A stretch of 64,000 bases of DNA from Micrococcaceae bacterium Sec5.7 (lineage in GTDB: Bacteria > Actinomycetota > Actinomycetes > Actinomycetales > Micrococcaceae). The translations under genes were made by a program, and so were the position numbers. Of this stretch, positions 1 through 64,000 are shown piece after piece; position 1 is the first letter of the stretch; each line of letters opens with the position of its first letter. The notes under the pieces are model-generated. The model had not been told where the DNA came from. It did no database searches and saw only the letters and a list, made by a program, of their open reading frames with translations. The stretch is from NCBI GenBank assembly GCA_039636785.1, contig CP144169.1, positions 744,001 to 808,000 of the forward strand. Direction: 5' to 3'.

Positions 1-11
1 TCTTGCTTCGG

Positions 12-97
12 TCCGGCAGATGGTCCTGCCGGATGTACGACGCCGGACGCCGGTGATCGAGCCTGTCGAGATCCAGAGGGTTTCGACAGGCTCAACC
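12..97. repeat. Two hairpins, including the GAGCCTGTCGA palindromic element
   Basis: Positions 12-18 and 27-33 form a small GC-rich hairpin. Positions 55-71 and 81-97 form a longer imperfect one: GAGCCTGTCGAGA on the left, TTTCGACAGGCTC on the right, 9-base loop. The second sequence is a dispersed palindrome I know as common in intergenic DNA of Arthrobacter relatives. It lies beyond the 3' end of glyA and could help end transcription, although no T-run follows. Confidence 0.6.
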
Positions 98-155
98 GCC
101 GGGGTGGGCACGCGTCTTACTTAACTCAACGAAAAACGCCGGGCAGAAATTCTAC

Positions 156-1478
156 CTAGGCGAGATTCGCCACGCCCGGGTAGAGCGGGTGTGCGGCGGC
201 GAGTGCCTCCACACGGTGACGCAGACCGGAAAGGTCCGCGCCGGCGTCGGCAATCAGTGCCTCGGCGATGATGTCCGCAACCTCGCGGAAGGCGGCTTCC
301 CCGAAACCTCTGGTAGCCAGCGCGGGAGTACCGATGCGCAGACCGGAGGTGACCATCGGCGGACGGGGGTCAAACGGGACGGCGTTGCGGTTGACGGTGA
401 CGTCGATCTCCGCCAGCCGGTCCTCCGCCTGCTGGCCATCCAGTTCGCAGTTGCGCAGGTCAACCAGGACCAGGTGCACATCGGTGCCGCCGGAGATCAC
501 GGAGATCCCCTTGGCCGTGACGTCGGGCTGGACCAGACGCTCGGCCAGGATCCGGGCACCGGCCAGCACACGCTCCTGGCGCTCCTTGAACTCGGGGGAA
601 GCGGCGATTTTGAACGCCACGGCCTTGCCGGCGATCACATGCTCCAGCGGGCCGCCCTGCTGGCCGGGGAACACGGCCGAGTTGATCTTCTTGGCGATGT
701 CCGCGTCGTTGGTCAGGATGATGCCGCCGCGCGGACCGGCGAGGGTCTTGTGCGTGGTGGAGGTGGTGACGTGGGCGTGCGGCACCGGCGACGGGTGCAG
801 CCCTGCAGCCACCAGCCCGGCGAAGTGAGCCATGTCCACCATGAGGTAGGCGCCCACGGAATCGGCGATCCGGCGGAACTCGGCGAAGTCCAGCTGGCGG
901 GCGTAGGCGGACCAGCCGGCAACGATCAGCTTCGGCTGGTGCTCCTGGGCCAGGCGCTCCACCTCGGCCATGTCGATCCGGTGGTCCTCCTCGCGGACCT
1001 GGTACGGGATCACGTTGTACAGGCGGCCGGAGAAGTTGATCCGCATGCCGTGCGTCAGGTGCCCGCCGTGGGCCAGGTTCAGTCCCATGATGGTGTCGCC
1101 GGGCTTGATCAGCGCGTGCATCACGGAGGCGTTCGCCTGGGCACCGGAGTGCGGCTGGACGTTTGCGTATTCGGCGCCGAACAGGGCCTTCACACGGTCA
1201 ATGGCCAACTGCTCCACGACGTCCACGTGCTCGCAGCCGCCGTAGTAGCGCTTGCCCGGGTAGCCCTCGGCGTACTTGTTGGTCAGCACCGAGCCCTGCG
1301 CCTGCATCACGGCCACGGCAGTGTGGTTCTCCGAGGCGATCATTTCCAGGCCGTCACGCTGACGGGTGAGTTCGTCGTCGATCTTCGCGGCGATCTCCGG
1401 GTCCAACTCGGCAAGCGTTGCGTTCAGGCTCGCTGAGGCAACCGCTTCAAAGGTTGCCGTCCCTGCTGCCGCGCTCAC
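156..1478 (-). CDS. glyA: Serine hydroxymethyltransferase
   Basis: The 440-residue protein has the full length of the SHMT family, a cytosolic PLP enzyme that interconverts serine plus tetrahydrofolate with glycine plus methylene-tetrahydrofolate. The PLP lysine lies in [15 protein letters not shown], and the substrate region [18 protein letters not shown] is intact. The ATG overlaps the gcvH stop by four bases, so it is the last gene of gcvP-gcvT-gcvH-glyA and probably translationally coupled. Placement with the cleavage system suggests glycine is turned into serine using the one-carbon unit released by GcvPTH. The assignment is clear. Confidence 0.97.
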
Positions 1479-1861
1479 AGCTCGCCGCCGTTCTTGGACG
1501 CGTAGTCCGCCGCGGAGAGCAGCGGGCCCTCGGACTCTGCGGCCACCTTGAAGAGCCAGCCGGCACCGTACGGATCGTTATTGATGAGCGCAGGATCGTC
1601 GACGACGGCGGGGTTCAATTCCGTGACCTCGCCGGTCACGGGGGCGTACAGATCCGAAACGGACTTGGTGGACTCCACCTCGCCACAGGTCTCGCCCGCA
1701 GTCACAGTGGAACCGAGCTCGGGCAGGTCAACGTACACAATGTCGCCGAGGGCATCAGTGGCCACGGCGGAGATGCCAATGGAGACCACGTTGGACGCGG
1801 CATCGCGCGCAACCCACTCGTGCTCGTCGGAGTACTGCAGTTCAGGGGCAACTTTAGCCAT
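1475..1861 (-). CDS. gcvH: Glycine cleavage system H protein
   Basis: This 128-residue protein matches H-protein length. It is the lipoyl-carrying shuttle between GcvP, GcvT and lipoamide dehydrogenase. The lipoyl lysine lies in [20 protein letters not shown], and the N-terminal HEWV and C-terminal [11 protein letters not shown] blocks are typical. It starts 30 bases after gcvT and overlaps glyA by four bases. No lipoylation gene or lpd is in the window, so those functions must lie elsewhere. Confidence 0.96.
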
Positions 1862-1891
1862 GTTTGGTTCCTTAAGTTCGGAGTGAAAAGT

Positions 1892-3052
1892 TTACTTCTG
1901 GCGCTTGTAGAACGGGAGGGCTATTACTTCGAAGGGCTCGGCCTTGCCGCGGAGGTCGATGTCCAGGGCGGTGCCCGGTTCGGAGTGCTCGATGTCCACG
2001 TACGCCATCGCAACCGGGTAGCCGAGGGTGGGGCTGGGCTGGCCGGAGGTGACTTCGCCAACCACGTTGCCGTTTTTCAGGACCGGGTAGTGCCCGCGGC
2101 CGGCGCGGCGGCCCAGGCCCTTGAGGCCAACGAGCTTGCGGCCGCTGGTGGAACCGGCGCCTGCTGCCTTCTTGGCCTCAAGCGCTGCCTTGCCCACGAA
2201 ATCGCTTTCCTTGGCGAGCGACACGACCGGTCCCAGCCCGGCTGCGAAGGGGTCGCCTTCGAGGGAGAGCTCGTTGCCGTAGAGCGGCATGCCGGCTTCG
2301 AGGCGGAGAGAGTCGCGGGAGGCGAGCCCCGCAGGCGTCAGCTCCCCATCTTCGGCAATGGCAACGATTGCCTGCCAGAGGGCAGCGGCGTCGTCGTTGT
2401 CCACGAAGATCTCAAAACCGTCCTCGCCGGTGTAGCCGGTGCGGGCCAGCAGGAGTTCCTGGCTGCCGCCTGCGAACGAGAACGCAACCTCGACCGCAGC
2501 GTAGTACTTGAGCCCGGTGACCCGCTCGTGCTGCACCGCCGGAACCAGACGCAGCAGGATTTCCTCTGCCTTGGGGCCCTGCACCGCGATCAGCGAGGTG
2601 GCTGCGGACACGTCCTCAACAACCACGTCGAAGCCTGCGGCGCGCTCGGCGAGAGCTGCTGCAACTACCGTGGCGTTGCCGGCGTTGGGTACCACCAGGA
2701 ACTTGTCGGTGCTGTCCTCGCCGGCGTCCGCCGAAGCGGGCCGGCGGTACGTGATGAGGTCGTCGATGATGCCGCCGTCCTCGTTGCAGATCAGCGAGTA
2801 CTTGGCCTTGCCCACTGACATCGCGGAGATTTTCCCCACCAGCGCGTAGTCCAGGAAGGCGGCGGCGTCCGGGCCGGTGATCCAGACTTCGCCCATGTGG
2901 GAGAGGTCAAAGATGCCCGCGGACTGCCGGACGGCGTGGTGCTCTGCCAGCTCGGAGCTGTATTTGAGCGGCATCTGCCAGCCGCCGAAATCGGTGAAGG
3001 AGGCGCCGAGCTTCTTGTGCTCTTCATAAAGGGCCGTGTAGTTCTCAGTCAT
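1892..3052 (-). CDS. gcvT: Glycine cleavage system T protein (aminomethyltransferase)
   Basis: The 386-residue protein has the GcvT fold along its whole length. FGGWQMPLKY and FDLSHMGEVWITG mark the N-terminal folate-binding region, and SRDSLRLEAGMPLYGNEL lies in the central part. It transfers the methylene group from aminomethyl-lipoyl-GcvH to tetrahydrofolate and releases ammonia. The gap to the gcvP stop upstream is only 12 bases, so the two are co-transcribed. Confidence 0.96.
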   Translation of the reverse strand: MTENYTALYEEHKKLGASFTDFGGWQMPLKYSSELAEHHAVRQSAGIFDLSHMGEVWITGPDAAAFLDYALVGKISAMSVGKAKYSLICNEDGGIIDDLITYRRPASADAGEDSTDKFLVVPNAGNATVVAAALAERAAGFDVVVEDVSAATSLIAVQGPKAEEILLRLVPAVQHERVTGLKYYAAVEVAFSFAGGSQELLLARTGYTGEDGFEIFVDNDDAAALWQAIVAIAEDGELTPAGLASRDSLRLEAGMPLYGNELSLEGDPFAAGLGPVVSLAKESDFVGKAALEAKKAAGAGSTSGRKLVGLKGLGRRAGRGHYPVLKNGNVVGEVTSGQPSPTLGYPVAMAYVDIEHSEPGTALDIDLRGKAEPFEVIALPFYKRQK

Positions 3053-3064
3053 GGTTGTCAGTCC

Positions 3065-5926
<2,862 letters not shown>

Positions 5927-5970
5927 AACTAAGGCGGCGCAGGGTACGCCACATTGATTCGGGTTCCTCC

Positions 5971-6212
5971 CCGCTCTGTATTGGACCTGAGAGTTTCCGC
6001 GCAGCCAGCTTTCGCATGGCCCCGCTTGCACCGTCGGTGAGCATGGCCTGTTCGGGTTCAGCATCCTCGGATCAACCTTGGACACATGAATGGACAGCCT
6101 GCTGCTTTCCAGAGTTGCCTTGCCGCGGCGGTACATGGGCCTGAGAGATTCCTGGGGAGGATTTGCTCCTACGGCGCCTGCTTGTACCTACTAGCAGAAC
6201 TCTCCCGCCGCA
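5971..6212 (-). promoter_or_regulatory. Tandem glycine riboswitch upstream of gcvP
   Basis: Read on the minus strand, the first aptamer (about 6212-6124) has GCGGGAGAGTTC, then GGCGCCGTAGGAGCAAA and AATCTCTCAGGCCCA, closed by a GCGGCGG/CCGCCGC pairing. The second (about 6070-5971) has CACCGACGGTGCAAGCGGGG and GAAACTCTCAGGTCCAATACAGAGCGGGG. These are the conserved glycine-aptamer cores, and tandem arrangement is typical. Glycine riboswitches ahead of gcv operons usually switch expression on when glycine is abundant. About 45 bases separate the second aptamer from the gcvP start. The expression platform (terminator or ribosome-site masking) was not resolved. Confidence 0.93.
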
Positions 6213-6311
6213 GATCAAAGGCATATTCAATTGCTCGTGACCGCAGTCACAATGGCTATTATCCTACGCCCGGCGCCGAGGAGCAAATAAATTACTTCCG
6301 CCCGGCGGAGG

Positions 6312-6851
6312 CTAGCGGCGCAGCCGATCCAGGGCTGCCAGCAGGCTCTCGACGTCGGCCGCCGTCTGTACCGCTGTGCCGGACGGCCCGATCGAGAGCA
6401 TGGCATTGAAGTAAAGCCCGTCCCCCATGTACAGCACGGCCCGGGCGATCGCCGGGCCGACGTCGATGGCTATTTCCTCCAGCCACCGCTGTTGGATACG
6501 GGCGAATCTGCGTCGCGTCTCCTCGTGCGCAACTTCAGCGAGCCTTGTGGCGGCCACCACCGCACGGTCAAGGGGCGTATCATCCCAGACCGAGGACCGG
6601 ATGAAGTACGCCGCGGCGCCCTCGGGCGCCTGGGCCATGGCATCTGCATCGGCCGCTGCAAACTCATCAAGCCGGTCAAGCAGCACTCCAATCAATGCTT
6701 CCTTGTTGGGGAAGTGGTAAAGCAGCCCGCCCTTGGAGACACCGGCCCGCCTGGCGACGGCGTCCAGGGTGGCAGCACGCTCCCCCACCTCAATCAGGAG
6801 CGCTTCGAAGGCGTCGAGGACGGCGCCGCGGGCGACTGGGGTTCTGGCCAT
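6312..6851 (-). CDS. TetR-family transcriptional repressor
   Basis: This 179-residue protein has an N-terminal TetR helix-turn-helix (VARRAGVSKGGLLYHFPNKE, about residues 23-42) followed by a helical ligand-binding domain. The ATG at 6851 is preferred because AGGA lies a few bases upstream; an in-frame ATG at 6878 would add nine residues. It is divergent from an MFS exporter, with one large palindrome filling the gap, so it probably represses the exporter and itself until a drug or metabolite binds. The ligand cannot be read from the sequence. Confidence 0.9.
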   Translation of the reverse strand: MARTPVARGAVLDAFEALLIEVGERAATLDAVARRAGVSKGGLLYHFPNKEALIGVLLDRLDEFAAADADAMAQAPEGAAAYFIRSSVWDDTPLDRAVVAATRLAEVAHEETRRRFARIQQRWLEEIAIDVGPAIARAVLYMGDGLYFNAMLSIGPSGTAVQTAADVESLLAALDRLRR

Positions 6852-6886
6852 GATTCCTATCATGCACGGTTTGATCATTGTCGTTT

Positions 6887-6918
6887 CTTAACTATACCGT
6901 CTGGACGGTATAGTTAAG
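6887..6918. promoter_or_regulatory. 32-bp palindromic operator between the TetR gene and the exporter
   Basis: Positions 6887-6901 and 6904-6918 are perfect inverted complements (15-bp arms around a TG centre; the core arm is ACTATACCGTC). It ends three bases before the exporter ATG at 6922 and lies 35 bases before the repressor start. It is the only strong dyad in the gap, and its length and symmetry match TetR operators. Position over the exporter's ribosome site suggests binding would block transcription closely. No separate Shine-Dalgarno is evident for the exporter, so its message may be leaderless or nearly so. Confidence 0.85.
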
Positions 6919-6921
6919 CTC

Positions 6922-8478
6922 ATGACCACGTCCGCAGCCATCACCAACAACTCCTCCGACACCCCTGGACGCAAGAGCTCATGGCGCGACTGGCTCGCCC
7001 TGGGCCTGCTGATGTTCCCTGTCCTTCTGGTGGCCGTGGACAACACTGCCCTGACCTTTGCGCTGCCGGCGATTGCCCGCAGCCTGGAGGCCAGCGGGGT
7101 GCAGCTGCTGTGGATCGTGGACGCGTACCCGCTGGTGCTGGCCGGGCTGCTGGTGGCGATGGGCAGCTTCGGGGACAGGATCGGCCGCCGGAGACTGCTC
7201 ATGATCGGTACAGCGGGCTTTGCCGCCGTCTCAGCCGTCACAGCTTTTGCGCCCACTGCAGAATGGCTCATCGCCGGACGGGCCGGCCTGGGAGTCTTCG
7301 GCGCGATGCTGATGCCGTCAACGCTGTCGCTGATCCGCAACATCTTCCCGGACGCCAACCGTCGCAGGCTGGCCGTTGCCATCTGGGCAGCGGGATTCTC
7401 CGGCGGTGCCGCACTGGGCCCGATCTTCGGCGGCTGGCTGGTGGAGCACTTTTGGTGGGGGGCTGTGCTGCTCGTGGCGGTTCCCATCATGCTGCCCCTG
7501 CTCGCTCTTGGCCGGGCGTTCATTCCGGAATCCAGGGACCCGAATCCGGGCCGGGTGGACGTGCCCAGCATCCTGCTCTCAATGCTGGTGATGGTACCGG
7601 TTGTTTATGGCATCAAGGAGCTTGCCACCGAGGGGGTTGGCGCCCTTCCGCTGGCCATCATTGCGTTCGGGCTGGTGATGGGCTTCGTTTTTGTCCGGCG
7701 CCAGAAGCGGCTCGCATCACCGTTGCTGGACATTTCACTGTTCGGCAACAGTGTGTTTAGCACCGCGATCACCGCAAATGTACTGGCGTTGTTTTCGTTC
7801 AATGGCTTCATCCTGTTCCTGGCACAGCACCTGCAGCTCCTGGAAGGGCTCTCTCCGTCCGCGTCTGGTGTTGCCATGATCCCTGCCCTGGTTGCCACCG
7901 TGCTGGCCGGGCTGCTGGTGGTGCCATTGGTCAGGAAGATCCGGCCAGGGTTTGTGGTGGCAGGAGGCCTGTCCTTGAGCGCATTAGGGTATTTTCTGGT
8001 GGCATTCGGCGATCACAGCCCAGGACCTGCCCTCCTTCTGGGTGCCCTGCTGGTGCTGGCTCTCGGCGTAGGGGCGGCGGAGACCATTTCGAATGACCTG
8101 ATTCTGGGCTCGGTCCCCGCCGCCAAGTCCGGCGCGGCGGCGGCCATTTCGGAGACCGGTTACGAGGTGGGTTCGCTGCTGGGCACCGCCATCCTGGGCT
8201 CCATCCTCACGGCGTCCTATCAGCAGCATCTGCTCCTGCCTGCCGGAGTCTCCGAACTTGCCTCCGGTGCAGCCGCACACCAGGCCGGCGAAACCCTTGC
8301 CGGCGCGGTCGAACTGGCCCGAACCCTGCCCGGACCGCTGGGGGCGGCACTGACGGACGCTGCCCGCGCCGCGTTCGATTCGGGCGTCCACATCACCGCA
8401 GCCATCGCGCTGGTGCTGATGGCAGCGGCGGCAGTCCTTGCCGCCGTCGTACTCCGGAAGGTCCCGACGGCGGACTAG
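6922..8478 (+). CDS. MFS multidrug exporter, DHA2 (14-TM, QacA/SmvA-like)
   Basis: This 518-residue integral membrane protein begins with a short hydrophilic stretch, then LLVAVDNTALTFALPAI (motif D1 of drug:H+ antiporters) and the loop 2-3 motif GSFGDRIGRRRLL. Length and hydrophobicity fit 14 helices. The family exports cationic or amphipathic drugs using the proton gradient. Control by the divergent TetR gene through the shared palindrome is likely. The substrate is not predictable; QacA-like proteins with the LLWIVDAYPLVLAG motif often export quaternary ammonium compounds. Confidence 0.92.
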   Translation: MTTSAAITNNSSDTPGRKSSWRDWLALGLLMFPVLLVAVDNTALTFALPAIARSLEASGVQLLWIVDAYPLVLAGLLVAMGSFGDRIGRRRLLMIGTAGFAAVSAVTAFAPTAEWLIAGRAGLGVFGAMLMPSTLSLIRNIFPDANRRRLAVAIWAAGFSGGAALGPIFGGWLVEHFWWGAVLLVAVPIMLPLLALGRAFIPESRDPNPGRVDVPSILLSMLVMVPVVYGIKELATEGVGALPLAIIAFGLVMGFVFVRRQKRLASPLLDISLFGNSVFSTAITANVLALFSFNGFILFLAQHLQLLEGLSPSASGVAMIPALVATVLAGLLVVPLVRKIRPGFVVAGGLSLSALGYFLVAFGDHSPGPALLLGALLVLALGVGAAETISNDLILGSVPAAKSGAAAAISETGYEVGSLLGTAILGSILTASYQQHLLLPAGVSELASGAAAHQAGETLAGAVELARTLPGPLGAALTDAARAAFDSGVHITAAIALVLMAAAAVLAAVVLRKVPTAD

Positions 8479-8535
8479 GGCCGGGAATCGGCGCCACGCT
8501 CAGACTGCGGTATGAGACCTCAGCTCAAGTCAAAG

Positions 8536-9015
8536 CTACTTACTGTCCGGCGTGGTGACGCTGGCCGAGGCCTTCATGTTCTCGGCGCCAACCAACCAGG
8601 CGAACTGCTCAAGCTTGGCAATCAATGCGTGGAGGAGATCCGCGGTGGTGGGGTCTTCGTCATCCACTTCGTCGTGGACCTTGCGCATGGTGCCCACCGC
8701 TGCCTCGAGCCCCGCGACGATCCTGTCGATCGCGTCTTTGGTACTGACCAGGCCATCAGGGAACTGGGCCAGGCTGGTGGTTTTCGCAACGGTGGCGCTC
8801 CTTCCGTCTGGCAAGGCGTGCAGGGCGCGCATCCTCTCGGCCATGTCATCGGCAAAGAGCCTCGCGGCGTCAATGATTTCATCGAGCTGAAGGTGAAGGT
8901 CCCGGAAGTTGGCCCCCACAATGTTCCAATGTGCCTGCTTGCCCTGGATGTGCAGTTCGATCAGGTCGGCGAGCACGGCCTGCAGGTTGTTGGTCAGGGT
9001 CGGTGAAGCTTTCAT
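8536..9015 (-). CDS. dps: Dps-family ferritin-like DNA-binding protein
   Basis: This 159-residue protein has the Dps ferroxidase signature HWNIVGANFRDLHLQLDEII near residue 40. Dps assembles as a dodecamer, oxidises iron with peroxide and protects DNA under starvation or oxidative stress. The ATG at 9015 is chosen because GAGGAGG sits four bases upstream; an in-frame start seven codons earlier lacks such a site. The gene is transcribed alone and converges with the exporter. No OxyR or Fur box was recognised. Confidence 0.93.
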   Translation of the reverse strand: MKASPTLTNNLQAVLADLIELHIQGKQAHWNIVGANFRDLHLQLDEIIDAARLFADDMAERMRALHALPDGRSATVAKTTSLAQFPDGLVSTKDAIDRIVAGLEAAVGTMRKVHDEVDDEDPTTADLLHALIAKLEQFAWLVGAENMKASASVTTPDSK

Positions 9016-9226
9016 GAATCCTCCTCGGGTGGTCAAGTGAATCCGACGCTACCGCAGAGGACGGCCATTCCGCGACGGCCGCGCGCAAGTGCTGCAGCCG
9101 TTCGTCGGCGAGCACGCACCCCACCCGGGCGCCTGCACGCAGCCCGTCCTGGACAGCAGGAAGTACCGTTGCGGGCGGACATCAGCGCTTCATAGCTGCC
9201 GGTGCTCAGGGCTCCCGATTAAAACA

Positions 9227-9301
9227 AACGAATTGAATTCATTACCCTCTTGCACAGTGGGGCAGTTCACGTCCATACTAAATGAACGTCATTCATTTAG
9301 T
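9227..9301 (+). promoter_or_regulatory. Promoter and paired operator repeats of the agmatine operon
   Basis: A likely promoter has TTGCAC at 9250-9255 and CATACT at 9274-9279 with an 18-bp spacer. A dyad at 9277-9301 (ACTAAATGAA, five bases, TTCATTTAGT) overlaps the -10 and the start point. A second, smaller dyad (AACGAATT-G-AATTCATT) at 9227-9243 lies just before the -35. Both contain ATGAA/TTCAT half-sites, so one dimeric regulator, perhaps of TetR type, may bind both. No candidate regulator gene is adjacent. Confidence 0.65.
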
Positions 9302-9331
9302 GACGGTCGTCTCACTGGAGAACATGCCCCC

Positions 9332-10402
9332 ATGATTGAAGTTACCTGCCTTGGAACACCAGCTTCCCTGGCCCGCACTGAACCTTCCACCCGCACTCCG
9401 CTGCGTGTCGGCGTCGTCCAACACCGCTGGCACTCCACGGCCGCTGCTGTGCGCGCCGAACTCAATGACGGCATCGAACGCGCCGCCCGCCTGGGAGCCA
9501 CTGTTGTCTTCCTTCCGGAACTCACCCTCTCCCGCTATCCGGCAGACACCCGGCCGGATAACGACCCGGCAGTGAGCATCCGCCCCTCGGACATCGCCGA
9601 AGATCTGCTGACCGGCCCCACTTTCCGGTTCGCCGCCGAGGCCGCCCGCCGCCACGGCATCTGCATCCATGCCTCCCTCTACCAGCGGGCGGAACACCCG
9701 GACGGCACTGACGACGGACTGGGCCTGAACACCTCCATCCTGGTCTCAGCCGAGGGCGAGCTTCTGGCCCGCACCCACAAGCTGCATATCCCCGTCACTG
9801 CCGGCTACTACGAGGACAAGTTCTTCCGCCAGGGCCCGGCAACGGATGACGCCTACGAGGTCCACGCACCGTCGGAGCTCGGCGGCGCGCGGCTGGGCAT
9901 GCCCACCTGCTGGGACGAATGGTTCCCCGAGCTCGCACGCCTGTACTCCCTGGGCGGCGCGGAAATCCTCGTCTACCCCACCGCGATCGGTTCGGAGCCG
10001 GACCACCCCGATTTCGACACCCAGCCCCTCTGGCAGCAGGTGATCGTGGGCAACGGCATCGCCAACGGCCTTTTCATGGTGGCCCCCAACCGCTGGGGAA
10101 ATGAAGGAACGCTGAATTTCTACGGTTCCTCGTTCATCTCCGATCCCTACGGCCGGATCCTGGTCCAGGCCCCGCGGGAGGAATCCGCTGTTCTCGTGGC
10201 GGATCTGGACCTCGACCAGCGCAAGGACTGGCTGACGCTCTTCCCGTTTCTGTCCACGCGCCGCCCGGACACCTACGCCCGGCTGACTGATCCGGTGGAC
10301 CACAACGCCCCGTTCGGCTCAGAATCTTCGGGGAACAGGACTGGCTCAATCACGGCCACCCCGGTGGCGGAGCTTGCCGAGGCCCAGGGCGCCCGCGCAT
10401 GA
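9332..10402 (+). CDS. Carbon-nitrogen hydrolase, probable N-carbamoylputrescine amidase
   Basis: This 356-residue cytosolic nitrilase-superfamily protein has the Glu-Lys-Cys triad: Glu in FLPELTLSRYP, Lys in RTHKLHIP, Cys in MPTCWDEWFPE. It is followed with a four-base overlap by an agmatine deiminase gene. That order is typical of agmatine to N-carbamoylputrescine to putrescine, which supports AguB activity. It is about 60 residues longer than a standard AguB, mostly at the ends, so a related amide is possible. The frame is open far upstream, but the ATG at 9332 follows the promoter and GGAG 11 bases before it. Confidence 0.85.
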   Translation: MIEVTCLGTPASLARTEPSTRTPLRVGVVQHRWHSTAAAVRAELNDGIERAARLGATVVFLPELTLSRYPADTRPDNDPAVSIRPSDIAEDLLTGPTFRFAAEAARRHGICIHASLYQRAEHPDGTDDGLGLNTSILVSAEGELLARTHKLHIPVTAGYYEDKFFRQGPATDDAYEVHAPSELGGARLGMPTCWDEWFPELARLYSLGGAEILVYPTAIGSEPDHPDFDTQPLWQQVIVGNGIANGLFMVAPNRWGNEGTLNFYGSSFISDPYGRILVQAPREESAVLVADLDLDQRKDWLTLFPFLSTRRPDTYARLTDPVDHNAPFGSESSGNRTGSITATPVAELAEAQGARA

Positions 10403-11439
10403 TGGCCTGGCGCATGCCCGCCGAAACGGCACCCCAGGAGCGTATCTGGATGGCGTTCCCCACCGGCGGGTACACCCTGGGCGACACCGACGAAGAGGCA
10501 CACGCCGCCCGTTCTGTCTGGGCCGCCGTCGCCAATGCCGCCGTCGAATTTGAGCCGGTCACCATGGTGGTGGCCCCCGACGACGTCGAGACCGCCGCCC
10601 GCTATCTGCACCCTGACGTTGAGGTTCTTACCGCTGAACTCAACGATGCGTGGATGCGGGACATCGGGCCCTCGTTCGTGCTGGACAACCACGGCCAGCT
10701 CGGCGCCGTCGACTGGATCTTCAACGGCTGGGGCGGACAGGACTGGGCAGCCTGGGACAAGGACTCCCTGATCGCAGCGGAGATCTCGGCCCGCACAGGC
10801 GCCCAGCACCTCCCCTCAGGGATCGTCAACGAAGGCGGCGGCATCCAGGTGGACGGCGAGGGCACCGTGCTGGTCACCGAAACCGTGCAGCTGGATCCTG
10901 GCCGGAACCCTGGACTGGTCAAGGCGGACATCGAGCAGGAGCTGGCCCGCACCATCGGGGCCACTCACGTCATCTGGCTGCCACGCGGCCTCACCCGGGA
11001 CTCCGAAAAGTTCGGCACCCGGGGCCACGTGGACATCGTGGCGGCCATCCCGTCGCCGGGAACGCTCCTGGTGCACTCGCAGCAGAACCCGGATCACCCG
11101 GATTTCGAGATCAGCCGCGAAATCATCCAATTTCTGTCCACCACCCAGGACGCGGCCGGACGGGACTGGAACATCATCGAAGTTCCCGCCCCGGAGGCCA
11201 TTACGGACGACGAGGGGTTTGTGGACTACAGCTACATCAACCACCTCGTGGTCAACGGAGGCGTCATCGCCTGCAGCTTCTCAGACCCCATGGATGAGAA
11301 AGCACTCCGTGTCCTCGCCGATGCCTACCCCGGCCGCCGTGTTGTCAGTGTTGACGCACGGGAACTCTTTGCCCGGGGCGGCGGCATTCACTGCATTACG
11401 CAGCAGCAGCCTGCTGCCGTCAAGAAAGGCCTGACATGA
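10399..11439 (+). CDS. aguA: Agmatine deiminase
   Basis: This 346-residue peptidyl-arginine-deiminase-like enzyme hydrolyses agmatine to N-carbamoylputrescine and ammonia. The guanidine-binding blocks MRDIGPSF and NEGGGIQVD are present, and the catalytic cysteine is in GGGIHCITQQQP near the C-terminus. The start overlaps the amidase stop (ATGA), and its own stop overlaps the permease start in the same way, so the three genes form a tight operon for uptake and breakdown of agmatine or a related guanidino amine. Confidence 0.93.
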   Translation: MMAWRMPAETAPQERIWMAFPTGGYTLGDTDEEAHAARSVWAAVANAAVEFEPVTMVVAPDDVETAARYLHPDVEVLTAELNDAWMRDIGPSFVLDNHGQLGAVDWIFNGWGGQDWAAWDKDSLIAAEISARTGAQHLPSGIVNEGGGIQVDGEGTVLVTETVQLDPGRNPGLVKADIEQELARTIGATHVIWLPRGLTRDSEKFGTRGHVDIVAAIPSPGTLLVHSQQNPDHPDFEISREIIQFLSTTQDAAGRDWNIIEVPAPEAITDDEGFVDYSYINHLVVNGGVIACSFSDPMDEKALRVLADAYPGRRVVSVDARELFARGGGIHCITQQQPAAVKKGLT

Positions 11440-12983
11440 GTCAATCCGTTCAGAACCAACGCGGCTCCGCCGATCTCCCCGGCACCGCGCACGGCATTAC
11501 CGGCAAGGGACTGAAAGGCGGGCAACTGGGGCTGCTCGCCGTTGTCGTCCTTGGTATTTCCACCATTGCCCCGGCCTATACGCTCACCAGCGCACTCGGC
11601 CCCACGGTCAACGAAGCCGGGCTTCAGCTGCCGGTGATCTTCCTGATCGGCTTCATCCCGATGATCCTGGTCTCGCTGGCCTACCGCGAGCTCAACGCGG
11701 ACTCACCGGACAGCGGCACCACGTTCACGTGGGTCACCAAGGCCTTCGGCCCCTGGGTGGGCTGGATGGGCGGCTGGGGACTCCTCGCCGCGAACATCAT
11801 TGTGCTCTCCAACCTGGCCGGCGTGGCGGTGGACTTCTTCTACCTGTTCCTGGCGCAGCTGACGGGCAACACCGAACTCGCCGATCTGGCGGCCAACAAG
11901 CCGCTGAACGTTCTCACCTGCTTGGTCTTCGTGGCGCTGGCCGTCTGGGTCAGCTACCGCGGACTGCACACCACCAAGATCGTGCAGTACGGGCTGGTGG
12001 GCTTCCAGCTGCTGGTGCTAGGGCTCTTTGTGGCCATGGCGTTCGCCAACTGGTCCACCTCCGAGACCGCCATCCCGTTCAGCTGGGAGTGGTTCGACAT
12101 CACCAAGATCGAGACCTTCGGCCAGATTGCGGCCGGCATCTCGCTGTCCATCTTTGTGTACTGGGGCTGGGACGTTTGCCTCACCGTCAACGAGGAAACC
12201 TCCAACGGCAAGAAGACCGCGGGGCTGGCAGGCACCCTGACCGCCGTTGTGGTCCTGGGCATCTACCTGGTGGTGACCATCGCCACCATGATGTTCGCCG
12301 GCGTCGGGGACACCGGAATCGGCCTGACGAATGAGGAGAACCAATCGAACCTGTTCACCGCGCTGGCATCCCCGGTCATGGGCCCGTTCGCAATTTTGAT
12401 GTCCCTGGCCGTGCTGTCGAGTTCCGCTGCATCGCTGCAGTCCACCTTCATGTCGCCGTCGCGGAGCCTGCTGGCCATGGCCCACTACGGTGCCATGCCG
12501 AAGCGGTTCAGCAGCATCAGCAAGAAGTTTTCGACGCCGGGATTCGCCACCGTTGCCGCAGGCGTCGTCTCTGCCGGCTTCTACGCCGTGATGCACGTGA
12601 TCAGCGAAAATGTCCTGAACGACACCATCCTGGCGCTGGGCCTGATGATCTGCTTCTACTACGGCCTGACCGCATTGGCGTGCGTCTGGTACTTCCGCAA
12701 CAGCGTCTTCAGCAGTGCACGGAACGTGGTGCTGCGCCTTGTATGCCCGCTCCTGGGCGGAGTCGGCTTGTTTGTGGTGTTCCTGCAGACGGCCGTGGAC
12801 AGCTGGGCGCCTGAATTCGGCAGCGGTTCGGAGATCTTCGGTGTGGGACTCGTGTTTGTCCTCGGCATCGGGATCCTGGCCTCCGGCGCTGTGTTCATGC
12901 TGATCATGGCACGCCTGCGGCCCGGCTTCTTCCGCGGCGAAACTCTCCGCCAGGACACCCCCGCGCTGGTGGTCCCGGAATAA
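11436..12983 (+). CDS. APC-superfamily amino acid/polyamine permease
   Basis: The protein has 515 residues and about 12 predicted helices. The first helix region GISTIAPAYTLTSALGP and the loop AYRELNADSPDSGTTFTWV match the conserved N-terminal consensus of APC transporters. Linkage to agmatine deiminase and its amidase suggests import of agmatine, putrescine or a related amine, or exchange of substrate and product. A strong hairpin terminator follows. The substrate is inferred from context only. Confidence 0.9.
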   Translation: MSQSVQNQRGSADLPGTAHGITGKGLKGGQLGLLAVVVLGISTIAPAYTLTSALGPTVNEAGLQLPVIFLIGFIPMILVSLAYRELNADSPDSGTTFTWVTKAFGPWVGWMGGWGLLAANIIVLSNLAGVAVDFFYLFLAQLTGNTELADLAANKPLNVLTCLVFVALAVWVSYRGLHTTKIVQYGLVGFQLLVLGLFVAMAFANWSTSETAIPFSWEWFDITKIETFGQIAAGISLSIFVYWGWDVCLTVNEETSNGKKTAGLAGTLTAVVVLGIYLVVTIATMMFAGVGDTGIGLTNEENQSNLFTALASPVMGPFAILMSLAVLSSSAASLQSTFMSPSRSLLAMAHYGAMPKRFSSISKKFSTPGFATVAAGVVSAGFYAVMHVISENVLNDTILALGLMICFYYGLTALACVWYFRNSVFSSARNVVLRLVCPLLGGVGLFVVFLQTAVDSWAPEFGSGSEIFGVGLVFVLGIGILASGAVFMLIMARLRPGFFRGETLRQDTPALVVPE

Positions 12984-13011
12984 CCGCGGCTGGACGCTAC
13001 CAGCTGGACGA

Positions 13012-13066
13012 GCAACACAACAAAGCCCTGGCCCGGAGAACTTTCCGGCCAGGGCTTTTGTTGTGT
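13012..13066. terminator. Bidirectional rho-independent terminator
   Basis: AGCCCTGGCC and GGCCAGGGCT form a GC-rich stem around a 13-base loop, extended by complementary AACACAACAAA and TTTTGTTGTGTT outer arms. It has T-runs on both strands and serves the permease operon and the convergent gene that ends at 13080. Confidence 0.92.
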
Positions 13067-13079
13067 TCAGTTCAGCGGC

Positions 13080-13625
13080 TCACCAGAAGTGGGCCACGTC
13101 GATGACCAGCCGCGATCCTGCGCCGGGTCCTGCCAGGGTGAATACCTGGAACGGCAACCGTGCCCGGACGCCCAGACCCATGCTGGTGTAGCCCTCAAAG
13201 CTCCCAGCGGAGGCAACCTGGCGGAACGTCTGGTAGCCGGCCACGTTGGCAAGCTCGTTCTTGTTCGCCGGCTTGTATGTTGCATTGCCCTTGGCGTCGT
13301 AGGACGGCGCATTGACTGTCACCTGGAGAAACGCCCCGCCCCGCAGCCTGATCGGAAGGCCGGAACCATCCTGGGTCGCAGTTGCAACGTAGCGGACCGT
13401 GTACCCCTTGGCCGGTCCGTTCAGATCAATCACCAGGCGGTCGAAGCAGTAGTGCTGCCCCGTCCTGACGTTGGTGACGGATGCGGAACTCATGGTCGCG
13501 TTGGACTCCTTCAGCGACCCCCACACAAGTCCGCAGTATGAGGCAGCCGAGGCGGGCCCCGGAGCCAGAAGACCTAGTCCGACAGCCATCAGAATAGCTG
13601 CCAGCCATACTTGAATTTTTTTCAT
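13080..13625 (-). CDS. Secreted AMIN-like domain protein
   Basis: This protein of 181 residues opens with MKKIQ, a hydrophobic core and an ASA-ASY signal cleavage pattern around residues 27-31, so it is exported. The remainder, with FDRLVIDLNG and the closing SRLVIDVAHFW, matches the AMIN-like domain of small actinobacterial secreted proteins, whose function is unknown. Two cysteines may pair outside the cell. The ATG at 13625 has GAGGGGG eight bases upstream; a GTG three codons earlier sits too close to that site. It is a single-gene unit that ends in the shared terminator. Confidence 0.75.
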   Translation of the reverse strand: MKKIQVWLAAILMAVGLGLLAPGPASAASYCGLVWGSLKESNATMSSASVTNVRTGQHYCFDRLVIDLNGPAKGYTVRYVATATQDGSGLPIRLRGGAFLQVTVNAPSYDAKGNATYKPANKNELANVAGYQTFRQVASAGSFEGYTSMGLGVRARLPFQVFTLAGPGAGSRLVIDVAHFW

Positions 13626-14044
13626 TTTGGCCACCCCCTCGAGTGATTGGATAGCTCAAGCCTAGGAGCGGAAATTCCGTAAAACGAGGGTTGTGGCTGC
13701 TTCGCCACGCAACCGTTAATCTGACCGGCCAACGGTCACAGCGGCGTGATTCTGCGGCGTCATTTCGGCCCGGCGTGGCCGTTTCGGTGCCTTTCCTGCA
13801 CATTGCCGTTATGCCGGATAACGGTGTCGCCACGGCGGCTGGCCAGGCTCTGCGTGGCGTGGAGGGCCGTCGTCAGGCTCTGTGTGGCGTGGACGGCCCT
13901 GGCCCGCATAAGCGTTGGTGGCCCGAGCCGGTCATGCGGGTGCGGACCGTTTGAAGCGGGACACGCATAGGCGCCGGCCGTCCTCAGAGGGTGACCGGCG
14001 CCTGATGGTGCCATGCTGTGAAGTTAGGGCGCGTTTGGGGCTGT
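13626..14044. other. Intergenic stretch without a recognised gene
   Basis: The stretch separates two minus-strand genes. Open frames here show no family resemblance and no convincing ribosome sites. It contains a 30-bp direct repeat (listed separately) and presumably the promoter of the AMIN-like gene near 13640-13700. Nothing else was recognised. Confidence 0.6.
13844..13903. repeat. Two-copy 30-bp tandem repeat
   Basis: Positions 13844-13873 and 13874-13903 are adjacent direct copies (CAGGCTCTGCGTGGCGTGGA against CAGGCTCTGTGTGGCGTGGA at the start) with about six differences. There is no spacer, so it is not CRISPR-like. It lies in non-coding DNA and may be a slippage duplication. Confidence 0.8.
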
Positions 14045-14347
14045 TTAGCCTTCACAGTCGCGGCAGAACTTCAGTCCGTTCTTTTCCTTGGCAACCTGGG
14101 ACCGGTGGCGGACCAGGAAGCAGGACGAGCAGGTGAATTCATCCGACTGCTCGGGAACAACAATGACCGTCAGTTCTTCGCCTGAGAGATCCGCACCGGG
14201 AAGGTCAATGCCTTCAGCAGTATCGTTCTCGTCGACGTCGATAACAGCGGTCTGGGCGCCACCGCCGCGGGACGCCTGAAGGGCCTCCAGCGATTCAGCG
14301 GGAGACTCTTCTTCTGTCTTGCGTGGGGCGTCGTAATCGGTAGCCAT
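14045..14347 (-). CDS. DUF4193 family zinc-ribbon-like protein
   Basis: This small acidic protein of about 100 residues closes with paired CxxC motifs, CSSCFLVRHRSQV and KFCRDCEG, a probable zinc ribbon. That matches the actinobacterial DUF4193 family, whose members are short, widely conserved and uncharacterised. The ATG at 14347 gives the usual MATDYDAPRK start; a GTG four codons earlier is possible. It is divergent from the UPF0158 gene across about 90 bases. Confidence 0.87.
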   Translation of the reverse strand: MATDYDAPRKTEEESPAESLEALQASRGGGAQTAVIDVDENDTAEGIDLPGADLSGEELTVIVVPEQSDEFTCSSCFLVRHRSQVAKEKNGLKFCRDCEG

Positions 14348-14436
14348 AGCGTGGTTCACTTTCGTTGCTGCGCAGCGCCATTTCAGGCACCTCAGTGAAG
14401 CAGTTTAGGTCATTATGCAGGTAGTTGGAGAATAGT

Positions 14437-15039
14437 GTGTTGAACCAGACATTTTACGACGACGCGCGGCAAGAGTATGACAGCCTTCGAGGCAACGCAT
14501 CCTGGCGCCGCTTCGGGCAAAAGACGGGCGTAATCCGGGCCAAAGTGACCGGATGGTCAGCATTCCACTACACTGCCGGAGGACCAATCAGGCTCAGTCT
14601 GGACGCTATCGATCTGGAGTCACTTGGTGTCGCACTTGAGTATCGGACCGACGGCGATACGTTCTGGTGGCTTGACCCGCAGACAGGTGAGATCGGCTTC
14701 TGGGTCTCGGGCACCGCAGATGAATCCGACGAATCCGACGAGGATCTCGAAGAACGCGGTGCCATCAGGGTTGAGCCGGTGAGCTCGCACGAAAGCTACA
14801 GCGACATGGAAGATTTCATCGCGGGTGTCGACGACGCACAGGCCAGGGACCTGCTCTCGCGGGCGATCGAGCGCCAGAGGCCCTTCCGGCACTTCAAGGA
14901 CACGCTTCTGGAATTCCCTGAACTGCGCGAAGGGTGGTTTGCCTTCCATGACCGGACCATGCGTCGACGTGCCATCGAATGGCTCGTCGACGTCGGCGTG
15001 GTGGACGGCAACGAGGCGGAGAAGGCGCTGGAGCAGTAG
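14437..15039 (+). CDS. UPF0158 family protein
   Basis: This 200-residue protein carries the UPF0158 pattern: an acidic centre, FWWLDPQTGEIGFW in the first half, then MEDFIAGVDDAQARDLL and RPFRHFKDTLLEFPELREGW, with a closing WLVDVGVV. The family is cytosolic and of unknown function. The GTG at 14437 has GGAG six bases upstream; an earlier TTG in the same frame would include that site. A terminator hairpin follows. The family match comes from its motifs; no activity is proposed. Confidence 0.8.
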   Translation: MLNQTFYDDARQEYDSLRGNASWRRFGQKTGVIRAKVTGWSAFHYTAGGPIRLSLDAIDLESLGVALEYRTDGDTFWWLDPQTGEIGFWVSGTADESDESDEDLEERGAIRVEPVSSHESYSDMEDFIAGVDDAQARDLLSRAIERQRPFRHFKDTLLEFPELREGWFAFHDRTMRRRAIEWLVDVGVVDGNEAEKALEQ

Positions 15040-15086
15040 CGCCGACGTTGGCCCGTCCGCTAGTCGAGATGGTCGACTGTGGATAA

Positions 15087-15134
15087 GAAAACCGCCCCAG
15101 CGCCTAGCTACTTCCCGGTGCTGGAGCGGTTTTT
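15087..15134. terminator. Terminator hairpin between the UPF0158 gene and tRNA-Thr
   Basis: ACCGCCCCAGCGCC pairs imperfectly with GGTGCTGGAGCGGT and is flanked by AAAA on the left and TTTTT on the right. It can end transcription in both directions: the UPF0158 gene on plus and tRNA-Thr on minus. Confidence 0.8.
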
Positions 15135-15139
15135 CCCGG

Positions 15140-15213
15140 AGCCTCCTGTCGGATTCGAACCGACGACCCCCGCTTTACAAGAGCGGTGCTCTGGCCAACT
15201 GAGCTAAGGAGGC
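15140..15213 (-). tRNA. tRNA-Thr (anticodon TGT)
   Basis: On the minus strand the 7-bp acceptor stem GCCTCCT/AGGAGGC, D arm TAGCTCAGTTGGC, anticodon loop CTTGTAA and T arm GGTTCGAATCC are all present. The anticodon TGT reads ACA-type threonine codons. The 3' CCA is not encoded (CCG follows the discriminator), so it is added after transcription. Confidence 0.96.
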
Positions 15214-15285
15214 ATGCCCTGCCTCATGGAACCGGCAGACGCCGAAACGGCGCTAGATAAGGTTAGCCCACGTACGCCCTGCTGG

Positions 15286-15328
15286 TAAAAACGGCGGCCC
15301 GGCCCCGGAGTGTCCCCGGACCGGGCCG
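15286..15328 (-). terminator. Terminator of the DsbA-like gene
   Basis: A very GC-rich hairpin (CGGCCCGG-CCCCGG against CCGG-CCGGGCCG) is followed on the minus strand by TTTTT. It lies 23 bases past the stop codon of the thioredoxin-fold gene. Confidence 0.85.
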
Positions 15329-15350
15329 TCGAATTGGGAGGCGGCTGTGG

Positions 15351-16247
15351 CTAGCCCTTGGCCTTGGCGTCGACTGCCGCCTGCAGGAATTCCGGGAACG
15401 GAGTCTTGGCGCTGTCGCCCTTGCCCCACTGCTTGCCTTCCACAAAAACTGTGGGTGTTCCGGTTACGCCCACCACGGACGCCTGTTGGGTGGCGTACTT
15501 CACATAGGGGCGGTACGTTTTCTCATCCACGCACGTGTCGGTGTTCTTCGCTCCTACATCGGTGGCCATCTTCTTCAGCTCGTTGTCGGAGAGCCCTGCG
15601 CTGCCTTCAGCTGGCTGCTTGTCGAAAAGTGCGTTCACGAAGTCCGAATACTTCTCCGGCGATTCGTTCACCACGCAGGCGGCCGCGTTGGCAGCACGGG
15701 AGGAATAGTTGGTGGTGGAGCGGGAGTCCAGGAAGCCAAGCGGCCGGTATTCCACGGAGATCTTGCCCTCGTTGCGGAGCTTGGTCATGGTCTCGTTGTA
15801 CTTCGTCTCGAAGTCCTTGCAGACCGGGCAGATGAAGTCGATGTAAAGGACAACCTTCACCGGCTTGCCTGCCTCAGCCGCTGCACCCGGGGCAACAACT
15901 TCAGCCGGGGCAGTTGCCGGGGCAGACGGCAGGTCGGCAACGTTCACGGTTGCGGGGTCCGACTTGGCCACCTCGGTATTTGCCAGCAGGGTAACGCCAC
16001 CGTTGACGTTGCCGTTCGCCGGGGTGGACCCCTGATCTGCAATCGGGGCATTGTTTTTGAGACTGGAAGTGACAACAAGTGCCACGATCGCGAGGATGGC
16101 CACCACGGCCACAACGATGCCCCAGCCGATGAGCAGCTTGTTGCGCTTGTCCTTCTTCAGCTGCGCTTCTCGGATCTCGCGGGCTTTCTCACGGGCCTCC
16201 GCGGTTCGCTCTGCTTTGGACTTGCGGACTTCGTTTGCGGGGCTCAT
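15351..16247 (-). CDS. Membrane-anchored DsbA-like thioredoxin-fold protein
   Basis: This 298-residue protein has a charged, coiled-coil-prone cytoplasmic start (about 1-40), one membrane helix (LIGWGIVVAVVAILAIVALV, about 40-60), a Pro/Ala-rich linker and an extracytoplasmic thioredoxin fold with CPVC near residue 155 and the cis-proline motif GTPTVFV near 270. It probably introduces or isomerises disulfides in exported proteins. The ATG at 16247 follows GAGGAA; the longer open frame upstream overlaps the otsA promoter region and is not used. It is divergent from otsA. Confidence 0.9.
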   Translation of the reverse strand: MSPANEVRKSKAERTAEAREKAREIREAQLKKDKRNKLLIGWGIVVAVVAILAIVALVVTSSLKNNAPIADQGSTPANGNVNGGVTLLANTEVAKSDPATVNVADLPSAPATAPAEVVAPGAAAEAGKPVKVVLYIDFICPVCKDFETKYNETMTKLRNEGKISVEYRPLGFLDSRSTTNYSSRAANAAACVVNESPEKYSDFVNALFDKQPAEGSAGLSDNELKKMATDVGAKNTDTCVDEKTYRPYVKYATQQASVVGVTGTPTVFVEGKQWGKGDSAKTPFPEFLQAAVDAKAKG

Positions 16248-16428
16248 CTGTTCCTCGTGTCGATCGACGTGGTGCGGACCACTCAGTGGCAACCCCACCC
16301 ATTTTAGGGGAGAAATCTGGGAGCTTGCGATTTCAAGTTTCCTCCAGCATGCCCAACGGACGAATAGCACGGAAGATTCCGTCCCGTTAGGGTGGGCTGA
16401 GAGCCACAAGCAACCCCAGGGGGCCGCA

Positions 16429-17934
16429 ATGCAACGACCGGAACGCGAACAACCCAGCGCCACGGGTGAAAACGGATCTGCACCACGCAGCCGCTCCGCC
16501 GCCACAAAGTACGACTTTATGGTGGTGTCCAACCGCCTGCCCGTTGACCGCTGTGCCCCGGGCGAGAACGGCGATGACGGCTCGGACGGCTGGCGCCGCT
16601 CACCGGGCGGACTGGTCACTGCGCTCGCCCCGATGATGACCAAATCAGACGGTGCGTGGGTGGGGTGGCATGGTGCCCCGGATGAGACCGTCAGGCCGTT
16701 CAGCCACGGCGGGATGGCCCTGATACCGGTCCAGCTGAGCAATGACGACGTCGAGCTTTTTTACGAAGGATTTTCCAACGCCACGCTGTGGCCCCTTTAT
16801 CACGACGTCATCGCCCCGCCCGAGTTCCACAGAACCTGGTGGGACGCCTACCGCAGGGTCAACAAGAGGTTCGCCGACGCCGTCGTTCGCCATGCTGACG
16901 AAGGGGCCACCGTGTGGGTCCAGGACTACCAGCTTCAGCTGGTGCCGCGGATGCTGCGCGAAGCGCGGCCGGACCTGCGGATCGGGTTTTTCAACCACAT
17001 CCCCTTTCCGCCGCCGGAGATCTTCGCCCAGCTTCCGTGGCGCCAATCCATCATCGACGGCCTCCTCGGGGCAGACCTTTTGGGCTTCCAACGCCCCAGC
17101 GATGCGGGAAACTTCATGCGCTCGGCCAAACGCTTCCTGGGCGCAAGCGTCAAAAAGCAGCAGGTCCACGTCAAGGGGCCCTACGGCGAAGTCACGCACA
17201 TCGCCCGCGCCCAGGCATTTCCTATCTCCATTGACGTCGAGCAGATCAGCGAACTGGCCCAAAAGCCGGAGATCATCGAAAGGTCCCGCCAGATACGCCA
17301 GGACCTCGGAGACCCCAAGACCATCTTGCTTGGCGTTGACAGGCTGGATTACACCAAGGGCATCCGCCACCGGCTCAAGGCGTACGAGGAACTCCTCAAC
17401 GAAGGCAAGCTCAAAGTGGAGGACGCCACCCTGATCCAGGTGGCCAGCCCCAGCCGCGAACGCGTAGAGCAATACCGCCTGCTCCGCGAGGAAGTGGAAG
17501 GAACAGTGGGCCATATCAATGGAACCTACGACACCATCCAGAACACGGCCGTCCGCTACCTCCACCACAGCTATCCCGTCGAGGAAATGGTGGCGCTGTA
17601 TCTCGCCGCCGACGTCATGCTCGTCACCGCCCTGCGCGATGGCATGAACCTCGTGGCCAAGGAATACGTAACGGCCCGGACAGGCAACGACGGCGCACTG
17701 GTGCTCAGTGAGTTCGCCGGCGCCGCTGACCAGCTCAAGCAGGCACTCCTGATGAATCCGCATGACATTGACGGGCTCAAGGACACCATCATGCGGGCCG
17801 TCACCATGCCCCCCAAGGAGGCCGGCCGCCGTATGCGGTCCATGCGCAAGCAGATCCTGGACCACGACGTCGATCATTGGTCTGCGGATTTCCTGGCGGC
17901 GCTCAACGAAAAGGTGATCCGCGATGACTCCTGA
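16429..17934 (+). CDS. otsA: Trehalose-6-phosphate synthase (GT20)
   Basis: This 501-residue cytosolic glycosyltransferase makes trehalose-6-phosphate from a nucleotide-glucose donor and glucose-6-phosphate. Motifs in order are VVSNRLPVDR (near residue 30), WVQDYQLQLVPRML, GFFNHIPFPPPEIF, GVDRLDYTKGI and LRDGMNLVAKEY. The ATG at 16429 follows AGGGGG. The first 25 residues are a poorly conserved polar extension. The stop lies inside the otsB start region (11-base overlap), so the pair is coupled. Confidence 0.96.
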   Translation: MQRPEREQPSATGENGSAPRSRSAATKYDFMVVSNRLPVDRCAPGENGDDGSDGWRRSPGGLVTALAPMMTKSDGAWVGWHGAPDETVRPFSHGGMALIPVQLSNDDVELFYEGFSNATLWPLYHDVIAPPEFHRTWWDAYRRVNKRFADAVVRHADEGATVWVQDYQLQLVPRMLREARPDLRIGFFNHIPFPPPEIFAQLPWRQSIIDGLLGADLLGFQRPSDAGNFMRSAKRFLGASVKKQQVHVKGPYGEVTHIARAQAFPISIDVEQISELAQKPEIIERSRQIRQDLGDPKTILLGVDRLDYTKGIRHRLKAYEELLNEGKLKVEDATLIQVASPSRERVEQYRLLREEVEGTVGHINGTYDTIQNTAVRYLHHSYPVEEMVALYLAADVMLVTALRDGMNLVAKEYVTARTGNDGALVLSEFAGAADQLKQALLMNPHDIDGLKDTIMRAVTMPPKEAGRRMRSMRKQILDHDVDHWSADFLAALNEKVIRDDS

Positions 17935-18769
17935 CGCCCCGCGCCCCGACGTCCCCGATTCCTCTGCCGGGACACCCCTGACGCTTTCCCCGGAGCTGCT
18001 CGACGCGGTGCGCCGGATAGCCGGCACCGAGCAACTGTTGGTGGCCATGGACTTCGACGGCACCATTTCGCCGCTCGTGGACCGCGCAGACGACGCCCGC
18101 CCCCTCCCCCGCTCAGCCGCGGCTTTTGCCGCCCTGGCGGCGCTTCCACGCACGACGACGGCACTCATCTCGGGACGCGCCCTCGCCAGTCTGCGGGCGG
18201 TCGCCGCGCCCCCACCCGAAACGCTGCTGATCGGCAGCCATGGTGCCGAAGCCTGGCTTGGCCCCGGATCCTCCCAGCTGACCCTTGACCAGGAGCGACA
18301 GGAGCTGCTGGCAGACGTCCGCAGGGTTCTTGAAGACGTCGTTGAGCTGGCCCCGGGCACCCTCCTGGAGGACAAGCCCGCCGGCGTGGTCCTGCACACG
18401 CGCCTGGCTGACGACGACGTTGCCGAAGACGCCGTGGCCGCTGCACGTGCCGCGCTTCAGGACCGCAAAGGGGTGTTCCTGAAGAACGGCAAGCGGGTGC
18501 TGGAAGCCTCCGTGGTCAATGCCTCGAAGGGCGAAGGCGTTGATTTTCTCCGCCAGGCCACTGATGCCACGGCGGTGATCTTCGCCGGGGACGACACAAC
18601 GGACGAGGATGCCCTGGGACGGCTCGTTCAGGGCGATGTGGGAGTCAAGGTGGGGCTTGACTTCACGCAGGCCCAGTTCAGGGTCGAGGCGCCGGTCCAC
18701 GTCGCCGAGCTCCTGGAGGCTCTCCTCCGGGAGCGCACCCGTGTCGTTGCGGAGCCGGGCTCGGACTAG
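17924..18769 (+). CDS. otsB: Trehalose-6-phosphate phosphatase
   Basis: The 281-residue HAD phosphatase carries the nucleophile motif DFDGTISPL near residue 44, the middle motif LISGR, and the metal-binding GDDTTDEDA near residue 225. It removes phosphate from trehalose-6-phosphate to give trehalose. It overlaps otsA by 11 bases. The window also holds TreS at 54-56 kb, so trehalose can be made by OtsAB and converted to maltose for the GlgE route. Confidence 0.95.
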   Translation: MTPDAPRPDVPDSSAGTPLTLSPELLDAVRRIAGTEQLLVAMDFDGTISPLVDRADDARPLPRSAAAFAALAALPRTTTALISGRALASLRAVAAPPPETLLIGSHGAEAWLGPGSSQLTLDQERQELLADVRRVLEDVVELAPGTLLEDKPAGVVLHTRLADDDVAEDAVAAARAALQDRKGVFLKNGKRVLEASVVNASKGEGVDFLRQATDATAVIFAGDDTTDEDALGRLVQGDVGVKVGLDFTQAQFRVEAPVHVAELLEALLRERTRVVAEPGSD

Positions 18770-18891
18770 CATCAAAAGTCGCCCGCGTTGCGCACCTCAC
18801 ATGTGACGTCTGTAACATTTTCGCGGTTCCGCCATAAATCTGACATACTCTGTTTGTGATGTGGCGCACAAGAACCGTGCGGCATCACGCG

Positions 18892-18919
18892 ATACTCCTC
18901 GGCTTCGGCCGGGGAGTAT
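18892..18919 (+). promoter_or_regulatory. TTCG-loop hairpin in the leader of the ABC ATPase gene
   Basis: ATACTCCTCGGC and GCCGGGGAGTAT form a 12-base stem (one G-T pair) closed by a stable TTCG loop, about 80 bases before the start at 19000. No T-run follows, so it is not an ordinary terminator. It may stabilise the message or act in regulation. A CATACT box at 18844 could be the -10 of a promoter just upstream. Confidence 0.5.
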
Positions 18920-18999
18920 GAACGCTCTACACAACTGAATACATAACCATTCACAACGGATCGTCCGGCACGTACCTGCCGGTGAAGGGATTGATAACT

Positions 19000-20082
<1,083 letters not shown>

Positions 20083-20095
20083 TTCCCCGGTAAGC

Positions 20096-20140
20096 AACCG
20101 ACGGCGGCCCTCCACTACTGGACGGGCCGCCGTTGGCGTT
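20096..20140 (+). terminator. Terminator-like hairpin after the ABC ATPase gene
   Basis: ACGGCGGCCC (20101-20110) and GGGCCGCCGT (20124-20133) form a perfect 10-bp stem with a 13-base loop. The following run is GGCGTT, only weakly T-rich, so read-through into the GH20 gene 22 bases later is possible. Confidence 0.7.
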
Positions 20141-20161
20141 AAACCTCATTCAAGGAGCCAC

Positions 20162-21730
20162 GTGCCTCAGGCAAACACACTGATTCCCCGACCGTCGAAG
20201 TTTCTCCGGAACGGCGGCGGAGATTTCACGCTAACGGTCGATTCGCGGATCGTCGCTGGCGAAGAAGGCCGGATCGCTGCCGAGGAACTGGCACTCATCC
20301 TTCGCCGCAGCACGGGCTTTGCGTTGCCGATCGTGGGCGCGGCCGGAATCGACTGCGGCTCTCACGGCGATATTGTTTTTGCGCTGGAGCCCTCTGACCC
20401 GGGCGACGAAGGCTATTCGCTGACGTCCGGTGACGACGGGGTCCGCATCAGGTCCGGAACGTCGGCCGGGTTGTTCAACGGCGTACAGACTCTCCGCCAG
20501 CTGTTCCCGGCTGCCGTCGAAAGCCTGGCTCCGGTCGACGCAGCGTGGGTCATAGGGGCTTTCGCCGTCACGGACTCGCCGCGCCTGCCCTACCGCGGAC
20601 TTATGCTGGACGTCGCCCGGAGCTTCCTCAACGTGGATGAGATCAAGCGCCAGATCGACACCATGAGCCAGTTCAAGCTCAACGCACTCCACCTGCACCT
20701 TACCGATGACCAGGCCTGGCGGATCGAGATCCACAACCCAGCCATCAATCCTTCCGGGCTGGACTATGGAAACCTCACCCGGCTGGGCGGCACCGGCGCC
20801 GTCGATGCGCCGGGGGTGGGGCTCTCCCCCGGGCTGACGGGCTTCTACACCCAGCAGGAGTTCCAGGACCTGGTGAAGTACGCAGCACGCAAGAACGTGC
20901 TGCTGGTGCCCGAAATCGATCTCCCCGGGCATGTTAATGCCGCTCTGGCCGCCATCCCCCAACTGAACCCGGACGGCGCCCCCAAGCCGATGAATACCAG
21001 CGGTGAGGTGGGCTACTCCACGCTGGACGCAGACAACCCCGTCACCTACGAGTTTGTCCGGGAGGTCCTGGGCCAGCTCGCGGCCATCACACCTGGCCCT
21101 TACCTCCACGTGGGCGGCGACGAGGCCCTCGTGACCGGCCACGACAACTACGTCAATATGGTTGCCGAATTCAGCCGCATGGCCAGGGACGCCGGAAAGG
21201 TGCCGGTGGGCTGGAATGAATATGCCGACGTCGACATCCCGGAAGGGTCCGTGGTCCAGTTCTGGCACGGCGACATTGCCCCTACGCTGACAAAGGCCCG
21301 CGAGGCCGGCGCCAAAATACTGATGTCCCCTGCGGCCACCACGTACCTGGACCAGAAGTATGACGCGGCCAGCCCCATCGGCCTGAGCTGGGTGGAGGGC
21401 GGACCATTCACCTGGGCTGAATACTATGACTGGAACCCGGCCCAGCAGGGCATTTCAGAGGACCAGCTTCTCGGCGTCGAGGGGCCCTTGTGGACCGAGA
21501 CAGTGCGCAGCGGCGGCCAGGCCGACTGGCTGATCTATCCGAGGGTCATCTCGCTGGCCGAGGTCGGGTGGACGCCGCAGGAACTGCGCGATACCGCGGA
21601 TTTTGCCCGGAGGCTGGGCGAGGCCGGTGCCAGGCTTGACCGCCAGGGAGTTTCGTTCCACCCCTCTCCCGGCATCGATTGGCAGGCCGTCCCGCCGTCA
21701 GCGTTTCCCGCCATTTCGGCGGGCAGTTGA
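20162..21730 (+). CDS. Beta-N-acetylhexosaminidase, GH20
   Basis: This 522-residue protein has an N-terminal GH20b-like domain (about 1-135) and the catalytic barrel from RLPYRGLMLDVAR. HLHLTDDQAWRIE, the catalytic Asp-Glu pair in HVGGDEA and a C-terminal WTETVR block identify the family, which removes terminal GlcNAc or GalNAc from chitin, peptidoglycan or glycan fragments. No signal peptide is visible, so it is probably cytosolic and acts on imported oligosaccharides, matching the adjacent importer ATPase. The GTG at 20162 has AAGGAG close upstream. Confidence 0.93.
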   Translation: MPQANTLIPRPSKFLRNGGGDFTLTVDSRIVAGEEGRIAAEELALILRRSTGFALPIVGAAGIDCGSHGDIVFALEPSDPGDEGYSLTSGDDGVRIRSGTSAGLFNGVQTLRQLFPAAVESLAPVDAAWVIGAFAVTDSPRLPYRGLMLDVARSFLNVDEIKRQIDTMSQFKLNALHLHLTDDQAWRIEIHNPAINPSGLDYGNLTRLGGTGAVDAPGVGLSPGLTGFYTQQEFQDLVKYAARKNVLLVPEIDLPGHVNAALAAIPQLNPDGAPKPMNTSGEVGYSTLDADNPVTYEFVREVLGQLAAITPGPYLHVGGDEALVTGHDNYVNMVAEFSRMARDAGKVPVGWNEYADVDIPEGSVVQFWHGDIAPTLTKAREAGAKILMSPAATTYLDQKYDAASPIGLSWVEGGPFTWAEYYDWNPAQQGISEDQLLGVEGPLWTETVRSGGQADWLIYPRVISLAEVGWTPQELRDTADFARRLGEAGARLDRQGVSFHPSPGIDWQAVPPSAFPAISAGS

Positions 21731-21773
21731 GGATGTTTAGGCCTGGTGCCCCAACCTACGGAAGAATTGACCC

Positions 21774-23192
21774 ATGACCGAGGAAAACAGCGCCCGATGG
21801 CACGACGAACCCACTGACTACGGGCAGGTCGGCAAACTCCCGCGGTTTCAGGCGGCCAGCGCCAATGATGACAAATCGTCCGCGGTCTCCAGCTCGCTGA
21901 ACATTACGGCCGCAGCAGCCGACCCCGAGCTCCTGGATCTGCCCTGGCACATCGCGCTGGAGGACTGGCCGGCCGAGAACCTCGCGGCACTTCCCCGTGG
22001 CATCTCCCGGCACATTGTGCGCTTCGCCCACCTTGGCGGCTCGGTCATTGCCATCAAAGAAACCTCGGAACACGTTGCCCGCCACGAATACCACATGCTC
22101 CGCAAGCTGGCGCGGCTGGACGTCCCGTGCGTGGAGCCCGTGGCTGTTATCACCGGACGCACCACCCCGGACGGCAGGCCATTGAACCCCGTGCTCGTCA
22201 CCCGGCACCTCAAGTTCTCCATGCCGTACCGCGCGCTCTTTTCACAGATGCTGCGCAAGGACACCCTGACTCGCCTCATCGATGCCCAGGCTCTGCTGAT
22301 GGTGCGGCTGCACCTGATCGGCTTCTATTGGGGTGACGTTTCGCTCTCCAACACCCTGTTCCGGCGCGACGCCGGAGCCTTCGCCGCCTACCTCGTGGAT
22401 GCGGAGACCGGCGAGCTGTATCCGGATCTGTCCACCGGCCAGCGTGAATATGATCTCGAGATTGCCCGCGTCAACATCGCAGGCGAGCTGATGGACCTAC
22501 TCGAGGGCGGCCTGATCGAGGACAAAGTGGACCCGGTGGCCACGAGCGAACTCATTATGGACAGCTACCGCCGCCTCTGGACTGAACTGACAGAGAAGGA
22601 ATCCTTTGAACTGGGAGAGCGCTGGCGCGTGGGCGCCCGCATCCGCCGCCTCAACGAGCTGGGTTTCGATGTCGAGGAGTACGTCATCAAAACCACGCAG
22701 AACGGCACCACCATCCAGCTGCAGCCCAAGGTGGTGGACGCCGGCCACCACCAGCGGCGGCTCCTCCGGCTCACCGGGCTGGATGCACAGGAGAACCAGG
22801 CTCGCCGCCTGCTCAATGACATGGACTCCTTCCGCGCGGACAACAACCCGGAGATGGATGAGGAGTACAGCGCCCACATGTGGGTCAGCCAGATCTTCGA
22901 GCCGATCGTCCGGTCCATCCCCCGCGATCTTTCCGGAAAGCTCGAACCCGCCGAAGCCGTGCACGAAATCCTCGAACACCGCTGGTACATGTCCGAGGAG
23001 GAGAACCGCCACATTCCGCTGGCGGAAGCCGTCCAGTCCTACATCGACTCCGTGCTGCGGCACCGCCGGGACGAGGCCGCCATTATGCTCAACCCGGACA
23101 CCGCGCTGCTCAAGATCCTGGAAGTGGAAAACGAGGAGTCACGCTACGGCGCCGACGAGACGGAGGACGAGTACCCGGACGCGGACGACTAA
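21774..23192 (+). CDS. DUF4032 protein with kinase-like N-terminal half
   Basis: The 472-residue protein begins like lipopolysaccharide-kinase folds: IAIKETSEHVARHEYHML resembles the ATP-lysine and helix-C region, and HLIGFYWGDVSLSNTLF resembles the catalytic loop, with YLVDAETGE as the metal-binding part. The second half from about residue 225 to 410 is the DUF4032 region of actinobacteria. Substrate and function are unknown. No signal peptide is seen. It sits 43 bases after the GH20 gene on the same strand and may share its message. Confidence 0.82.
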   Translation: MTEENSARWHDEPTDYGQVGKLPRFQAASANDDKSSAVSSSLNITAAAADPELLDLPWHIALEDWPAENLAALPRGISRHIVRFAHLGGSVIAIKETSEHVARHEYHMLRKLARLDVPCVEPVAVITGRTTPDGRPLNPVLVTRHLKFSMPYRALFSQMLRKDTLTRLIDAQALLMVRLHLIGFYWGDVSLSNTLFRRDAGAFAAYLVDAETGELYPDLSTGQREYDLEIARVNIAGELMDLLEGGLIEDKVDPVATSELIMDSYRRLWTELTEKESFELGERWRVGARIRRLNELGFDVEEYVIKTTQNGTTIQLQPKVVDAGHHQRRLLRLTGLDAQENQARRLLNDMDSFRADNNPEMDEEYSAHMWVSQIFEPIVRSIPRDLSGKLEPAEAVHEILEHRWYMSEEENRHIPLAEAVQSYIDSVLRHRRDEAAIMLNPDTALLKILEVENEESRYGADETEDEYPDADD

Positions 23193-23220
23193 GTGCCTTT
23201 TCGCAGCCGGATGCAGGGGG

Positions 23221-23928
23221 TCAGGGCTCCAGCGTTCCGGCCAGCCCGGCGAGGACCGGCGCCCGCCCCAGCTCAATATGCGAGTAAGAAAGCGCAGCTG
23301 CAAGCTCCGACTGGCCCGACAGGATGGCTCTGCAGAGTTCTACGTGTTCATCGCGCTGCAGCTCATTGCTACGGTTGTGGGCCAGCCCGAATATCCAGCG
23401 CATCCGGCCGAACAGCGGCTTCACGGACTCAATGAGGAGGGTGTTCCCGGTCAGGCGGACAATCTCGGCGTGGAAAGCAGTACTGATGAGGACGACGTCG
23501 TCCGGCCGGTTCTCATCGATGGCCCGGCGTGTCTCGTCCACCAGTTCCTTCAGCCCCTCCGCCGGGTGCCCTGCCCCCACCCGCTCAGCCGCGCGCCGCG
23601 CGGCAAAGGATTCGAGGCACAGCCTAACGTCGAATAACTCGTTGACATCGGTCAGAGTCAGTTGCCGGACCACGGCTCCCCGCCGGGGGAAAGTGGCCAC
23701 GAAGCCGTCCTGCTCCAGCCGCTGGATTGCCTCCCGCACCGGAATGCGTGAGACGTCGTACATCTCGGACAGTTCCCGTTCGCGCAGCCGCATGCCCTGA
23801 GCGAACTTCCCGGCTACGATTCCTTCCAGCACCAGCTGGTAGATCTGCTCCGCACGGGCTTCGTCGTCGCGGTGTGCTTCCGCCGGAGCGGTGTGCTCCG
23901 GCTCAGGGACCCGCTGTAACTTCGCCAC
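23221..23928 (-). CDS. GntR-family regulator with FCD ligand domain
   Basis: This 235-residue protein has a winged helix with RERELSEMYDVSRIPVREAI (about 45-65) and a helical FCD domain (FDVRLCLESFAARRA, then the metal-site histidine in STAFHAEIVRLTGN). It probably senses an organic acid or ring metabolite. It neighbours two amidohydrolase loci and an MFS transporter. TATACC-type dyads upstream of the transporter are candidate operators because FadR/FCD regulators often bind such sites. The start is a GTG at 23928; no strong alternative is seen. Confidence 0.92.
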   Translation of the reverse strand: MAKLQRVPEPEHTAPAEAHRDDEARAEQIYQLVLEGIVAGKFAQGMRLRERELSEMYDVSRIPVREAIQRLEQDGFVATFPRRGAVVRQLTLTDVNELFDVRLCLESFAARRAAERVGAGHPAEGLKELVDETRRAIDENRPDDVVLISTAFHAEIVRLTGNTLLIESVKPLFGRMRWIFGLAHNRSNELQRDEHVELCRAILSGQSELAAALSYSHIELGRAPVLAGLAGTLEP

Positions 23929-23978
23929 TTGTCAACTTCCTATCGTGCAGGTTCCCTGTGCTCTGAAGTCAGGACCCA

Positions 23979-25156
23979 TCAGCGCTCCAACCGAGCATAC
24001 ACGGGCGGAAACAGCTCATCCGGGGCCCTGCGTTCCGTGTCCCGGATGCTGTAGCCGGCCCGCATCTTGTCAAACAACGCTTGAGCCGTCTGCCGCCATT
24101 CTGCCAAGTCCAGGCCTGCAATCGGGCCGTCGCGCATGAGCGTCCGGCCCGCCACCACGGACAGCACAGCCTGCCTGGCTGTACCGTTCAGGATCAGTGT
24201 CCGGAAGGGGTCCTCGTGGACACCGTCCCTTATGTTCCCAGCGAAAACGCGACCATATCGGCCTGGGCGCCTGGCTGCAGCCGGCCAAGATCGCCGCGTT
24301 TATGAGCCGCCGCGCCGCCCAGCGTTGCGGCGTCGAAGTAACCCGCGACGTCGCCCGCCCCCGGACCGCCGAAAAGGACCTTTGCCAGCTGGACGCCGGC
24401 GTCGATCCCGCGGATCAGGTCAGGAGGAAAGGAATCCGTGCCCAGCGCAATGTTGATCCCGGCGTCCCGGTAGGCCGCGAAAGAGTCCAGTGCACCGCCG
24501 TACCTCATGGAAGTCAGGGGACAGTGGATGATGGAGGCGCCGGCCCGTGCAATTTTCCCCTGCTCTCCGCGGTCCCCACCGTGGATTACCGGATTGCGGT
24601 CTGTGTAGACGCCATGCGGGATCAGCAGCCGGTCGTTAAGCAACCCCGTTTGCTCCAGCAGCTCCAGAGGCGCGGCGCCATAGCGTTCCAGCAGCAGTTC
24701 ACGCTCCATGAGCCCCTGGAGGGCATGCAGGCGCACCGGCACATTGCGCCGGGCACTGACGACGGCGGTCTCGTCCATAAGGGCCGGTTCCAGCGTTTCG
24801 ATCCGGCACGGCAGCAGTGCGCCATTGACCAAGGGATCCGCCAGCGCTTCCGTGTACTCCAGGAACCTGACAGCGTCCGCCAGGCCTTCCCTGCCCCGTT
24901 CTTCGTCGAACAGAACCGACCTTTGGCCATTCTCGAGCACCACGTTAATTCCGGAGCGGTACGCCAGCCCAAGGTAGGCCCTCAACCCCAGCCGGCGGCT
25001 GGACTCCGCCATTCCCACCAGCTCTTCGTAGGGCTCTGCCCACTCGGAGTGGACCTCGGAGGCGATGGGCATAGAGGTGGTGACGCCGTGGAGGACCAAC
25101 TGCCCGACCCCAGGCTGGCAAGGCTCCAGCAGAAGATCCGGTTGCGGGGAGACCTG
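23979..25156 (-). pseudogene. Decayed amidohydrolase (chlorohydrolase/deaminase type)
   Basis: One frame (25099-24230, readable from about 25156) encodes the middle and C-terminal parts of a metal-dependent amidohydrolase: [34 protein letters not shown] and [14 protein letters not shown]. Near 24235 a one-base loss shifts the frame; the C-terminus resumes as [18 protein letters not shown] and [11 protein letters not shown] down to 23979. The N-terminal 70 or so residues with the HxH metal motif are missing or scrambled upstream of 25156, where stops occur. The two defects are independent, so decay is more likely than a sequencing error. Confidence 0.82.
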
Positions 25157-25404
25157 CCGTCACCTGCCGATCCACCGAGCGGATGCGTTTTCCGCACCCG
25201 TTGCCCGCTGTTCGCCATCCTCCCGGCATCAGGGCAGGAGCGGTGCATGACCGAGGTGCCCGTGCCTCCGTCGCACAACAAGGCTGCCTGCCATCATCAG
25301 GATGTTTCCCCCGCGCTGCAGACCAGCGCAGCCTGACCCCGTTGGCCCGCGGCTGTGTGCCGCGGGCCAACGCGTGCTTTATTTAACTCACGAAGGAGAG
25401 AGCA

Positions 25405-26613
25405 ATGACAACCCTGATCCGCGCCGTCCGCCCCTGGGGCGGTCCGCAAAGCGACGTACTGATTGCCGATGGAAAAATTACCGAGGTCCTCAGCCACGAT
25501 CCACAAAGGCACGCGGACACCGTCATCGAAGGCCGCGGCCGGCTGCTTGTCCCCTCATTCTCCGATGTCCATGTCCACCTGGACTCAACCCGGATCGGCC
25601 TGCCGTTCCGCGAGCACACCGGCGCCCCTGGTGTCTGGGCGATGATGATGAATGACCGGAAGAACTGGCGCAACGCAGACGCACCCATCCAGGAACGAGC
25701 CCGGAACACGCTCGCTTCAATGATCGCGCGGGGAACCACCCGGGTGCGCAGCTACGCGCAGATCGACGTCGATTGCGGCCTTGAGCGCTTCGAGGCCGTC
25801 CTTGCCGCCAAAGAGCGCTTCCGGGATCAGGCCGACGTCGAAATTATTGCCTTCCCGCAGGCCGGGCTGCTGCGCGAACCAGGAACCCCCGCGCTCATGG
25901 AGGAGGCCCTCAAAGCCGGGGCAACAGTAATGGGTGGCATCGATCCGTGCACTCTTGACCGTGATCCGGTGGAGCATCTCAACATCGTCTTCGGACTGGC
26001 GGAAAAGTATCAGGTGGCCGTCGATATCCACCTCCACGAACCGGGCGAGTTGGGCGTCTTCAGTGCTGATCTGATTCTGGAGCGCACCCGGTCGCTGGGC
26101 ATGCAGGGCAAGGTGACGCTCTCCCACGCCTACCAGCTGGGCAGCGTATCGGAGGCCACCACCCACCGGCTCATCGCAGAATTCGCCGAGTTGGATGTCT
26201 CCATGGCTTCGGTGGCTCCATCAGTCTCGGGCATTCTTCCGCTGCCGCTGCTGGCTGAAGCAGGAGTCCGTTTCGGCCTGGGCGAAGATGGCCAGCGCGA
26301 CTACTGGTCCCCGTATGGCAACACCGACATGCTGGACCGCACGTGGCAGCTGGCGTTCACCAACAATTTCAGGCAGGACGAGCTGATTGAGCACTGCCTT
26401 GCCATCGCCACCATCGGCGGTGCAAGCGTGCTGGATGCCTCCAGCCGACGCTTGAAGGGTACAGCCGACCGGCCAGGGCTGGAGCCCGGGTCACCGGCGG
26501 AACTGCTGCTGGTGGACGGGGAAACCGTGGCATCTGCCGTTATGGACCGCGGCAAGGACCGGACAGTTATCCACCGTGGTGTTGTTGTGGCAGACCAGCT
26601 GCAACTCGTTTAG
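25405..26613 (+). CDS. Cytosine-deaminase-like amidohydrolase
   Basis: The 402-residue cytosolic enzyme carries the HxH metal motif in SDVHVHLDSTRIG (near residue 57), further metal ligands in VDIHLHEPGE and VTLSHAYQLG, and a terminal aspartate in FGLGEDGQRDYW. It resembles the CodA branch, which hydrolyses C-N bonds in pyrimidines, triazines or related rings. Its neighbours, a broken second amidohydrolase, a GntR/FCD regulator and an MFS transporter, suggest catabolism of a nitrogen heterocycle. GGAGAG lies about eight bases before the ATG. The exact substrate is unknown. Confidence 0.88.
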   Translation: MTTLIRAVRPWGGPQSDVLIADGKITEVLSHDPQRHADTVIEGRGRLLVPSFSDVHVHLDSTRIGLPFREHTGAPGVWAMMMNDRKNWRNADAPIQERARNTLASMIARGTTRVRSYAQIDVDCGLERFEAVLAAKERFRDQADVEIIAFPQAGLLREPGTPALMEEALKAGATVMGGIDPCTLDRDPVEHLNIVFGLAEKYQVAVDIHLHEPGELGVFSADLILERTRSLGMQGKVTLSHAYQLGSVSEATTHRLIAEFAELDVSMASVAPSVSGILPLPLLAEAGVRFGLGEDGQRDYWSPYGNTDMLDRTWQLAFTNNFRQDELIEHCLAIATIGGASVLDASSRRLKGTADRPGLEPGSPAELLLVDGETVASAVMDRGKDRTVIHRGVVVADQLQLV

Positions 26614-26633
26614 CAGGCGGCGCTGACCGGCTG

Positions 26634-27977
26634 TCAGGAACCTTTGGCCGGTTCCGCCGTTTCAACGGCGGGACCGGCCACCGCCATTTCGGCCACAGAC
26701 GGTGCTTCAGCCTCCGGTCCCCGCCGGGTTTCTAGCTGCTGCGCCTCTTCCTGCCGGGCTTCTTCCCCGCCGGACGGCCCTACGCCGGGTCCGGTCGACG
26801 CAAAACGTCCGGCGACCGCCAGCAGCAGGGCAACGCCTGCCAGCACCAGGAAGCTCGTTTCCCATCCCCCGGTCAGTTGCTGCAACATGCCTGCCAGCAG
26901 CGGACCCAGGGACGCCAGGGCGAAGCCGGTTCCCTGGCTCATGGCGGAGAGCCTGCCTGCGCTCTGAGGTCCGTTTGAGCGGATGACCATCAGCGCCATC
27001 CCCAGGCCGAAGCCTGCACTCTGAACAGCTCCCAGCAGCCCCACAGCCCAGAACTGCAGCCCTTGTGGCGCTGCCAGGATGCCAAGCAGGCCGGCCGCTA
27101 TCAGTATGCCCAGGCCGGGTGTGGCGATCTTCAGGATGGCCGGCCGGTTGGCCAGTACCGGCGTCAACAGACTGGCTGGAAGGCCGGCGATACTGAACCA
27201 GGCGAGCATTCCGGCAGCGTCCGCAGCTTCGACGCCCCGGGACACCAGAAAGGCAGACAGCCACGACGTGACGGCAAAATACAGTAAGGCCTGAAGACCG
27301 AAGAACGCGGCCACGGCCAGAGCCGTCCGTTGCCGCCAGACCGGCCTGTTCCGGGTCGGCGGGGCCGGCTTGGTGCCTGCGTGCGGCCGGGATCTTGCCT
27401 TCGGGCGGATCAAGCCGGCCGCCAGCAGCGCCGGAGCAGCCCACATTGCGAGGGCCCACGGGAGACTTCCTCCAAGGAGTTGCTCGAGAGGCCGTACGAG
27501 CCCTGCGCCCATGGCCGCGCCGAGCCCGAATCCCATGGTGCACAGACCTGTCCACCAACCGCTGCCGCCCCTGGCCTTTAGGATCTGAGGGACCAGCACG
27601 CTGGCGGTCATGATCGCGGATCCGGCAAGAAAGGTGCCCGGCAGCAGCAGGCCGGGCACCAACGCCCGGATCAGGAGCGCACCTGCTAGAACAAGAAGTG
27701 CGATTGCCACGGCTGCTCCGGCGCCGAACCGCCGTCCCAGCCACGGTCCCAACGGCGCCGAAATCCCGAAGGCCACCACGGGCATCGCGCCCAGCAACGG
27801 CATCAAGTGCGGCGCCAGCCCAAACCCCTGTTCGATCTCAGGCATAGCTGCAGCCACGGTGGTGACGGTGGGCCGGAGATTTATTGAGACGGCGATCAGG
27901 GCCACGAGCACCAGAGCCCTTGTTCGCACCCCGGCCCTGAGCGGGCGTTTCCGGTGGGCAGAAAGCCCTTGCGTCAC
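26634..27977 (-). CDS. MFS transporter, CynX/NimT family
   Basis: This 447-residue, 12-helix protein opens with a basic start, then ALIAVSINLRPTVTTVAAAMPEI, typical of CynX/NimT-type transporters of cyanate, nitroimidazoles and small organic solutes. The C-terminal 50 residues are a polar, Glu-rich tail. It converges on the amidohydrolase gene 20 bases away. The GTG at 27977 has GGAG five bases upstream. Two TATACC-like dyads in its promoter region suggest control by the GntR/FCD protein at 23.2 kb. Confidence 0.87.
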   Translation of the reverse strand: MTQGLSAHRKRPLRAGVRTRALVLVALIAVSINLRPTVTTVAAAMPEIEQGFGLAPHLMPLLGAMPVVAFGISAPLGPWLGRRFGAGAAVAIALLVLAGALLIRALVPGLLLPGTFLAGSAIMTASVLVPQILKARGGSGWWTGLCTMGFGLGAAMGAGLVRPLEQLLGGSLPWALAMWAAPALLAAGLIRPKARSRPHAGTKPAPPTRNRPVWRQRTALAVAAFFGLQALLYFAVTSWLSAFLVSRGVEAADAAGMLAWFSIAGLPASLLTPVLANRPAILKIATPGLGILIAAGLLGILAAPQGLQFWAVGLLGAVQSAGFGLGMALMVIRSNGPQSAGRLSAMSQGTGFALASLGPLLAGMLQQLTGGWETSFLVLAGVALLLAVAGRFASTGPGVGPSGGEEARQEEAQQLETRRGPEAEAPSVAEMAVAGPAVETAEPAKGS

Positions 27978-27997
27978 AAGATCTCCGATGAAAGTCT

Positions 27998-28102
27998 TTT
28001 AGTATACCAAATGACTCTATTCGCTGCAGGGTGAAGAGTAAATCGGCTCCCCCGGCCGTTCATATCAGGAAGTTTTTACCGATACAGGGTATTTGGAATA
28101 CC
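27998..28102 (-). promoter_or_regulatory. Putative GntR/FCD operators upstream of the CynX-like gene
   Basis: GGTATTTGGAATACC at 28088-28102 is a dyad with 6-bp arms. At 27998-28013 the plus strand has TTAGTATACCAAATGA, containing a GTATAC core. Both carry the TATACCAAA or AATACCAAA motif, similar to the TNGTATACNA sites of FadR/FCD-type regulators. They lie 20-125 bases before the transporter start. The link to the regulator at 23.2 kb is inferred from proximity and motif type. Confidence 0.5.
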
Positions 28103-28149
28103 AAAATTAAAGAGGGGGTTGCTTCGGGATCCGCCGCGCGCAGCTTCCG

Positions 28150-29520
28150 CTAGATCGCCTTCCCGGGGTTCAGGATGCCGGCCGGGTCAAAGACTTCCTT
28201 GATCCGCCGCTGCAGTTCGCGGACGGGCTCCGGCAGTTCCAGGCTCAGCCAGCGCAGCTTGTACTGCCCGATTCCGTGCTCGCCCGTGATGGTGCCGCCC
28301 ATGTCCAGGGCCACAGCGATGGACTCATCCAAGGCAGTGTTGAGCCTCTTCATGGCGTCCTCGTCGACAGCGCTGTCCAGCCGGTCCACCCAGAACGTCG
28401 GGTGCAGGTTGCCGTCGCCGGCATGTGCCACCACCTTCAGTTTCACCTGATTGGCAGCTGCCAGGGTCTCGAGGGCGCCGACGTAGTCCACCAGCCGCGA
28501 GCGCGGAACGGCCACGTCCTCGCCAACCCGGTATTCATCGTCCACTTCCACGCCACGGCTGTTGCGCCGGAGTTCCACAAGCTGCTCAGCCTCTTCGCTG
28601 TCCTCAGTAGTGACTACCGCACCGCCTGCCGCCAGCACTTCGCGCACCACGTCTGCCTCCGCCGCCGCGCCGAAGCCGTCTGTCTGGATCAGCAGCAACG
28701 ATGCCCCCCGGGAGCTCAGGTCCGAGCCGTGGATCTCGTCAAGCTGGACGAGCGATCCGCCGTCGAGCAGTTCCATGATGGCCGGCTGCACGCGGGCCTT
28801 GCCAACGGCAAGCACGCCGGAAGCCGCGCTGCGGAAATCCGGATAGAACGCGGCGATGGTGTGAACTTCGTGGGGAAGGTACTTGAGCCGCACGGTCACG
28901 CCCACCACAATCCCCAGTGTCCCCTCGGACCCCACAAACAGGCCGGTGAGATCGTAGCCCGCAACACCTTTGAACGTCTGGTGGCCTGTGTGGATGAGGG
29001 AGCCGTCGGCCAGCACCACGTCGAGCGCCAGAACGGAGTCGCGCGTCACGCCATACTTGGCGCAGCGAAGGCCGCCCGCATTCGTGGCCACGTTGCCGCC
29101 GATGGTGGACATTCTGAAGCTTGCCGGATCCGGCGCAAACATCAGCCCGTGCGCAGCCGCCGCATCGTTGAGATCCGCGTTGATCACGCCGGGTTCGACG
29201 ACGGCGGTCTCGTCGTCGGGGTTGAGGTCCAGAATGCGGTTCATCCGTTCCAACGCCAGCACAATGCAGCCCCTGCTGGCATGGGCGCCGCCGGAAACGC
29301 CGGTCCCGGCACCCCGTGCAACCACGGGCACTTCGTGGACGGCACAGATCCGCACAACAGCCTGGACATCGGCAACAGACCCCGCCATAACCACAGCCAA
29401 GGGCAACTGATAGTCAAGTACCGGGGCCTGATCCACCGCATACGTGGCCAGGCTGGCTTTGTCGGTGATGACCCTTGATGGCTCCAGGATATTTCTGAGC
29501 TCGTCCACAATGCTGCTCAT
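28150..29520 (-). CDS. FAD-linked oxidase, GlcD/D-lactate dehydrogenase type
   Basis: The 456-residue flavoprotein has the PCMH FAD-binding domain with VVARGAGTGVSGGAHASRG and MSTIGGNVATNAGGLRCAKYG, then the C-terminal GlcD domain with VVAHAGDGNLHPTFW and GTITGEHGIGQYK. It oxidises a 2-hydroxy acid such as glycolate or D-lactate to the keto acid. No GlcE or GlcF subunit is adjacent, so it may act alone, as many actinobacterial homologues seem to. The promoter lies upstream of 29520, before the lacI remnant. Confidence 0.92.
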   Translation of the reverse strand: MSSIVDELRNILEPSRVITDKASLATYAVDQAPVLDYQLPLAVVMAGSVADVQAVVRICAVHEVPVVARGAGTGVSGGAHASRGCIVLALERMNRILDLNPDDETAVVEPGVINADLNDAAAAHGLMFAPDPASFRMSTIGGNVATNAGGLRCAKYGVTRDSVLALDVVLADGSLIHTGHQTFKGVAGYDLTGLFVGSEGTLGIVVGVTVRLKYLPHEVHTIAAFYPDFRSAASGVLAVGKARVQPAIMELLDGGSLVQLDEIHGSDLSSRGASLLLIQTDGFGAAAEADVVREVLAAGGAVVTTEDSEEAEQLVELRRNSRGVEVDDEYRVGEDVAVPRSRLVDYVGALETLAAANQVKLKVVAHAGDGNLHPTFWVDRLDSAVDEDAMKRLNTALDESIAVALDMGGTITGEHGIGQYKLRWLSLELPEPVRELQRRIKEVFDPAGILNPGKAI

Positions 29521-29629
29521 GCGGCCTCCAGTTCCGTCGCGTTACGGCCTCCAGTCTAGGCATAGGATGATCCAGTGTCCGTAGACTCATCGACCTCCCG
29601 TGCCGCTGGCTGGGCCGCTCACGCCCGTA

Positions 29630-29879
29630 CACAACGCCGTTAAACGTCCTGCCGCGGTGTTCGAGGCCCCGGACGAAATGGCGATCGGCACTATCCTTGC
29701 AGCACGGGACTTCGGGCAGCGAGTTCCGTACGATCTTTCAGGCATCGGGATGGACGGCCACGAGCTGGGTGAGGTCTGGGCCTGACCACCAGCAGTCAGG
29801 ACGCCCGGGGCTAGGGTGCGCAGGCAGTCCGGCTCTTGCTGGAAGGACTCGAGGGCGGCCGGTTCTGCGGCAGTCCGGG
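29630..29879 (+). pseudogene. lacI-family regulator remnant, left part
   Basis: The frame RPAAVFEAPDEMAIGTILA, then GQRVPYDLSGIGMDGHELGE, is the effector-binding core of a LacI regulator, up to a stop at 29783. One base out of frame the homology continues with LTTSSQDARG, a stop, then GAQAVRLLLEGLEGG. There is no helix-turn-helix or N-terminal half. The sequence breaks at TCCGGG (29874-29879), where the IS21-type end begins. The missing C-terminal codons are found at 42540-42610. The gene was already frameshifted or has decayed since insertion. Confidence 0.85.
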
Positions 29880-29933
29880 TGGTTATGGCAGTTTGAGTGG
29901 GTACCACTCTGGCAGTCTGACTTGAGCCCACCT
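29880..29933 (+). repeat. Left inverted end of the composite element
   Basis: The end begins with TG and contains GGTACCAC, then CTGACTTGAGCCCACC. A related internal copy, TTTCAGTTGAGCCCACC, lies at about 29961-29977. Multiple transposase-binding repeats are usual at IS21 ends. It pairs with 42486-42539. Confidence 0.85.
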
Positions 29934-30024
29934 CGCGACTCGCCGGAGCATTAATCGCAGTTTCAGTTGAGCCCACCCCACCGTTGATTCCGTCAGAGTG
30001 TTTTTCCGATGGTGGAAGGCAGTG

Positions 30025-31698
30025 ATGGAGTTGAGGGTGGATGTTTTTGCTCAGATCCGGCGGGACGCACGAATGGATGGCTTGTCCATTCGGCGATTGG
30101 CGAAGAAGTATCGTGTTGCGCGGCGAACGGTTCGTCAGGCGCTGGCATCGGCGGAGCCGCCGAGCCGAAAGATCCCGGTCCGGGTCGCCCCTAAGTTGGA
30201 TCAGTTCAAGCCTGCCATTGACGAGATGCTGAAGCAGGATCTGGTTGCGCCGCGGAAGCAGCGGCATACCGCTCAGCGGATCTTTGACCGCCTCATCGAT
30301 GAACACCGGGCAGAGGTTTCGTATTCGACGGTGCGCCAGTATGTGAAGGCCCGCCGGGTCCGGATCGAGTATGAGGCCGGCAAAACATCTCTGGAGGTGT
30401 TCATTCCTCAGGAACACGCCCCGGGTGCTGAGGCTGAAGTCGATTTTGGTGAAGTGTGGGTTGATCTGGCCGGGGTCCGCACGAAGTGTTACATGTTCGC
30501 GTTCCGGCTCTCCTTCTCCGGAAAGGCTGTCCATCGGGTCTACCCGACGCAGGGCCAGGAAGCGTTTCTGGAGGGTCACCTTGACGCCTTCGCGACCATT
30601 GGCGGCATCCCCACCGGGCATATCCGCTACGACAATCTCACGGCCGCGGTGAAGACTGTCCTGGGAACCGGTCGCGGAAGGGTGGAGAACGACAGGTGGG
30701 TGCTTTTTCGTTCGCATTGCGGCTTTGACCCGTTTTATTGCCAGCCGGGTCTGGCTGGGGCTCATGAGAAGGGCGGGGTTGAAGGAGAGGTCGGCAGGTT
30801 CCGCCGCAACCACCTTTCCCCGGTGCCGGCGGTCGCGTCGCTGGCTGAGTTGAATGAGCAGATCATGGTCTGGGACGAGGCTGATGACCGGCGCCGGATC
30901 AGCGGGAAACTCCGGCCGGTAGCCGATGACTACGCTGCCGAGCGGCCACTGCTCAATCCCTTGCCTGCCGAGGCCTTTGACCCCGGGCTGGTGCTGACTC
31001 CCAGGGTTGACCGGTCATCGCTGATCCGGGTTCGGATGGTGAAGTACTCAGTGCCGGTCCGGTTCATTGGCCACAGGGTCCGGGTTTCCTTGAAAGCCTC
31101 CGAAGTCGTTGTCTTCGACGGCCGTGCCGTGATCGCCAAACACCCGCGGATGACGGGCCGTGAGGGCAGCCAGGTGAACCTCGATCATTACCTTGAAGTC
31201 CTCAAACGCAAGCCCGGCGCGTTGCCGGGGTCCACCGCACTGGCGCAGGCCCGGGCAGCCGGGGTGTTCACGCCCGCTCATGACGCGTTCTGGGCCGCGG
31301 CCAGGCGGACCGACGGTGATTCGGAGGCCACGCGTCAGCTGGTCGATGTCCTGCTGCTCCACCGGTCCATGGATGCTGCGGATGTGATCGCCGGCATCAC
31401 CGCGGCCCTGGAGGTCGGCGCCGTCACGGCTGACGTGGTCGCTGTTGAAGCCCGCCTGGCCGCCTCTGAACGGGGTGGTGCGGGGTGGGTCCGGCCCGAT
31501 TGCGGTTCCGGTGCAACAACGGATCTGCGTGAGCACAGGATTGTCAGTCTCACCCAGCGCCGTCTGGCGGATCCGGCAGCCGTCATAGCCGGCCTGCCGC
31601 CGGATAACCGGCCCCTGCCCTCGGTGGCCGGCTATGACGAGCTCCTTACCCGCAGAACCACGCCACCAGTCCCGACCGTGCAGGAGAACATCTCATGA
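30025..31698 (+). CDS. istA: IS21-family transposase IstA
   Basis: The 557-residue protein has an N-terminal helix-turn-helix (LSIRRLAKKYRVARRTVRQA, about 15-35) and an rve integrase core with DDE residues in AEVDFGEVWVDL, RYDNLTAAVK and EKGGVEGEVGRFRR, then a beta-rich C-terminal Mu-type region (MVKYSVPVRFIGHRVRV). It cuts and joins the element's ends. The ATG at 30025 follows GGAAGG. The stop overlaps istB by four bases, as usual in this family. It appears complete. Confidence 0.95.
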   Translation: MELRVDVFAQIRRDARMDGLSIRRLAKKYRVARRTVRQALASAEPPSRKIPVRVAPKLDQFKPAIDEMLKQDLVAPRKQRHTAQRIFDRLIDEHRAEVSYSTVRQYVKARRVRIEYEAGKTSLEVFIPQEHAPGAEAEVDFGEVWVDLAGVRTKCYMFAFRLSFSGKAVHRVYPTQGQEAFLEGHLDAFATIGGIPTGHIRYDNLTAAVKTVLGTGRGRVENDRWVLFRSHCGFDPFYCQPGLAGAHEKGGVEGEVGRFRRNHLSPVPAVASLAELNEQIMVWDEADDRRRISGKLRPVADDYAAERPLLNPLPAEAFDPGLVLTPRVDRSSLIRVRMVKYSVPVRFIGHRVRVSLKASEVVVFDGRAVIAKHPRMTGREGSQVNLDHYLEVLKRKPGALPGSTALAQARAAGVFTPAHDAFWAAARRTDGDSEATRQLVDVLLLHRSMDAADVIAGITAALEVGAVTADVVAVEARLAASERGGAGWVRPDCGSGATTDLREHRIVSLTQRRLADPAAVIAGLPPDNRPLPSVAGYDELLTRRTTPPVPTVQENIS

Positions 31699-32504
31699 GC
31701 CCGACCAACCCCGTTGTTGTCTCCACCACCCTGCGCCGCCGCCGCGGGCTGACGGAGGAGGCCGCGACCGCGGCCGTGGATCATGCCTGCCGGCGCCTCC
31801 GATTGCCGACGATCCGGGCGGTCCTTACCGAGGCACTGACGGTGGCGGGAAAGGAGCAACTCTCCTATCAGGGATTCCTGGCGGAGCTGTTGTTGGCCGA
31901 GTGTGATGACCGGGACCGGCGCAGCTCCGTCCGCCGGGTGAAGTCCGCGAACTTTCCGCGCGATAAATGGTTGGGCGACTTCGACTACGACGCGAACCAG
32001 AACATCAACCAGGCGACGGTCAATACCCTGGCCACCGGGGACTGGATCCGCAAAGGCCATCCACTGTGTCTGATCGGGGACTCCGGGACAGGCAAATCCC
32101 ACCTCCTCATCGGCCTGGGCACCGCGGCGGCGGAGAAAGGGTTCCGGGTCAAGTACATCCTCGCCACCCGGCTGGTGAACGAACTGGTCGAGGCAGAGGA
32201 TGAGAAAGTCCTGGCGAAAACCATCGCCCGGTACGGGCGGGTGGATTTGCTCTGCATCGACGAACTTGGCTACATGGAACTGGACAAGCGCGGCGCCGAA
32301 CTGCTGTTCCAGGTCCTGACAGAACGTGAAGAGAAAGCGTCTGTGGCGATCGCGACAAACGAATCCTTCTCCCGGTGGACGAAAACCTTCACCGACCCGC
32401 GGCTCTGCGCGGCGATCGTTGACCGCCTGACGTTCAAAGGAACCATCATCGAGACCGGCACCGACTCCTACCGCCTCGCGCAAACCAAAAACCAACAGCA
32501 CTAG
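31695..32504 (+). CDS. istB: IS21-family helper ATPase IstB
   Basis: The 269-residue AAA+ ATPase has Walker A LIGDSGTGKSHLL (near residue 115) and Walker B VDLLCIDELGYM. It helps IstA to capture target DNA. The N-terminal 100 residues are divergent, but the IstB core is complete and ends QTKNQQH. A closely related but not identical C-terminus (QTKKQQN) recurs at 42443-42478, evidence for a second, mostly lost copy of this element type. Confidence 0.95.
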   Translation: MSPTNPVVVSTTLRRRRGLTEEAATAAVDHACRRLRLPTIRAVLTEALTVAGKEQLSYQGFLAELLLAECDDRDRRSSVRRVKSANFPRDKWLGDFDYDANQNINQATVNTLATGDWIRKGHPLCLIGDSGTGKSHLLIGLGTAAAEKGFRVKYILATRLVNELVEAEDEKVLAKTIARYGRVDLLCIDELGYMELDKRGAELLFQVLTEREEKASVAIATNESFSRWTKTFTDPRLCAAIVDRLTFKGTIIETGTDSYRLAQTKNQQH

Positions 32505-32974
32505 CTGTATTGTCCCGGTAGGAGATACCCAGCGTTGCCGCACCGGTACCCGCAGAATCAAGGCAGTAAGCGTGGGGACCGGACTCGCGTTCCCACACGT
32601 CACTCAGGCGATCCAGATCACCCGACGGACCCGGAAGCTGAACGGTTGCGACCTGGGAAAGCTTCGCCCTCATGGAAGAGCTCGGCGGCTCCACATCTGA
32701 TTGGCATTCTCATCCCTGCCGGAGGCTGCCGGGTCGGGTCGCGAGGTGAGAACTCTACAGTTCGCGTTACCGGTGGACGTTGGCCGACAGCACGGCCCCG
32801 GTGGTTAACCTACGGTCCATGGTCGGAGAGGCCAGATGGACAATCTTTTTCGACGGCTCAAGACCTTGGTAACGGGAGTCTTCAGCTGACCCCTCCAAGC
32901 CCATTAGGTAACGGGGGCAGGCGCAGGTTCCCGGCGGTGATCCGGCCATGAAAAAATCAAGCAAGCTGCCTTTG

Positions 32975-33139
32975 TTACTTGTTCTTCTTCCTGGACATGA
33001 TCGCTGCAAAGACACCGGCGAGTCCGGAAGCGGTGATCACGATTCCTATGACCCGACCTGTGGTGTCGGTTGCTGCCATGACGGACATGACTCCGGCCAC
33101 GGCCAGAAGCGACATGGCGACAATATATAGACGGTTCAT
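32975..33139 (-). CDS. Small two-helix membrane protein (54 aa), Rhs-associated
   Basis: A short frame, ATG at 33139 with GGAGGGG five bases upstream, encodes 54 residues: helix one about 4-22 (LYIVAMSLLAVAGVMSVMA), a short loop with DTTGR, helix two about 30-47, and the basic tail SRKKNK. It is the fourth tiny gene downstream of the orphan Rhs copy on the same strand. I do not recognise a family. It is a candidate immunity protein or a leftover from an earlier Rhs cassette. Good ribosome site and membrane pattern support it; its size keeps confidence moderate. Confidence 0.6.
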   Translation of the reverse strand: MNRLYIVAMSLLAVAGVMSVMAATDTTGRVIGIVITASGLAGVFAAIMSRKKNK

Positions 33140-33157
33140 TAACCCCTCCAGGGCCCG

Positions 33158-33277
33158 CTAACAATTGTGTATGATTCCTGCTCCGCCGCCAGCAGCTCCG
33201 GTAAGGGCTGAAAAGAGACCGAATGCTGCCCAGCCTCCGACCACACCCCACACGTTGGGAAAATCCCAGAATTTCAC
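33158..33277 (-). CDS. Putative 39-aa hydrophobic peptide
   Basis: A GTG at 33277 with GGAGG four bases upstream opens a 39-residue frame: MKFWDFPNVWGVVGGW, a Gly/Ala-rich hydrophobic stretch and the end AGIIHNC. It could form one membrane helix. It lies 18 bases before the next small gene. It may be a genuine peptide or the last codons of a lost toxin tail. No family is recognised. Confidence 0.4.
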   Translation of the reverse strand: MKFWDFPNVWGVVGGWAAFGLFSALTGAAGGGAGIIHNC

Positions 33278-33323
33278 TGGACCTCCGTTGTCAGCCGATT
33301 CACGAGATTACGGCACCCCGGAG

Positions 33324-33506
33324 CTAGTCTTGGGCGCTGGGGCTTCTGTACATGCGCCTTCCCCAGCCGAACGCCGCGTAGGCAGCCCCCAGGACTGACG
33401 CCGAACCCAGCCATTCTGAACGCCCGTCAAAGAGGCAAAGGATCGCCGACATGACCAGAAGGACCGTCGCCGCTATGTAAATCTTTTTGCGACCAGATTG
33501 TTCCAT
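33324..33506 (-). CDS. Small two-helix membrane protein (60 aa), Rhs-associated
   Basis: The ATG at 33506 has AAGGGG seven bases upstream and gives 60 residues beginning MEQSGRKKIYI, with helices at about 9-25 and 33-47 and a basic end. The frame is open to a TTG at 33608, which would add a third hydrophobic segment (94 residues) but has no ribosome site. It follows the 64-residue membrane gene on the same strand, in the small-gene run behind the orphan Rhs tail. The function is unknown; an immunity role is possible. Confidence 0.6.
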   Translation of the reverse strand: MEQSGRKKIYIAATVLLVMSAILCLFDGRSEWLGSASVLGAAYAAFGWGRRMYRSPSAQD

Positions 33507-33627
33507 TTTTCTGCCCCTTACAGACCGCCGTAGTAGGCGTTGGTTCAGGATTGTCCCGACAATAACCAGGAGCAGCAAGACCTCCGGCCAAGGACGTGGT
33601 TCTGTCAATCCGCGGCAGGATCAGTCC

Positions 33628-33822
33628 TCAACTAGGAGTGGTTGTGAGAGCACCGAACAATGCGTAGAGGAACAGTCCGACGGAGAGCAGTACGAGCAAC
33701 AGGACGACGGTTCGCCCGGGGAATGGCTTCCCTTTCGCTAAACGCTTCGATCGGACGTACAGGAAACAACCGCCTAGAACGAGTAGGGCCGCGAAGAGCG
33801 GTATCAATGGCCAGTAGCGCAC
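33628..33822 (-). CDS. Candidate immunity protein of the orphan Rhs tail (64 aa, two helices)
   Basis: The GTG at 33822 has AAGGAGG seven bases upstream, and that ribosome site is formed by the stop region of the Rhs frame, 12 bases away. The protein has helix one WPLIPLFAALLVLGGCFLYV, a basic loop KRLAKGKPFPGR and helix two TVVLLLVLLSVGLFLYALFG. Rhs immunity genes lie directly downstream of the toxin tail, and the toxin tail here is itself hydrophobic, so a membrane immunity protein would make sense. There is no sequence family match; the role rests on position and spacing. Confidence 0.72.
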   Translation of the reverse strand: MRYWPLIPLFAALLVLGGCFLYVRSKRLAKGKPFPGRTVVLLLVLLSVGLFLYALFGALTTTPS

Positions 33823-33834
33823 ATAATCACCTCC

Positions 33835-34733
33835 TTACTGACATGCCACGAACGCTGCACCAGCGGTCAGGGCGCCGAACGCTGCCGCCACTCCGGACAG
33901 AACTCCGAGGCTCAATCCTGCCGGGAGGCCGATCACCGAGGAGTCCACAAAGAGAGAGAACCCAAACAGACCTGCGGCGAATACTCCGATGCCCGCTGCA
34001 GCTGCGGTAAGTCCAGAACATGCGCTGAGTCCGGTGGGATCTGTGAAATTGCAGGGGCTGGCCCCTGCATAGAGATACCTGTTTCCCTCTTGCCCGGAGG
34101 GGTCGGGTTGGGTGAAGCGGCCGTTGCCGGGGGCGTAGTAGCGTGCACCGAACTTCGTGAGTCCGGTGGGGTCGTCTTTGTAGCCGCCGGCGTAGCGCCA
34201 TGGGTTGGCCGCGGCCTGTGTCCCGGTCTGGGTGGTGTTGCCCCAGGAGTCGTAGGTGTAGGTGGCTGCTTTGGCCTGGGTGCTGTCGGTGAGGGCGATG
34301 ACGGAGCCGAGCGCGTCGGTGGTGTAGTAGAAGCTGGCCCCGGCACTGTTGCGCATGCTGATGAGCGTACCCGCCGGGTCGCGGATGAACGAGGTGCTTG
34401 CGCCGGCGGTCGTCTGCTGGGTGATGCCGAGGGAGCCGTTGAGGTAGCTGGTGGCTCCGGCCGCGGTGCGCTCGGTGTTGGAGGGTCCGGCGTAGGCGAA
34501 GCTAGTCGTCGATCCCGCGGTGTGTGAGGCCAGCTGGTCGAAGGTGTTCCAGGTGCTGGTGGGTGTGCCGCCCCTGGTGGTGTTGCCGTTCGCGTCATAA
34601 GTGTAGGTCGAGGCACCGACCGGTGGCGCGGCGCAGGCCGCAGCGGCGGTACCCATCCAGCAGAGCTGGTCGGCGGCGTTGTAGGCCCAATGGAAAGTTG
34701 TGGCCCCTGTCTTGGCTGAGGTGAGACCGTTTG
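33835..34733 (-). pseudogene. Orphan Rhs core fragment with alternative C-terminal tail
   Basis: It has no start of its own. From about 34733 the frame reads as an Rhs/YD-repeat C-terminal core (YTYDANGN, YTYDSWGNTTQTGTQ, then GARYYAPGNGRFTQPDPSG) nearly identical to the main Rhs gene at 38.9-39.5 kb. After YLYAGASPCNFTDPTG it carries a different 64-residue tail, almost wholly hydrophobic (LTAAAAGIGVFAAGLFGF, later VLSGVAAAFGALTAGAAF), ending in FVACQ. This is the structure of displaced Rhs-CT orphon cassettes, able to recombine into the main gene. Upstream, homology stops at unrelated sequence. Confidence 0.85.
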
Positions 34734-34850
34734 CCGCGCTGGGCCCAGGGCATCGCCGAATCCGGGACGCCGTCGGTAATTACCAACCCCACAGCGTTTC
34801 TGGTGGACTTCCTGCCTGTCATTCGCCGCAAGCTGGGGCGCACCGGTCCA
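34731..34850 (+). pseudogene. Unrecognised coding remnant next to the Rhs orphan
   Basis: A plus-strand frame of about 40 codons reads LPRWAQGIAESGTPSV, then FLVDFLPVIRRKLGRTGPV, with the third-position GC of a real gene. It starts where Rhs homology ends and is cut by the second IS at 34858. I do not recognise the family. The RNase H-like frame beyond that IS is in another register, so the two may not be one gene. Confidence 0.35.
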
Positions 34851-34971
34851 GTCAGATTGAGTATTTGAAGCTTTGAGCGCCACCTGTTCGTGCGGTTCAG
34901 CGCCGGGGTTCGTGCGAGAGAGCGCCAGCGGTCGCGGGGCCTGGCGCCGCTGACGCTCTCCGTGACGGTTG

Positions 34972-35721
34972 CTAGGCGGTTGCGAGTGCTGTGTGCTCGC
35001 GCATGTTGTAATTGCCTGTCTCGACCCAGATCGTGTTGTGGATGATCCGGTCCATGATCGCGTCGGCGTGAACGCCGGAGCCGAGCCGCTGGTGCCAGTC
35101 CTTCTGCGAGTACTGGGTGCAGAACACTGTTGACGTCTCCCCGTAGCGGCGTTCCATCAGTTCCAGCAGCATGGTGCGCATCGATTCCGTGGGCCGATCC
35201 AGCAGCCACTCATCAATGACCAGCAGGGTGAATGCCGCATATTTGCGCAGGAACTTGCCGGATCCGCCAGGGGTGTCTTGGGCGGCGACCCAGGCTTCCT
35301 CGAGGTCGGGCATGCGGACGTAATGCGCGCGGATGCGGTGTTCGCATGCGCGTTTAGCGATCGCGCATCCCAGGTAGGACTTCCCCGACCCGGTGAACCC
35401 TTGGAAGACAACGTTCTGCTGCCGGGCCACGAACGAGCAGGTGCCGAGCTGGCTCAGCAGCGGCCGGTCAAGACCTCGCTCGTCGAGGAGGTCGATGCGG
35501 CGCAGGTCAGCGTTCGGGTAGCGCAGCCCCGCCCGCCGGATCAGGCCGGTGACTTTGGCATGGGTGAACGACGCGTAGGCGTCATCGACGACCAGCCGGA
35601 GACGATCTTCGAACGGCAGGCTGATGCTCAGCGTCTCGTCTTGGGTATCTATGGCCTCCAGCAGCTCGCCCGCGTTCATCTCCCGCAGCTTGCGTTTGGT
35701 TTCCGTGTCCAGGCGGCTCAT
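34972..35721 (-). CDS. istB: IS21-family helper ATPase IstB (element B)
   Basis: The 249-residue AAA+ ATPase has Walker A QGFTGSGKSYLGCA near residue 110 and Walker B TLLVIDEWLL near residue 165. Its start overlaps istA by four bases. It is the target-selection partner of the transposase. It appears full length, with no frameshift. Confidence 0.95.
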   Translation of the reverse strand: MSRLDTETKRKLREMNAGELLEAIDTQDETLSISLPFEDRLRLVVDDAYASFTHAKVTGLIRRAGLRYPNADLRRIDLLDERGLDRPLLSQLGTCSFVARQQNVVFQGFTGSGKSYLGCAIAKRACEHRIRAHYVRMPDLEEAWVAAQDTPGGSGKFLRKYAAFTLLVIDEWLLDRPTESMRTMLLELMERRYGETSTVFCTQYSQKDWHQRLGSGVHADAIMDRIIHNTIWVETGNYNMREHTALATA

Positions 35722-37271
35722 CGGGTCCCTCCTGCGTAGTAGGAGCTGCCGCGCACGTATCCGCCATCTTGGTCATCAGGCTCCTCGACGTGCCCGGTTT
35801 TGTCCTGCCCGGTGTCCAGGATCGGCCGCAGGTGGGCGTAACGGGGCGATCGTATCGGACCGCGCAGCGCGAGCTGGCATGCGGCTTCCACCCGGGCTGG
35901 TGAGAACCTACGAGACAGACGCAGCACCGCCAGGGCCGGGTCGTAGCCGGCTTCCTCGATGCGGACAGACTCGAAGATCTTCTCGATCACGGTCCCGGTC
36001 GCCGGTCCCATCCGTAACGCCCAGGCGTCGATCCGGGCCCGGTCCCAGGCTTGCCAGCTGTGCCCCTCGGGAAGGTCGGCTTCGTTCGTCCGATACTGGT
36101 TCGTCGTCGTCACGGGCAGCAGCAGGTGGCTGGTCAGGCGCTCATCACCCCGATAGATCTCGAGCACGGTGTCCGTGACGCGAAGATCAACATGCGCGCC
36201 GATGTGGGTGAACGGGACGGAGTAGAAGTTTTTTGACCAGACCACGTGTCCGTTCCGGCTTACTTTGCGCCCATATGTCCAGGTGCTGATCTCGAAAGTC
36301 ACCGCCGGCAACGGTTGCAGCAGCGGCTTCTCCTCGGCCGTGAACACGCTCAGCCGGGAGCCCTCCCGCTTCTGGAACGGCTGTCGGTTGTAGGCATCGA
36401 TCTGCTCCCGAATCCGGGCCCGCAGCTGCACCAGGCTGGTGAACTGCTCCTGCCTCAGACCCGCAATCACCCAGGTGGCGACGTGGGAGACAGTGTTTTC
36501 TACGCTGGCTTTGTCTTTCGGGTGCCGCACCCGGCCCGGTAGTACCGCCGCCGAATAATGCGCCGCCATCTCCCGATAGGCGTCGTTGAGGACGACTTCG
36601 CCCTCGCGCGGGTGAGAGATCACCCCGGTCTTGAGGTTGTCGGGGACGAGCCTCGGGACCGTGCCGCCGAAGAATGCGAACATCGCCGCATGCGCGCGCA
36701 GCCACGACTCCTGCCGCATATCCAACGTCGCCTCCACGAACGCATACCGGCTGAACGGCAGGCACGCGACGAACAAATACACCTTCGAGACCTCTCCCGT
36801 TGCCGGGTCAACGAGCTGCATCGTCGGCCCGGACCAGTCGACCTCGACGCCGCGGCCGGCCTTATGGCCGACCCGAGACGACGCGCCAGTGACGTTGGCG
36901 TAATCGCCGTAAAGCCTGCAGAACCGGTCATAACTCATCGCCGCTTGCCCGGCCCGACCGCACCCGTCGAGATACTCCTGGTGCAGCAGCTTCAACGTCA
37001 CCCCAACCCTGGCCAGCTCGCGGTGCACCTGGACCCAGTCCGGCTGCGCGAACACGCTCTCCCGCACCCCGCGACCGGGAAACAGCGCCAGATACACCTC
37101 GCCCTCAGACTTCTCCGCAACGTCGTCCCAACCGAGCCCGAGCTGATCCGCAGCATCGATCACCGCCTGAACGCTGTGCCTGGACATGCCCTGAGCAAGC
37201 GAGATCGCTCTGCCGGACAGGCCCTGGTTACGCAACTGCAAGACGAGCTTCGCCTTGATCTTCCGTACCAT
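35718..37271 (-). CDS. istA: IS21-family transposase IstA (element B)
   Basis: The protein has 517 residues from the ATG at 37271, which follows GGAAGGAG; an in-frame GTG seven codons earlier overlaps that site. It has a helix-turn-helix start (LSGRAISLAQGMSRHSVQAV), DDE core residues in GVEVDWSGPTMQL, VPDNLKTGV and KDKASVENTVSH, and a C-terminal region with WSKNFYSVPFTHIG. The length fits IstA. Intact genes, ends and target duplication suggest it could still be mobile. Confidence 0.95.
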   Translation of the reverse strand: MVRKIKAKLVLQLRNQGLSGRAISLAQGMSRHSVQAVIDAADQLGLGWDDVAEKSEGEVYLALFPGRGVRESVFAQPDWVQVHRELARVGVTLKLLHQEYLDGCGRAGQAAMSYDRFCRLYGDYANVTGASSRVGHKAGRGVEVDWSGPTMQLVDPATGEVSKVYLFVACLPFSRYAFVEATLDMRQESWLRAHAAMFAFFGGTVPRLVPDNLKTGVISHPREGEVVLNDAYREMAAHYSAAVLPGRVRHPKDKASVENTVSHVATWVIAGLRQEQFTSLVQLRARIREQIDAYNRQPFQKREGSRLSVFTAEEKPLLQPLPAVTFEISTWTYGRKVSRNGHVVWSKNFYSVPFTHIGAHVDLRVTDTVLEIYRGDERLTSHLLLPVTTTNQYRTNEADLPEGHSWQAWDRARIDAWALRMGPATGTVIEKIFESVRIEEAGYDPALAVLRLSRRFSPARVEAACQLALRGPIRSPRYAHLRPILDTGQDKTGHVEEPDDQDGGYVRGSSYYAGGTR

Positions 37272-37430
37272 TACCGGTACTCCTTCCACCACGTGGCCCT
37301 CACGCGGTGGAAGGAGCTTTTCAGGTGGCGCTCAACCACACCAACACTGGCGCTGACCAGCGCAAATCGTGGGCTCGGACCCCGGCGCTAACCCGCACCA
37401 CACATGGACCCCTCAAGAGCGAATATTCAG

Positions 37431-37712
37431 TCAGATTCCTGCGCGGCTCTGCGCCTGCTGCGTACCGTCGGAGCCTGCCGCCAGCCTGCCGCGTGCACGA
37501 CCAATCAGATCAAGCTCGCCCGAAGGATCCTCGAAGAATCCGGCCACATCCCGGTCCAGTTCCGCTGGGTGAAGGGCCACCAGGGCAACGAGATGAACGA
37601 AGCCGCGGACCGGCTCGCCGTCCTGGCCCGCCACAACCGGGAATTCGGCGTCACAAACGAGGTCGGCAAGAGGATGTTCCGGGACCTCCGCGACCAGCTC
37701 GTCGCCGCCTGA
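37431..37712 (+). pseudogene. C-terminal fragment of an RNase H-like protein
   Basis: A 93-codon frame runs from the IS boundary: SDSCAALRLLRTV, TTNQIKLARRILEESG, then the RNase H end VQFRWVKGHQGNEMNEAADR and a closing FRDLRDQLVAA. SDS and GHQGN fit the third and fourth active-site regions of RNase H1-type enzymes. The N-terminal half is absent: element B lies directly upstream, and the flank on its other side is not in register. It is a truncated remnant, origin unknown. Confidence 0.7.
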
Positions 37713-37727
37713 CCTGAATAACCTGTG

Positions 37728-37795
37728 GTGCCATTCGCGTCGTGGGGTAGGCCGTTGCACCCGCCGGCTGCGCAGAGCAGGCTGCCGCAGGAGAC
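37728..37795 (-). pseudogene. Third, eroded Rhs core relic
   Basis: On the minus strand AACSAQPAGATAY, a frameshift and DANGTTG align with CASPPVGASTYTYDANGNQT of the Rhs core (main gene about 39400-39470). The DNA shares TGCCATTCGCGTC and neighbouring positions at roughly 60-65 percent. It marks an older Rhs cassette between the orphan and the main gene. It is short, so confidence is moderate. Confidence 0.5.
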
Positions 37796-37880
37796 ATGAA
37801 GAATGTCAACCTTTAGCTGCTTGCGTTCGGGAAAGTAGCAATCAACCAGGATCCTAAATGCTAGTCAACCCGTCGCCGTC

Positions 37881-38078
37881 CTAGCGTCTACGCTTCCAGG
37901 ATCGAAACTTGGCGAGTTCGGCGCCAATCAGCACTAGAGCCAACACGAGAAACAAAAGCCCTAGCAACCAGTCCCCGTCGCCAAAGGAGAGGGCTGCCAT
38001 TATGACGAAGTACAGCGCTAGCCCGAGGGCCGCGACGGCAATCCACATTCGGTGACTTTCGTTTGGAATGACACTCAT
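37881..38078 (-). CDS. Small two-helix membrane protein (65 aa), Rhs-associated
   Basis: From the ATG at 38078 the 65-residue protein has helices at about 11-31 (MWIAVAALGLALYFVIMAAL) and 36-55 and a strongly basic tail (KFRSWKRRR). An in-frame TTG six codons earlier is possible. It is the third small membrane gene downstream of the main Rhs gene. No family is recognised. It could be an immunity protein for the present or an earlier toxin tail. Confidence 0.6.
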   Translation of the reverse strand: MSVIPNESHRMWIAVAALGLALYFVIMAALSFGDGDWLLGLLFLVLALVLIGAELAKFRSWKRRR

Positions 38079-38145
38079 CAACGGCCTGCCTTCCAATTAT
38101 TAGCCCTCACGCGGGTGAGGTCCCGACTACATACGGCTCCAACCG

Positions 38146-38370
38146 TCATGAATGCGCAACCAACGCATATATCAGTGTTAATGCTCCGGCCAGCACAAAC
38201 ACGGCCCCCACCGCTCTGATGAATCTTGGCCTCATGCGAACGTACGGAGCCATCCGAGGACTCATCCTCTTGTCCCACTTTTGTTGAAGCGAAGCCAACC
38301 GACGCGGCTGCCAAACTGCAATCAGACCTATCAAGGCGACCGCCAGGCCGGTCCAAACTAGATTCCCCAT
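38146..38370 (-). CDS. Small two-helix membrane protein (74 aa), Rhs-associated
   Basis: The ATG at 38370 follows GAGAGGG. Helices lie at about 3-20 (NLVWTGLAVALIGLIAVW) and 51-71, separated by a long basic loop (KWDKRMSPRMAPYVRMRPR). It is second in the run of small genes behind the main Rhs tail, 38 bases after the 34-residue gene. Function is unknown. The arrangement mirrors the one behind the orphan Rhs tail. Confidence 0.65.
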   Translation of the reverse strand: MGNLVWTGLAVALIGLIAVWQPRRLASLQQKWDKRMSPRMAPYVRMRPRFIRAVGAVFVLAGALTLIYALVAHS

Positions 38371-38408
38371 GTCACCCTCTCCGTGTCGCTGTGCTCAGGC
38401 CGTGCAGT

Positions 38409-38513
38409 TCATTTTCTTCCCTTGAAAAAGAAGAAGTAGGCCATGATGAGAATCAGAACGAAGAAGACCGCCGTCAGAACATTGACCCATGTTGTATCAC
38501 CTAACCACTGCAT
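38409..38513 (-). CDS. Small one-helix membrane peptide (34 aa) directly after the Rhs gene
   Basis: The ATG at 38513 with GAGG about nine bases upstream opens 34 codons: MQWLGDTTWVNVL, a hydrophobic segment with FFVLILIMAYFFFF, and a KGRK end. It starts 27 bases after the Rhs stop, the place where an immunity gene is expected. Its size resembles small membrane peptides that inhibit partners or sit in toxin-antitoxin systems. No family is recognised. Confidence 0.55.
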   Translation of the reverse strand: MQWLGDTTWVNVLTAVFFVLILIMAYFFFFKGRK

Positions 38514-38540
38514 GATTCTGTTCCTCGCCTCATGAGCCGG

Positions 38541-41500
38541 CTAGCCCAGTCTTGTGATGGCCGATATTCCATAGGTGCAGGGAGCACCAAGTGTGGCCGA
38601 GATCCCGAATGCTGAAGATGATGCCGATGTGCGGAAGAAAAGGGGGCCGATTGGACAGGTCAGAGCGAGGCTCGACGTACTTTCGGAAATATTGGTGTTT
38701 GAAACTGATGCCGATAAATTGGCACCAGCACCGCCGAATCCGAAGCCCGAAGTGAATCCGTAAACACCATTATCATCTTGGGACAGACCGAAATTTACGC
38801 AGAAAAACAAGCACACGCCAATTGTCTCATTCCCGGTCAGTCGTCCGCTCGGATCGGTATTGTTGACAGGGTTCGGGCCTGCGTAGAGGTACCGGTTTGC
38901 TTCCTGCCCGGAGGGGTCGGGTTGGGTGAAGCGGCCGTTGCCGGGGGCGTAGTAGCGTGCACCGAACTTCGTGAGTCCGGTGGGGTCGTCTTTGTAGCCG
39001 CCGGCGTACCGCCAGGGGTTGGCCGCGGCCTGTGTCCCGGTCTGGGTGGTGTTGCCCCAGGAGTCGTAGGTGTAGGTGGCTGCTTTGGTCTGGGTGCTGT
39101 CGGTGAGGGCGATGACGGAGCCGAGCGCGTCGGTGGTGTAGTAGAAGCTGGCCCCGGCACTGTTGCGCATGCTGATGAGCGTACCCGCCGGGTCGCGGAT
39201 GAACGAGGTGCTTGCGCCGGCGGTCGTCTGCTGGGTGATGCCGAGGGAGCCGTTGAGGTAGCTGGTGGCTCCGGCCGCGGTGCGCTCGGTGTTGGAGGGT
39301 CCGGCGTAGGCGAAGCTGGTCGTCGATCCCGCGGTGTGTGAGGCCAGCTGGTCGAAGGTGTTCCAGGTGCTGGTGGGTGTGCCGCCCTTGGTTTGGTTGC
39401 CATTCGCGTCATAGGTGTAGGTCGAGGCTCCGACCGGTGGTGAGGCGCAGGCGGCGGCTGCGGCTCCGTTCCAGCACAGCTGGTCGGCGGCGTTGTAGGC
39501 CGAATGGACGGTCGTCCCACCGGTCTTGGCTGAGGTGAGGCGGTTGCCGTTGAGGTCATAGGTCCAGGATTCGGTCACGGTGCCGGTGACGGCGGACTTC
39601 AGCCGCTGCACGGCATCGTAGCCATACGTGGTGACTGCGCCTGTGTCGGTGGTCATGGTCTTCCGCAACGCCCCGTCCCTGAGCGTGGTCGCATTGGTCG
39701 TGTAGGTGTAGGCGCGCTTGGCCAGGACGGCTGCCGCGGTGTTCGTCGCCGTGATGGAGGTGATCCTGCCGGCCTTGTCGTAGACCGTGGTGTTCTTCAC
39801 CCCGGTGGGGTACATGGTTGCGGTCCGGCGATTGTTGTCGTCGTTGGTGAAACCGGTGCAACCTGTGCTGTTCGGGAACACCGGGACGGCCGGGCAGGAC
39901 CCGCCCGGTTCTGCCAGGGCGGTCACCCGGTCCGCGTCGTCGTAGCGGTATCCGACCGTCCCGGTCGGATCGGTGAAGCTGGTGAGGTTGGACGCGTGGT
40001 CATACGCCAGGGATGTGGTGACTCCCCCGGTGGTCTTCGAGGCCGGGCGGTTCTGCTGGTCGTAGACGACACTGGTGGTCCCGGACCCGTCGACCCGGGT
40101 GGTGAGGTTGCCGTTGGCGTCGTAGGTGTAGGTCACGCAGCTCGCCGGGACGCAGCTCGCGCCGAAGCGCATCTGCAGCAAACGGTCGTTTCCGTCGTAG
40201 GCGTAGGTGGCGGTCTGGCCCTTGCCGTCCTTGCTGGTCGCGACCCGTCCGGCGGCGTCGAACGTTTTCGTGATGACCCCCAGCGGTGCCGGGCGGGTGA
40301 CCGTGACAGGATTCCGCGCGGCGTCGTAGGTGAGGGAGGTGGTGTTGCCCTTGCCGTCGATGGTCTTGCAGAGCTGGCCGCGGAGCGCCCCGCAGGTCGT
40401 GGCCGCCGCGTCGCCCTGGTATCTGGTGATGCGGGTGCCTCCGCCTGCCGCACCTCCCGGCGTGATGGTCTGGTACGGGCGCTTGGTGGCGGTGTCGTAG
40501 GTGTAGGCGGTGAGGTTTCCTTCGCTGTCCGTGGAGGAGACGGGCTGGAACTCCAGCCACGCCTCCCCGGCGGTGGCTGCCGGGTAGGTGTAGGCGATCT
40601 GCTTCGGTGTGCCTCCGGTCGCGCCGGCCGGGGAGGTGATGTTCGCCAGGGTGTTGTTCGGGTTGTACGCCGAGGTGCTCAGGTTGCCCAGATCATCGAG
40701 GTGGGTCAGCTGGTTGTCGTGCGCGTCGAAGGTCTTCGTGACCTTGTTCCCGAGCGGGTCGGTGACGGAGGTGATCTGGCGGGACGCGTTGAACTTGAAC
40801 GTCGTCACGCGGTTGTCGGTGTCCGTCAGGGTCGCGGTGGTGGCGTCCACGGAGGACAGGGTGTGGATGGTGGGGTCATTGCCGGCGGCGTCGTAGATGA
40901 TCTGGGCGGCCTTGCCGTTCACGTCGTAGCTCGTCTCGGTCCTGGCGCCCCGGCCGTCCGTCAGCCTGTGCAGCAGCCCGGAGGAGTAGTTGAAGCTGAC
41001 GTGCGCGCCGGCGGCGTCGGTCAGGTCCTGCAGGCGCCCGTCGCTGTCGTAATCGATGGTGATCATCCGGTTCAGGGTCTGGTCGGTGATTTTGGAGGGC
41101 TGGCCGGTGTTGTCCGCGTCGTTGTATTCGAAGAGGACCGTCCGGCCGTTGACGGTGGTGATGGTCTCCAGCCGGCCGTCGGTGTCGTAGGCGTAGGCGA
41201 TCCGGTCCGCGGTGTTGCTGTACTGGTCCCCGGCGAACGCGAGCCGGAACACCCCGTTGACCTTTTCGTAGAAGTTGGTGTTCCCCGAGCCGTTGAAGCG
41301 CAGCGTCACCGCCGTGGTGCTGAACGCGGTGATGGTCGCGTTCAGGCCGGCCGGCATGGTCCAGCCGCCCCCGGTCTTGGGCACGAACTTATACGTCCCG
41401 CCGTCGGCCGCCGTGTACGTGACGGAGTTGTCCGCGCCCACCGCCACCGCCGTCTCGGAAGTGCCCTCCGAGAGGGTGGGCCGGTCGTCGTTGATGCTGT

Positions 41501-41882
41501 TGTACCGAAGGGACAGGTCGATGTCCCGGTCCGTGCCTTCGAGATGAAGGAGCTTACCGGTGACCAGGATGTTGCCGGTGGTCGGGTTCCAGGCGAGGTT
41601 CATGCTGTCCGTCAGGCTGCGGTTGACCATTCCGGCCGGGGACAGGGAACCGGACAGGTGTCCGTTCGGTCCGGCCGCCGGCGGCAGGGTGTCATTGAGC
41701 GGGATGCTCTGCGCCACCGCCAGGTTCATCGGCGCCGAGACGGCCGGCGCAAGCGTCGTGGGCGCCACGCTCCGCGGCGGCACCACGGCGGGCGTTGAAG
41801 CGGTTCCTGCCGGGGCGCTCAGGCCCGTCAGAACAACCGCGGAAAGGACAAGACCTGACACAAGAGACCGTAAAGCAGCCAT
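38541..41882 (-). CDS. Secreted Rhs/YD-repeat protein with unrecognised C-terminal tail
   Basis: The protein has 1113 residues from the ATG at 41882 (GGGGG six bases upstream; an ATG at 41933 in frame is possible). A signal peptide (SLVSGLVLSAVVLTGLSAPA) is followed by a Pro/Ala linker, many YD repeats (YDADGRL, YDSDGRLQDLTD, YTYDANGNLTT and others, about 240-900), and the Rhs core ending GRFTQPDPSG and NPVNNTDPSG. The last 100 residues change character: Gly/Ser-rich, with four cysteines, more AT-rich DNA and no known toxin motif. Rhs shells enclose and release such tails. It is presumably exported and possibly wall-associated. Confidence 0.88.
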   Translation of the reverse strand: MAALRSLVSGLVLSAVVLTGLSAPAGTASTPAVVPPRSVAPTTLAPAVSAPMNLAVAQSIPLNDTLPPAAGPNGHLSGSLSPAGMVNRSLTDSMNLAWNPTTGNILVTGKLLHLEGTDRDIDLSLRYNSINDDRPTLSEGTSETAVAVGADNSVTYTAADGGTYKFVPKTGGGWTMPAGLNATITAFSTTAVTLRFNGSGNTNFYEKVNGVFRLAFAGDQYSNTADRIAYAYDTDGRLETITTVNGRTVLFEYNDADNTGQPSKITDQTLNRMITIDYDSDGRLQDLTDAAGAHVSFNYSSGLLHRLTDGRGARTETSYDVNGKAAQIIYDAAGNDPTIHTLSSVDATTATLTDTDNRVTTFKFNASRQITSVTDPLGNKVTKTFDAHDNQLTHLDDLGNLSTSAYNPNNTLANITSPAGATGGTPKQIAYTYPAATAGEAWLEFQPVSSTDSEGNLTAYTYDTATKRPYQTITPGGAAGGGTRITRYQGDAAATTCGALRGQLCKTIDGKGNTTSLTYDAARNPVTVTRPAPLGVITKTFDAAGRVATSKDGKGQTATYAYDGNDRLLQMRFGASCVPASCVTYTYDANGNLTTRVDGSGTTSVVYDQQNRPASKTTGGVTTSLAYDHASNLTSFTDPTGTVGYRYDDADRVTALAEPGGSCPAVPVFPNSTGCTGFTNDDNNRRTATMYPTGVKNTTVYDKAGRITSITATNTAAAVLAKRAYTYTTNATTLRDGALRKTMTTDTGAVTTYGYDAVQRLKSAVTGTVTESWTYDLNGNRLTSAKTGGTTVHSAYNAADQLCWNGAAAAACASPPVGASTYTYDANGNQTKGGTPTSTWNTFDQLASHTAGSTTSFAYAGPSNTERTAAGATSYLNGSLGITQQTTAGASTSFIRDPAGTLISMRNSAGASFYYTTDALGSVIALTDSTQTKAATYTYDSWGNTTQTGTQAAANPWRYAGGYKDDPTGLTKFGARYYAPGNGRFTQPDPSGQEANRYLYAGPNPVNNTDPSGRLTGNETIGVCLFFCVNFGLSQDDNGVYGFTSGFGFGGAGANLSASVSNTNISESTSSLALTCPIGPLFFRTSASSSAFGISATLGAPCTYGISAITRLG

Positions 41883-42307
41883 GCTGCGCCCCCAATATGA
41901 TGTGCTCCCCAGCGAGCCGCTTCGCGCCCCCATGAGCACAGGATGATCATCAGTGATTGCCGCCGCACATTGCAATACATGTGGATGCATTTTCTCCAGA
42001 CCATGGCGTAACCCTTGGGCGGCCCCGAGTTACCACTCCATGGTCGTGTGACATCCGCAACGATCCCCGCTGCCACCCGCCGAGTCTCGACGGGATAAAT
42101 CCAGGAATCGGCAGGAATCCGCGCCTTTGAGCTGGACTGGAGGCATCTCTGTCGTCGAGTCGACACGTGATCCACGTTGCGGATGGCCTTGCTGGGTGCC
42201 CGCCCGGGCGTCCTGTGACAGCAGGATTACAGGCCCGTCAGAATCTTGACTCTTTTTGCAAACTCCGGACTTATCGGACGCGGCTGGCCAGTCGGAGCTT
42301 CAGCGAA
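41883..42307 (-). other. Upstream region of the Rhs gene, no gene recognised
   Basis: The stretch is 425 bases between the Rhs start and an SDR fragment. It should contain the Rhs promoter, but I could not name convincing -35 and -10 boxes. Open frames on both strands are short and unlike known families. Confidence 0.5.
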
Positions 42308-42442
42308 TCAGGAACCAGGGCCCGGGACGCGGGCGAGGAACTTGTACCGCTTGGACGGAATGGACACCGATTTGCCGGCCAGCGCGTCCGCGAGTCCTTC
42401 ACGGACGACCTGATCGGCTGAAGCCACATCCAGTCCTTGACC
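42308..42442 (-). pseudogene. 3' end of a short-chain dehydrogenase gene
   Basis: On the minus strand the frame DVASADQVVREGLADALAGK, then SVSIPSKRYKFLARVPGPGS and a stop at 42308 matches the C-terminal end of SDR oxidoreductases, where a helix precedes a conserved P-x-x-RYK segment. The rest of the gene is missing: istB relic sequence begins at about 42443. It is cargo captured or truncated during element rearrangement. Confidence 0.6.
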
Positions 42443-42539
42443 CGCCGTCTCGCACAAACCAAGAAACAGCAAAACTAGCACCACAAGGTGGGCTCAAGTC
42501 AGGCTGCCAAAGTGGTACCAATTCAGATTGACATTCTCA
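42443..42539 (+). mobile_element. Right-end relic of an IS21-type element (istB C-terminus plus inverted end)
   Basis: ACCCGCCGTCTCGCACAAAC and the following bases encode RRLAQTKKQQN and a stop, almost the C-terminus of istB in element A. After 42478 comes the inverted end with GGTGGGCTCAAGTCAG, GTGGTACC and a CATTCTCA terminus at 42539. It is the counterpart of the 29880 end and abuts the TCCGGG duplication. The remainder of this copy is lost. Confidence 0.85.
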
Positions 42540-42610
42540 TCCGGGAGTATCCCACGGAGTTTGTGGTCCGCACGAGCACGGCTGTGCCCCTGGTGCCCCT
42601 GTTCCGCTGA
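42540..42610 (+). pseudogene. lacI-family regulator remnant, C-terminal codons
   Basis: The frame REYPTEFVVRTSTAVPLVPLFR and a stop at 42608-42610 is a classic LacI C-terminus (LPTELVVRxST pattern). With the 12.66-kb segment and one TCCGGG removed, it joins the remnant at 29630-29879. It is the key evidence for the boundaries of the composite insertion. Confidence 0.85.
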
Positions 42611-42637
42611 GGTGAGCAGGGCGGCAGCGCCACTCAG

Positions 42638-43216
42638 CTAGCTGGCGCCCGCCTCTTTGACACTCGGGACAAGGGGAAGTTCCATGATGATTTCCGAGCT
42701 GGACCTGTCCAAGGGGTAAGGTTCACGCCGCCCCGTGTCCGTGAACCCATGCTGCACATAAAACGCCATGGCGCGGGCATTGTCTTCATGCACACCCAGC
42801 TCCAGCACTCCCGCCCCGAGCTCGTTTGCCGCCGCGCACACGGATTGCCGCAACATCTCGTCCGCCAAACCTGAGCCGCGCAATCCAGGGGCCACGTAGA
42901 CGCTGACGAGCATGGCTTGCTTCGGCAGGTTCCCGTCCTGGGGCACCTTCACCACAACACGCATCAGGGCGAAAAATCCGTTGCCTGGTGGGCTGCAGTC
43001 TTCTTCGCGCCCGTCCGCCACCAGCGTGATGCTGCTCGGGCCAGCCATCATTTCCGCACGGTGCCGCCATTGCGCATCAGACTGTGCCCGGGCCGATTCG
43101 AGGGATTCAACATAGGCTTTGGGGGTATCAGCGATCATCTCGAGTCTGATGGCGCGCAGCGCCTCCCAGTCCGCCGCAGCGAGCCGACGTATGCCCGGCA
43201 GGACCTGCTCAGTCAT
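42638..43216 (-). CDS. GNAT-family N-acetyltransferase
   Basis: This 192-residue protein has the GNAT core: VYVAPGLRGSGLADEMLRQS is the acetyl-CoA pyrophosphate loop (motif A, near residue 118), and LELGVHEDNARAMAFYVQHG with GFTDTGRREPYPLD is motif B. The substrate is not predictable. The ATG at 43216 overlaps the end of the SRPBCC gene by eight bases, so the two are co-translated. The frame extends upstream in the same register as a shadow of that gene and is not used. Confidence 0.9.
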   Translation of the reverse strand: MTEQVLPGIRRLAAADWEALRAIRLEMIADTPKAYVESLESARAQSDAQWRHRAEMMAGPSSITLVADGREEDCSPPGNGFFALMRVVVKVPQDGNLPKQAMLVSVYVAPGLRGSGLADEMLRQSVCAAANELGAGVLELGVHEDNARAMAFYVQHGFTDTGRREPYPLDRSSSEIIMELPLVPSVKEAGAS

Positions 43217-43703
43217 CCGGGCCGCCCATAAACCGGACAAACCGTCCCAGCACTTCCGGCCAGCCGGCATCGTAATCCGCCCGGGTGGCTGCCGGATCCT
43301 CGGCCCCCTCCCAGCCGTTGTGCACCACGCGCACTTCAGTGCCGCCGTCGACCGACTTGAACGCCACCCGGAGCTCCGTGGACCAAAGCGCCGTGGTTCC
43401 CGGATGCCAGGTTGCATGGAAAGACAGCGGAGGCTGCCAGTCGTCGATGGTTCCCCAGATGGCTTTGCGGCCGTCATCGGCTGTTTCAAGGATGAAGTTC
43501 TCTTCGAACTCCACATAGGAGCCGGAACCGTAGACGCTCTTGGACTCCAGGGGCCACCACAGATGCGTGTGGTCTGTGAAACCGGTGAAGGCCTGCGCCA
43601 CGGGGCCAGGAACAACCACCGCGAAGGTGAGCGGACCCTCACTGTTATCTGGGCCGGGCTGTTCCTGCGGCAGATCGGCTGCGTGGCTGAAGAGGTTATC
43701 CAT
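43209..43703 (-). CDS. SRPBCC/AHSA1-like lipid-binding-fold protein
   Basis: The 164-residue protein has an AHSA1-type START fold: AFTGFTDHTHLWWPLESKSV near residue 38, a central GTIDDWQPPLSFHATWHPG and VRVVHNGWEGAED, then a C-terminal helix with GWPEVLGRFVRFMGG. These proteins bind small hydrophobic ligands or act as chaperone partners; the function here is unknown. The ATG at 43703 gives MDNLFSHAADL. It forms a two-gene operon with the acetyltransferase. Confidence 0.85.
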   Translation of the reverse strand: MDNLFSHAADLPQEQPGPDNSEGPLTFAVVVPGPVAQAFTGFTDHTHLWWPLESKSVYGSGSYVEFEENFILETADDGRKAIWGTIDDWQPPLSFHATWHPGTTALWSTELRVAFKSVDGGTEVRVVHNGWEGAEDPAATRADYDAGWPEVLGRFVRFMGGPDD

Positions 43704-44198
43704 GGGCACCAACTCTACCCGGCACGTGCTCCGAAGTTGTGTCAGGAAATGTTTACCTCACCGAGCCTGCCACTGAGCCCGTTGACGGCAGGAGGAGCCA
43801 GCTTCCCTCAGGCAGGCGCACCGCTGCGCCTCACATCATTCTGAGATAGCACTACCTTGGGACAAGCGCTACGTGCTCCGCCGCCCATGTAGCTGCCATC
43901 CGGTCATTTTCATGGCGCGTAGCGGCAGCGCGGGTAAGGACCCAAGCGTCGAGTCCGTCCGGAGAGCACAAGGCGCCTGGCGGCTGGGACCATACGCTCA
44001 CTCAGAATGGGGGTGTTTGGCGACGGCAGTGGCGGCCCTCCAAAAATCAATGGGTCTGAGACAGCCGACGGAGTTGTGGGCCCATGCACCTGGCAGCCCT
44101 TTGTGGCCTGGGCGAACGGCCGGAATCAAACTGCCCCGGGTGCCGGCGTTCTGGGTTCGGGGATCCGGGTTGCTGGTGTTTGGGTCTGAAATGACCGT
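43704..44198. other. Intergenic region upstream of the rrn terminator
   Basis: The stretch is 495 bases between the SRPBCC gene and the rrn terminator. The first part should hold the promoter of the SRPBCC operon. I saw no tRNA, no convincing gene and no repeat. Confidence 0.5.
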
Positions 44199-44240
44199 TA
44201 AAAGGCTCAGGCCCCGACGTTCGTTGTCGGGGCCTGAGCT
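44199..44240 (-). terminator. rrn operon terminator
   Basis: GCTCAGGCCCCGAC (44205-44218) and GTCGGGGCCTGAGC (44226-44239) form a perfect 14-bp stem with a 7-base loop, followed on the minus strand by CTTTT. It lies 10 bases beyond the 5S gene. Confidence 0.95.
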
Positions 44241-44249
44241 GTAATTAGT

Positions 44250-44367
44250 GTCCGGCGGTGACCTACTCTCCCACACCCTCCCGGGTGCAGTACCATCGGC
44301 GCTGTGGGTCTTAGCTTCCGGGTTCGGAATGGGACCGGGCGTTTCCCCCACGCTATGACCGCCGTAA
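44250..44367 (-). rRNA. rrf: 5S ribosomal RNA
   Basis: On the minus strand the conserved 5S elements are in order: GTTACGGCGGTCATAGCGTG at the 5' end, CCCGGTCCCATTCCGAACCC, GGTACTGC and GAGAGTAGGTCACCGCCG at the 3' end. The length of about 118 bases is typical. Confidence 0.95.
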
Positions 44368-44470
44368 CCCTTGCTCCCGTCCCGCACACCGGGGTGTGGG
44401 GTGGGAAATCTGGTGTTACAACTGTGGTGTTGTTATTCAGTTGTGGTGTTCCCTGCAACAAGCCGGTAAG

Positions 44471-44502
44471 GGTTTGTTGTTTGGGAACCACATAGTGGAC
44501 GC
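44471..44502 (-). other. 23S processing stem, 3' strand
   Basis: On the minus strand GCGTCCACTATGTGGTTCCC and the next 12 bases are complementary to a sequence upstream of the 23S 5' end (47842-47872). The two would pair and bring the ends of pre-23S together for RNase III cleavage. Confidence 0.75.
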
Positions 44503-44574
44503 AAGCAGTCTTGTTTCTTTGTACCACCCTTGGTGTGAACGTCTTTTGAAGGATCCGTTCACGGGTGGTGTGTG

Positions 44575-47708
<3,134 letters not shown>

Positions 47709-47841
47709 CCACAAAAGATCAAAAAAACTAATTCACGAGAGAACCACAGAAACCACCCACACACACCATCCCGAAAGACAGCACACGCACGGACAGATCC
47801 AGGTTCATATTCTTGGAAATTGCTTCTTATAAAAGATGCTC

Positions 47842-47872
47842 GCGTCCACTATGTAGTTCTCAAACAACAACC
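47842..47872 (-). other. 23S processing stem, 5' strand
   Basis: On the minus strand it reads GGTTGTTGTTTGAGAACTAC then ATAGTGGACGC, complementary to 44471-44502 with only a few mismatches or G-T pairs. It is the left side of the pre-23S stem. Confidence 0.75.
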
Positions 47873-48006
47873 CCAAACCACACACCCCACACACAACCCC
47901 CGAAGGAGAACCACGTGCGTGATCGATGCAGCCAGGAAACCAGAAACAAACAAAACCCGCGGACACGGCAAAAGCCATGAACCCGCGGCCCTGTTGCCTC
48001 AGGACC

Positions 48007-48020
48007 CAACAGTGTGCCAA
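48007..48020 (-). other. 16S processing stem, 3' strand
   Basis: TTGGCACACTGTTG on the minus strand pairs with CAATAGTGTGCCAA in the leader (49919-49932): 13 Watson-Crick pairs and one G-T pair. It would close the pre-16S loop. Confidence 0.65.
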
Positions 48021-48227
48021 ACACTAAACCACCCACTCACCCCCGCACCGTTCCAGGCACCCTCCCGAAGGAAAACACCGTACTAAGCACCGGAGAAAAC
48101 CGGCAGCCGCTATTCGCTGATATTCCACCCATGAGCACCCGCCGCGGAACAATCGTCCGCGAAACGGGCTGTACTCCTGACAACCCCCGCCCCCCGCATA
48201 CACGGAAAACAGGACATTGTAGGTGCT

Positions 48228-49760
<1,533 letters not shown>

Positions 49761-50035
49761 AGTAAAACAAAAACAGACACAACCAACACCCCCGGGAAAA
49801 CGGGACGTGAAGGCCGCACAAAATTTGAAACCAGCTGTAAAAACCAGACCCCAACCACGGGGTGGCAGGATCCGGCAAATTCAACCAATTCATATAAAAT
49901 AAACCGGTATCAACAAACTTGGCACACTATTGAGTTCTCAAACAACAGACACACCCGGCACCACCCAAACCCTAACGGTCCAGGATCGCTCCGGAGCAAC
50001 TTTTCAAGCTTACCCGCTCGCTTCACCCTAGTCAA
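49761..50035 (-). promoter_or_regulatory. rrn promoter and leader
   Basis: On the minus strand TTGACT (50035-50030) and TAAGCT (50012-50007) with a 17-base spacer make a near-consensus promoter, giving a start near 50000. The leader of about 240 bases contains TTGTTTGAGAACTCAATAGT (about 49926-49945), an element shared with the spacers, and the 16S processing strand at 49919-49932. Only one promoter was seen; further upstream promoters would overlap the glgB terminator region. Confidence 0.85.
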
Positions 50036-50163
50036 ATCGGCGTTCCTGACTCAATTTTGCCTGTGGCATCTGTGTCATTTTCACCGACCAACTCCGGGGA
50101 GCAGCGCGGAAATAAACTCTACCACCACTTTGCCGGAAGGCCAACACGGCCTTTGGAGAGCGC

Positions 50164-50195
50164 CAAAAAGCCCGGAATCACGGGGATTCCGGGCT
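50164..50195 (-). terminator. Terminator of the mak-glgB gene
   Basis: AGCCCGGAATCC and GATTCCGGGCT form a stem with a tiny loop, followed on the minus strand by TTTTTGG. It lies 29 bases beyond the stop codon at 50224. Confidence 0.92.
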
Positions 50196-50223
50196 CCCGG
50201 TTCACAGCTCCAGCCTGAGTGAA

Positions 50224-53200
50224 CTAACTCGCTGGCTTGAAGTATGCGGCGCCAAGCGGAGGCAGCGTGACGCTCAGGGTCGACGGCTGGCCATCCTGCC
50301 CTTCTGCAACCGCCACCAACGGACCGTGGTTGACCACTCCCGAACCTCCATAGGCCGATGCATCCGTGTTCAGCACTTCGGTCCACTCCCCCGCGGCCGG
50401 CACTCCGATTGCATAGCCGTGGTGCGGGCCGCCTGAGAAGTTCACAGCGCACACCAGCGGATTGCCCTCGGTATCCCAGCGGATGAACGTCAGGACGTTG
50501 TGGTCGGCGTCGCCTCCATTGATCCATTGGAAGCCACCGGGCTCGTTGTCACGTGAGTACATTGCCGGGGTGGAGCTGTAGAGCTCATTCAGGTCCTTGG
50601 TCAGCAGCTGCACACCACGGTGTGCAGGAATATCCGCCAGCCACCAGTCCAGGCCGTGCTGCTCCGACCACTCGGCTTCCTGGCCGAATTCCGTGCCCAT
50701 AAAGATCAGCTGCTTGCCCGGATGCGCCCACTGGTACGCGAGGAAGGCACGGAGGTTTGCCAGTTGCTGCCAGCGGTCTCCGGGCATCTTGCGAAGCATG
50801 GAGCACTTGCCGTGCACAACTTCGTCATGGCTGATGGGCAGGAGGAAGTTCTCCGTGAAGGCGTAGATCAGCGAGAACGTGACGGTCCCATGGTGCCATT
50901 TGCGGTTGACCGGATCCTCTGAGGCGTACTTGAGGGAATCGTGCATCCAGCCCATGTTCCACTTGATGCCGAATCCCAGGCCACCTTGACTGGTGGGTGC
51001 GGTAACGCCGGGGAAAGCCGTGGATTCCTCAGCGATGGTGACAACGCCAGGATGCGTTTTGTAGACGGTGGCATTGACTTCCTGCAGGAACGAGATTGCT
51101 TCAAGGTTTTCGCGCCCGCCGAAGCGGTTGGGCTGCCACTGGCCCTCTTCGCGCGAGTAGTCCAGGTAGAGCATGGAGGCCACGGCATCCACGCGAAGCC
51201 CGTCAATATGGAATTCATCAAGCCAGTACAGGGCGTTCGCCACCAGGAAGTTGCGCACCTCGGACCGGCCGTAGTCAAAGATGAGTGTTCCCCAGTCCGG
51301 GTGCTCGCCCAGGTTCGGATCCGAGTGCTCATAGAGGGCTTCGCCGTCGAACTGCGCGAGAGCCCAGGCGTCCTTCGGGAAGTGCGCGGGTACCCAGTCC
51401 AGCAGGACGCCGATGCCTGCCTGATGCAGTGCGTCAACGAGGTACCGGAACTCATCCGGGTGGCCAAATCGTGAAGTCGGGGCGAAGTAGGACGTGACCT
51501 GGTAGCCCCAGGAACCGCCAAAGGGGTGCTCCGCCACCGGCATGAACTCAACATGGGTGAAGCCGAGCCACTGCACGTACTCAACCAGTTCTTTGGCGAG
51601 CTCGCGGTAGCCGAGGCCCACGCGCCATGATCCCAGATGGACCTCGTATGTGCTCATGGGGGAGTTATGCGGATCGCGCGCCGCACGGGCGGCCATCCAC
51701 TTTGAGTCCTTGAACCGGTAGTGCGACTCAACAACCCTTGAGGCCGTCAGCGGCGGAACCTCGGTTCCGTAGGCCATCGGATCGGCCTTCTCGACCCAGT
51801 AACCGCTCTTGGTTTTGATTTCGAATTTATAGCACGCCCCTGCTAAAACGCCGGGGATGAACACTTCCCATACTCCGGAAGACCCGAGGGAACGCAGGGA
51901 GTTTTCCCTGCCGTCCCAGGCGTTGAAATCGCCTTTGACGCGCACGGCCTGGGCATTGGGCGCCCAAACTGCGAAGGAAACACCGTCCACGTCTCCCAGC
52001 GCGGACTTGTAATGCTGGACGTGTGCACCCAGGACGCTCCATAGTTTCTCGTGGCGGCCTTCGCCGATCAGGTGCAGATCCACCTCTCCCACCGTCGGCA
52101 GGTAGCGGTACGGGTCATCCACCGTCTGCGGTGCGATGTCCTGGTAAGCCACCTCCAGCCGGTAGTCCGGCACGTGCCCCGGCTCCAGCGGATCAAGCAC
52201 GGCTGACCAGATGCCGTCGGTCTCGTGTTCCATGGGCACGGACCCGGCGGCGGTCACAACGGACACCGACGCCGCAAGGTGCCTGACGGTGCGGACGGTG
52301 ACGTGGCCGTGGTCGTCCAGGTGCGCGCCCAGAACTGAATGAGGCGCGTGATGCTCGCCGGCCGAGATCCTGGCCAGGGTGTCTGCGTCGACATGAATCG
52401 GCACACGGGGCCGTTCGGTACGTGCTGGGCCTGTCATTTTGTTACCTTCCGCTGCGGCTCCGGCCGGTTCGCCGGAGCCTTTACTGCTGAGGAGCCGTCT
52501 GGACGCATTCACCGGGATGGCCAGCCACTCCGGTCTGTTCCGCAATTCATACACCACTTCGTACAGGGCCTTATCCAGCCACAATGCCACAAAGAGGGGC
52601 GAGCCACGGTCAATGGTTCGGGGTGTGACCCCCGTATAGCCGGCAAGGAATGCCTCGGCGCATTCGTCCACCCACGACGCCGGGACGCTGACCGCCTTCT
52701 GCTCGCGTTCCGCGGCACCTGCCGCGTAGTCGAAAGAGCGCAGCATACCCACCACATCGCGAAGGGGGTCATCGGGAAAATTGCGCTCAGCGATGGGGCG
52801 AAGAGGCTCGCCTTCGAAGTCCAGGATGGCCCAACGGGCAGGTTCTCCCGGGCCGCCGGGAACCTGCAGAATCTGCCCGAGATGGAGATCGCCATGGATC
52901 CTCTGAAGGGCACCTGCGTGGCTGCCTTCCAGCTCCTTCAGCAGCTCGCCCAGCGCCTGGTCATACGGTCCGACGGCGGCGCATGCCTCTGCCCAGGACT
53001 GACGGACACGCTGGGCCACCCCGGGGGCAATGTCCCGTCCCGGGACGGATTCCTCGGACAGCCCCAACGTCTCAGCAAGCCTGCGGTGTACGGTGGCTGT
53101 GGCTGCACCGAGGGCCCTGGCTTCAGCCGTGAAGTCCGCTCCCGTCCGTGCTGCATCGACGGCCAGCCGCCACGCATCGCGGCCGCCGGCGAGGAACTCA

Positions 53201-53895
53201 TGGGCAACAGCGAGCTCGCCATGCACTTGGCGGGAACCGCTCGGTGCATCCGCGCAGGATTCCCAATCTCCCCGGACCCAGCCCAAGGTCGCCGGCACTT
53301 CGGCGGTGCCGGCGGCGGTGAGGGCCTCACCAACTTCAACCTCCGGGTTCCGGCCCTCGGACAATACCCGGAAGAATTTTACGATCGCCGCGGAACCGCC
53401 GTCGTCAACAATCACCGAACTGTTGGATTGCTCACCGGAGAGGACCCGGACAGTACCGGAGGCCGTCGGAAGACGATAGCCCGATGGGGCCAGGTGGCCG
53501 GTGGCGGTTCCGGCCGCCGGGAGGCCTTCATGGCGCATCAGCTCCAGCCATTCGGAAATGAACACGGGATCGTGCACGGCGTCGTAGATCCAGCGATGGC
53601 CGAACTCCGAGTGGTCGCCTTCCCCGATAAGCGCCCGCCCCATGCCTGCGAGCGGTTCGCGGCGGTAGCTCAGCGGAACCTGAACAACGTCGGTGCGGCT
53701 GCCGCCGTCGGCCACCGCGGATGTCACGGACACAAGGAATACTTCAAGCCCCACCTGTCCGGCCGGATCCTCCAGGCGCACGCCGCCGACGCGCGCCAGC
53801 GTGAAGTCCGCCGATTTCACCGGGAACCAGCGCTGGCGTGGCAGCCACGCACTCAACAGTTCTCCGAGGCTGGGAGTCAGGGCCGGTCCGGTCAT
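50224..53895 (-). CDS. Maltokinase-branching enzyme fusion (Mak-GlgB)
   Basis: One continuous 1223-residue frame encodes two enzymes. Residues 1 to about 475 are maltokinase, with a cap-like start (LLSAWLPRQRWFP), IHGDLHLGQIL near 370 and AILDFEGEPLRP; it phosphorylates maltose to maltose-1-phosphate. From about 490, after a Ser/Gly/Ala linker, comes GlgB: an N-terminal CBM48 pair, then the GH13 barrel with GLRVDAVASMLY, VTIAEEST and LPISHDEVVHGK. It branches glucan made by GlgE. The ATG at 53895 sits one base after the treS stop. Fusion in one frame is seen; cleavage into separate proteins cannot be excluded. Confidence 0.93.
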   Translation of the reverse strand: MTGPALTPSLGELLSAWLPRQRWFPVKSADFTLARVGGVRLEDPAGQVGLEVFLVSVTSAVADGGSRTDVVQVPLSYRREPLAGMGRALIGEGDHSEFGHRWIYDAVHDPVFISEWLELMRHEGLPAAGTATGHLAPSGYRLPTASGTVRVLSGEQSNSSVIVDDGGSAAIVKFFRVLSEGRNPEVEVGEALTAAGTAEVPATLGWVRGDWESCADAPSGSRQVHGELAVAHEFLAGGRDAWRLAVDAARTGADFTAEARALGAATATVHRRLAETLGLSEESVPGRDIAPGVAQRVRQSWAEACAAVGPYDQALGELLKELEGSHAGALQRIHGDLHLGQILQVPGGPGEPARWAILDFEGEPLRPIAERNFPDDPLRDVVGMLRSFDYAAGAAEREQKAVSVPASWVDECAEAFLAGYTGVTPRTIDRGSPLFVALWLDKALYEVVYELRNRPEWLAIPVNASRRLLSSKGSGEPAGAAAEGNKMTGPARTERPRVPIHVDADTLARISAGEHHAPHSVLGAHLDDHGHVTVRTVRHLAASVSVVTAAGSVPMEHETDGIWSAVLDPLEPGHVPDYRLEVAYQDIAPQTVDDPYRYLPTVGEVDLHLIGEGRHEKLWSVLGAHVQHYKSALGDVDGVSFAVWAPNAQAVRVKGDFNAWDGRENSLRSLGSSGVWEVFIPGVLAGACYKFEIKTKSGYWVEKADPMAYGTEVPPLTASRVVESHYRFKDSKWMAARAARDPHNSPMSTYEVHLGSWRVGLGYRELAKELVEYVQWLGFTHVEFMPVAEHPFGGSWGYQVTSYFAPTSRFGHPDEFRYLVDALHQAGIGVLLDWVPAHFPKDAWALAQFDGEALYEHSDPNLGEHPDWGTLIFDYGRSEVRNFLVANALYWLDEFHIDGLRVDAVASMLYLDYSREEGQWQPNRFGGRENLEAISFLQEVNATVYKTHPGVVTIAEESTAFPGVTAPTSQGGLGFGIKWNMGWMHDSLKYASEDPVNRKWHHGTVTFSLIYAFTENFLLPISHDEVVHGKCSMLRKMPGDRWQQLANLRAFLAYQWAHPGKQLIFMGTEFGQEAEWSEQHGLDWWLADIPAHRGVQLLTKDLNELYSSTPAMYSRDNEPGGFQWINGGDADHNVLTFIRWDTEGNPLVCAVNFSGGPHHGYAIGVPAAGEWTEVLNTDASAYGGSGVVNHGPLVAVAEGQDGQPSTLSVTLPPLGAAYFKPAS

Positions 53896-53896
53896 A

Positions 53897-55693
53897 TCAG
53901 GCTTCGATGGGCAGGACCGGGAGGGCCTGCGTGTACGGGGAGGCCGGGTTGGATGTGGAGGAGCGGACCCGCAGCCAGAAGAAATCGTGGCTGCCAAGTG
54001 TCAGCGTCAGCGTCCCGTCGGCCCCGATTCCGGGGAACGGCTGTCCGCCGAAGACATCCCTCAGCCCGCGCCCGGCGTATTGCGGGATGCGGAGCGTCGT
54101 GGCCACCGGATGCTGGGACAGGTTAAATGTGCACAGGATTGCTTCACCGTCCACGCTTTCCGCGTTGTCATCCGGCAGCTCGCGCAGGTATGCCAGCACA
54201 ACGTCGTGGTCCGCTTCAACGTGTGTGAAGCTGCCCAGGCCGAAGGCGGGATGGTTCCGCCGGACGCTCAGGATCTGGCGGGTCCACCGCAGCAGCGAAC
54301 CGGAGTGCGCAGCCTCGGCCTCCACATTCGCCATGCTGTAGTTGTAGACCAGTGACTGGATGACCGGCAGGTACAGTTTGCCCGGATCCGCGTTGGAGAA
54401 GCCGGCATTGCGGTCCGGACTCCACTGCATGGGGGTGCGGACTGCATCGCGGTCCTCGAGCCAGATGTTGTCACCCATGCCGATCTCGTCCCCGTAGTAC
54501 AGGAACGGGCTGCCCGGAAGCGAGAGCAGCAAAGCGTTGATCAGCTCGATTTCGGACCGGGAATTGTCCAGTAGCGGCGCCAGCCGGCGCCTGATGCCGA
54601 TGTTGGCCCGCATCCGGGGATCCGGGGCGTACCAGCCAAGCATCGCCGCACGTTCATCCGGCGTGACCATTTCCAGCGTGAGTTCGTCGTGATTACGCAG
54701 GAACGTTCCCCACTGGGCACCCGCCGGAATGGCAGGCGTGTCATGCATGGTCTCGATGATGGGCGCGGCTTTCTGGTCCCGCAGGGCGTAGTAGAGCCGC
54801 GGCATGATGGGAAAGTGGAAAGCCATGTGGCATTCGGGCTCTTCCTCGGTCCCGAAATACTCCACCACTTCGTTGGGCGGCTGGTTCGCTTCGGCGATGA
54901 TGACCCTGCCAGGGTAACTTTCATCAACCATGGCCCGCAGTCTGCGAAGGAAAGCGTGGGTTGCCGGAAGGTTTTCGCAGTTGGTGCCCTCCTCCTCGAA
55001 CAGGTACGGGATGGCATCAGCCCGGAAGCCGTCGATCCCCTGGTCCAGCCAGAACCTGACGACGTCGAAGAGAGCGTCGATTACCTTGGGGTTCTCAAAG
55101 TTGAGATCCGGCTGGTGCCCGAAGAACCGGTGCCAGAAGAACTGGCGGCGGATGGGGTCAAAAGTCCAGTTGGATTCCTCAGTATCCACAAAGATGATGC
55201 GGGCTTCCTGGTACTTCTCGTCCGTATCGCTCCACACGTAGAAGTCGCCGAACGGCCCTTCCGGGTCCTTGCGGGATTCCTGGAACCAGGGGTGTTGGTC
55301 CGAGGTGTGGTTCAGCGGAAGGTCGATGATCACCCTCACGCCGCGGGCGTGCGCCTCCGCCACCAGCCGCTTGAAATCGCTGATGGTACCGAACTCGTCC
55401 AGCACGGAGTTGTAATCCGAGATGTCATAGCCGCCGTCACGGAGCGGGGACTGGAAGAACGGCGGCAGCCACAGGCAGTCCACGCCCAGCCACTGCAGGT
55501 AGTCGAGTTTCTCGATGAGGCCGTGGAAATCACCGGAACCGTCCCCGTTGGCGTCCGCGAAACCCCTGACCAGCACCTCGTAGAACACGGCCTTCCGATA
55601 CCACAGGGGATCATGCTGGAGGCCGGGAGCGTTCAGTTCAAACGTGCTCTTCGGTGTAAAATGCTGGCCGATATTCTGCGGACTGAAACTCAC
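53897..55693 (-). CDS. treS: Trehalose synthase (maltose alpha-D-glucosyltransferase)
   Basis: The 598-residue GH13 enzyme interconverts trehalose and maltose. Catalytic blocks are GFRADAIPYLF (Asp nucleophile), VIIAEANQPPNEVVEYFG (Glu) and FLRNHDELTLEMV (Asp). The start MSFSPQNIGQHF and the full length fit TreS without a fused kinase. It lies five bases after glgE and one base before the mak-glgB start, so the three genes form one operon: trehalose to maltose, maltose to maltose-1-phosphate, then to branched alpha-glucan. Confidence 0.95.
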   Translation of the reverse strand: MSFSPQNIGQHFTPKSTFELNAPGLQHDPLWYRKAVFYEVLVRGFADANGDGSGDFHGLIEKLDYLQWLGVDCLWLPPFFQSPLRDGGYDISDYNSVLDEFGTISDFKRLVAEAHARGVRVIIDLPLNHTSDQHPWFQESRKDPEGPFGDFYVWSDTDEKYQEARIIFVDTEESNWTFDPIRRQFFWHRFFGHQPDLNFENPKVIDALFDVVRFWLDQGIDGFRADAIPYLFEEEGTNCENLPATHAFLRRLRAMVDESYPGRVIIAEANQPPNEVVEYFGTEEEPECHMAFHFPIMPRLYYALRDQKAAPIIETMHDTPAIPAGAQWGTFLRNHDELTLEMVTPDERAAMLGWYAPDPRMRANIGIRRRLAPLLDNSRSEIELINALLLSLPGSPFLYYGDEIGMGDNIWLEDRDAVRTPMQWSPDRNAGFSNADPGKLYLPVIQSLVYNYSMANVEAEAAHSGSLLRWTRQILSVRRNHPAFGLGSFTHVEADHDVVLAYLRELPDDNAESVDGEAILCTFNLSQHPVATTLRIPQYAGRGLRDVFGGQPFPGIGADGTLTLTLGSHDFFWLRVRSSTSNPASPYTQALPVLPIEA

Positions 55694-55698
55694 TGATG

Positions 55699-57771
55699 CT
55701 ACCTCCTGATGCTCAGAATGTGTGCCGGTTCCACGTGGGCATCAAGGCGGACGTAGTTGTATTCTCCCCATTCCCAGCTTTCGCCGGTGATCAGATCAAC
55801 TACCCGGAACCCGCCGTTTGGTGTGAGGTCGGCCGGGTCCAGCTGAAGGGCCGACAGGTCCAGGGACACCGTGCTCTCCCGAGTACTGTGCGGATCCACG
55901 TTGATCACCAGGATGACGGTGTCCTTGGCGCCGTCCGGGAGTGTTTTGTGTTTGGAGTAGACGATGGTGGCGTCGTCGGTGCTGTGGTGCAGCGTGAGGT
56001 TCTGCAGATCGCCGAAGGCAGGATGCGCGTGGCGGATCTCATTGAGCCGTGTCAGGTAGGGCGAGAGGGTCCGGCCTGACGCGGCCGCCGCATCCCAGTC
56101 GCGGGCTTTGTACTCGAATTTCTCGTTGTCGATGTACTCCTCAGCGCCCGGTCTGGCGACGTGTTCGTAAAGTTCATACCCTGCGTAGACCCCCCAGAGC
56201 GGGCTGGCCGTTGCGGCGAGCGCAGCGCGGATCTTAAAGGCGGCCGGTCCACCGTATTGCAGGTACTCGGTGAGGATGTCCGGGGTGTTGACAAAGAAGT
56301 TGGGCCGGAAATATGCCGGCGACTCGTGGCTGACTTCGGTGAAGTACTCCTCCAGCTCCTCCTTGGTGTTCCGCCACGTGAAGTAGGTGTAGGACTGCTG
56401 GAAACCTGCCTTGCCCAGAGCATGCATCATGGCGGGCCGGGTGAAGGCTTCTGCGAGGAACACCACTCCGGGGTTCTTTTTGTTGACCTTCGCGATCAGC
56501 CATTCCCAGAACCACACCGGCTTGGTGTGCGGATTGTCTACGCGGAAGATCTTCACACCGTGGCTGATCCAGAGCTGCACGACCCGCAGGATTTCCTTGG
56601 ACAGTCCCGCCGGATCGTTGTCGAAATTGAGCGGGTAAATGTCCTGGTATTTCTTCGGCGGATTCTCGGCGTAGGCGATGCTGCCGTCCACCCGGGTGTT
56701 GAACCATTCCGGATTCGATTCAACCCATGGGTGGTCCGGTGCGGCCTGGAGCGCCAGGTCCAGGGCGACTTCCAGTCCCAGCTCTTTGGCACGGACTACA
56801 AAGGCGTCGAAGTCCTCGAACGTGCCGAGTTCGGGATGGATGGCGTCATGGCCGCCCTCCTTTGCTCCGATGGCCCACGGCGAGCCCGGATCGTGCGGTC
56901 CTGCCAGCAGGGTGTTGTTGGGGCCCTTGCGGTGCTGCACCCCGATCGGGTGGATGGGCGGCAGGTAGATGACGTCGAATCCCATGTCCGCCACCGCGTC
57001 CAGCCGCTCGGCGGCTGTCCGGAAGGTGCCGGAGGTCCACGCGCCGTTGTCCGGGTCCCTGACGGCGCCCTCGGACCGCGGGAAGAATTCATACCAGGCG
57101 CCGCGTCCGGCCAGGTCCCTTTCCACCAGCAGCGGGTACTGCTCGGAGACGGTCACCATTTCGCGGATGGGCTGGCGTCCGACGACGGCGGCAATGTCAG
57201 CGCCGAATCCTGCGGCCAGGCGTTGCTCGGCGGTTTTTACCGAGTCACCCAACGCGGCAGAAGCCGTGCGCAGGGCGCGCCTGTCGGCGGAATTCCGGGA
57301 GGCGTCGTCGGCCGCTTCTCCCAAAAGGGCAGCACCTTCGGCGAGCATCAGTTCGACGTCGATGCCGGCTTCCACCTTGACCTCGGCATTGTGATGCCAT
57401 GTCCCGTAGCGGTCGTGCCAGGCTTCAATGAGGAAGGACCAGTTTCCGGCGGACGACGGCGTGATGATGCCCTCCCAGCGGTCGGTCCCCTTTCCGCGGT
57501 CCCCGGGCGGGGGGGACAGCCGGACGCGCTGGCGTTCCTTGCCTTTGGGATCCAGCAGTACGGCGGTGACGCCGAGCTGATCGTGACCCTCGCGGAAAGC
57601 CGTGGCCCCGACAACAAGCCCTTCGCCCGGCAACGCTTTGGCGGGGTACTTTCCGCCCTCCACCACCGGCTGCACGGCCGTGATGGGGAAGCGGCCAAAC
57701 CGAAGTCCATCAGTGATCTGGCCCTTCGGCTTTTGCTTTGATGCGGCGCTGGTTCTCGCGTTAGATGTCAC
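55699..57771 (-). CDS. glgE: Alpha-1,4-glucan:maltose-1-phosphate maltosyltransferase
   Basis: The 690-residue GH13_3 enzyme adds maltosyl units from maltose-1-phosphate to alpha-1,4-glucan. The N-terminal domain (about 1-120) is followed by a helical insert, and the barrel has VIYLPPIHPIG, IFRVDNPHTKPVWFWEW (Asp nucleophile) and VVFLAEAFTRPAMM (Glu). It is the first gene of glgE-treS-mak-glgB. The GTG at 57771 is used as the start. It is divergent from glgP, with about 130 bases between, so the two may share regulatory sites. Confidence 0.96.
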   Translation of the reverse strand: MTSNARTSAASKQKPKGQITDGLRFGRFPITAVQPVVEGGKYPAKALPGEGLVVGATAFREGHDQLGVTAVLLDPKGKERQRVRLSPPPGDRGKGTDRWEGIITPSSAGNWSFLIEAWHDRYGTWHHNAEVKVEAGIDVELMLAEGAALLGEAADDASRNSADRRALRTASAALGDSVKTAEQRLAAGFGADIAAVVGRQPIREMVTVSEQYPLLVERDLAGRGAWYEFFPRSEGAVRDPDNGAWTSGTFRTAAERLDAVADMGFDVIYLPPIHPIGVQHRKGPNNTLLAGPHDPGSPWAIGAKEGGHDAIHPELGTFEDFDAFVVRAKELGLEVALDLALQAAPDHPWVESNPEWFNTRVDGSIAYAENPPKKYQDIYPLNFDNDPAGLSKEILRVVQLWISHGVKIFRVDNPHTKPVWFWEWLIAKVNKKNPGVVFLAEAFTRPAMMHALGKAGFQQSYTYFTWRNTKEELEEYFTEVSHESPAYFRPNFFVNTPDILTEYLQYGGPAAFKIRAALAATASPLWGVYAGYELYEHVARPGAEEYIDNEKFEYKARDWDAAAASGRTLSPYLTRLNEIRHAHPAFGDLQNLTLHHSTDDATIVYSKHKTLPDGAKDTVILVINVDPHSTRESTVSLDLSALQLDPADLTPNGGFRVVDLITGESWEWGEYNYVRLDAHVEPAHILSIRR

Positions 57772-57902
57772 AGGCTCGACGTTAGCGAGAAAAATACCAA
57801 TATGCGAAGGGTTGCCGCATTTTCATCGGTGCAATGTGTCATTTACCTAAAAGAAACCCAAACGTGTCCCAGCGGTCCATGTTGTCCGTTAGTGTGGCGC
57901 AG

Positions 57903-60521
57903 GTGAAGGCTATCCGCAGATTTACCGTCCGCACCGTTCTCCCGGAGCCCATCCGGCCGCTGGCCAGGCTGGCAACCAACCTGCGCTGGTCCTGGCACCG
58001 GCCCACACGGGAACTCTTCGAGCATCTGAACCGCGCCGTCTGGGATGAAAGCGGCAACGATCCGGTCACCTTCCTGGGGCTGGTCAGCCGTGAGGAGCTG
58101 CATCGGCTGGCTGCGGATGAGGACGTGGTGCGCCGGGTCCACGCGGCCGCTGAAGACCTGGACAGGTACCTCGAGCAACCCCGCTGGTACCAGAGCCTCG
58201 GCGACGACGCACCGGCGTCCATTGCTTACTTCTCCCCCGAATTCGGCATCACCGAGGTCCTGCCGCAGTACTCCGGCGGACTGGGGATCCTGGCAGGCGA
58301 CCATCTCAAGGCCGCCTCGGACCTGGGGGTGCCGCTGATCGGAGTGGGCCTGCTCTACCAGGCCGGCTACTTCAAGCAGTCCCTTTCCCGGGATGCATGG
58401 CAGCAGGAGACCTACCCGGTCCTCGACCCCGACGGCCTGCCACTGACGCTGCTCCGGGAACCGTCCGAGGACGGCAACGGCAAGGCCATCCAGATTTCGC
58501 TGCCTCTCCCCCACGGGCGCCGGCTGCTCGCGCACATCTGGCGTGCCGACGTCGGACGCGTCCCTTTGCTGTTGCTGGACTCGAATGTGCCGGGCAACGA
58601 CGACGCCGCCCGCGGCATCACCGACCGCCTCTATGGCGGCGGCGGAGACCACCGGCTGCAGCAGGAGCTGCTGCTGGGCATGGGCGGGGTGAAGGCATTG
58701 CGTGTTTACCAGCAGCTCACGGGGGTGGCAGCGCCTGAAGTTTTCCACACGAACGAGGGCCACGCCGGATTCCTGGGCATCGAGCGGATCCAGGAACTGA
58801 TGTCAGCGGAGCAGCCGCTGACCTGGGAAGAGGCACTCACGGCCGGCCGGGCGTCCACCGTTTTTACAACGCACACACCGGTGCCTGCGGGCATCGACCG
58901 TTTTGAGACGTCCCAGATCCAGCACTTCTTCGAGGCCGGGCTGGCACCCGATGTGCCCGTGACCCGGATTCTGGACCTTGGCCGGGAGAACTTCACCGAC
59001 GGCAATCCTTCGGTTTTCAACATGGCAGTGATGGGGCTGCGGCTGGCCCAGCGTGCCAACGGTGTGGCGAAGCTCCACGGCGAAGTGTCGCGCGGCATGT
59101 TCTCCGCCCTGTGGCCGGGATTCGACCACTCCGAAATACCCATCTCGTCGGTGACCAACGGAGTTCACGTGCCCACATGGGTTGACGCCCGCGTGTCCAA
59201 GCTGGCCAGGGAGCAATTCGGCGCAGAAGCCGAGGCCCTGGGCCGCTGGGACCTCGCGTACAACGTCAGCGACGAGGATGTGTGGGCGCTGCGTCGCGAG
59301 ATGCGTGTCTCCCTCGTGGAGGACGTGAGGCGCAGGCTGCGCGCCGCGTGGAAGAAGCGTGGCGCTGCGGATGCGGAGCTGGGCTGGACGGGCTCCGTGC
59401 TGGACCCGGATGTCCTCACCATCGGATTCGCCCGCCGTGTTCCCACGTACAAGAGGCTGACCCTGATGCTGCGCGAGCCGGAGCGGCTCAAGGCCCTGCT
59501 CCTGCACGAAAGGCACCCCATCCAGCTGGTCATCGCCGGCAAGTCCCACCCGGCGGACGACGCCGGCAAGAAGATGATCCAGGACCTGGTCCGGTTCACC
59601 GATGACCCCGAGGTCCGGCACCGGATTGCGTTCCTGCCCAACTACGACATCGCAATGGCCAGGACGCTGTTCCCCGGCTGCGATGTTTGGCTTAACAATC
59701 CCCTGCGCCCGCTCGAGGCCTGCGGCACGTCAGGCATGAAGGCGGCGATCAACGGCTCGCTCAACCTTTCGGTTCTGGACGGCTGGTGGGATGAAATGTA
59801 CGACGGCGAAAACGGCTGGGCGATTCCCACGGCCGACAACGGCGTTTCCCCCGAGGAACGCGACGACATCGAGGCCGCAGCGCTCTACGAGCTGCTGGAA
59901 ACCCAGGTGGCGCCGCGTTTCTACGGCACCACGGTGTCCGAAGCCGCCGGCGCGGCCGGGCCTTCCCAGTCGGCGCAGGAGAAGATTCCCACCCACTGGG
60001 TCTCCATGATCAAGCACACCCTGGCGCATCTGGGACCGGCTGTTTCAGCGGACCGCATGCTCCGGGACTACGTGAACATCCTGTACCGCCCTGCCGCCAT
60101 TGCAGGACGCCAGGCTGCGGCCGATTCCTTTGCCCAGGCCAAGACCCTGGCAGGCTGGACCTCCAGGGTCCGTGCCGCCTGGCCGCAGGTTCAGGTGGAG
60201 CACGTTGACTCCGTCGGCGTTTCAGAGGATCCGCAGATCGGCGACACCCTGCAGGTCAACGCCTATGTGGGTCTGCACACCCTGACTCCCGGGGATGTGT
60301 CCGTTGAGGTTGCATACGGCCGGGCCGAGGAAGGCGACGAGCTCGCAGAAGTGACCGTGTTGGAGCTCGACTCCGTGGAAGAGCTGGGCAACGGGCGCCA
60401 CCTGTTCAGCGGCTCCGTGGTGATCGACCGCTCCGGCTCCTTCGGCTACACCGTCCGGGTGCTCCCCAAGCACGAGGCCCTGGCGTCCAAGGCCGAGCTG
60501 GGGCTGATCGTCAACGCCTGA
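57903..60521 (+). CDS. glgP: Alpha-glucan phosphorylase
   Basis: An 872-residue protein of the short actinobacterial phosphorylase class, which releases glucose-1-phosphate from alpha-glucan. It has an N-terminal domain with PLARLATNLRWSW, then AYFSPEFGITEVLPQYSGGLG and the C-terminal active-site segment EACGTSGMKAAINGSLNL with LDGWWDEMYDGENGW. The start is uncertain: GTG at 57903 gives the family-like MKAIRRFTVRTVLP, but no strong ribosome site is seen; an ATG at 57879 in frame would add eight residues. Divergent from glgE, it balances synthesis and breakdown. Confidence 0.92.
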   Translation: MKAIRRFTVRTVLPEPIRPLARLATNLRWSWHRPTRELFEHLNRAVWDESGNDPVTFLGLVSREELHRLAADEDVVRRVHAAAEDLDRYLEQPRWYQSLGDDAPASIAYFSPEFGITEVLPQYSGGLGILAGDHLKAASDLGVPLIGVGLLYQAGYFKQSLSRDAWQQETYPVLDPDGLPLTLLREPSEDGNGKAIQISLPLPHGRRLLAHIWRADVGRVPLLLLDSNVPGNDDAARGITDRLYGGGGDHRLQQELLLGMGGVKALRVYQQLTGVAAPEVFHTNEGHAGFLGIERIQELMSAEQPLTWEEALTAGRASTVFTTHTPVPAGIDRFETSQIQHFFEAGLAPDVPVTRILDLGRENFTDGNPSVFNMAVMGLRLAQRANGVAKLHGEVSRGMFSALWPGFDHSEIPISSVTNGVHVPTWVDARVSKLAREQFGAEAEALGRWDLAYNVSDEDVWALRREMRVSLVEDVRRRLRAAWKKRGAADAELGWTGSVLDPDVLTIGFARRVPTYKRLTLMLREPERLKALLLHERHPIQLVIAGKSHPADDAGKKMIQDLVRFTDDPEVRHRIAFLPNYDIAMARTLFPGCDVWLNNPLRPLEACGTSGMKAAINGSLNLSVLDGWWDEMYDGENGWAIPTADNGVSPEERDDIEAAALYELLETQVAPRFYGTTVSEAAGAAGPSQSAQEKIPTHWVSMIKHTLAHLGPAVSADRMLRDYVNILYRPAAIAGRQAAADSFAQAKTLAGWTSRVRAAWPQVQVEHVDSVGVSEDPQIGDTLQVNAYVGLHTLTPGDVSVEVAYGRAEEGDELAEVTVLELDSVEELGNGRHLFSGSVVIDRSGSFGYTVRVLPKHEALASKAELGLIVNA

Positions 60522-60565
60522 CTCCGGGGTGCGAAGGCGGGGGTTCGACAAACCCGACCGCCTGC

Positions 60566-60922
60566 CTATAGGAACACTGCGATGACGGCGAGGTCCTTGC
60601 CGGCGTAGGCTTCGGCGTCCTGGAGGATTTCGCAGATGATGCCGAAGGTGCGGTTTGTCCGGAACGCCTCGGGGATCTGCCAGATGAGCGTGATCGGTGC
60701 CTTGCCGTGGTCCGGGATGCCGTCCGCAAAGTCATGGAGGCAATCATTGAGGGCGTCCAGGTTCACGCCATAGTGCTCCGGGAAGTCCAGTGCTTCGCCG
60801 AACGTCTCCAGCACAGCCTTTTTCGTGTCTGCGGGCGGGATCACCAGGCTGCGGCGGTCTGCGTCCTTCACCTGGTGCTTTAGTTCTTCGATGGTCCAGG
60901 TGTCAGAGGAATATATCTTCAT
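60566..60922 (-). CDS. Barstar-family ribonuclease inhibitor
   Basis: The 118-residue cytosolic protein has the barstar fold: an N-terminal ELKHQVKDADRR, the inhibitory helix region FPEHYGVNLDALNDCLHDF near residue 47, and a C-terminal LAVIAVFL strand. It would protect the cell from the guanyl RNase encoded just upstream, with only seven bases between the genes. Toxin first, inhibitor second is the normal order. No other immunity gene is nearby. Confidence 0.9.
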   Translation of the reverse strand: MKIYSSDTWTIEELKHQVKDADRRSLVIPPADTKKAVLETFGEALDFPEHYGVNLDALNDCLHDFADGIPDHGKAPITLIWQIPEAFRTNRTFGIICEILQDAEAYAGKDLAVIAVFL

Positions 60923-60929
60923 GGGTGCT

Positions 60930-61394
60930 TTACTTGCCTTCTGCTATGAACTTGAACGAATCGTAGTGGTCCTGCGTGTAGTACTTCTCGCCCGCATCGC
61001 CGGCCACGATCCTGCGGGCACCCCGGTCAGGCTCCCCGGGGGTGATGACCGTGTATTCCTTGTAATACCCTTCCTGCTTTTGCGGAAGGATCTGTTCGAA
61101 ATTGCCGAATGTCCCGTCGCCCGCGCGATAAGGGTACGGGCCGCCCCGGCTGATCAGGACAAGGGTTTCGCGGCCTTCGGCCGGCAGCGCCGATTCCTTG
61201 ACTGTCGCGAGCGTCGAGGGGCTCGGCGCCACTGCCGGCGCACCGGATCTGACGGCGGAAGGTCCTGGGCTGACGGCGGAGGTTTCTGCCGCCGTCGGAC
61301 TTCCCATGCCGGGGAACAGTGCGTTGTTGGAGACCAACAACGCCAAGGCAACAAGGCCGATGAGCAGCACGGCAACCGTGACTGGTCTGCGCAT
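60930..61394 (-). CDS. Secreted guanyl-specific ribonuclease (barnase/RNase Sa type)
   Basis: The 154-residue protein has a signal or anchor segment (TVAVLLIGLVALALLVSNNA), a Ser/Pro/Ala linker, then an RNase domain of about 85 residues. The catalytic Glu is in GYYKEYTVITPG, Arg in GARRIVAGDAGEKYY and His in YTQDHYDSF, matching RNase Sa and barnase. The ATG at 61394 follows GGGGAGG; the frame continues upstream but overlaps the glgX end. It acts outside the cell as a nutrient or competition RNase, with barstar as inhibitor. Confidence 0.92.
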   Translation of the reverse strand: MRRPVTVAVLLIGLVALALLVSNNALFPGMGSPTAAETSAVSPGPSAVRSGAPAVAPSPSTLATVKESALPAEGRETLVLISRGGPYPYRAGDGTFGNFEQILPQKQEGYYKEYTVITPGEPDRGARRIVAGDAGEKYYTQDHYDSFKFIAEGK

Positions 61395-61437
61395 GTTCTT
61401 GCCTCCCCCACCTACTGAACCTACGTGCCTGCTTAAC

Positions 61438-63552
61438 CTATGTTCGGTAGATGTCGATGGAGTTTGCCTGCACAACGTCCCGTTCACCTGAGGCCACCCG
61501 GCCGCCCTGGCGGCGGTCATGGAGTTCGGATGTGGTCAACCGGAGCTCAAATAGCCGGCTGCCGGCGCCGTCGTCGTTGGTGACCTTGGGCAGGGTGATC
61601 TTGACGTCGGCCGGGGTGCCGTTGACCACCACGAGCCCGGCCACCTCACCGTCGTCGGAACCCAAAAGCAGCTGGACCACCCTGTGCCCGGGGTTATTCC
61701 AGCCGTCCATGGACATGGGCTGGCCGTCTTCATCGAACCAGTACAGGTACGACTGTTCGTCCCGCACCGGGTAGTGACGGGGCTGGCCGGCAAGGAATTC
61801 CTTGCGTAGACGGATGACGCGCTTGGTGCTGCGCAGCATGGCGTGGGATTCCGGCGTGCTGGTCCAGTCCAGCCAGGCGATGGGGTTGTCCTGGCAGTAG
61901 GCGTTGTTGTTGCCCTGCTGGGTACGAGCTATTTCATCGCCTGCCGTGATCATGGGAACGCCGAGGGAAATCATCAGCGAAGCCATCAGGTTGCGGCTGG
62001 TCTGGGCCCGCTGGGCGTGGATGCTCTCATCCTCGGTGCGGCCCTCGAAACCGTGGTTGTAGCTCAGGTTGTCGCCGTGGCCGTCACGGTTCTGTTCCCC
62101 GTTGGCCTCATTGTGCTTGCGGTCATACGAGACAAGGTCAGAGAGCGTGAAGCCGTCATGCGCCGTGATGAGGTTGACCGAGGCAAGCCGTGAACGGCCT
62201 GATCCTTCAAAGAGGCTCGCCGATCCGGACATAGCGTCCGCCAGCCGCGCCACGGAACCGGCCTGGCCGCCCGCGTCAATGGAAGCCCGGTCGGCTACCC
62301 AGAAGGAGCGAACCCCATCGCGGAAATGGTCATTCCAGTCCACCCACCCGGTGGGGAACCGGCCTGTCTGCCAGCCGCCATAGCCGACATCCCAGGGTTC
62401 CGCGATGAGTTTGACCCTGGAAAGGACGGGATCCGCCGCGATTGCCATGAGGAAGGGATGGCTGGGATCGAAGTCGTTCGATGCATCGCGGCACAGCGTC
62501 ACGGCGAGGTCGAAGCGGAACCCGTCAATGTGGAATTCAGTCGCCCAGTACCGCAGCGAGTCCAGCACGAGCTGCACCACGCGGGGTTCGCCGAAATTCA
62601 GGCTGTTGCCGCAGCCTGTGGTGTCCAGGTATCTGCCGTGGCCGTCCGTACGGTAGTACTCCCCTTCTCCGAGACCACGGAAACTCAGCGTCTGGCCATT
62701 CGGGCCGCCCTCGGCCGTGTGGTTGTAGACGACGTCGAGAATCACCTCGAGGCCGGCGGCGTGGAGCAGCTTGACCATGCCCTTGAACTCATCCTGGACG
62801 GCGTGCGGTCCGGCGTCCTGGGCGGACCTGGTGGCGTACCCGGGATGCGGGGCAAAAAACGCGGCTGTGTTGTAGCCCCAGTAGTTGGTCAGGCCGAGGT
62901 TCTGCAGGTGCGGCTCGTCCAGGTGGAAGTGAACCGGCAGCAACTGGACTGCCGTGATGCCCAGTCCTGTCAGGTGTTCGATCATGGCCGGATGCGCCAT
63001 TCCCGCGTAGGTGCCCCGCAGCTCCGCCGGAATATCGGGGTGCAGCATGCTCTGGCCGCGGACGTGGGCCTCGTAGATGATGGTGTTCCGCCAGGGCAGC
63101 CGGGGACTCTGGTCCGAGCCCCAGTCAAAGTCACTGGACATCCGGACGCTCGTCAGGAATCGTCCGCGCTGGTCCACGGCGTGGCCGTAAGGGTCCATCA
63201 GCAACGGTTGGCCGCCGTCGTCGTCAAAATCCAGGGTGGGGACCGACAGCGGCAGCGCCTCTTTCTTCGGAGTGGTCCGGAATCCGTACCGAGACCCCGG
63301 AGGGAGGCCCTCCACAATGCCGTGATGGACACCGTCGGTGACGTTCGGCAGAGTCTGGAGCCGCCAGTTCCCGCCGGGCGCCTGATACGCAATTTCCAGC
63401 GTGGTGACACCGGGCGCGTAGACCGCTACGTTTGCGCAGGCTCGCGAAGGGTCGTCCGTTGCAGGGGAACCCGTGCGCGGAACGCTGATACCGAGAGGAA
63501 TCGCCTGCGAGGCGTCCACGGTGGAAGCTGTGTCTAAGAGAGGCATAACCAT
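61438..63552 (-). CDS. glgX: Glycogen debranching enzyme
   Basis: The 704-residue GH13_11 enzyme hydrolyses alpha-1,6 branches left by phosphorylase. It has a CBM48-like start (residues about 15-120), then the barrel with VILDVVYNHTAEG, FHIDGFRFDLAVTL (Asp), KLIAEPWDVGYGGWQ (Glu) and NLITAHDGFTLSDLVSYD. Start at the ATG at 63552 (MVMPLLD) or 63546; the open frame runs further upstream but lacks family similarity. No strong ribosome site is evident. It complements glgP in glucan breakdown. Confidence 0.93.
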   Translation of the reverse strand: MVMPLLDTASTVDASQAIPLGISVPRTGSPATDDPSRACANVAVYAPGVTTLEIAYQAPGGNWRLQTLPNVTDGVHHGIVEGLPPGSRYGFRTTPKKEALPLSVPTLDFDDDGGQPLLMDPYGHAVDQRGRFLTSVRMSSDFDWGSDQSPRLPWRNTIIYEAHVRGQSMLHPDIPAELRGTYAGMAHPAMIEHLTGLGITAVQLLPVHFHLDEPHLQNLGLTNYWGYNTAAFFAPHPGYATRSAQDAGPHAVQDEFKGMVKLLHAAGLEVILDVVYNHTAEGGPNGQTLSFRGLGEGEYYRTDGHGRYLDTTGCGNSLNFGEPRVVQLVLDSLRYWATEFHIDGFRFDLAVTLCRDASNDFDPSHPFLMAIAADPVLSRVKLIAEPWDVGYGGWQTGRFPTGWVDWNDHFRDGVRSFWVADRASIDAGGQAGSVARLADAMSGSASLFEGSGRSRLASVNLITAHDGFTLSDLVSYDRKHNEANGEQNRDGHGDNLSYNHGFEGRTEDESIHAQRAQTSRNLMASLMISLGVPMITAGDEIARTQQGNNNAYCQDNPIAWLDWTSTPESHAMLRSTKRVIRLRKEFLAGQPRHYPVRDEQSYLYWFDEDGQPMSMDGWNNPGHRVVQLLLGSDDGEVAGLVVVNGTPADVKITLPKVTNDDGAGSRLFELRLTTSELHDRRQGGRVASGERDVVQANSIDIYRT

Positions 63553-63649
63553 TACTTGAAGTTTAGCCGTCCGCCACGAATGACTGATGTTTTCCTGTAT
63601 ATGACGTGCCTGGCGTCGCGCCGCATGCCCCCTTGAACCGGCGGATGTC

Positions 63650-64000
63650 ACCGCCTGGTTTACCGGGCGGCCCGACCGGTGTTCAAGGCCATCGAGGCCC
63701 GGGGCGATGCCCCAACGCACCCGTCACCGAGGTGTTCAAGCATGAACTCCGCCCGTTGATCGCCGCCATCCTCAGCCGCGTGGGTCCCGATGTCCTGTAC
63801 GCCATGTTCACGGTGTTCACCCTGACGTACGGCACCACAGCCCTGGGCCTGCAACGAAATCAGGTCCTGGTGGCCGTTATGGTGGGTTCCGCTTTCCAAC
63901 TGGTGGCCATTCCGCTGGCCGGCGCTGTGTCGGACAGGACCAACCGGCGGCTGGTCTATGGCGTGGCAGCCGTTGCGGGCGCTGTCTGGGCCTATGTTTT
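63650..64000 (+). pseudogene. MHS-family MFS transporter relic, truncated and frameshifted
   Basis: One frame reads YRAARPVFKAIEARGDAP; one base later it continues as APVTEVFKHELRPL, LYAMFTVFTLTYGTTALGL and GAVSDRTNRRLVYG to the window edge. This is the central loop and helices 7-9 of metabolite:H+ symporters (ProP/ShiA type). The first six helices are absent: glgX starts only 100 bases away. A single-base loss near 63713 breaks the frame. Whether the 3' part is intact lies outside the window. Confidence 0.75.

What the first reader, a model, noticed from the sequence alone, without database searches (positions are those of the whole stretch)
29874..42545. A lacI gene is split by a 12.66-kb IS21-bounded island carrying an Rhs locus
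LacI core sequence stops at TCCGGG (29874-29879) and the LacI C-terminus (REYPTEFVVRTST) resumes after TCCGGG at 42540-42545. The ends are inverted repeats agreeing at about 44 of 54 positions. IS21 elements normally move alone; a composite carrying Rhs genes, small membrane genes and another IS would be an unusual vehicle for polymorphic toxin cassettes.
Basis: partly seen in the sequence, partly recalled or inferred. Interest (0 to 1): 0.85.

Follow-up and report, generated by a model that had tools for sequence, protein, structure and literature searches.

The report
IS21 transposon carrying Rhs toxin genes
A jumping gene of the IS21 kind has picked up an array of Rhs (predicted bacterial toxin) genes and appears to move it as one 12.7-kb unit; it belongs to a wider group of IS21 transposons in soil actinobacteria that carry other useful genes such as mercury resistance.

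Summary
Element 29880-42539 is bounded by TSD TCCGGG, has inverted ends agreeing at 44 of 54 positions, and sits in a decayed lacI relic. At least 33 of 150 genus genomes align unbroken across the insertion point. It is not a two-copy composite: one istA-istB pair lies at the left end, cargo follows istB, and the right end is a ~99-bp IS21 relic. The inner IS is a distant IS21 with its own TSD. IS21 elements of this subfamily often carry cargo: I measured 50 different elements with 0.1-12.2 kb between istB and the right end, holding merA, mscL, a tRNA synthetase, sugar-uptake or metal-efflux genes. Rhs recurs beside such ends in 8 loci of 6 genomes, 4 with both ends and a TSD. A second locus in the window's own genome has the same two arms (L009), and another Rhs element splits a urocanase gene (L115). 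I read it as an IS21 cargo transposon for Rhs toxin-immunity arrays. Present activity, toxicity, immunity and assembly order are inferred.

The parts
29874..29879 (.). left copy of the 6-bp target-site duplication TCCGGG
   Evidence: second copy 42540-42545
29600..29873 (+). lacI relic, left part (target site, not part of the element)
29880..29994 (+). left end (IRL) with internal repeats
29998..31698 (+). istA, IS21 transposase, 566 aa
   Evidence: NF033546 239.8 bits against cut-off 160
31695..32504 (+). istB, helper ATPase, 269 aa, overlaps istA by 4 bp
   Evidence: NF038214 252.8 bits against cut-off 200
32695..32712 (+). probable relic of an inner right end
   Evidence: 15 of 18 match to the true right end; only the true end scores higher on either strand of the 64-kb window
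32975..33822 (-). small hydrophobic ORFs (64, 84 or 94, 39 and 54 aa) after the orphan Rhs tip; possible immunity proteins
   Evidence: no family match for those tested
33835..34656 (-). orphan rhs 3' end, 273 aa, with its own C-terminal tip
   Evidence: TIGR03696 77.5 bits against cut-off 32.5; 92% DNA repeat of the full rhs
34858..37429 (-). second, distant IS21 inserted in the cargo, 2572 bp, TSD GTCAGAT; istA 35718-37292, istB 34972-35721
37404..37712 (+). RNase HI-like fragment beside the inner IS21
   Evidence: below NCBIfam cut-off
37881..38513 (-). small hydrophobic ORFs (34, 74 and 65 aa) after the full rhs; possible immunity proteins
   Evidence: the 74- and 65-aa ones have no family match
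38541..41990 (-). full rhs gene, 1149 aa, with a signal-like N-terminus (by eye)
   Evidence: Pfam RHS_repeat, TIGR03696, TIGR01643
42333..42436 (-). fragment of a conserved chromosomal gene, not identified
   Evidence: matched in many genus genomes; no Pfam match for its 33-aa reading
42441..42539 (-). right end: short istB tail relic plus terminal repeat (IRR)
   Evidence: 82% over 99 bp to L044; profile match
42540..42545 (.). right copy of the target-site duplication TCCGGG

Best explanation
A 12.66-kb IS21-family cargo transposon. One IstA/IstB pair at the left end is inferred to pair the left end with a distant right end, so that the DNA between (a full rhs gene, an orphan Rhs tip and small membrane genes) moves together and makes a 6-bp duplication. 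It was probably built when a second IS21 copy beyond an Rhs locus lost all but its right end; the left copy's own right end decayed, and a distant IS21 jumped into the cargo at some point. Shown: ends, TSD, unbroken sites in other species, a second site with the same arms, and a family of like-built elements. Inferred: order of assembly, present IstAB activity, and that the Rhs tips are antibacterial toxins with membrane immunity proteins.
For: Ends 44 of 54 and TSD; intact-length istA and istB above cut-off; right end = istB tail + IRR; L009 with 1188 bp of the left arm (98%) and 861 + 130 bp of the right arm (97%, 99%) ending at the exact terminal bases, dissimilar flanks; L115, 7470 bp, TSD CACCAT, splits a urocanase gene whose two halves match the Urocanase domains and read as one 565-aa frame when joined; L086, 9786 bp, TSD GGGAG; L113 shares the L115 right arm at 89% over 705 columns with dissimilar outer flank; in 32 loci with measurable ends, 29 have TSD of 5 or more, displaced-end control 11 of 7249.
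Against: L009 has no TSD and a rearranged middle. TSD and ends alone do not prove that rhs was inside when lacI was hit. No full-length second copy and no strain polymorphic at the site was found. TSD was a selection rule for 38 of the 73 loci, and decided between two right ends in L086 and L100. Several rhs copies beside such ends are truncated or rearranged (L009, L110a, L115).
Confidence: 0.78

Rival explanations
1. Stepwise filling: a simple IS21 inserted in lacI with its TSD, and the Rhs array later entered the resident element by recombination between IS21 copies or on another element; the whole never jumped as one.
For: IS21 relics are plentiful in this genome; L009 has no TSD; a distant IS21 did insert in the cargo later or elsewhere.
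Against: L009 carries both arms, with the rhs start and the istB-tail right end, at another place; L115 with Rhs splits a gene that is otherwise open, with a TSD; L113 has the L115 arm elsewhere.
Confidence: 0.17
2. Classical composite transposon with two working IS21 copies around the cargo.
For: A second IS21 right end with an istB tail closes the island.
Against: The right copy is reduced to about 99 bp; no second left end or second istA/istB of this subfamily lies at the right side.
Confidence: 0.03
3. The Rhs array is a passive, decaying hitchhiker with no toxin-immunity function (this concerns the cargo, not the vehicle).
For: rhs is truncated or rearranged in L009, L110a and L115; the Rhs label is scattered on the IstB tree; the possible immunity ORFs match no family.
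Against: The window and L086 keep a full-length rhs frame with extra rhs 3' pieces, and in the window both tips are followed by small hydrophobic ORFs with ribosome-site-like upstream sequence.
Confidence: 0.3

Closest known systems
IS21 family insertion sequences (IstA + IstB)
   Same: IstA and IstB above NCBIfam cut-offs, overlapping genes, TG...CA ends with internal repeats, 5-7 bp TSD
   Different: 10 kb of cargo between istB and the right end; passages list IS21 elements at 1.7-1.8 kb (PMC7371123) and 2.47-2.50 kb (PMC3281130)
istA-istB-merA-merR element of plasmid pASPHE301 (P. phenanthrenivorans Sphe3, NC_015146.1)
   Same: same gene order, cargo behind istB; a 4884-bp element of this type was measured at 7 different sites
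   Different: mercury cargo of about 2.27 kb; annotated in the record as separate IS and host genes
Transporter IS (tIS): IS with passenger genes
   Same: single transposase module and passenger genes inside one pair of ends; definition seen in passages of PMC9330008
   Different: the passages seen give no IS21 example; here cargo reaches 12.2 kb
Rhs/WapA-type polymorphic toxin loci; plasmid pYA7-1b of Arthrobacter sp. YA7-1 has a like array
   Same: full rhs followed by extra rhs 3' pieces and small ORFs; solved relatives by sequence are Rhs and teneurin-like proteins
   Different: bounded by IS21 ends; tips short and hydrophobic, no matched toxin domain. E. coli Rhs elements with H-rpt are recalled, not compared

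Membership tests
IS21 family transposable element | IstA of the IS21 type | tested here: met
   NF033546, 239.8 bits against cut-off 160
IS21 family transposable element | IstB helper ATPase overlapping istA | tested here: met
   NF038214, 252.8 against 200; 31695 lies before 31698
IS21 family transposable element | inverted ends and short TSD | tested here: met
   44 of 54; TCCGGG
IS21 family transposable element | compact IS of about 2-2.6 kb without passengers (size range partly recalled) | tested here: not met
   12,660 bp
Composite transposon | two IS copies flanking the cargo | tested here: not met
   right side is a ~99-bp relic
Transporter IS | passenger genes between the ends of one IS, moving with it | tested here: inconclusive
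   anatomy met; movement supported by L009, L115, L113 but not observed
Rhs polymorphic toxin locus | YD repeats and Rhs-associated core | tested here: met
   TIGR01643, TIGR03696 above cut-off, Pfam RHS_repeat
Rhs polymorphic toxin locus | exchangeable C-terminal tips with orphan tips | tested here: met
   orphan at 33835-34656 shares the core but not the tip with the full gene
Rhs polymorphic toxin locus | immunity gene after each tip | tested here: inconclusive
   small hydrophobic ORFs present, no family match
Rhs polymorphic toxin locus | toxic activity of the tip | not testable with these tools
   -
RHS element core protein NF041261 | score above the curated cut-off of 2000 | tested here: not met
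   112.4 bits

The most novel reading that the evidence does not exclude
These elements are a poorly recognised class of IS21 cargo transposons that grow by using more distant right ends (nested right ends in L086, L100, L175, L068), and in the Arthrobacter group they repeatedly capture and spread Rhs toxin-immunity arrays among chromosomal sites, as Tn3- or Tn7-like elements do for other cargo.
Probability: 0.45. Interest if true: 0.75.

Novelty: new variant of a known kind. Interest (0 to 1): 0.58.

Why it matters
IS21 elements are usually treated as stand-alone insertion sequences. An actinobacterial branch that carries mercury, metal, sugar-uptake and Rhs genes behind istB would be a neglected gene vehicle, one that annotation splits into 'IS' and 'host genes'. 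It offers a concrete route by which polymorphic toxin arrays reach new chromosomal sites in Gram-positive soil bacteria, and the nested right ends make the path from IS to cargo transposon directly testable.

Tried and rejected
Classical composite with two working IS21 copies: rejected. Rhs and IS21 descending together: not supported; the Rhs label needs 6 gains or losses on the IstB tree of 51 rows, at least 5 forced by well-supported branches, no better than shuffled labels, and the IS21-borne Rhs are not one clade in a tree of 10 rows. These are changes, not counted captures; IstB is short and exchange between IS copies could add changes. A PADLOC match of IstB to DrmD was set aside as a shared AAA fold. 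Finding ends by blastn-short missed several window-like elements; ungapped scoring and an end profile replaced it. L139's first right end was wrong and was corrected before the tally. Of the 40 loci were left out of the tally: L067 and L084 (no left end found), L071 and L105 (no right end found), L078 (no istA upstream), L081, L099, L103 (contig ends at the element ends). Of the 80 loci, 42 were left out because a terminal match and a TSD were not both found. Three measured elements have no TSD: L066, L077, L097. Only the rhs start and right arm were searched across the genus, so Rhs loci without that part were missed. The downstream fragment 42333-42436 was not identified. Literature: IS21 + Rhs + polymorphic toxin 0 papers, IS21 + RHS repeat 0, IstB + mercuric reductase + Arthrobacter 0; the listings showed titles and starts of abstracts only, and passages of three papers were seen. 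The library lacks most subscription journals, and ISfinder could not be consulted, so 'poorly recognised' is weakly founded.
Full report
Observation. TCCGGG flanks an island of 12,660 bp (29880-42539), and its first and last 54 bp match as inverted repeats at 44 of 54. The flanking LacI-like sequence is a relic: joined in a script it shows the C-terminal part of LacI broken by a stop and frame changes and ending in REYPTEFVVRTST; a 51-aa piece matches Peripla_BP_3 just under the Pfam cut-off. Searching the joined flanks in 150 genus genomes gave at least 33 with one alignment across the insertion point, 7 of them running on into the acetyltransferase stretch (my count, printed rows truncated). 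These are other species, and some may be paralogues.

Anatomy. From the left: left end, istA (29998-31698), istB (31695-32504), a probable decayed inner right end (32695-32712, 15 of 18), small hydrophobic ORFs, an orphan rhs 3' end (33835-34656, minus), a distant IS21 of 2572 bp with TSD GTCAGAT (34858-37429), an RNase HI-like fragment, more small hydrophobic ORFs, a full 1149-aa rhs (38541-41990, minus), a fragment of a conserved chromosomal gene, and a right end of about 99 bp made of a short istB tail plus the terminal repeat. The right end is 82% identical over 99 bp to the istB tail and right end of a partial IS in L044. So the element has one transposase module of its own and the relic of a second IS21.

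The same arms elsewhere in the genome. L009 (G000:C1:2145000-2153500) holds 1188 bp of the left arm at 98%, and 861 bp (97%) plus 130 bp (99%) of the right arm including the rhs start, both ending at the exact terminal bases; its middle is lost and partly replaced by another IS21 piece. Its flanks are dissimilar to those of the window and there is no TSD. The assembled arms thus occur at two places, but L009 is not a clean full-length copy.

The family. From 40 loci with close istB relatives in the genus both ends could be measured in 32 (25 different elements); 29 of the 32 have a TSD of 5 bp or more. Ends were chosen by terminal match or end profile, except that the TSD decided between two right ends in L086 and L100. 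A second set of 80 named loci gave 38 by a rule that required both TSD and terminal match. With the window, L115 and L110a this makes 73 loci and 50 different elements, 47 with a TSD of 5 or more, 2.7-14.8 kb long; 13 of the 47 have over 3 kb between istB and the right end. As a control, right ends displaced by 20-218 bp gave a TSD of 5 or more in 11 of 7249 tries. Hosts include Arthrobacter, Pseudarthrobacter, Paenarthrobacter, Sinomonas, Agromyces, Curtobacterium, Microbacterium, Marisediminicola, Mycolicibacterium and Skermania. Cargo tested with Pfam (20 proteins, two without a match) includes a pyridine-nucleotide-disulphide reductase with a MerR regulator (annotated merA in pASPHE301), mscL, a class-II tRNA synthetase with an editing domain, an MFS transporter, a sigma factor, a sugar-binding protein with ABC ATPase and FGGY kinase (L070, 14,757 bp, TSD CGCCGT), and metal-efflux genes with a Tn3 transposase (L069, 14,819 bp, TSD CCATGG). 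One 4884-bp element with the mer cargo was measured at 7 different sites.

Rhs cargo recurs. A search of 206 genus genomes with the rhs start and right arm, plus the istB loci, led to 8 loci in 6 genomes where rhs lies within or beside IS21 ends: the window, L009, L086, L115, L113, L110a, L110b, L071. Four have both ends and a TSD: window TCCGGG, L086 GGGAG, L115 CACCAT, L110a TTTTGGC. The two halves of the gene around L115 match the Urocanase domains and read as one 565-aa frame when joined; removing L086 leaves an open frame that I read as a sugar-ABC ATPase (name by eye). L110a gave no long frame at its site. It has a full rhs, three rhs 3' pieces and two right ends, 566 bp and 7167 bp after istB; the TSD fits only the outer one. 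L113 and L115 share a right arm into rhs (89% over 705 columns) with dissimilar outer flanks; L110a and L110b share theirs at 77% over 692. Of the 15 loci fetched, 9 gave a tblastn match to rhs and 3 (L110, L113, L115) had an IS21 right end beside it; L112, L114, L116 and L123 had none, L111 only IS relics at a distance, L118 only a short rhs piece.

Cargo turnover. On an IstB tree of 51 elements the 6 Rhs-bearing ones need 6 changes of label, at least 5 forced by well-supported branches, no better than shuffled labels. Gains and losses are not told apart. On an Rhs core tree of 10 rows the closest relative of the window's Rhs (L112) has no IS21 in the 19 kb fetched. Cargo therefore turns over fast, or moves between IS21 copies.

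Mechanism. The most likely history: two IS21 copies flanked an Rhs locus; the distal copy eroded to its right end; IstAB paired the left end with that distal end and moved what lay between. Nested right ends in L086, L100, L175 and L068 suggest the same step in other lineages (the inner one of L068 is partial, E 0.0014). For the Rhs part, the anatomy (signal-like N-terminus by eye, YD repeats, core, short tips, small hydrophobic ORFs after each tip) fits a toxin-immunity array. Solved relatives by sequence are Rhs and teneurin-like proteins. Neither toxicity nor immunity was tested.

Comparison. By protein models it is IS21, but the plain-IS size criterion and the composite criterion both fail. 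It works like a transporter IS. Passages seen of a review define such elements (PMC9330008; no IS21 case in the passages seen), and passages of two papers list IS21 at 1.7-2.5 kb (PMC7371123; PMC3281130). No description of IS21 cargo transposons or of IS21-borne Rhs showed up in the listings, within the limits of that library; the 11 papers listed (Rhs, polymorphic toxin, transposon, insertion sequence) were not read.

Noticed in passing
L079, L080, L082, L083, L085, L088, L178: One 4884-bp IS21 element with merA/merR-type cargo sits at 7 different sites with different short TSDs.
   Followed up: partly
L070 (G128:C69): 14,757-bp IS21 element with a sugar ABC transporter, ROK-like regulator and FGGY kinase, TSD CGCCGT.
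   Followed up: partly
L010 (G000:C1:3080000-3089000): Cluster of left and right IS21 ends of this subfamily in the window's own genome, one left end 98% identical to the window's.
   Followed up: no
window 42333-42436: Fragment of a conserved chromosomal gene caught between the rhs upstream region and the right end; partly deleted in L009.
   Followed up: partly
L132 (record titled Vibrio cholerae strain 35D): Contig at 60.6% GC with an IstB 92% identical to the window's; probably a mislabelled or contaminated record.
   Followed up: no
L210 (P. ureafaciens pA): A related rhs on a conjugative plasmid lies beside TniB/Mu-type transposase genes, so another transposon class may carry Rhs too.
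   Followed up: no
L199-L202: IstB relatives (82%) in Microbacterium sp. BR1, M. lacus SDZm4 and Ca. Leucobacter sulfamidivorax; link to sulfonamide-degrading strains is recalled, not tested.
   Followed up: no

Follow-up and report, generated by a model that had tools for sequence, protein, structure and literature searches.

The window considered here is the whole 64,000-nucleotide stretch analysed, which is part of the 4.4 Mb genome of an Arthrobacter-type soil actinobacterium. It holds a full-length Rhs gene and, 4.8 kb downstream of it, an orphan Rhs core fragment that ends in a short hydrophobic tail and is followed by a very small membrane-protein gene. The features of the locus are as follows.

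38541..41990, minus strand: main Rhs/YD-repeat gene, full-length, 1149 aa (14 RHS_repeat stretches and TIGR03696)
38146..38370, minus strand: two-TM ORF of putative function (ORF list and hydropathy)
37881..38096, minus strand: 71-aa two-TM ORF, candidate extra immunity gene (ORF list)
34972..37292, minus strand: genes of an IS21-type element that separates the orphan from the main rhs region (Pfam)
35718-37292, minus strand: istA of this element
34972-35721, minus strand: istB of this element
34064..34736, minus strand: orphan Rhs core fragment, a 673-bp repeat of the main gene (DNA identity)
33838..34026, minus strand: 63-aa hydrophobic tail, putative toxin (TIGR03696 ends at 34027; homologues; two-helix model)
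33823..33837, minus strand: stop codon and ribosome-binding site of the downstream gene, TAAGGAGGTGAT (sequence)
33628..33822, minus strand: 64-aa two-TM protein, predicted cognate immunity protein (homologues; two-helix model)
33324..33506, minus strand: further two-TM ORF of 60 aa, beginning MEQSGRKK, a candidate for the second immunity gene in a small array (ORF list)

The translation of the main Rhs gene begins with a signal-peptide-like hydrophobic stretch. The main protein has its own 100-aa tail, which begins after DPSG and differs from the orphan tail. This main tail (38541-38843) is Gly/Ser-rich with four Cys and is probably a beta-type domain of 100 aa. A 113-aa tail resembling it has been found at another locus (L092), where a small two-TM gene also lies downstream; in the window, the two-TM ORF nearest to the main gene starts 170 bases past the main stop. 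The IS21-type element shows Pfam matches to IstB_IS21, rve, and Mu-transpos_C_2, and its terminal inverted repeats lie near 34873-34915 and 37322-37398. The orphan cassette is in fact flanked by two different IS21-type elements on opposite strands, at 29998-32504 (plus) and 34972-37292 (minus), and no DNA similarity could be detected between the two. A further ~130 bp (34737-34870) lies outside both the orphan core and the IS21 element and is possibly the remnant of another mobile element.

The orphan core matches positions 38878-39549 of the main rhs gene with 94.4% DNA identity in a single block with sharp ends, and the DNA upstream of 34736 is unrelated to the main gene. The original prediction had described the core as an orphan, and this description holds: homology to the main gene is confined to 34064-34736, and the fragment has no N-terminus, 5' part, start context, signal peptide, or export signal. 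A repeated core that lacks start and export signals and carries its own downstream gene, predicted to encode immunity, has the features of an orphan Rhs module. In the ORF at 33835-34656, the TIGR03696 match (E 8e-22; 8.4e-22) ends at residue 210, the leucine of DPTGL.

The tail comprises residues 211-273 of this ORF (coding positions 34026-33838), starts with SACSGLTAAAAG, and ends with AGAAFVACQ. A hydrophobic tail had been predicted after the orphan core and is indeed present, but its length is 63 residues from the TIGR03696 border and not the 64 first given. It has a GRAVY of 1.51 and a single charged residue (D28), with no lysine or arginine. Cysteines are located at positions 3 and 62, and a glycine run is formed by G33, G37, G41, and G45. 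A structure model of moderate confidence (pLDDT 70, three-sequence alignment) shows a two-helix hairpin with helices 2-28 and 34-62. The GxxxGxxxG motif is retained at aligned positions in all three tails compared (window, L009, and L142), and measured against each tail's own composition the run is only weakly unusual (window p 0.025, L009 p 0.28). Glycine zippers are needed for the toxicity of TelE (PMC10434224) and form the motif of the EsxX toxin (PMC12744356).

The border between core and tail is also where release of the tail would be expected. The Rhs toxin Tse5 is cleaved at L1168-I1169 with the involvement of Asp1141 and Asp1164 (PMC10684867). Both of these positions are occupied by Asp in the orphan core, in PDPSG and in DPTGL, and the alignment of the core with Tse5 runs to the final residue of the Tse5 shell chain, the leucine of DPTGL, and no farther. 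Since both Asp residues are kept and the match ends at the cut residue, self-cleavage after DPTGL would be expected to release exactly the 63-aa tail.

The stop codon of the tail (TAA, 33837-33835) and the bases downstream of it, TAAGGAGGTGAT, form a nearly full complement of the anti-Shine–Dalgarno end of 16S rRNA, with GGAGG 7 nt before the GTG start at 33822. The earlier reading of the stop region as the ribosome site of the next gene, 12 bases downstream, is therefore borne out, the stop-to-start distance being 12 bases and the site near-ideal. The 64-aa partner has two hydrophobic segments, as had been proposed, and AlphaFold2 likewise gives two helices (6-28 and 35-61) with modest confidence (pLDDT 69.5, three-sequence alignment). 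It has no acidic residue, and its positive charges lie mainly in the inter-helix loop, RSKRLAKGKPFPGR. By the positive-inside rule, these loop charges predict a cytoplasmic loop with both ends outside.

Neither the tail nor the partner scored above any curated cut-off in Pfam and NCBIfam, and neither was found in plasmid records. A Foldseek search with the tail model gave nothing significant, and a PDB profile search with the partner gave chance matches only. Assignments of the partner as TctB, DUF3995, or a holin were dismissed as generic hydrophobic matches with weak scores. The first partner search in the family returned 40-odd weak matches, mostly within long frames, which were taken as noise. 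An order-wide search with the tail profile likewise gave weak partial matches only, mostly within long frames; further weak tail matches (L005-L008) were judged from the match table alone.

The tail family is rare. Among ~85,000 species genomes, one close relative was found, in Arthrobacter humicola (L009), with 69% identity over 62 residues. This tail ends a complete, secreted-type Rhs gene of 1093 aa, and the next gene (6206-6397) encodes a relative of the partner that is 49-51% identical. Farther downstream, a second copy of the partner survives as a remnant (63% over 33 aa), and one more two-TM ORF is present. The family search also found a distant relative of the tail (34% identity) in an intact Rhs gene of genome G085 (L004/L142), followed 10 bases after the tail by a 62-aa two-TM protein that shares the charged loop and the PS ending with the window partner. 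Extra two-TM ORFs that follow in L009 and L004 are analogous to the one at 33324..33506, a likeness of position. The partner profile matched in 8 of 150 genomes of the window's genus, including the window and A. humicola. The latter has two partner loci, the second of which (L158) is a decayed tail with a partner. An intact partner without a tail, at 64% identity, occurs at L157, and decayed or distant partner copies without a tail occur at L159-L163.

Altogether, tail and partner occur together in three intact loci and one decayed locus, and the co-occurrence that the original prediction had called for is thus found. A partner relative is present after every tail found, while the partner also occurs without a tail. 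Because the tail is always accompanied and the partner is sometimes alone, which is not expected of a toxin, the partner appears immunity-like.

The partner genes of A. humicola form arrays (L009 6206-6805 and L158 2900-3806) that resemble a small polyimmunity locus. They contain one intact copy, second copies in decay, and a conserved, unrelated two-TM ORF that is 71% identical between the loci. In another genome (G810), apparently identical orphan partner copies (L162 5519-5698 and L163 2288-2467) adjoin an integrase-type transposase gene on two contigs of 4.25 Mb and 0.26 Mb.

Between the window and L009, the cores are 33% identical while the tails are 68-69% identical. The jump from 33% in the core to 69% in the tail marks the tail as a module that has been exchanged and whose border is DPTG. 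A core ending in DPxGL, a variable tail, and exchange of the tail between cores are the features of Rhs polymorphic toxins. Nei-Gojobori comparison of the window and L009 tails gives pS 0.80 and pN 0.17, and comparison of the window and L157 partners gives pS 0.76 and pN 0.25. By these values, in which synonymous change prevails for both genes, the two frames have been kept as proteins over the divergence compared; the present use of the window copy is a separate matter. As homologous pairs occur elsewhere and both ORFs are constrained as proteins, the pairing is more than chance.

Most catalogued Rhs-type tails are enzymes, and the large 2012 polymorphic toxin survey has a single pore-forming domain and, among immunity families, just two of the two-TM type (PMC3482391). 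A membrane-inserting tail paired with a small membrane immunity protein had been regarded as a pair without a recognised counterpart. This does not stand, since precedents exist in Tse5/Tsi5 (PMC9637101, PMC10684867), in the CdiI proteins of CDI systems (PMC11630599), and in the two-TM types Tox-WTIP, Imm-CdiI, and Imm17 of Zhang et al. 2012 (PMC3482391). One close system is Tse5 (RhsP1)/Tsi5 of Pseudomonas aeruginosa, in which an Rhs tail that inserts into membranes has a small immunity protein of the two-TM type as its partner (PMC9637101, PMC10684867). As here, there is an Rhs shell with a hydrophobic tail at the end of the core and a two-TM partner. The Tse5 tail is released by Asp-pair cleavage and is pore-forming, and both properties are predicted for the window tail. 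On the other hand, Tse5-CT has ~150 residues (1169-1317) and is delivered by a T6SS in a Gram-negative bacterium, whereas the window tail has 63 residues and belongs to a signal-peptide-type Rhs system of an actinomycete. In a comparison that covered solved chains, matches to Tse5 stop at the core border, and none within the tail reached E<=0.01.

The CDI ionophores of E. coli also combine a membrane-depolarising C-terminal toxin with a small hydrophobic immunity protein, CdiI, encoded next to it; the CdiI proteins are two-helix hairpins of 72-100 residues (PMC11630599). The CDI toxin is a five-helix ionophore with an entry domain on CdiA, while the window tail has 63 residues and two predicted helices, and the tail was rejected as a CDI ionophore because the five-helix fold does not fit. 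The orientation of the partners differs as well, since the ends of CdiI are predicted to be cytoplasmic and the charged loop of the window partner suggests the opposite. The tail does not fit Tox-WTIP (RxxR in helix 1, W-TIP in helix 2), as it has no R, K, or W. The partner does not fit Imm17 (two TM, with WxW and R between them); it has two helices but a single W, no WxW, and no Pfam match.

Other systems share some of these properties. The teneurin-like protein BiTLP of Bacillus inaquosorum is, like the window protein, a Gram-positive YD shell with a hydrophobic C-terminal fragment, which is cleaved and permeabilises cells only when exported (PMC13018210). Its fragment has 93 residues with one predicted TM and a Cys bonded to the FN plug, and the available text mentions no two-TM partner. 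TelE/TipE and EsxX/ExiCD are GxxxGxxxG membrane toxins with specific immunity (PMC10434224, PMC12744356), the motif being present in the window tail too, and the EsxX membrane immunity is also found as orphans, like the window partner family (PMC12744356). Unlike the window pair, TelE and EsxX have LXG/T7SS carriers, TipE is soluble, and ExiC and ExiD are polytopic. In its predicted mode of action the pair resembles Tse5/Tsi5, the CDI ionophores with CdiI, and BiTLP. Since the searches found no sequence relation to these, the Tox-WTIP and Imm17 signatures are absent, and the CDI fold does not fit, the proper filing of the pair would be as a new toxin and a new immunity family within a known kind, namely an Rhs toxin with a membrane-acting tail and two-TM immunity.

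The association of short hydrophobic tails with small membrane-protein genes has been surveyed beyond this family. Rhs C-termini were collected with the core model from 197 Micrococcaceae genomes, giving 77 tails after duplicate removal (a sample that takes in the window and L009; survey loci L068-L146), and by the same rule from an independent class-wide sample (L165-L224). A tail was counted as hydrophobic at <=130 aa with a GRAVY of at least 0.4, and an ORF was taken as a partner if it encoded 45-130 aa, had two or more TM segments by hydropathy, and started from -45 to +60 of the stop. Under these hydropathy rules, which are crude and subject to imperfect ORF choice in high-GC DNA but were applied equally to the controls, a small two-TM gene lies directly downstream of 12 of 16 hydrophobic tails in Micrococcaceae and of 4 of 61 others (Fisher 7e-8). 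The class-wide figures are 6 of 11 and 2 of 49 (2e-4), the other five hydrophobic tails having no small two-TM neighbour by this simple rule. The class-wide sample is the cleaner test, because the thresholds were set after the first sample had been inspected. Based on this association, the window pair represents one rare family in a common class.

All 27 hydrophobic tails of the two samples contain at least two Cys, mostly exactly two, compared with 20/59 and 30/47 of the other tails; in the family sample the Cys density is 3.1 per 100 residues in hydrophobic tails and 0.56 in others. An all-against-all BLAST without composition correction placed nearly all the hydrophobic tails in a single group, a compositional artefact; with the correction, the 27 tails fall at 30% identity into 21 groups, so the pattern does not come from repeated counting of a single family. 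In most tails of 60-70 residues, the Cys pair brackets the hairpin, as C3 and C62 do in the window. A disulfide between the two cysteines is the natural, sequence-based expectation; alternatively, a tail Cys may be bonded to the shell by analogy with the BiTLP C-terminal fragment (PMC13018210). The window pair thus appears to belong to a widespread, little-studied class of Rhs toxins acting on cell membranes, of which no description in Actinomycetes was found in the open-access literature. We propose more tentatively, and at somewhat less than even odds, that Actinomycetes hold a large undescribed class of minimal Rhs membrane toxins, each a Cys-braced hairpin with its own two-TM immunity protein. 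These would be Gly/Ala-rich hairpins of ~50-100 residues from many unrelated families, with the Cys pair formed after Sec export.

A toxin tail followed by its immunity gene, as first suggested, is the best reading of the pair, both functions being predicted ones. We consider it probable (roughly 0.77) that the locus is a displaced Rhs cassette for a membrane toxin and its cognate membrane immunity, which stays silent until recombination places it on the main rhs gene. The 63-residue tail would be a membrane toxin in the form of a glycine-zipper helical hairpin, possibly with a disulfide between its end cysteines, and self-cleavage after DPTGL would free it from the Rhs shell. The freed tail would enter the cytoplasmic membrane of a target cell from outside, oligomerise into a pore, and dissipate the membrane potential, while the 64-residue partner, seated in the membrane, would neutralise it by blocking its insertion or assembly. 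As the orphan has no start and no signal, its route to use would be recombination with the main gene across the 673-bp repeat, by which the tail would become part of the main, secreted Rhs protein. In the meantime, the partner gene with its own strong ribosome site could provide protection. An arrangement of this kind is the orphan Rhs-CT/RhsI of Salmonella, where a displaced tail and its immunity gene also lie downstream of the main rhs and are activated by recombination through a 522-bp, 95% identical repeat (PMC3967940), compared with 673 bp and 94.4% here. The Salmonella tail is of a different type, with no hydrophobic hairpin described in the available text, and an IS21 element separates the main gene from the orphan in the window.

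Three other explanations have been weighed against this. The most serious, which we nevertheless regard as rather unlikely, is that the copy in the window is inert debris, the decaying remains of a cassette that IS21 has cut off and of which at most the immunity gene is still used. The missing start and signal peptide, the adjacent IS21 element, the unrelated DNA upstream of 34736, and the existence of decayed relatives all point that way, and given the IS21 insertion and the lost 5' end the cassette itself may be dying. Still, the tail and partner frames are intact, the ribosome site is near-perfect, and the repeat could bring the cassette back into use, as happens in Salmonella (PMC3967940). 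This explanation also concerns the present state of the window copy and not the nature of the pair.

The other two explanations question what the tail and the partner do. The tail resembles membrane bacteriocins in size and composition, and it could act as a bacteriocin-like membrane peptide through a specific membrane receptor. The partner would then protect by sitting on this receptor or changing it, without binding the toxin itself. CDI ionophores do require membrane-protein receptors (PMC11630599). However, the tail, at 63 aa, lacks an entry domain of its own, and the presence of a partner with every tail found fits direct pairing better, which makes this mode of action improbable. A reading without any toxin is less probable still, to the point of being very doubtful: the tail would be a segment that anchors or displays the Rhs protein at the membrane, and the small protein would serve as its membrane chaperone or partner. 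Strongly hydrophobic tails could keep a secreted protein attached to the membrane, but these tails are polymorphic and have been exchanged among unrelated cores. Unlike a chaperone, the partner is also found by itself and as extra copies in decay, and an anchor would be cut away if the conserved Asp pair is active.

If the membrane-toxin cassette is the correct reading, the pair would be practical for studying how membrane immunity recognises a pore former, since it is very small (63 aa and 64 aa). By the survey, Actinomycetes commonly pair short membrane-type Rhs tails with small two-TM genes; for the window pair itself there is no family model. The shared Cys pair makes a testable prediction on how greasy toxin tails survive secretion.

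Elsewhere in the window, a complete rRNA operon (16S, 23S, 5S) at 44250-49760 on the minus strand accounts for the low-GC stretch. A glycine riboswitch is located at 6119-6217 (minus) and an msiK RNA at 18939-18997 (plus).

What the first reader, a model, noticed from the sequence alone, without database searches (positions are those of the whole stretch)
38409..38843. Main Rhs protein ends in a 100-residue unrecognised tail followed by small membrane genes
After the last DPSG motif the sequence changes to a Gly/Ser-rich, cysteine-containing tail encoded in more AT-rich DNA, with no nuclease, deaminase or other known toxin motif. Three tiny membrane genes (34, 74, 65 residues) follow. It may be a new toxin type aimed at membranes or envelopes, with immunity in the membrane.
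Basis: inference. Interest (0 to 1): 0.8.

Follow-up and report, generated by a model that had tools for sequence, protein, structure and literature searches.

The report
Disulfide-rich Rhs tail, likely membrane toxin
The large exported Rhs protein of this soil actinobacterium ends in a small, swappable tail with four cysteines that is probably a toxin acting on the membranes of rival bacteria; it belongs to a large, apparently undescribed set of such tails, nearly all with an even number of cysteines and followed by a tiny membrane gene that probably protects the producer.

Summary
The 1,113-residue Rhs protein ends its conserved core at residue 1013; a 100-residue Gly/Ser-rich, four-Cys tail follows (51.5% GC against 67% in the core), then small membrane genes of 34, 74 and 65 residues. 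The tail is not an orphan. Three full-length relatives (A. pascens, Arthrobacter YA7-1 plasmid, Streptomyces 604F plasmid) share Cys-11, Cys-15 and Cys-61..64 counted from the core, plus a fourth Cys at 89-96. Each is followed by a 69-78-residue two-helix membrane gene. A fourth genome keeps a tail fragment plus such a gene. More generally, of 52 related Rhs tails, 50 have an even, non-zero Cys count (one zero; one odd, apparently frameshifted) and 50 have a small membrane gene within 190 nt; the membrane genes themselves mostly have zero or odd Cys counts. Best reading: Sec-exported, disulfide-bonded polymorphic toxins acting on membranes from outside, neutralised by membrane immunity peptides. 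The focal family shows beta-strand periodicity, unlike the helical majority. The 65-residue gene is an orphan immunity gene for a different toxin. Toxicity is inferred; structure prediction became unavailable.

The parts
38541..41882 (-). Complete Rhs protein, 1,113 aa, with N-terminal sequence that reads as a Sec signal peptide
38844..39068 (-). Rhs-associated core domain (residues 939-1013) ending at the second DPSG
   Evidence: TIGR03696, 75.6 bits
38541..38843 (-). Variable tail, residues 1014-1113: Gly/Ser-rich, Cys at tail positions 11, 15, 63, 89; proposed disulfide-bonded membrane toxin
38409..38513 (-). 34-aa one-helix membrane peptide, 27 nt after the tail stop; possible co-immunity
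38146..38370 (-). 74-aa two-helix membrane protein; most likely immunity protein of this tail
   Evidence: Same size and topology as the genes directly behind all homologous tails; weak sequence similarity
37881..38078 (-). 65-aa two-helix membrane protein; orphan immunity gene for a different (two-Cys) tail type
   Evidence: Z=16 to the partner gene in L130
34064..34736 (-). Orphan rhs core fragment, 673 bp, 94.4% identical to the end of the main core
33835..34029 (-). Orphan 64-aa hydrophobic tail with Cys 4 and 63: second toxin cassette
33628..33822 (-). 64-aa two-helix gene, probable immunity of the orphan tail
   Evidence: 12 nt after its stop
33158..33277 (-). 39-aa remnant of a third toxin tail
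   Evidence: Z=12 to the tail in L125
32975..33139 (-). 54-aa two-helix gene, intact immunity gene of the third cassette
   Evidence: Z=25.6 to the partner gene in L125

Best explanation
The tail is the variable toxin module of a Sec-exported Rhs polymorphic toxin. Shown: it starts where the conserved core ends; it is replaced by unrelated tails in close relatives and in a second cassette of the same window; it belongs to a four-member family with conserved cysteines in Arthrobacter and Streptomyces; each member sits next to a small membrane gene. Inferred: the protein is exported through Sec, the cysteines pair as disulfides outside the cell, the tail is released from the Rhs shell at the DPSG motifs, and it inserts into or disturbs a rival cell's cytoplasmic membrane from outside, mainly through amphipathic beta strands. 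The adjacent 74-aa two-helix protein (possibly with the 34-aa one-helix peptide) blocks this in the producer's own membrane.
For: Core ends exactly at the tail. Four full-length relatives with Cys 11, 15, 61-64 and 89-96; leave-one-out profile ranks our tail first of 4026. Homologous tails always followed by a two-helix gene. 50 of 52 tails with even non-zero Cys, partner genes mostly zero or odd. Tail and partner similarity correlate (Mantel r=0.39, above all 2000 permutations). Orphan partner genes without tail in G145, G130 and intact 54-aa gene beside a tail remnant here. Beta periodicity in the four members only. Analogues: Tse5/Tsi5 (PMC9637101), CDI ionophores (PMC11630599), TspA (PMC12744356).
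Against: No toxicity, disulfide or membrane activity measured. The tail has no predicted membrane helix. The 74-aa gene is only weakly similar to the partner genes of the homologous tails (rank 138 in leave-one-out) and does not directly follow the tail. No structure model. Beta periodicity is modest for our own tail (z=1.05).
Confidence: 0.7

Rival explanations
1. The tail is a disulfide-bonded extracellular toxin that does not form pores but binds an envelope target, such as a membrane protein, lipid II or a cell-wall enzyme, with membrane-anchored immunity shielding that target.
For: No membrane helix in the tail, only moderate hydrophobicity; conserved cysteine framework.
Against: The immunity proteins are almost only two helices with little outside the membrane, and most other tails of the set are strongly hydrophobic.
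Confidence: 0.18
2. The tail is a structural or adhesive ending of the Rhs protein with no toxic role, and the small membrane genes are unrelated.
For: No enzymatic motif; no toxicity data.
Against: Tails are swapped behind near-identical cores, co-vary with partner genes, and partner genes persist alone.
Confidence: 0.07
3. The tail is a degraded or frameshifted sequence in AT-richer DNA without function.
For: Lower GC (51.5%), transposons nearby, a degraded relative in G167.
Against: Four full-length relatives keep the cysteine framework and similar length in Arthrobacter and Streptomyces.
Confidence: 0.05

Closest known systems
Tse5 / Tsi5 of Pseudomonas aeruginosa (Rhs pore-forming effector, PMC9637101)
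   Same: Rhs protein with a C-terminal toxin of about 150 residues that depolarises membranes; immunity protein with two predicted membrane helices
   Different: Delivered by type VI secretion with a helical tail; ours is Sec-exported from a Gram-positive, has four cysteines, beta periodicity and no predicted membrane helix
CDI ionophore toxins / CdiI (PMC11630599)
   Same: Polymorphic membrane toxins; immunity proteins of 72-100 residues forming two-helix hairpins
   Different: CdiA not Rhs; five-helix bundles with separate entry domains; the disulfide mentioned there is in an entry domain
TspA/TsaI, EsxX and TelE (type VII LXG or related toxins of Gram-positives, PMC12744356, PMC10434224)
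   Same: Membrane-depolarising toxins of Gram-positives; TspA acts only from outside and has a membrane immunity protein; glycine zippers as in many other tails of this set
   Different: No LXG domain and no type VII substrate features here; delivery by an Rhs protein with a signal peptide
Tox-WTIP (Zhang et al. 2012, PMC3482391)
   Same: Predicted pore-forming tail found on Rhs proteins
   Different: Defined by RxxR and Wx[ST]IP motifs not seen in our tail and listed for proteobacteria; the held text mentions neither disulfides nor Arthrobacter

Membership tests
Rhs polymorphic toxins | YD/RHS repeats and Rhs-associated core domain | tested here: met
   RHS_repeat E=9.6e-47; TIGR03696 75.6 bits
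Rhs polymorphic toxins | Variable C-terminal tail after a conserved core, with orphan tail cassettes | tested here: met
Rhs polymorphic toxins | Adjacent immunity gene co-inherited with the tail | tested here: met
   For the set as a whole; for this pair by position and topology only
Rhs polymorphic toxins | Toxic activity of the tail | not testable with these tools
   needs expression
Tse5-type / CDI ionophore alpha-helical membrane toxins | Membrane-spanning helices in the tail | tested here: not met
   No segment above the hydropathy cut-off; beta rather than alpha periodicity
Tse5-type / CDI ionophore alpha-helical membrane toxins | Small two-helix immunity protein | tested here: met
   74-aa gene, two hydrophobic segments
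LXG / type VII toxins | N-terminal LXG domain | tested here: not met
   No such Pfam hit
T6SS PAAR-Rhs effectors | N-terminal PAAR domain | tested here: not met
   No PAAR hit; N terminus reads as a Sec signal peptide

The most novel reading that the evidence does not exclude
Actinobacteria carry a clade of Sec-exported Rhs proteins whose tails are almost all short disulfide-bonded toxins that attack membranes from outside, so no import into the target cell is needed; the four-Cys Gly/Ser family, including this one, is a new beta-structured membrane toxin fold.
Probability: 0.4. Interest if true: 0.78.

Novelty: new variant of a known kind. Interest (0 to 1): 0.62.

Why it matters
Many known Rhs tails are enzymes that must reach the cytoplasm. 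A group of exported Rhs proteins whose tails nearly all have paired cysteines and membrane immunity would point to a different strategy: oxidised toxins acting at the surface of the target membrane. It gives dozens of compact toxin-immunity pairs to test, offers a simple signature (even cysteines plus a two-helix neighbour) for finding more, and includes a candidate beta-type toxin family with no relative in Pfam or among PDB sequences.

Tried and rejected
Single-sequence searches with the tail in the genus, family, GTDB genome contigs and plasmids found nothing convincing. The strongest of the weak family-level hits were inspected and are unrelated; order-level hits likewise, except the G167 fragment. 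A phylum-level profile search gave only low scores, not followed further. Viral contigs: no relative of the A. pascens tail or of the core. The idea that all three downstream genes serve this tail was dropped because the 65-aa gene matches another tail's partner. The idea that the tail is an orphan sequence was dropped. Plasmids of a crop pathogen that also carry an Rhs core were not fetched.

Full report
OBSERVATION. The window carries a complete rhs gene at 41882-38541 on the minus strand, 1,113 residues. Its N terminus reads as a Sec signal peptide, followed by YD/RHS repeats (Pfam RHS_repeat). The NCBIfam Rhs-associated core model matches residues 939-1013 to within one position of its end. 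They have no Pfam match, no NCBIfam match above cut-off and no PDB match by profile. The tail DNA is 51.5% GC against 67% for the rest of the gene. The 34-, 74- and 65-residue genes follow on the same strand with one, two and two hydrophobic segments.

THE TAIL IS SWAPPABLE. In 25 of 206 genomes of the genus an Rhs core of this type is present. Their tails, read from the fetched loci, differ almost completely. Within this window a second rhs fragment shares 673 bp at 94.4% identity with the end of the main core but has an unrelated 64-residue hydrophobic tail, followed after 12 nt by a 64-residue two-helix gene. A third cassette survives as a 39-residue tail remnant plus an intact 54-residue gene; both match a complete tail/gene pair in genome G165 (Z=12 and 25.6). 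This argues against the proposed refutation, a structural domain conserved in all related Rhs proteins.

THE TAIL HAS A FAMILY. The tail alone finds nothing by direct search. Collecting tails behind homologous cores gave relatives: A. pascens (Z=4.4 against 1000 shuffles), a plasmid of Arthrobacter sp. YA7-1 and a plasmid of Streptomyces sp. 604F (Z=6.6 to ours for the latter). All four have Cys at tail positions 11 and 15, a third at 61-64 and a fourth at 89-96. A profile made without our tail ranks it first of 4026 sequences, above 4000 shuffled decoys (14.3 against 12.2 bits) and far above unrelated tails (4.8 bits); the other members rank 1st to 3rd. A fourth genome, G167, keeps only about the last 42 residues of such a tail (53% identical to A. 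pascens), next to an intact 79-residue two-helix gene. In the four other loci the two-helix gene comes directly after the tail; here the 34-residue gene sits in between.

WHICH GENE IS THE IMMUNITY GENE. The 74-residue gene has the size, topology and rough motif of the partner genes of the homologous tails, but its sequence similarity to them is weak (Z=3.6 to the A. pascens gene; leave-one-out rank 138). The profile built from the partner genes, ours included, also finds tandem copies without any tail next to them in G145 and G130, as expected for orphan immunity genes. The 34-residue gene could also contribute, since one-helix genes follow several Streptomyces tails. The 65-residue gene is not part of this pair: it matches (Z=16) the gene directly behind an unrelated two-Cys tail in G147.

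A WIDER PATTERN. Over 52 distinct tails (34 from Arthrobacter-type loci, 18 from plasmids of Arthrobacter, Paenarthrobacter, Streptomyces, Microbacterium and one Variovorax), Cys counts are 2 (40), 4 (8), 6 (2), 0 (1) and 3 (1, a tail that looks frameshifted). The plasmid tails were fetched after the pattern was noticed and all have even counts, one of them zero. The partner membrane genes serve as control: 26 have no Cys, 17 have one, 7 have two or four (Fisher p about 2e-10). With tails clustered at Z>6 there are 23 clusters, 21 of them wholly even and non-zero. Of the 34 tails of the first set, 23 have a Cys near both ends, against 5.6 (sd 2.0) expected from shuffled positions. The Rhs core's own cysteines also lie in close pairs. 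Fifty of 52 tails have a small membrane gene within 190 nt, and tail similarity predicts partner similarity (Mantel r=0.39, above all 2000 permutations). Related tails are not independent, so the p-values are indicative only.

MECHANISM. Even cysteine numbers in an exported protein point to disulfides, hence to action outside the reducing cytoplasm. Partner proteins that are little more than two helices point to the membrane. Most tails are hydrophobic and Gly/Ala-rich with GxxxG motifs; the four-Cys family instead shows beta periodicity (z 1.1 to 3.9; others mean -0.75, sd 0.98) and no membrane helix. I therefore propose a disulfide-bonded, beta-structured membrane toxin with two-helix immunity. 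Known parallels are Tse5/Tsi5 (PMC9637101), the CDI ionophores with 72-100-residue two-helix CdiI proteins (PMC11630599) and TspA, which acts only from the outside and has one membrane immunity protein (PMC12744356). Release at the DPSG motifs follows what is reported for other Rhs proteins (PMC9637101) and was not tested here.

LIMITS. No structure could be predicted. Membrane helices were called by a simple hydropathy rule. The adjacency control uses ORF ends, some not real genes. Toxicity, disulfides and immunity are inferred. Paper searches found no description of such tails in Arthrobacter or Streptomyces, but the library is incomplete.

Noticed in passing
34972-37292 and 29998-32504: Two IS21-like elements (istA and istB type ORFs) flank the orphan rhs cassettes, one lying between the main rhs cluster and the orphan fragment.
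   Followed up: no
33324-33608 (-): A further small membrane gene (94 aa, or about 60 aa from an internal ATG) between the second and third cassettes; possibly another orphan immunity gene, no clear relative found.
   Followed up: partly
37404-37712 (+): Short ORF whose end resembles the C-terminal part of a ribonuclease H; probably a gene remnant.
   Followed up: no
L146 3974-4606 (same genome, C1 about 2147973-2148605): A third, N-terminal rhs fragment (95% identical over the first 160 residues, signal peptide included) cut off, with a transposase-like ORF downstream.
   Followed up: partly
L209 2501-3115: A Variovorax (proteobacterium) plasmid carries an Rhs end 64% identical to the Arthrobacter core, with a two-helix partner gene: possible transfer between phyla.
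   Followed up: no
L132 and L140, after the tails starting LDAADDCVQ: These two tails are followed by larger partner genes (156-167 aa, one helix plus a long further part) that are strongly alike (Z=63) and similar to the partner in L126: a second type of likely immunity protein.
   Followed up: partly
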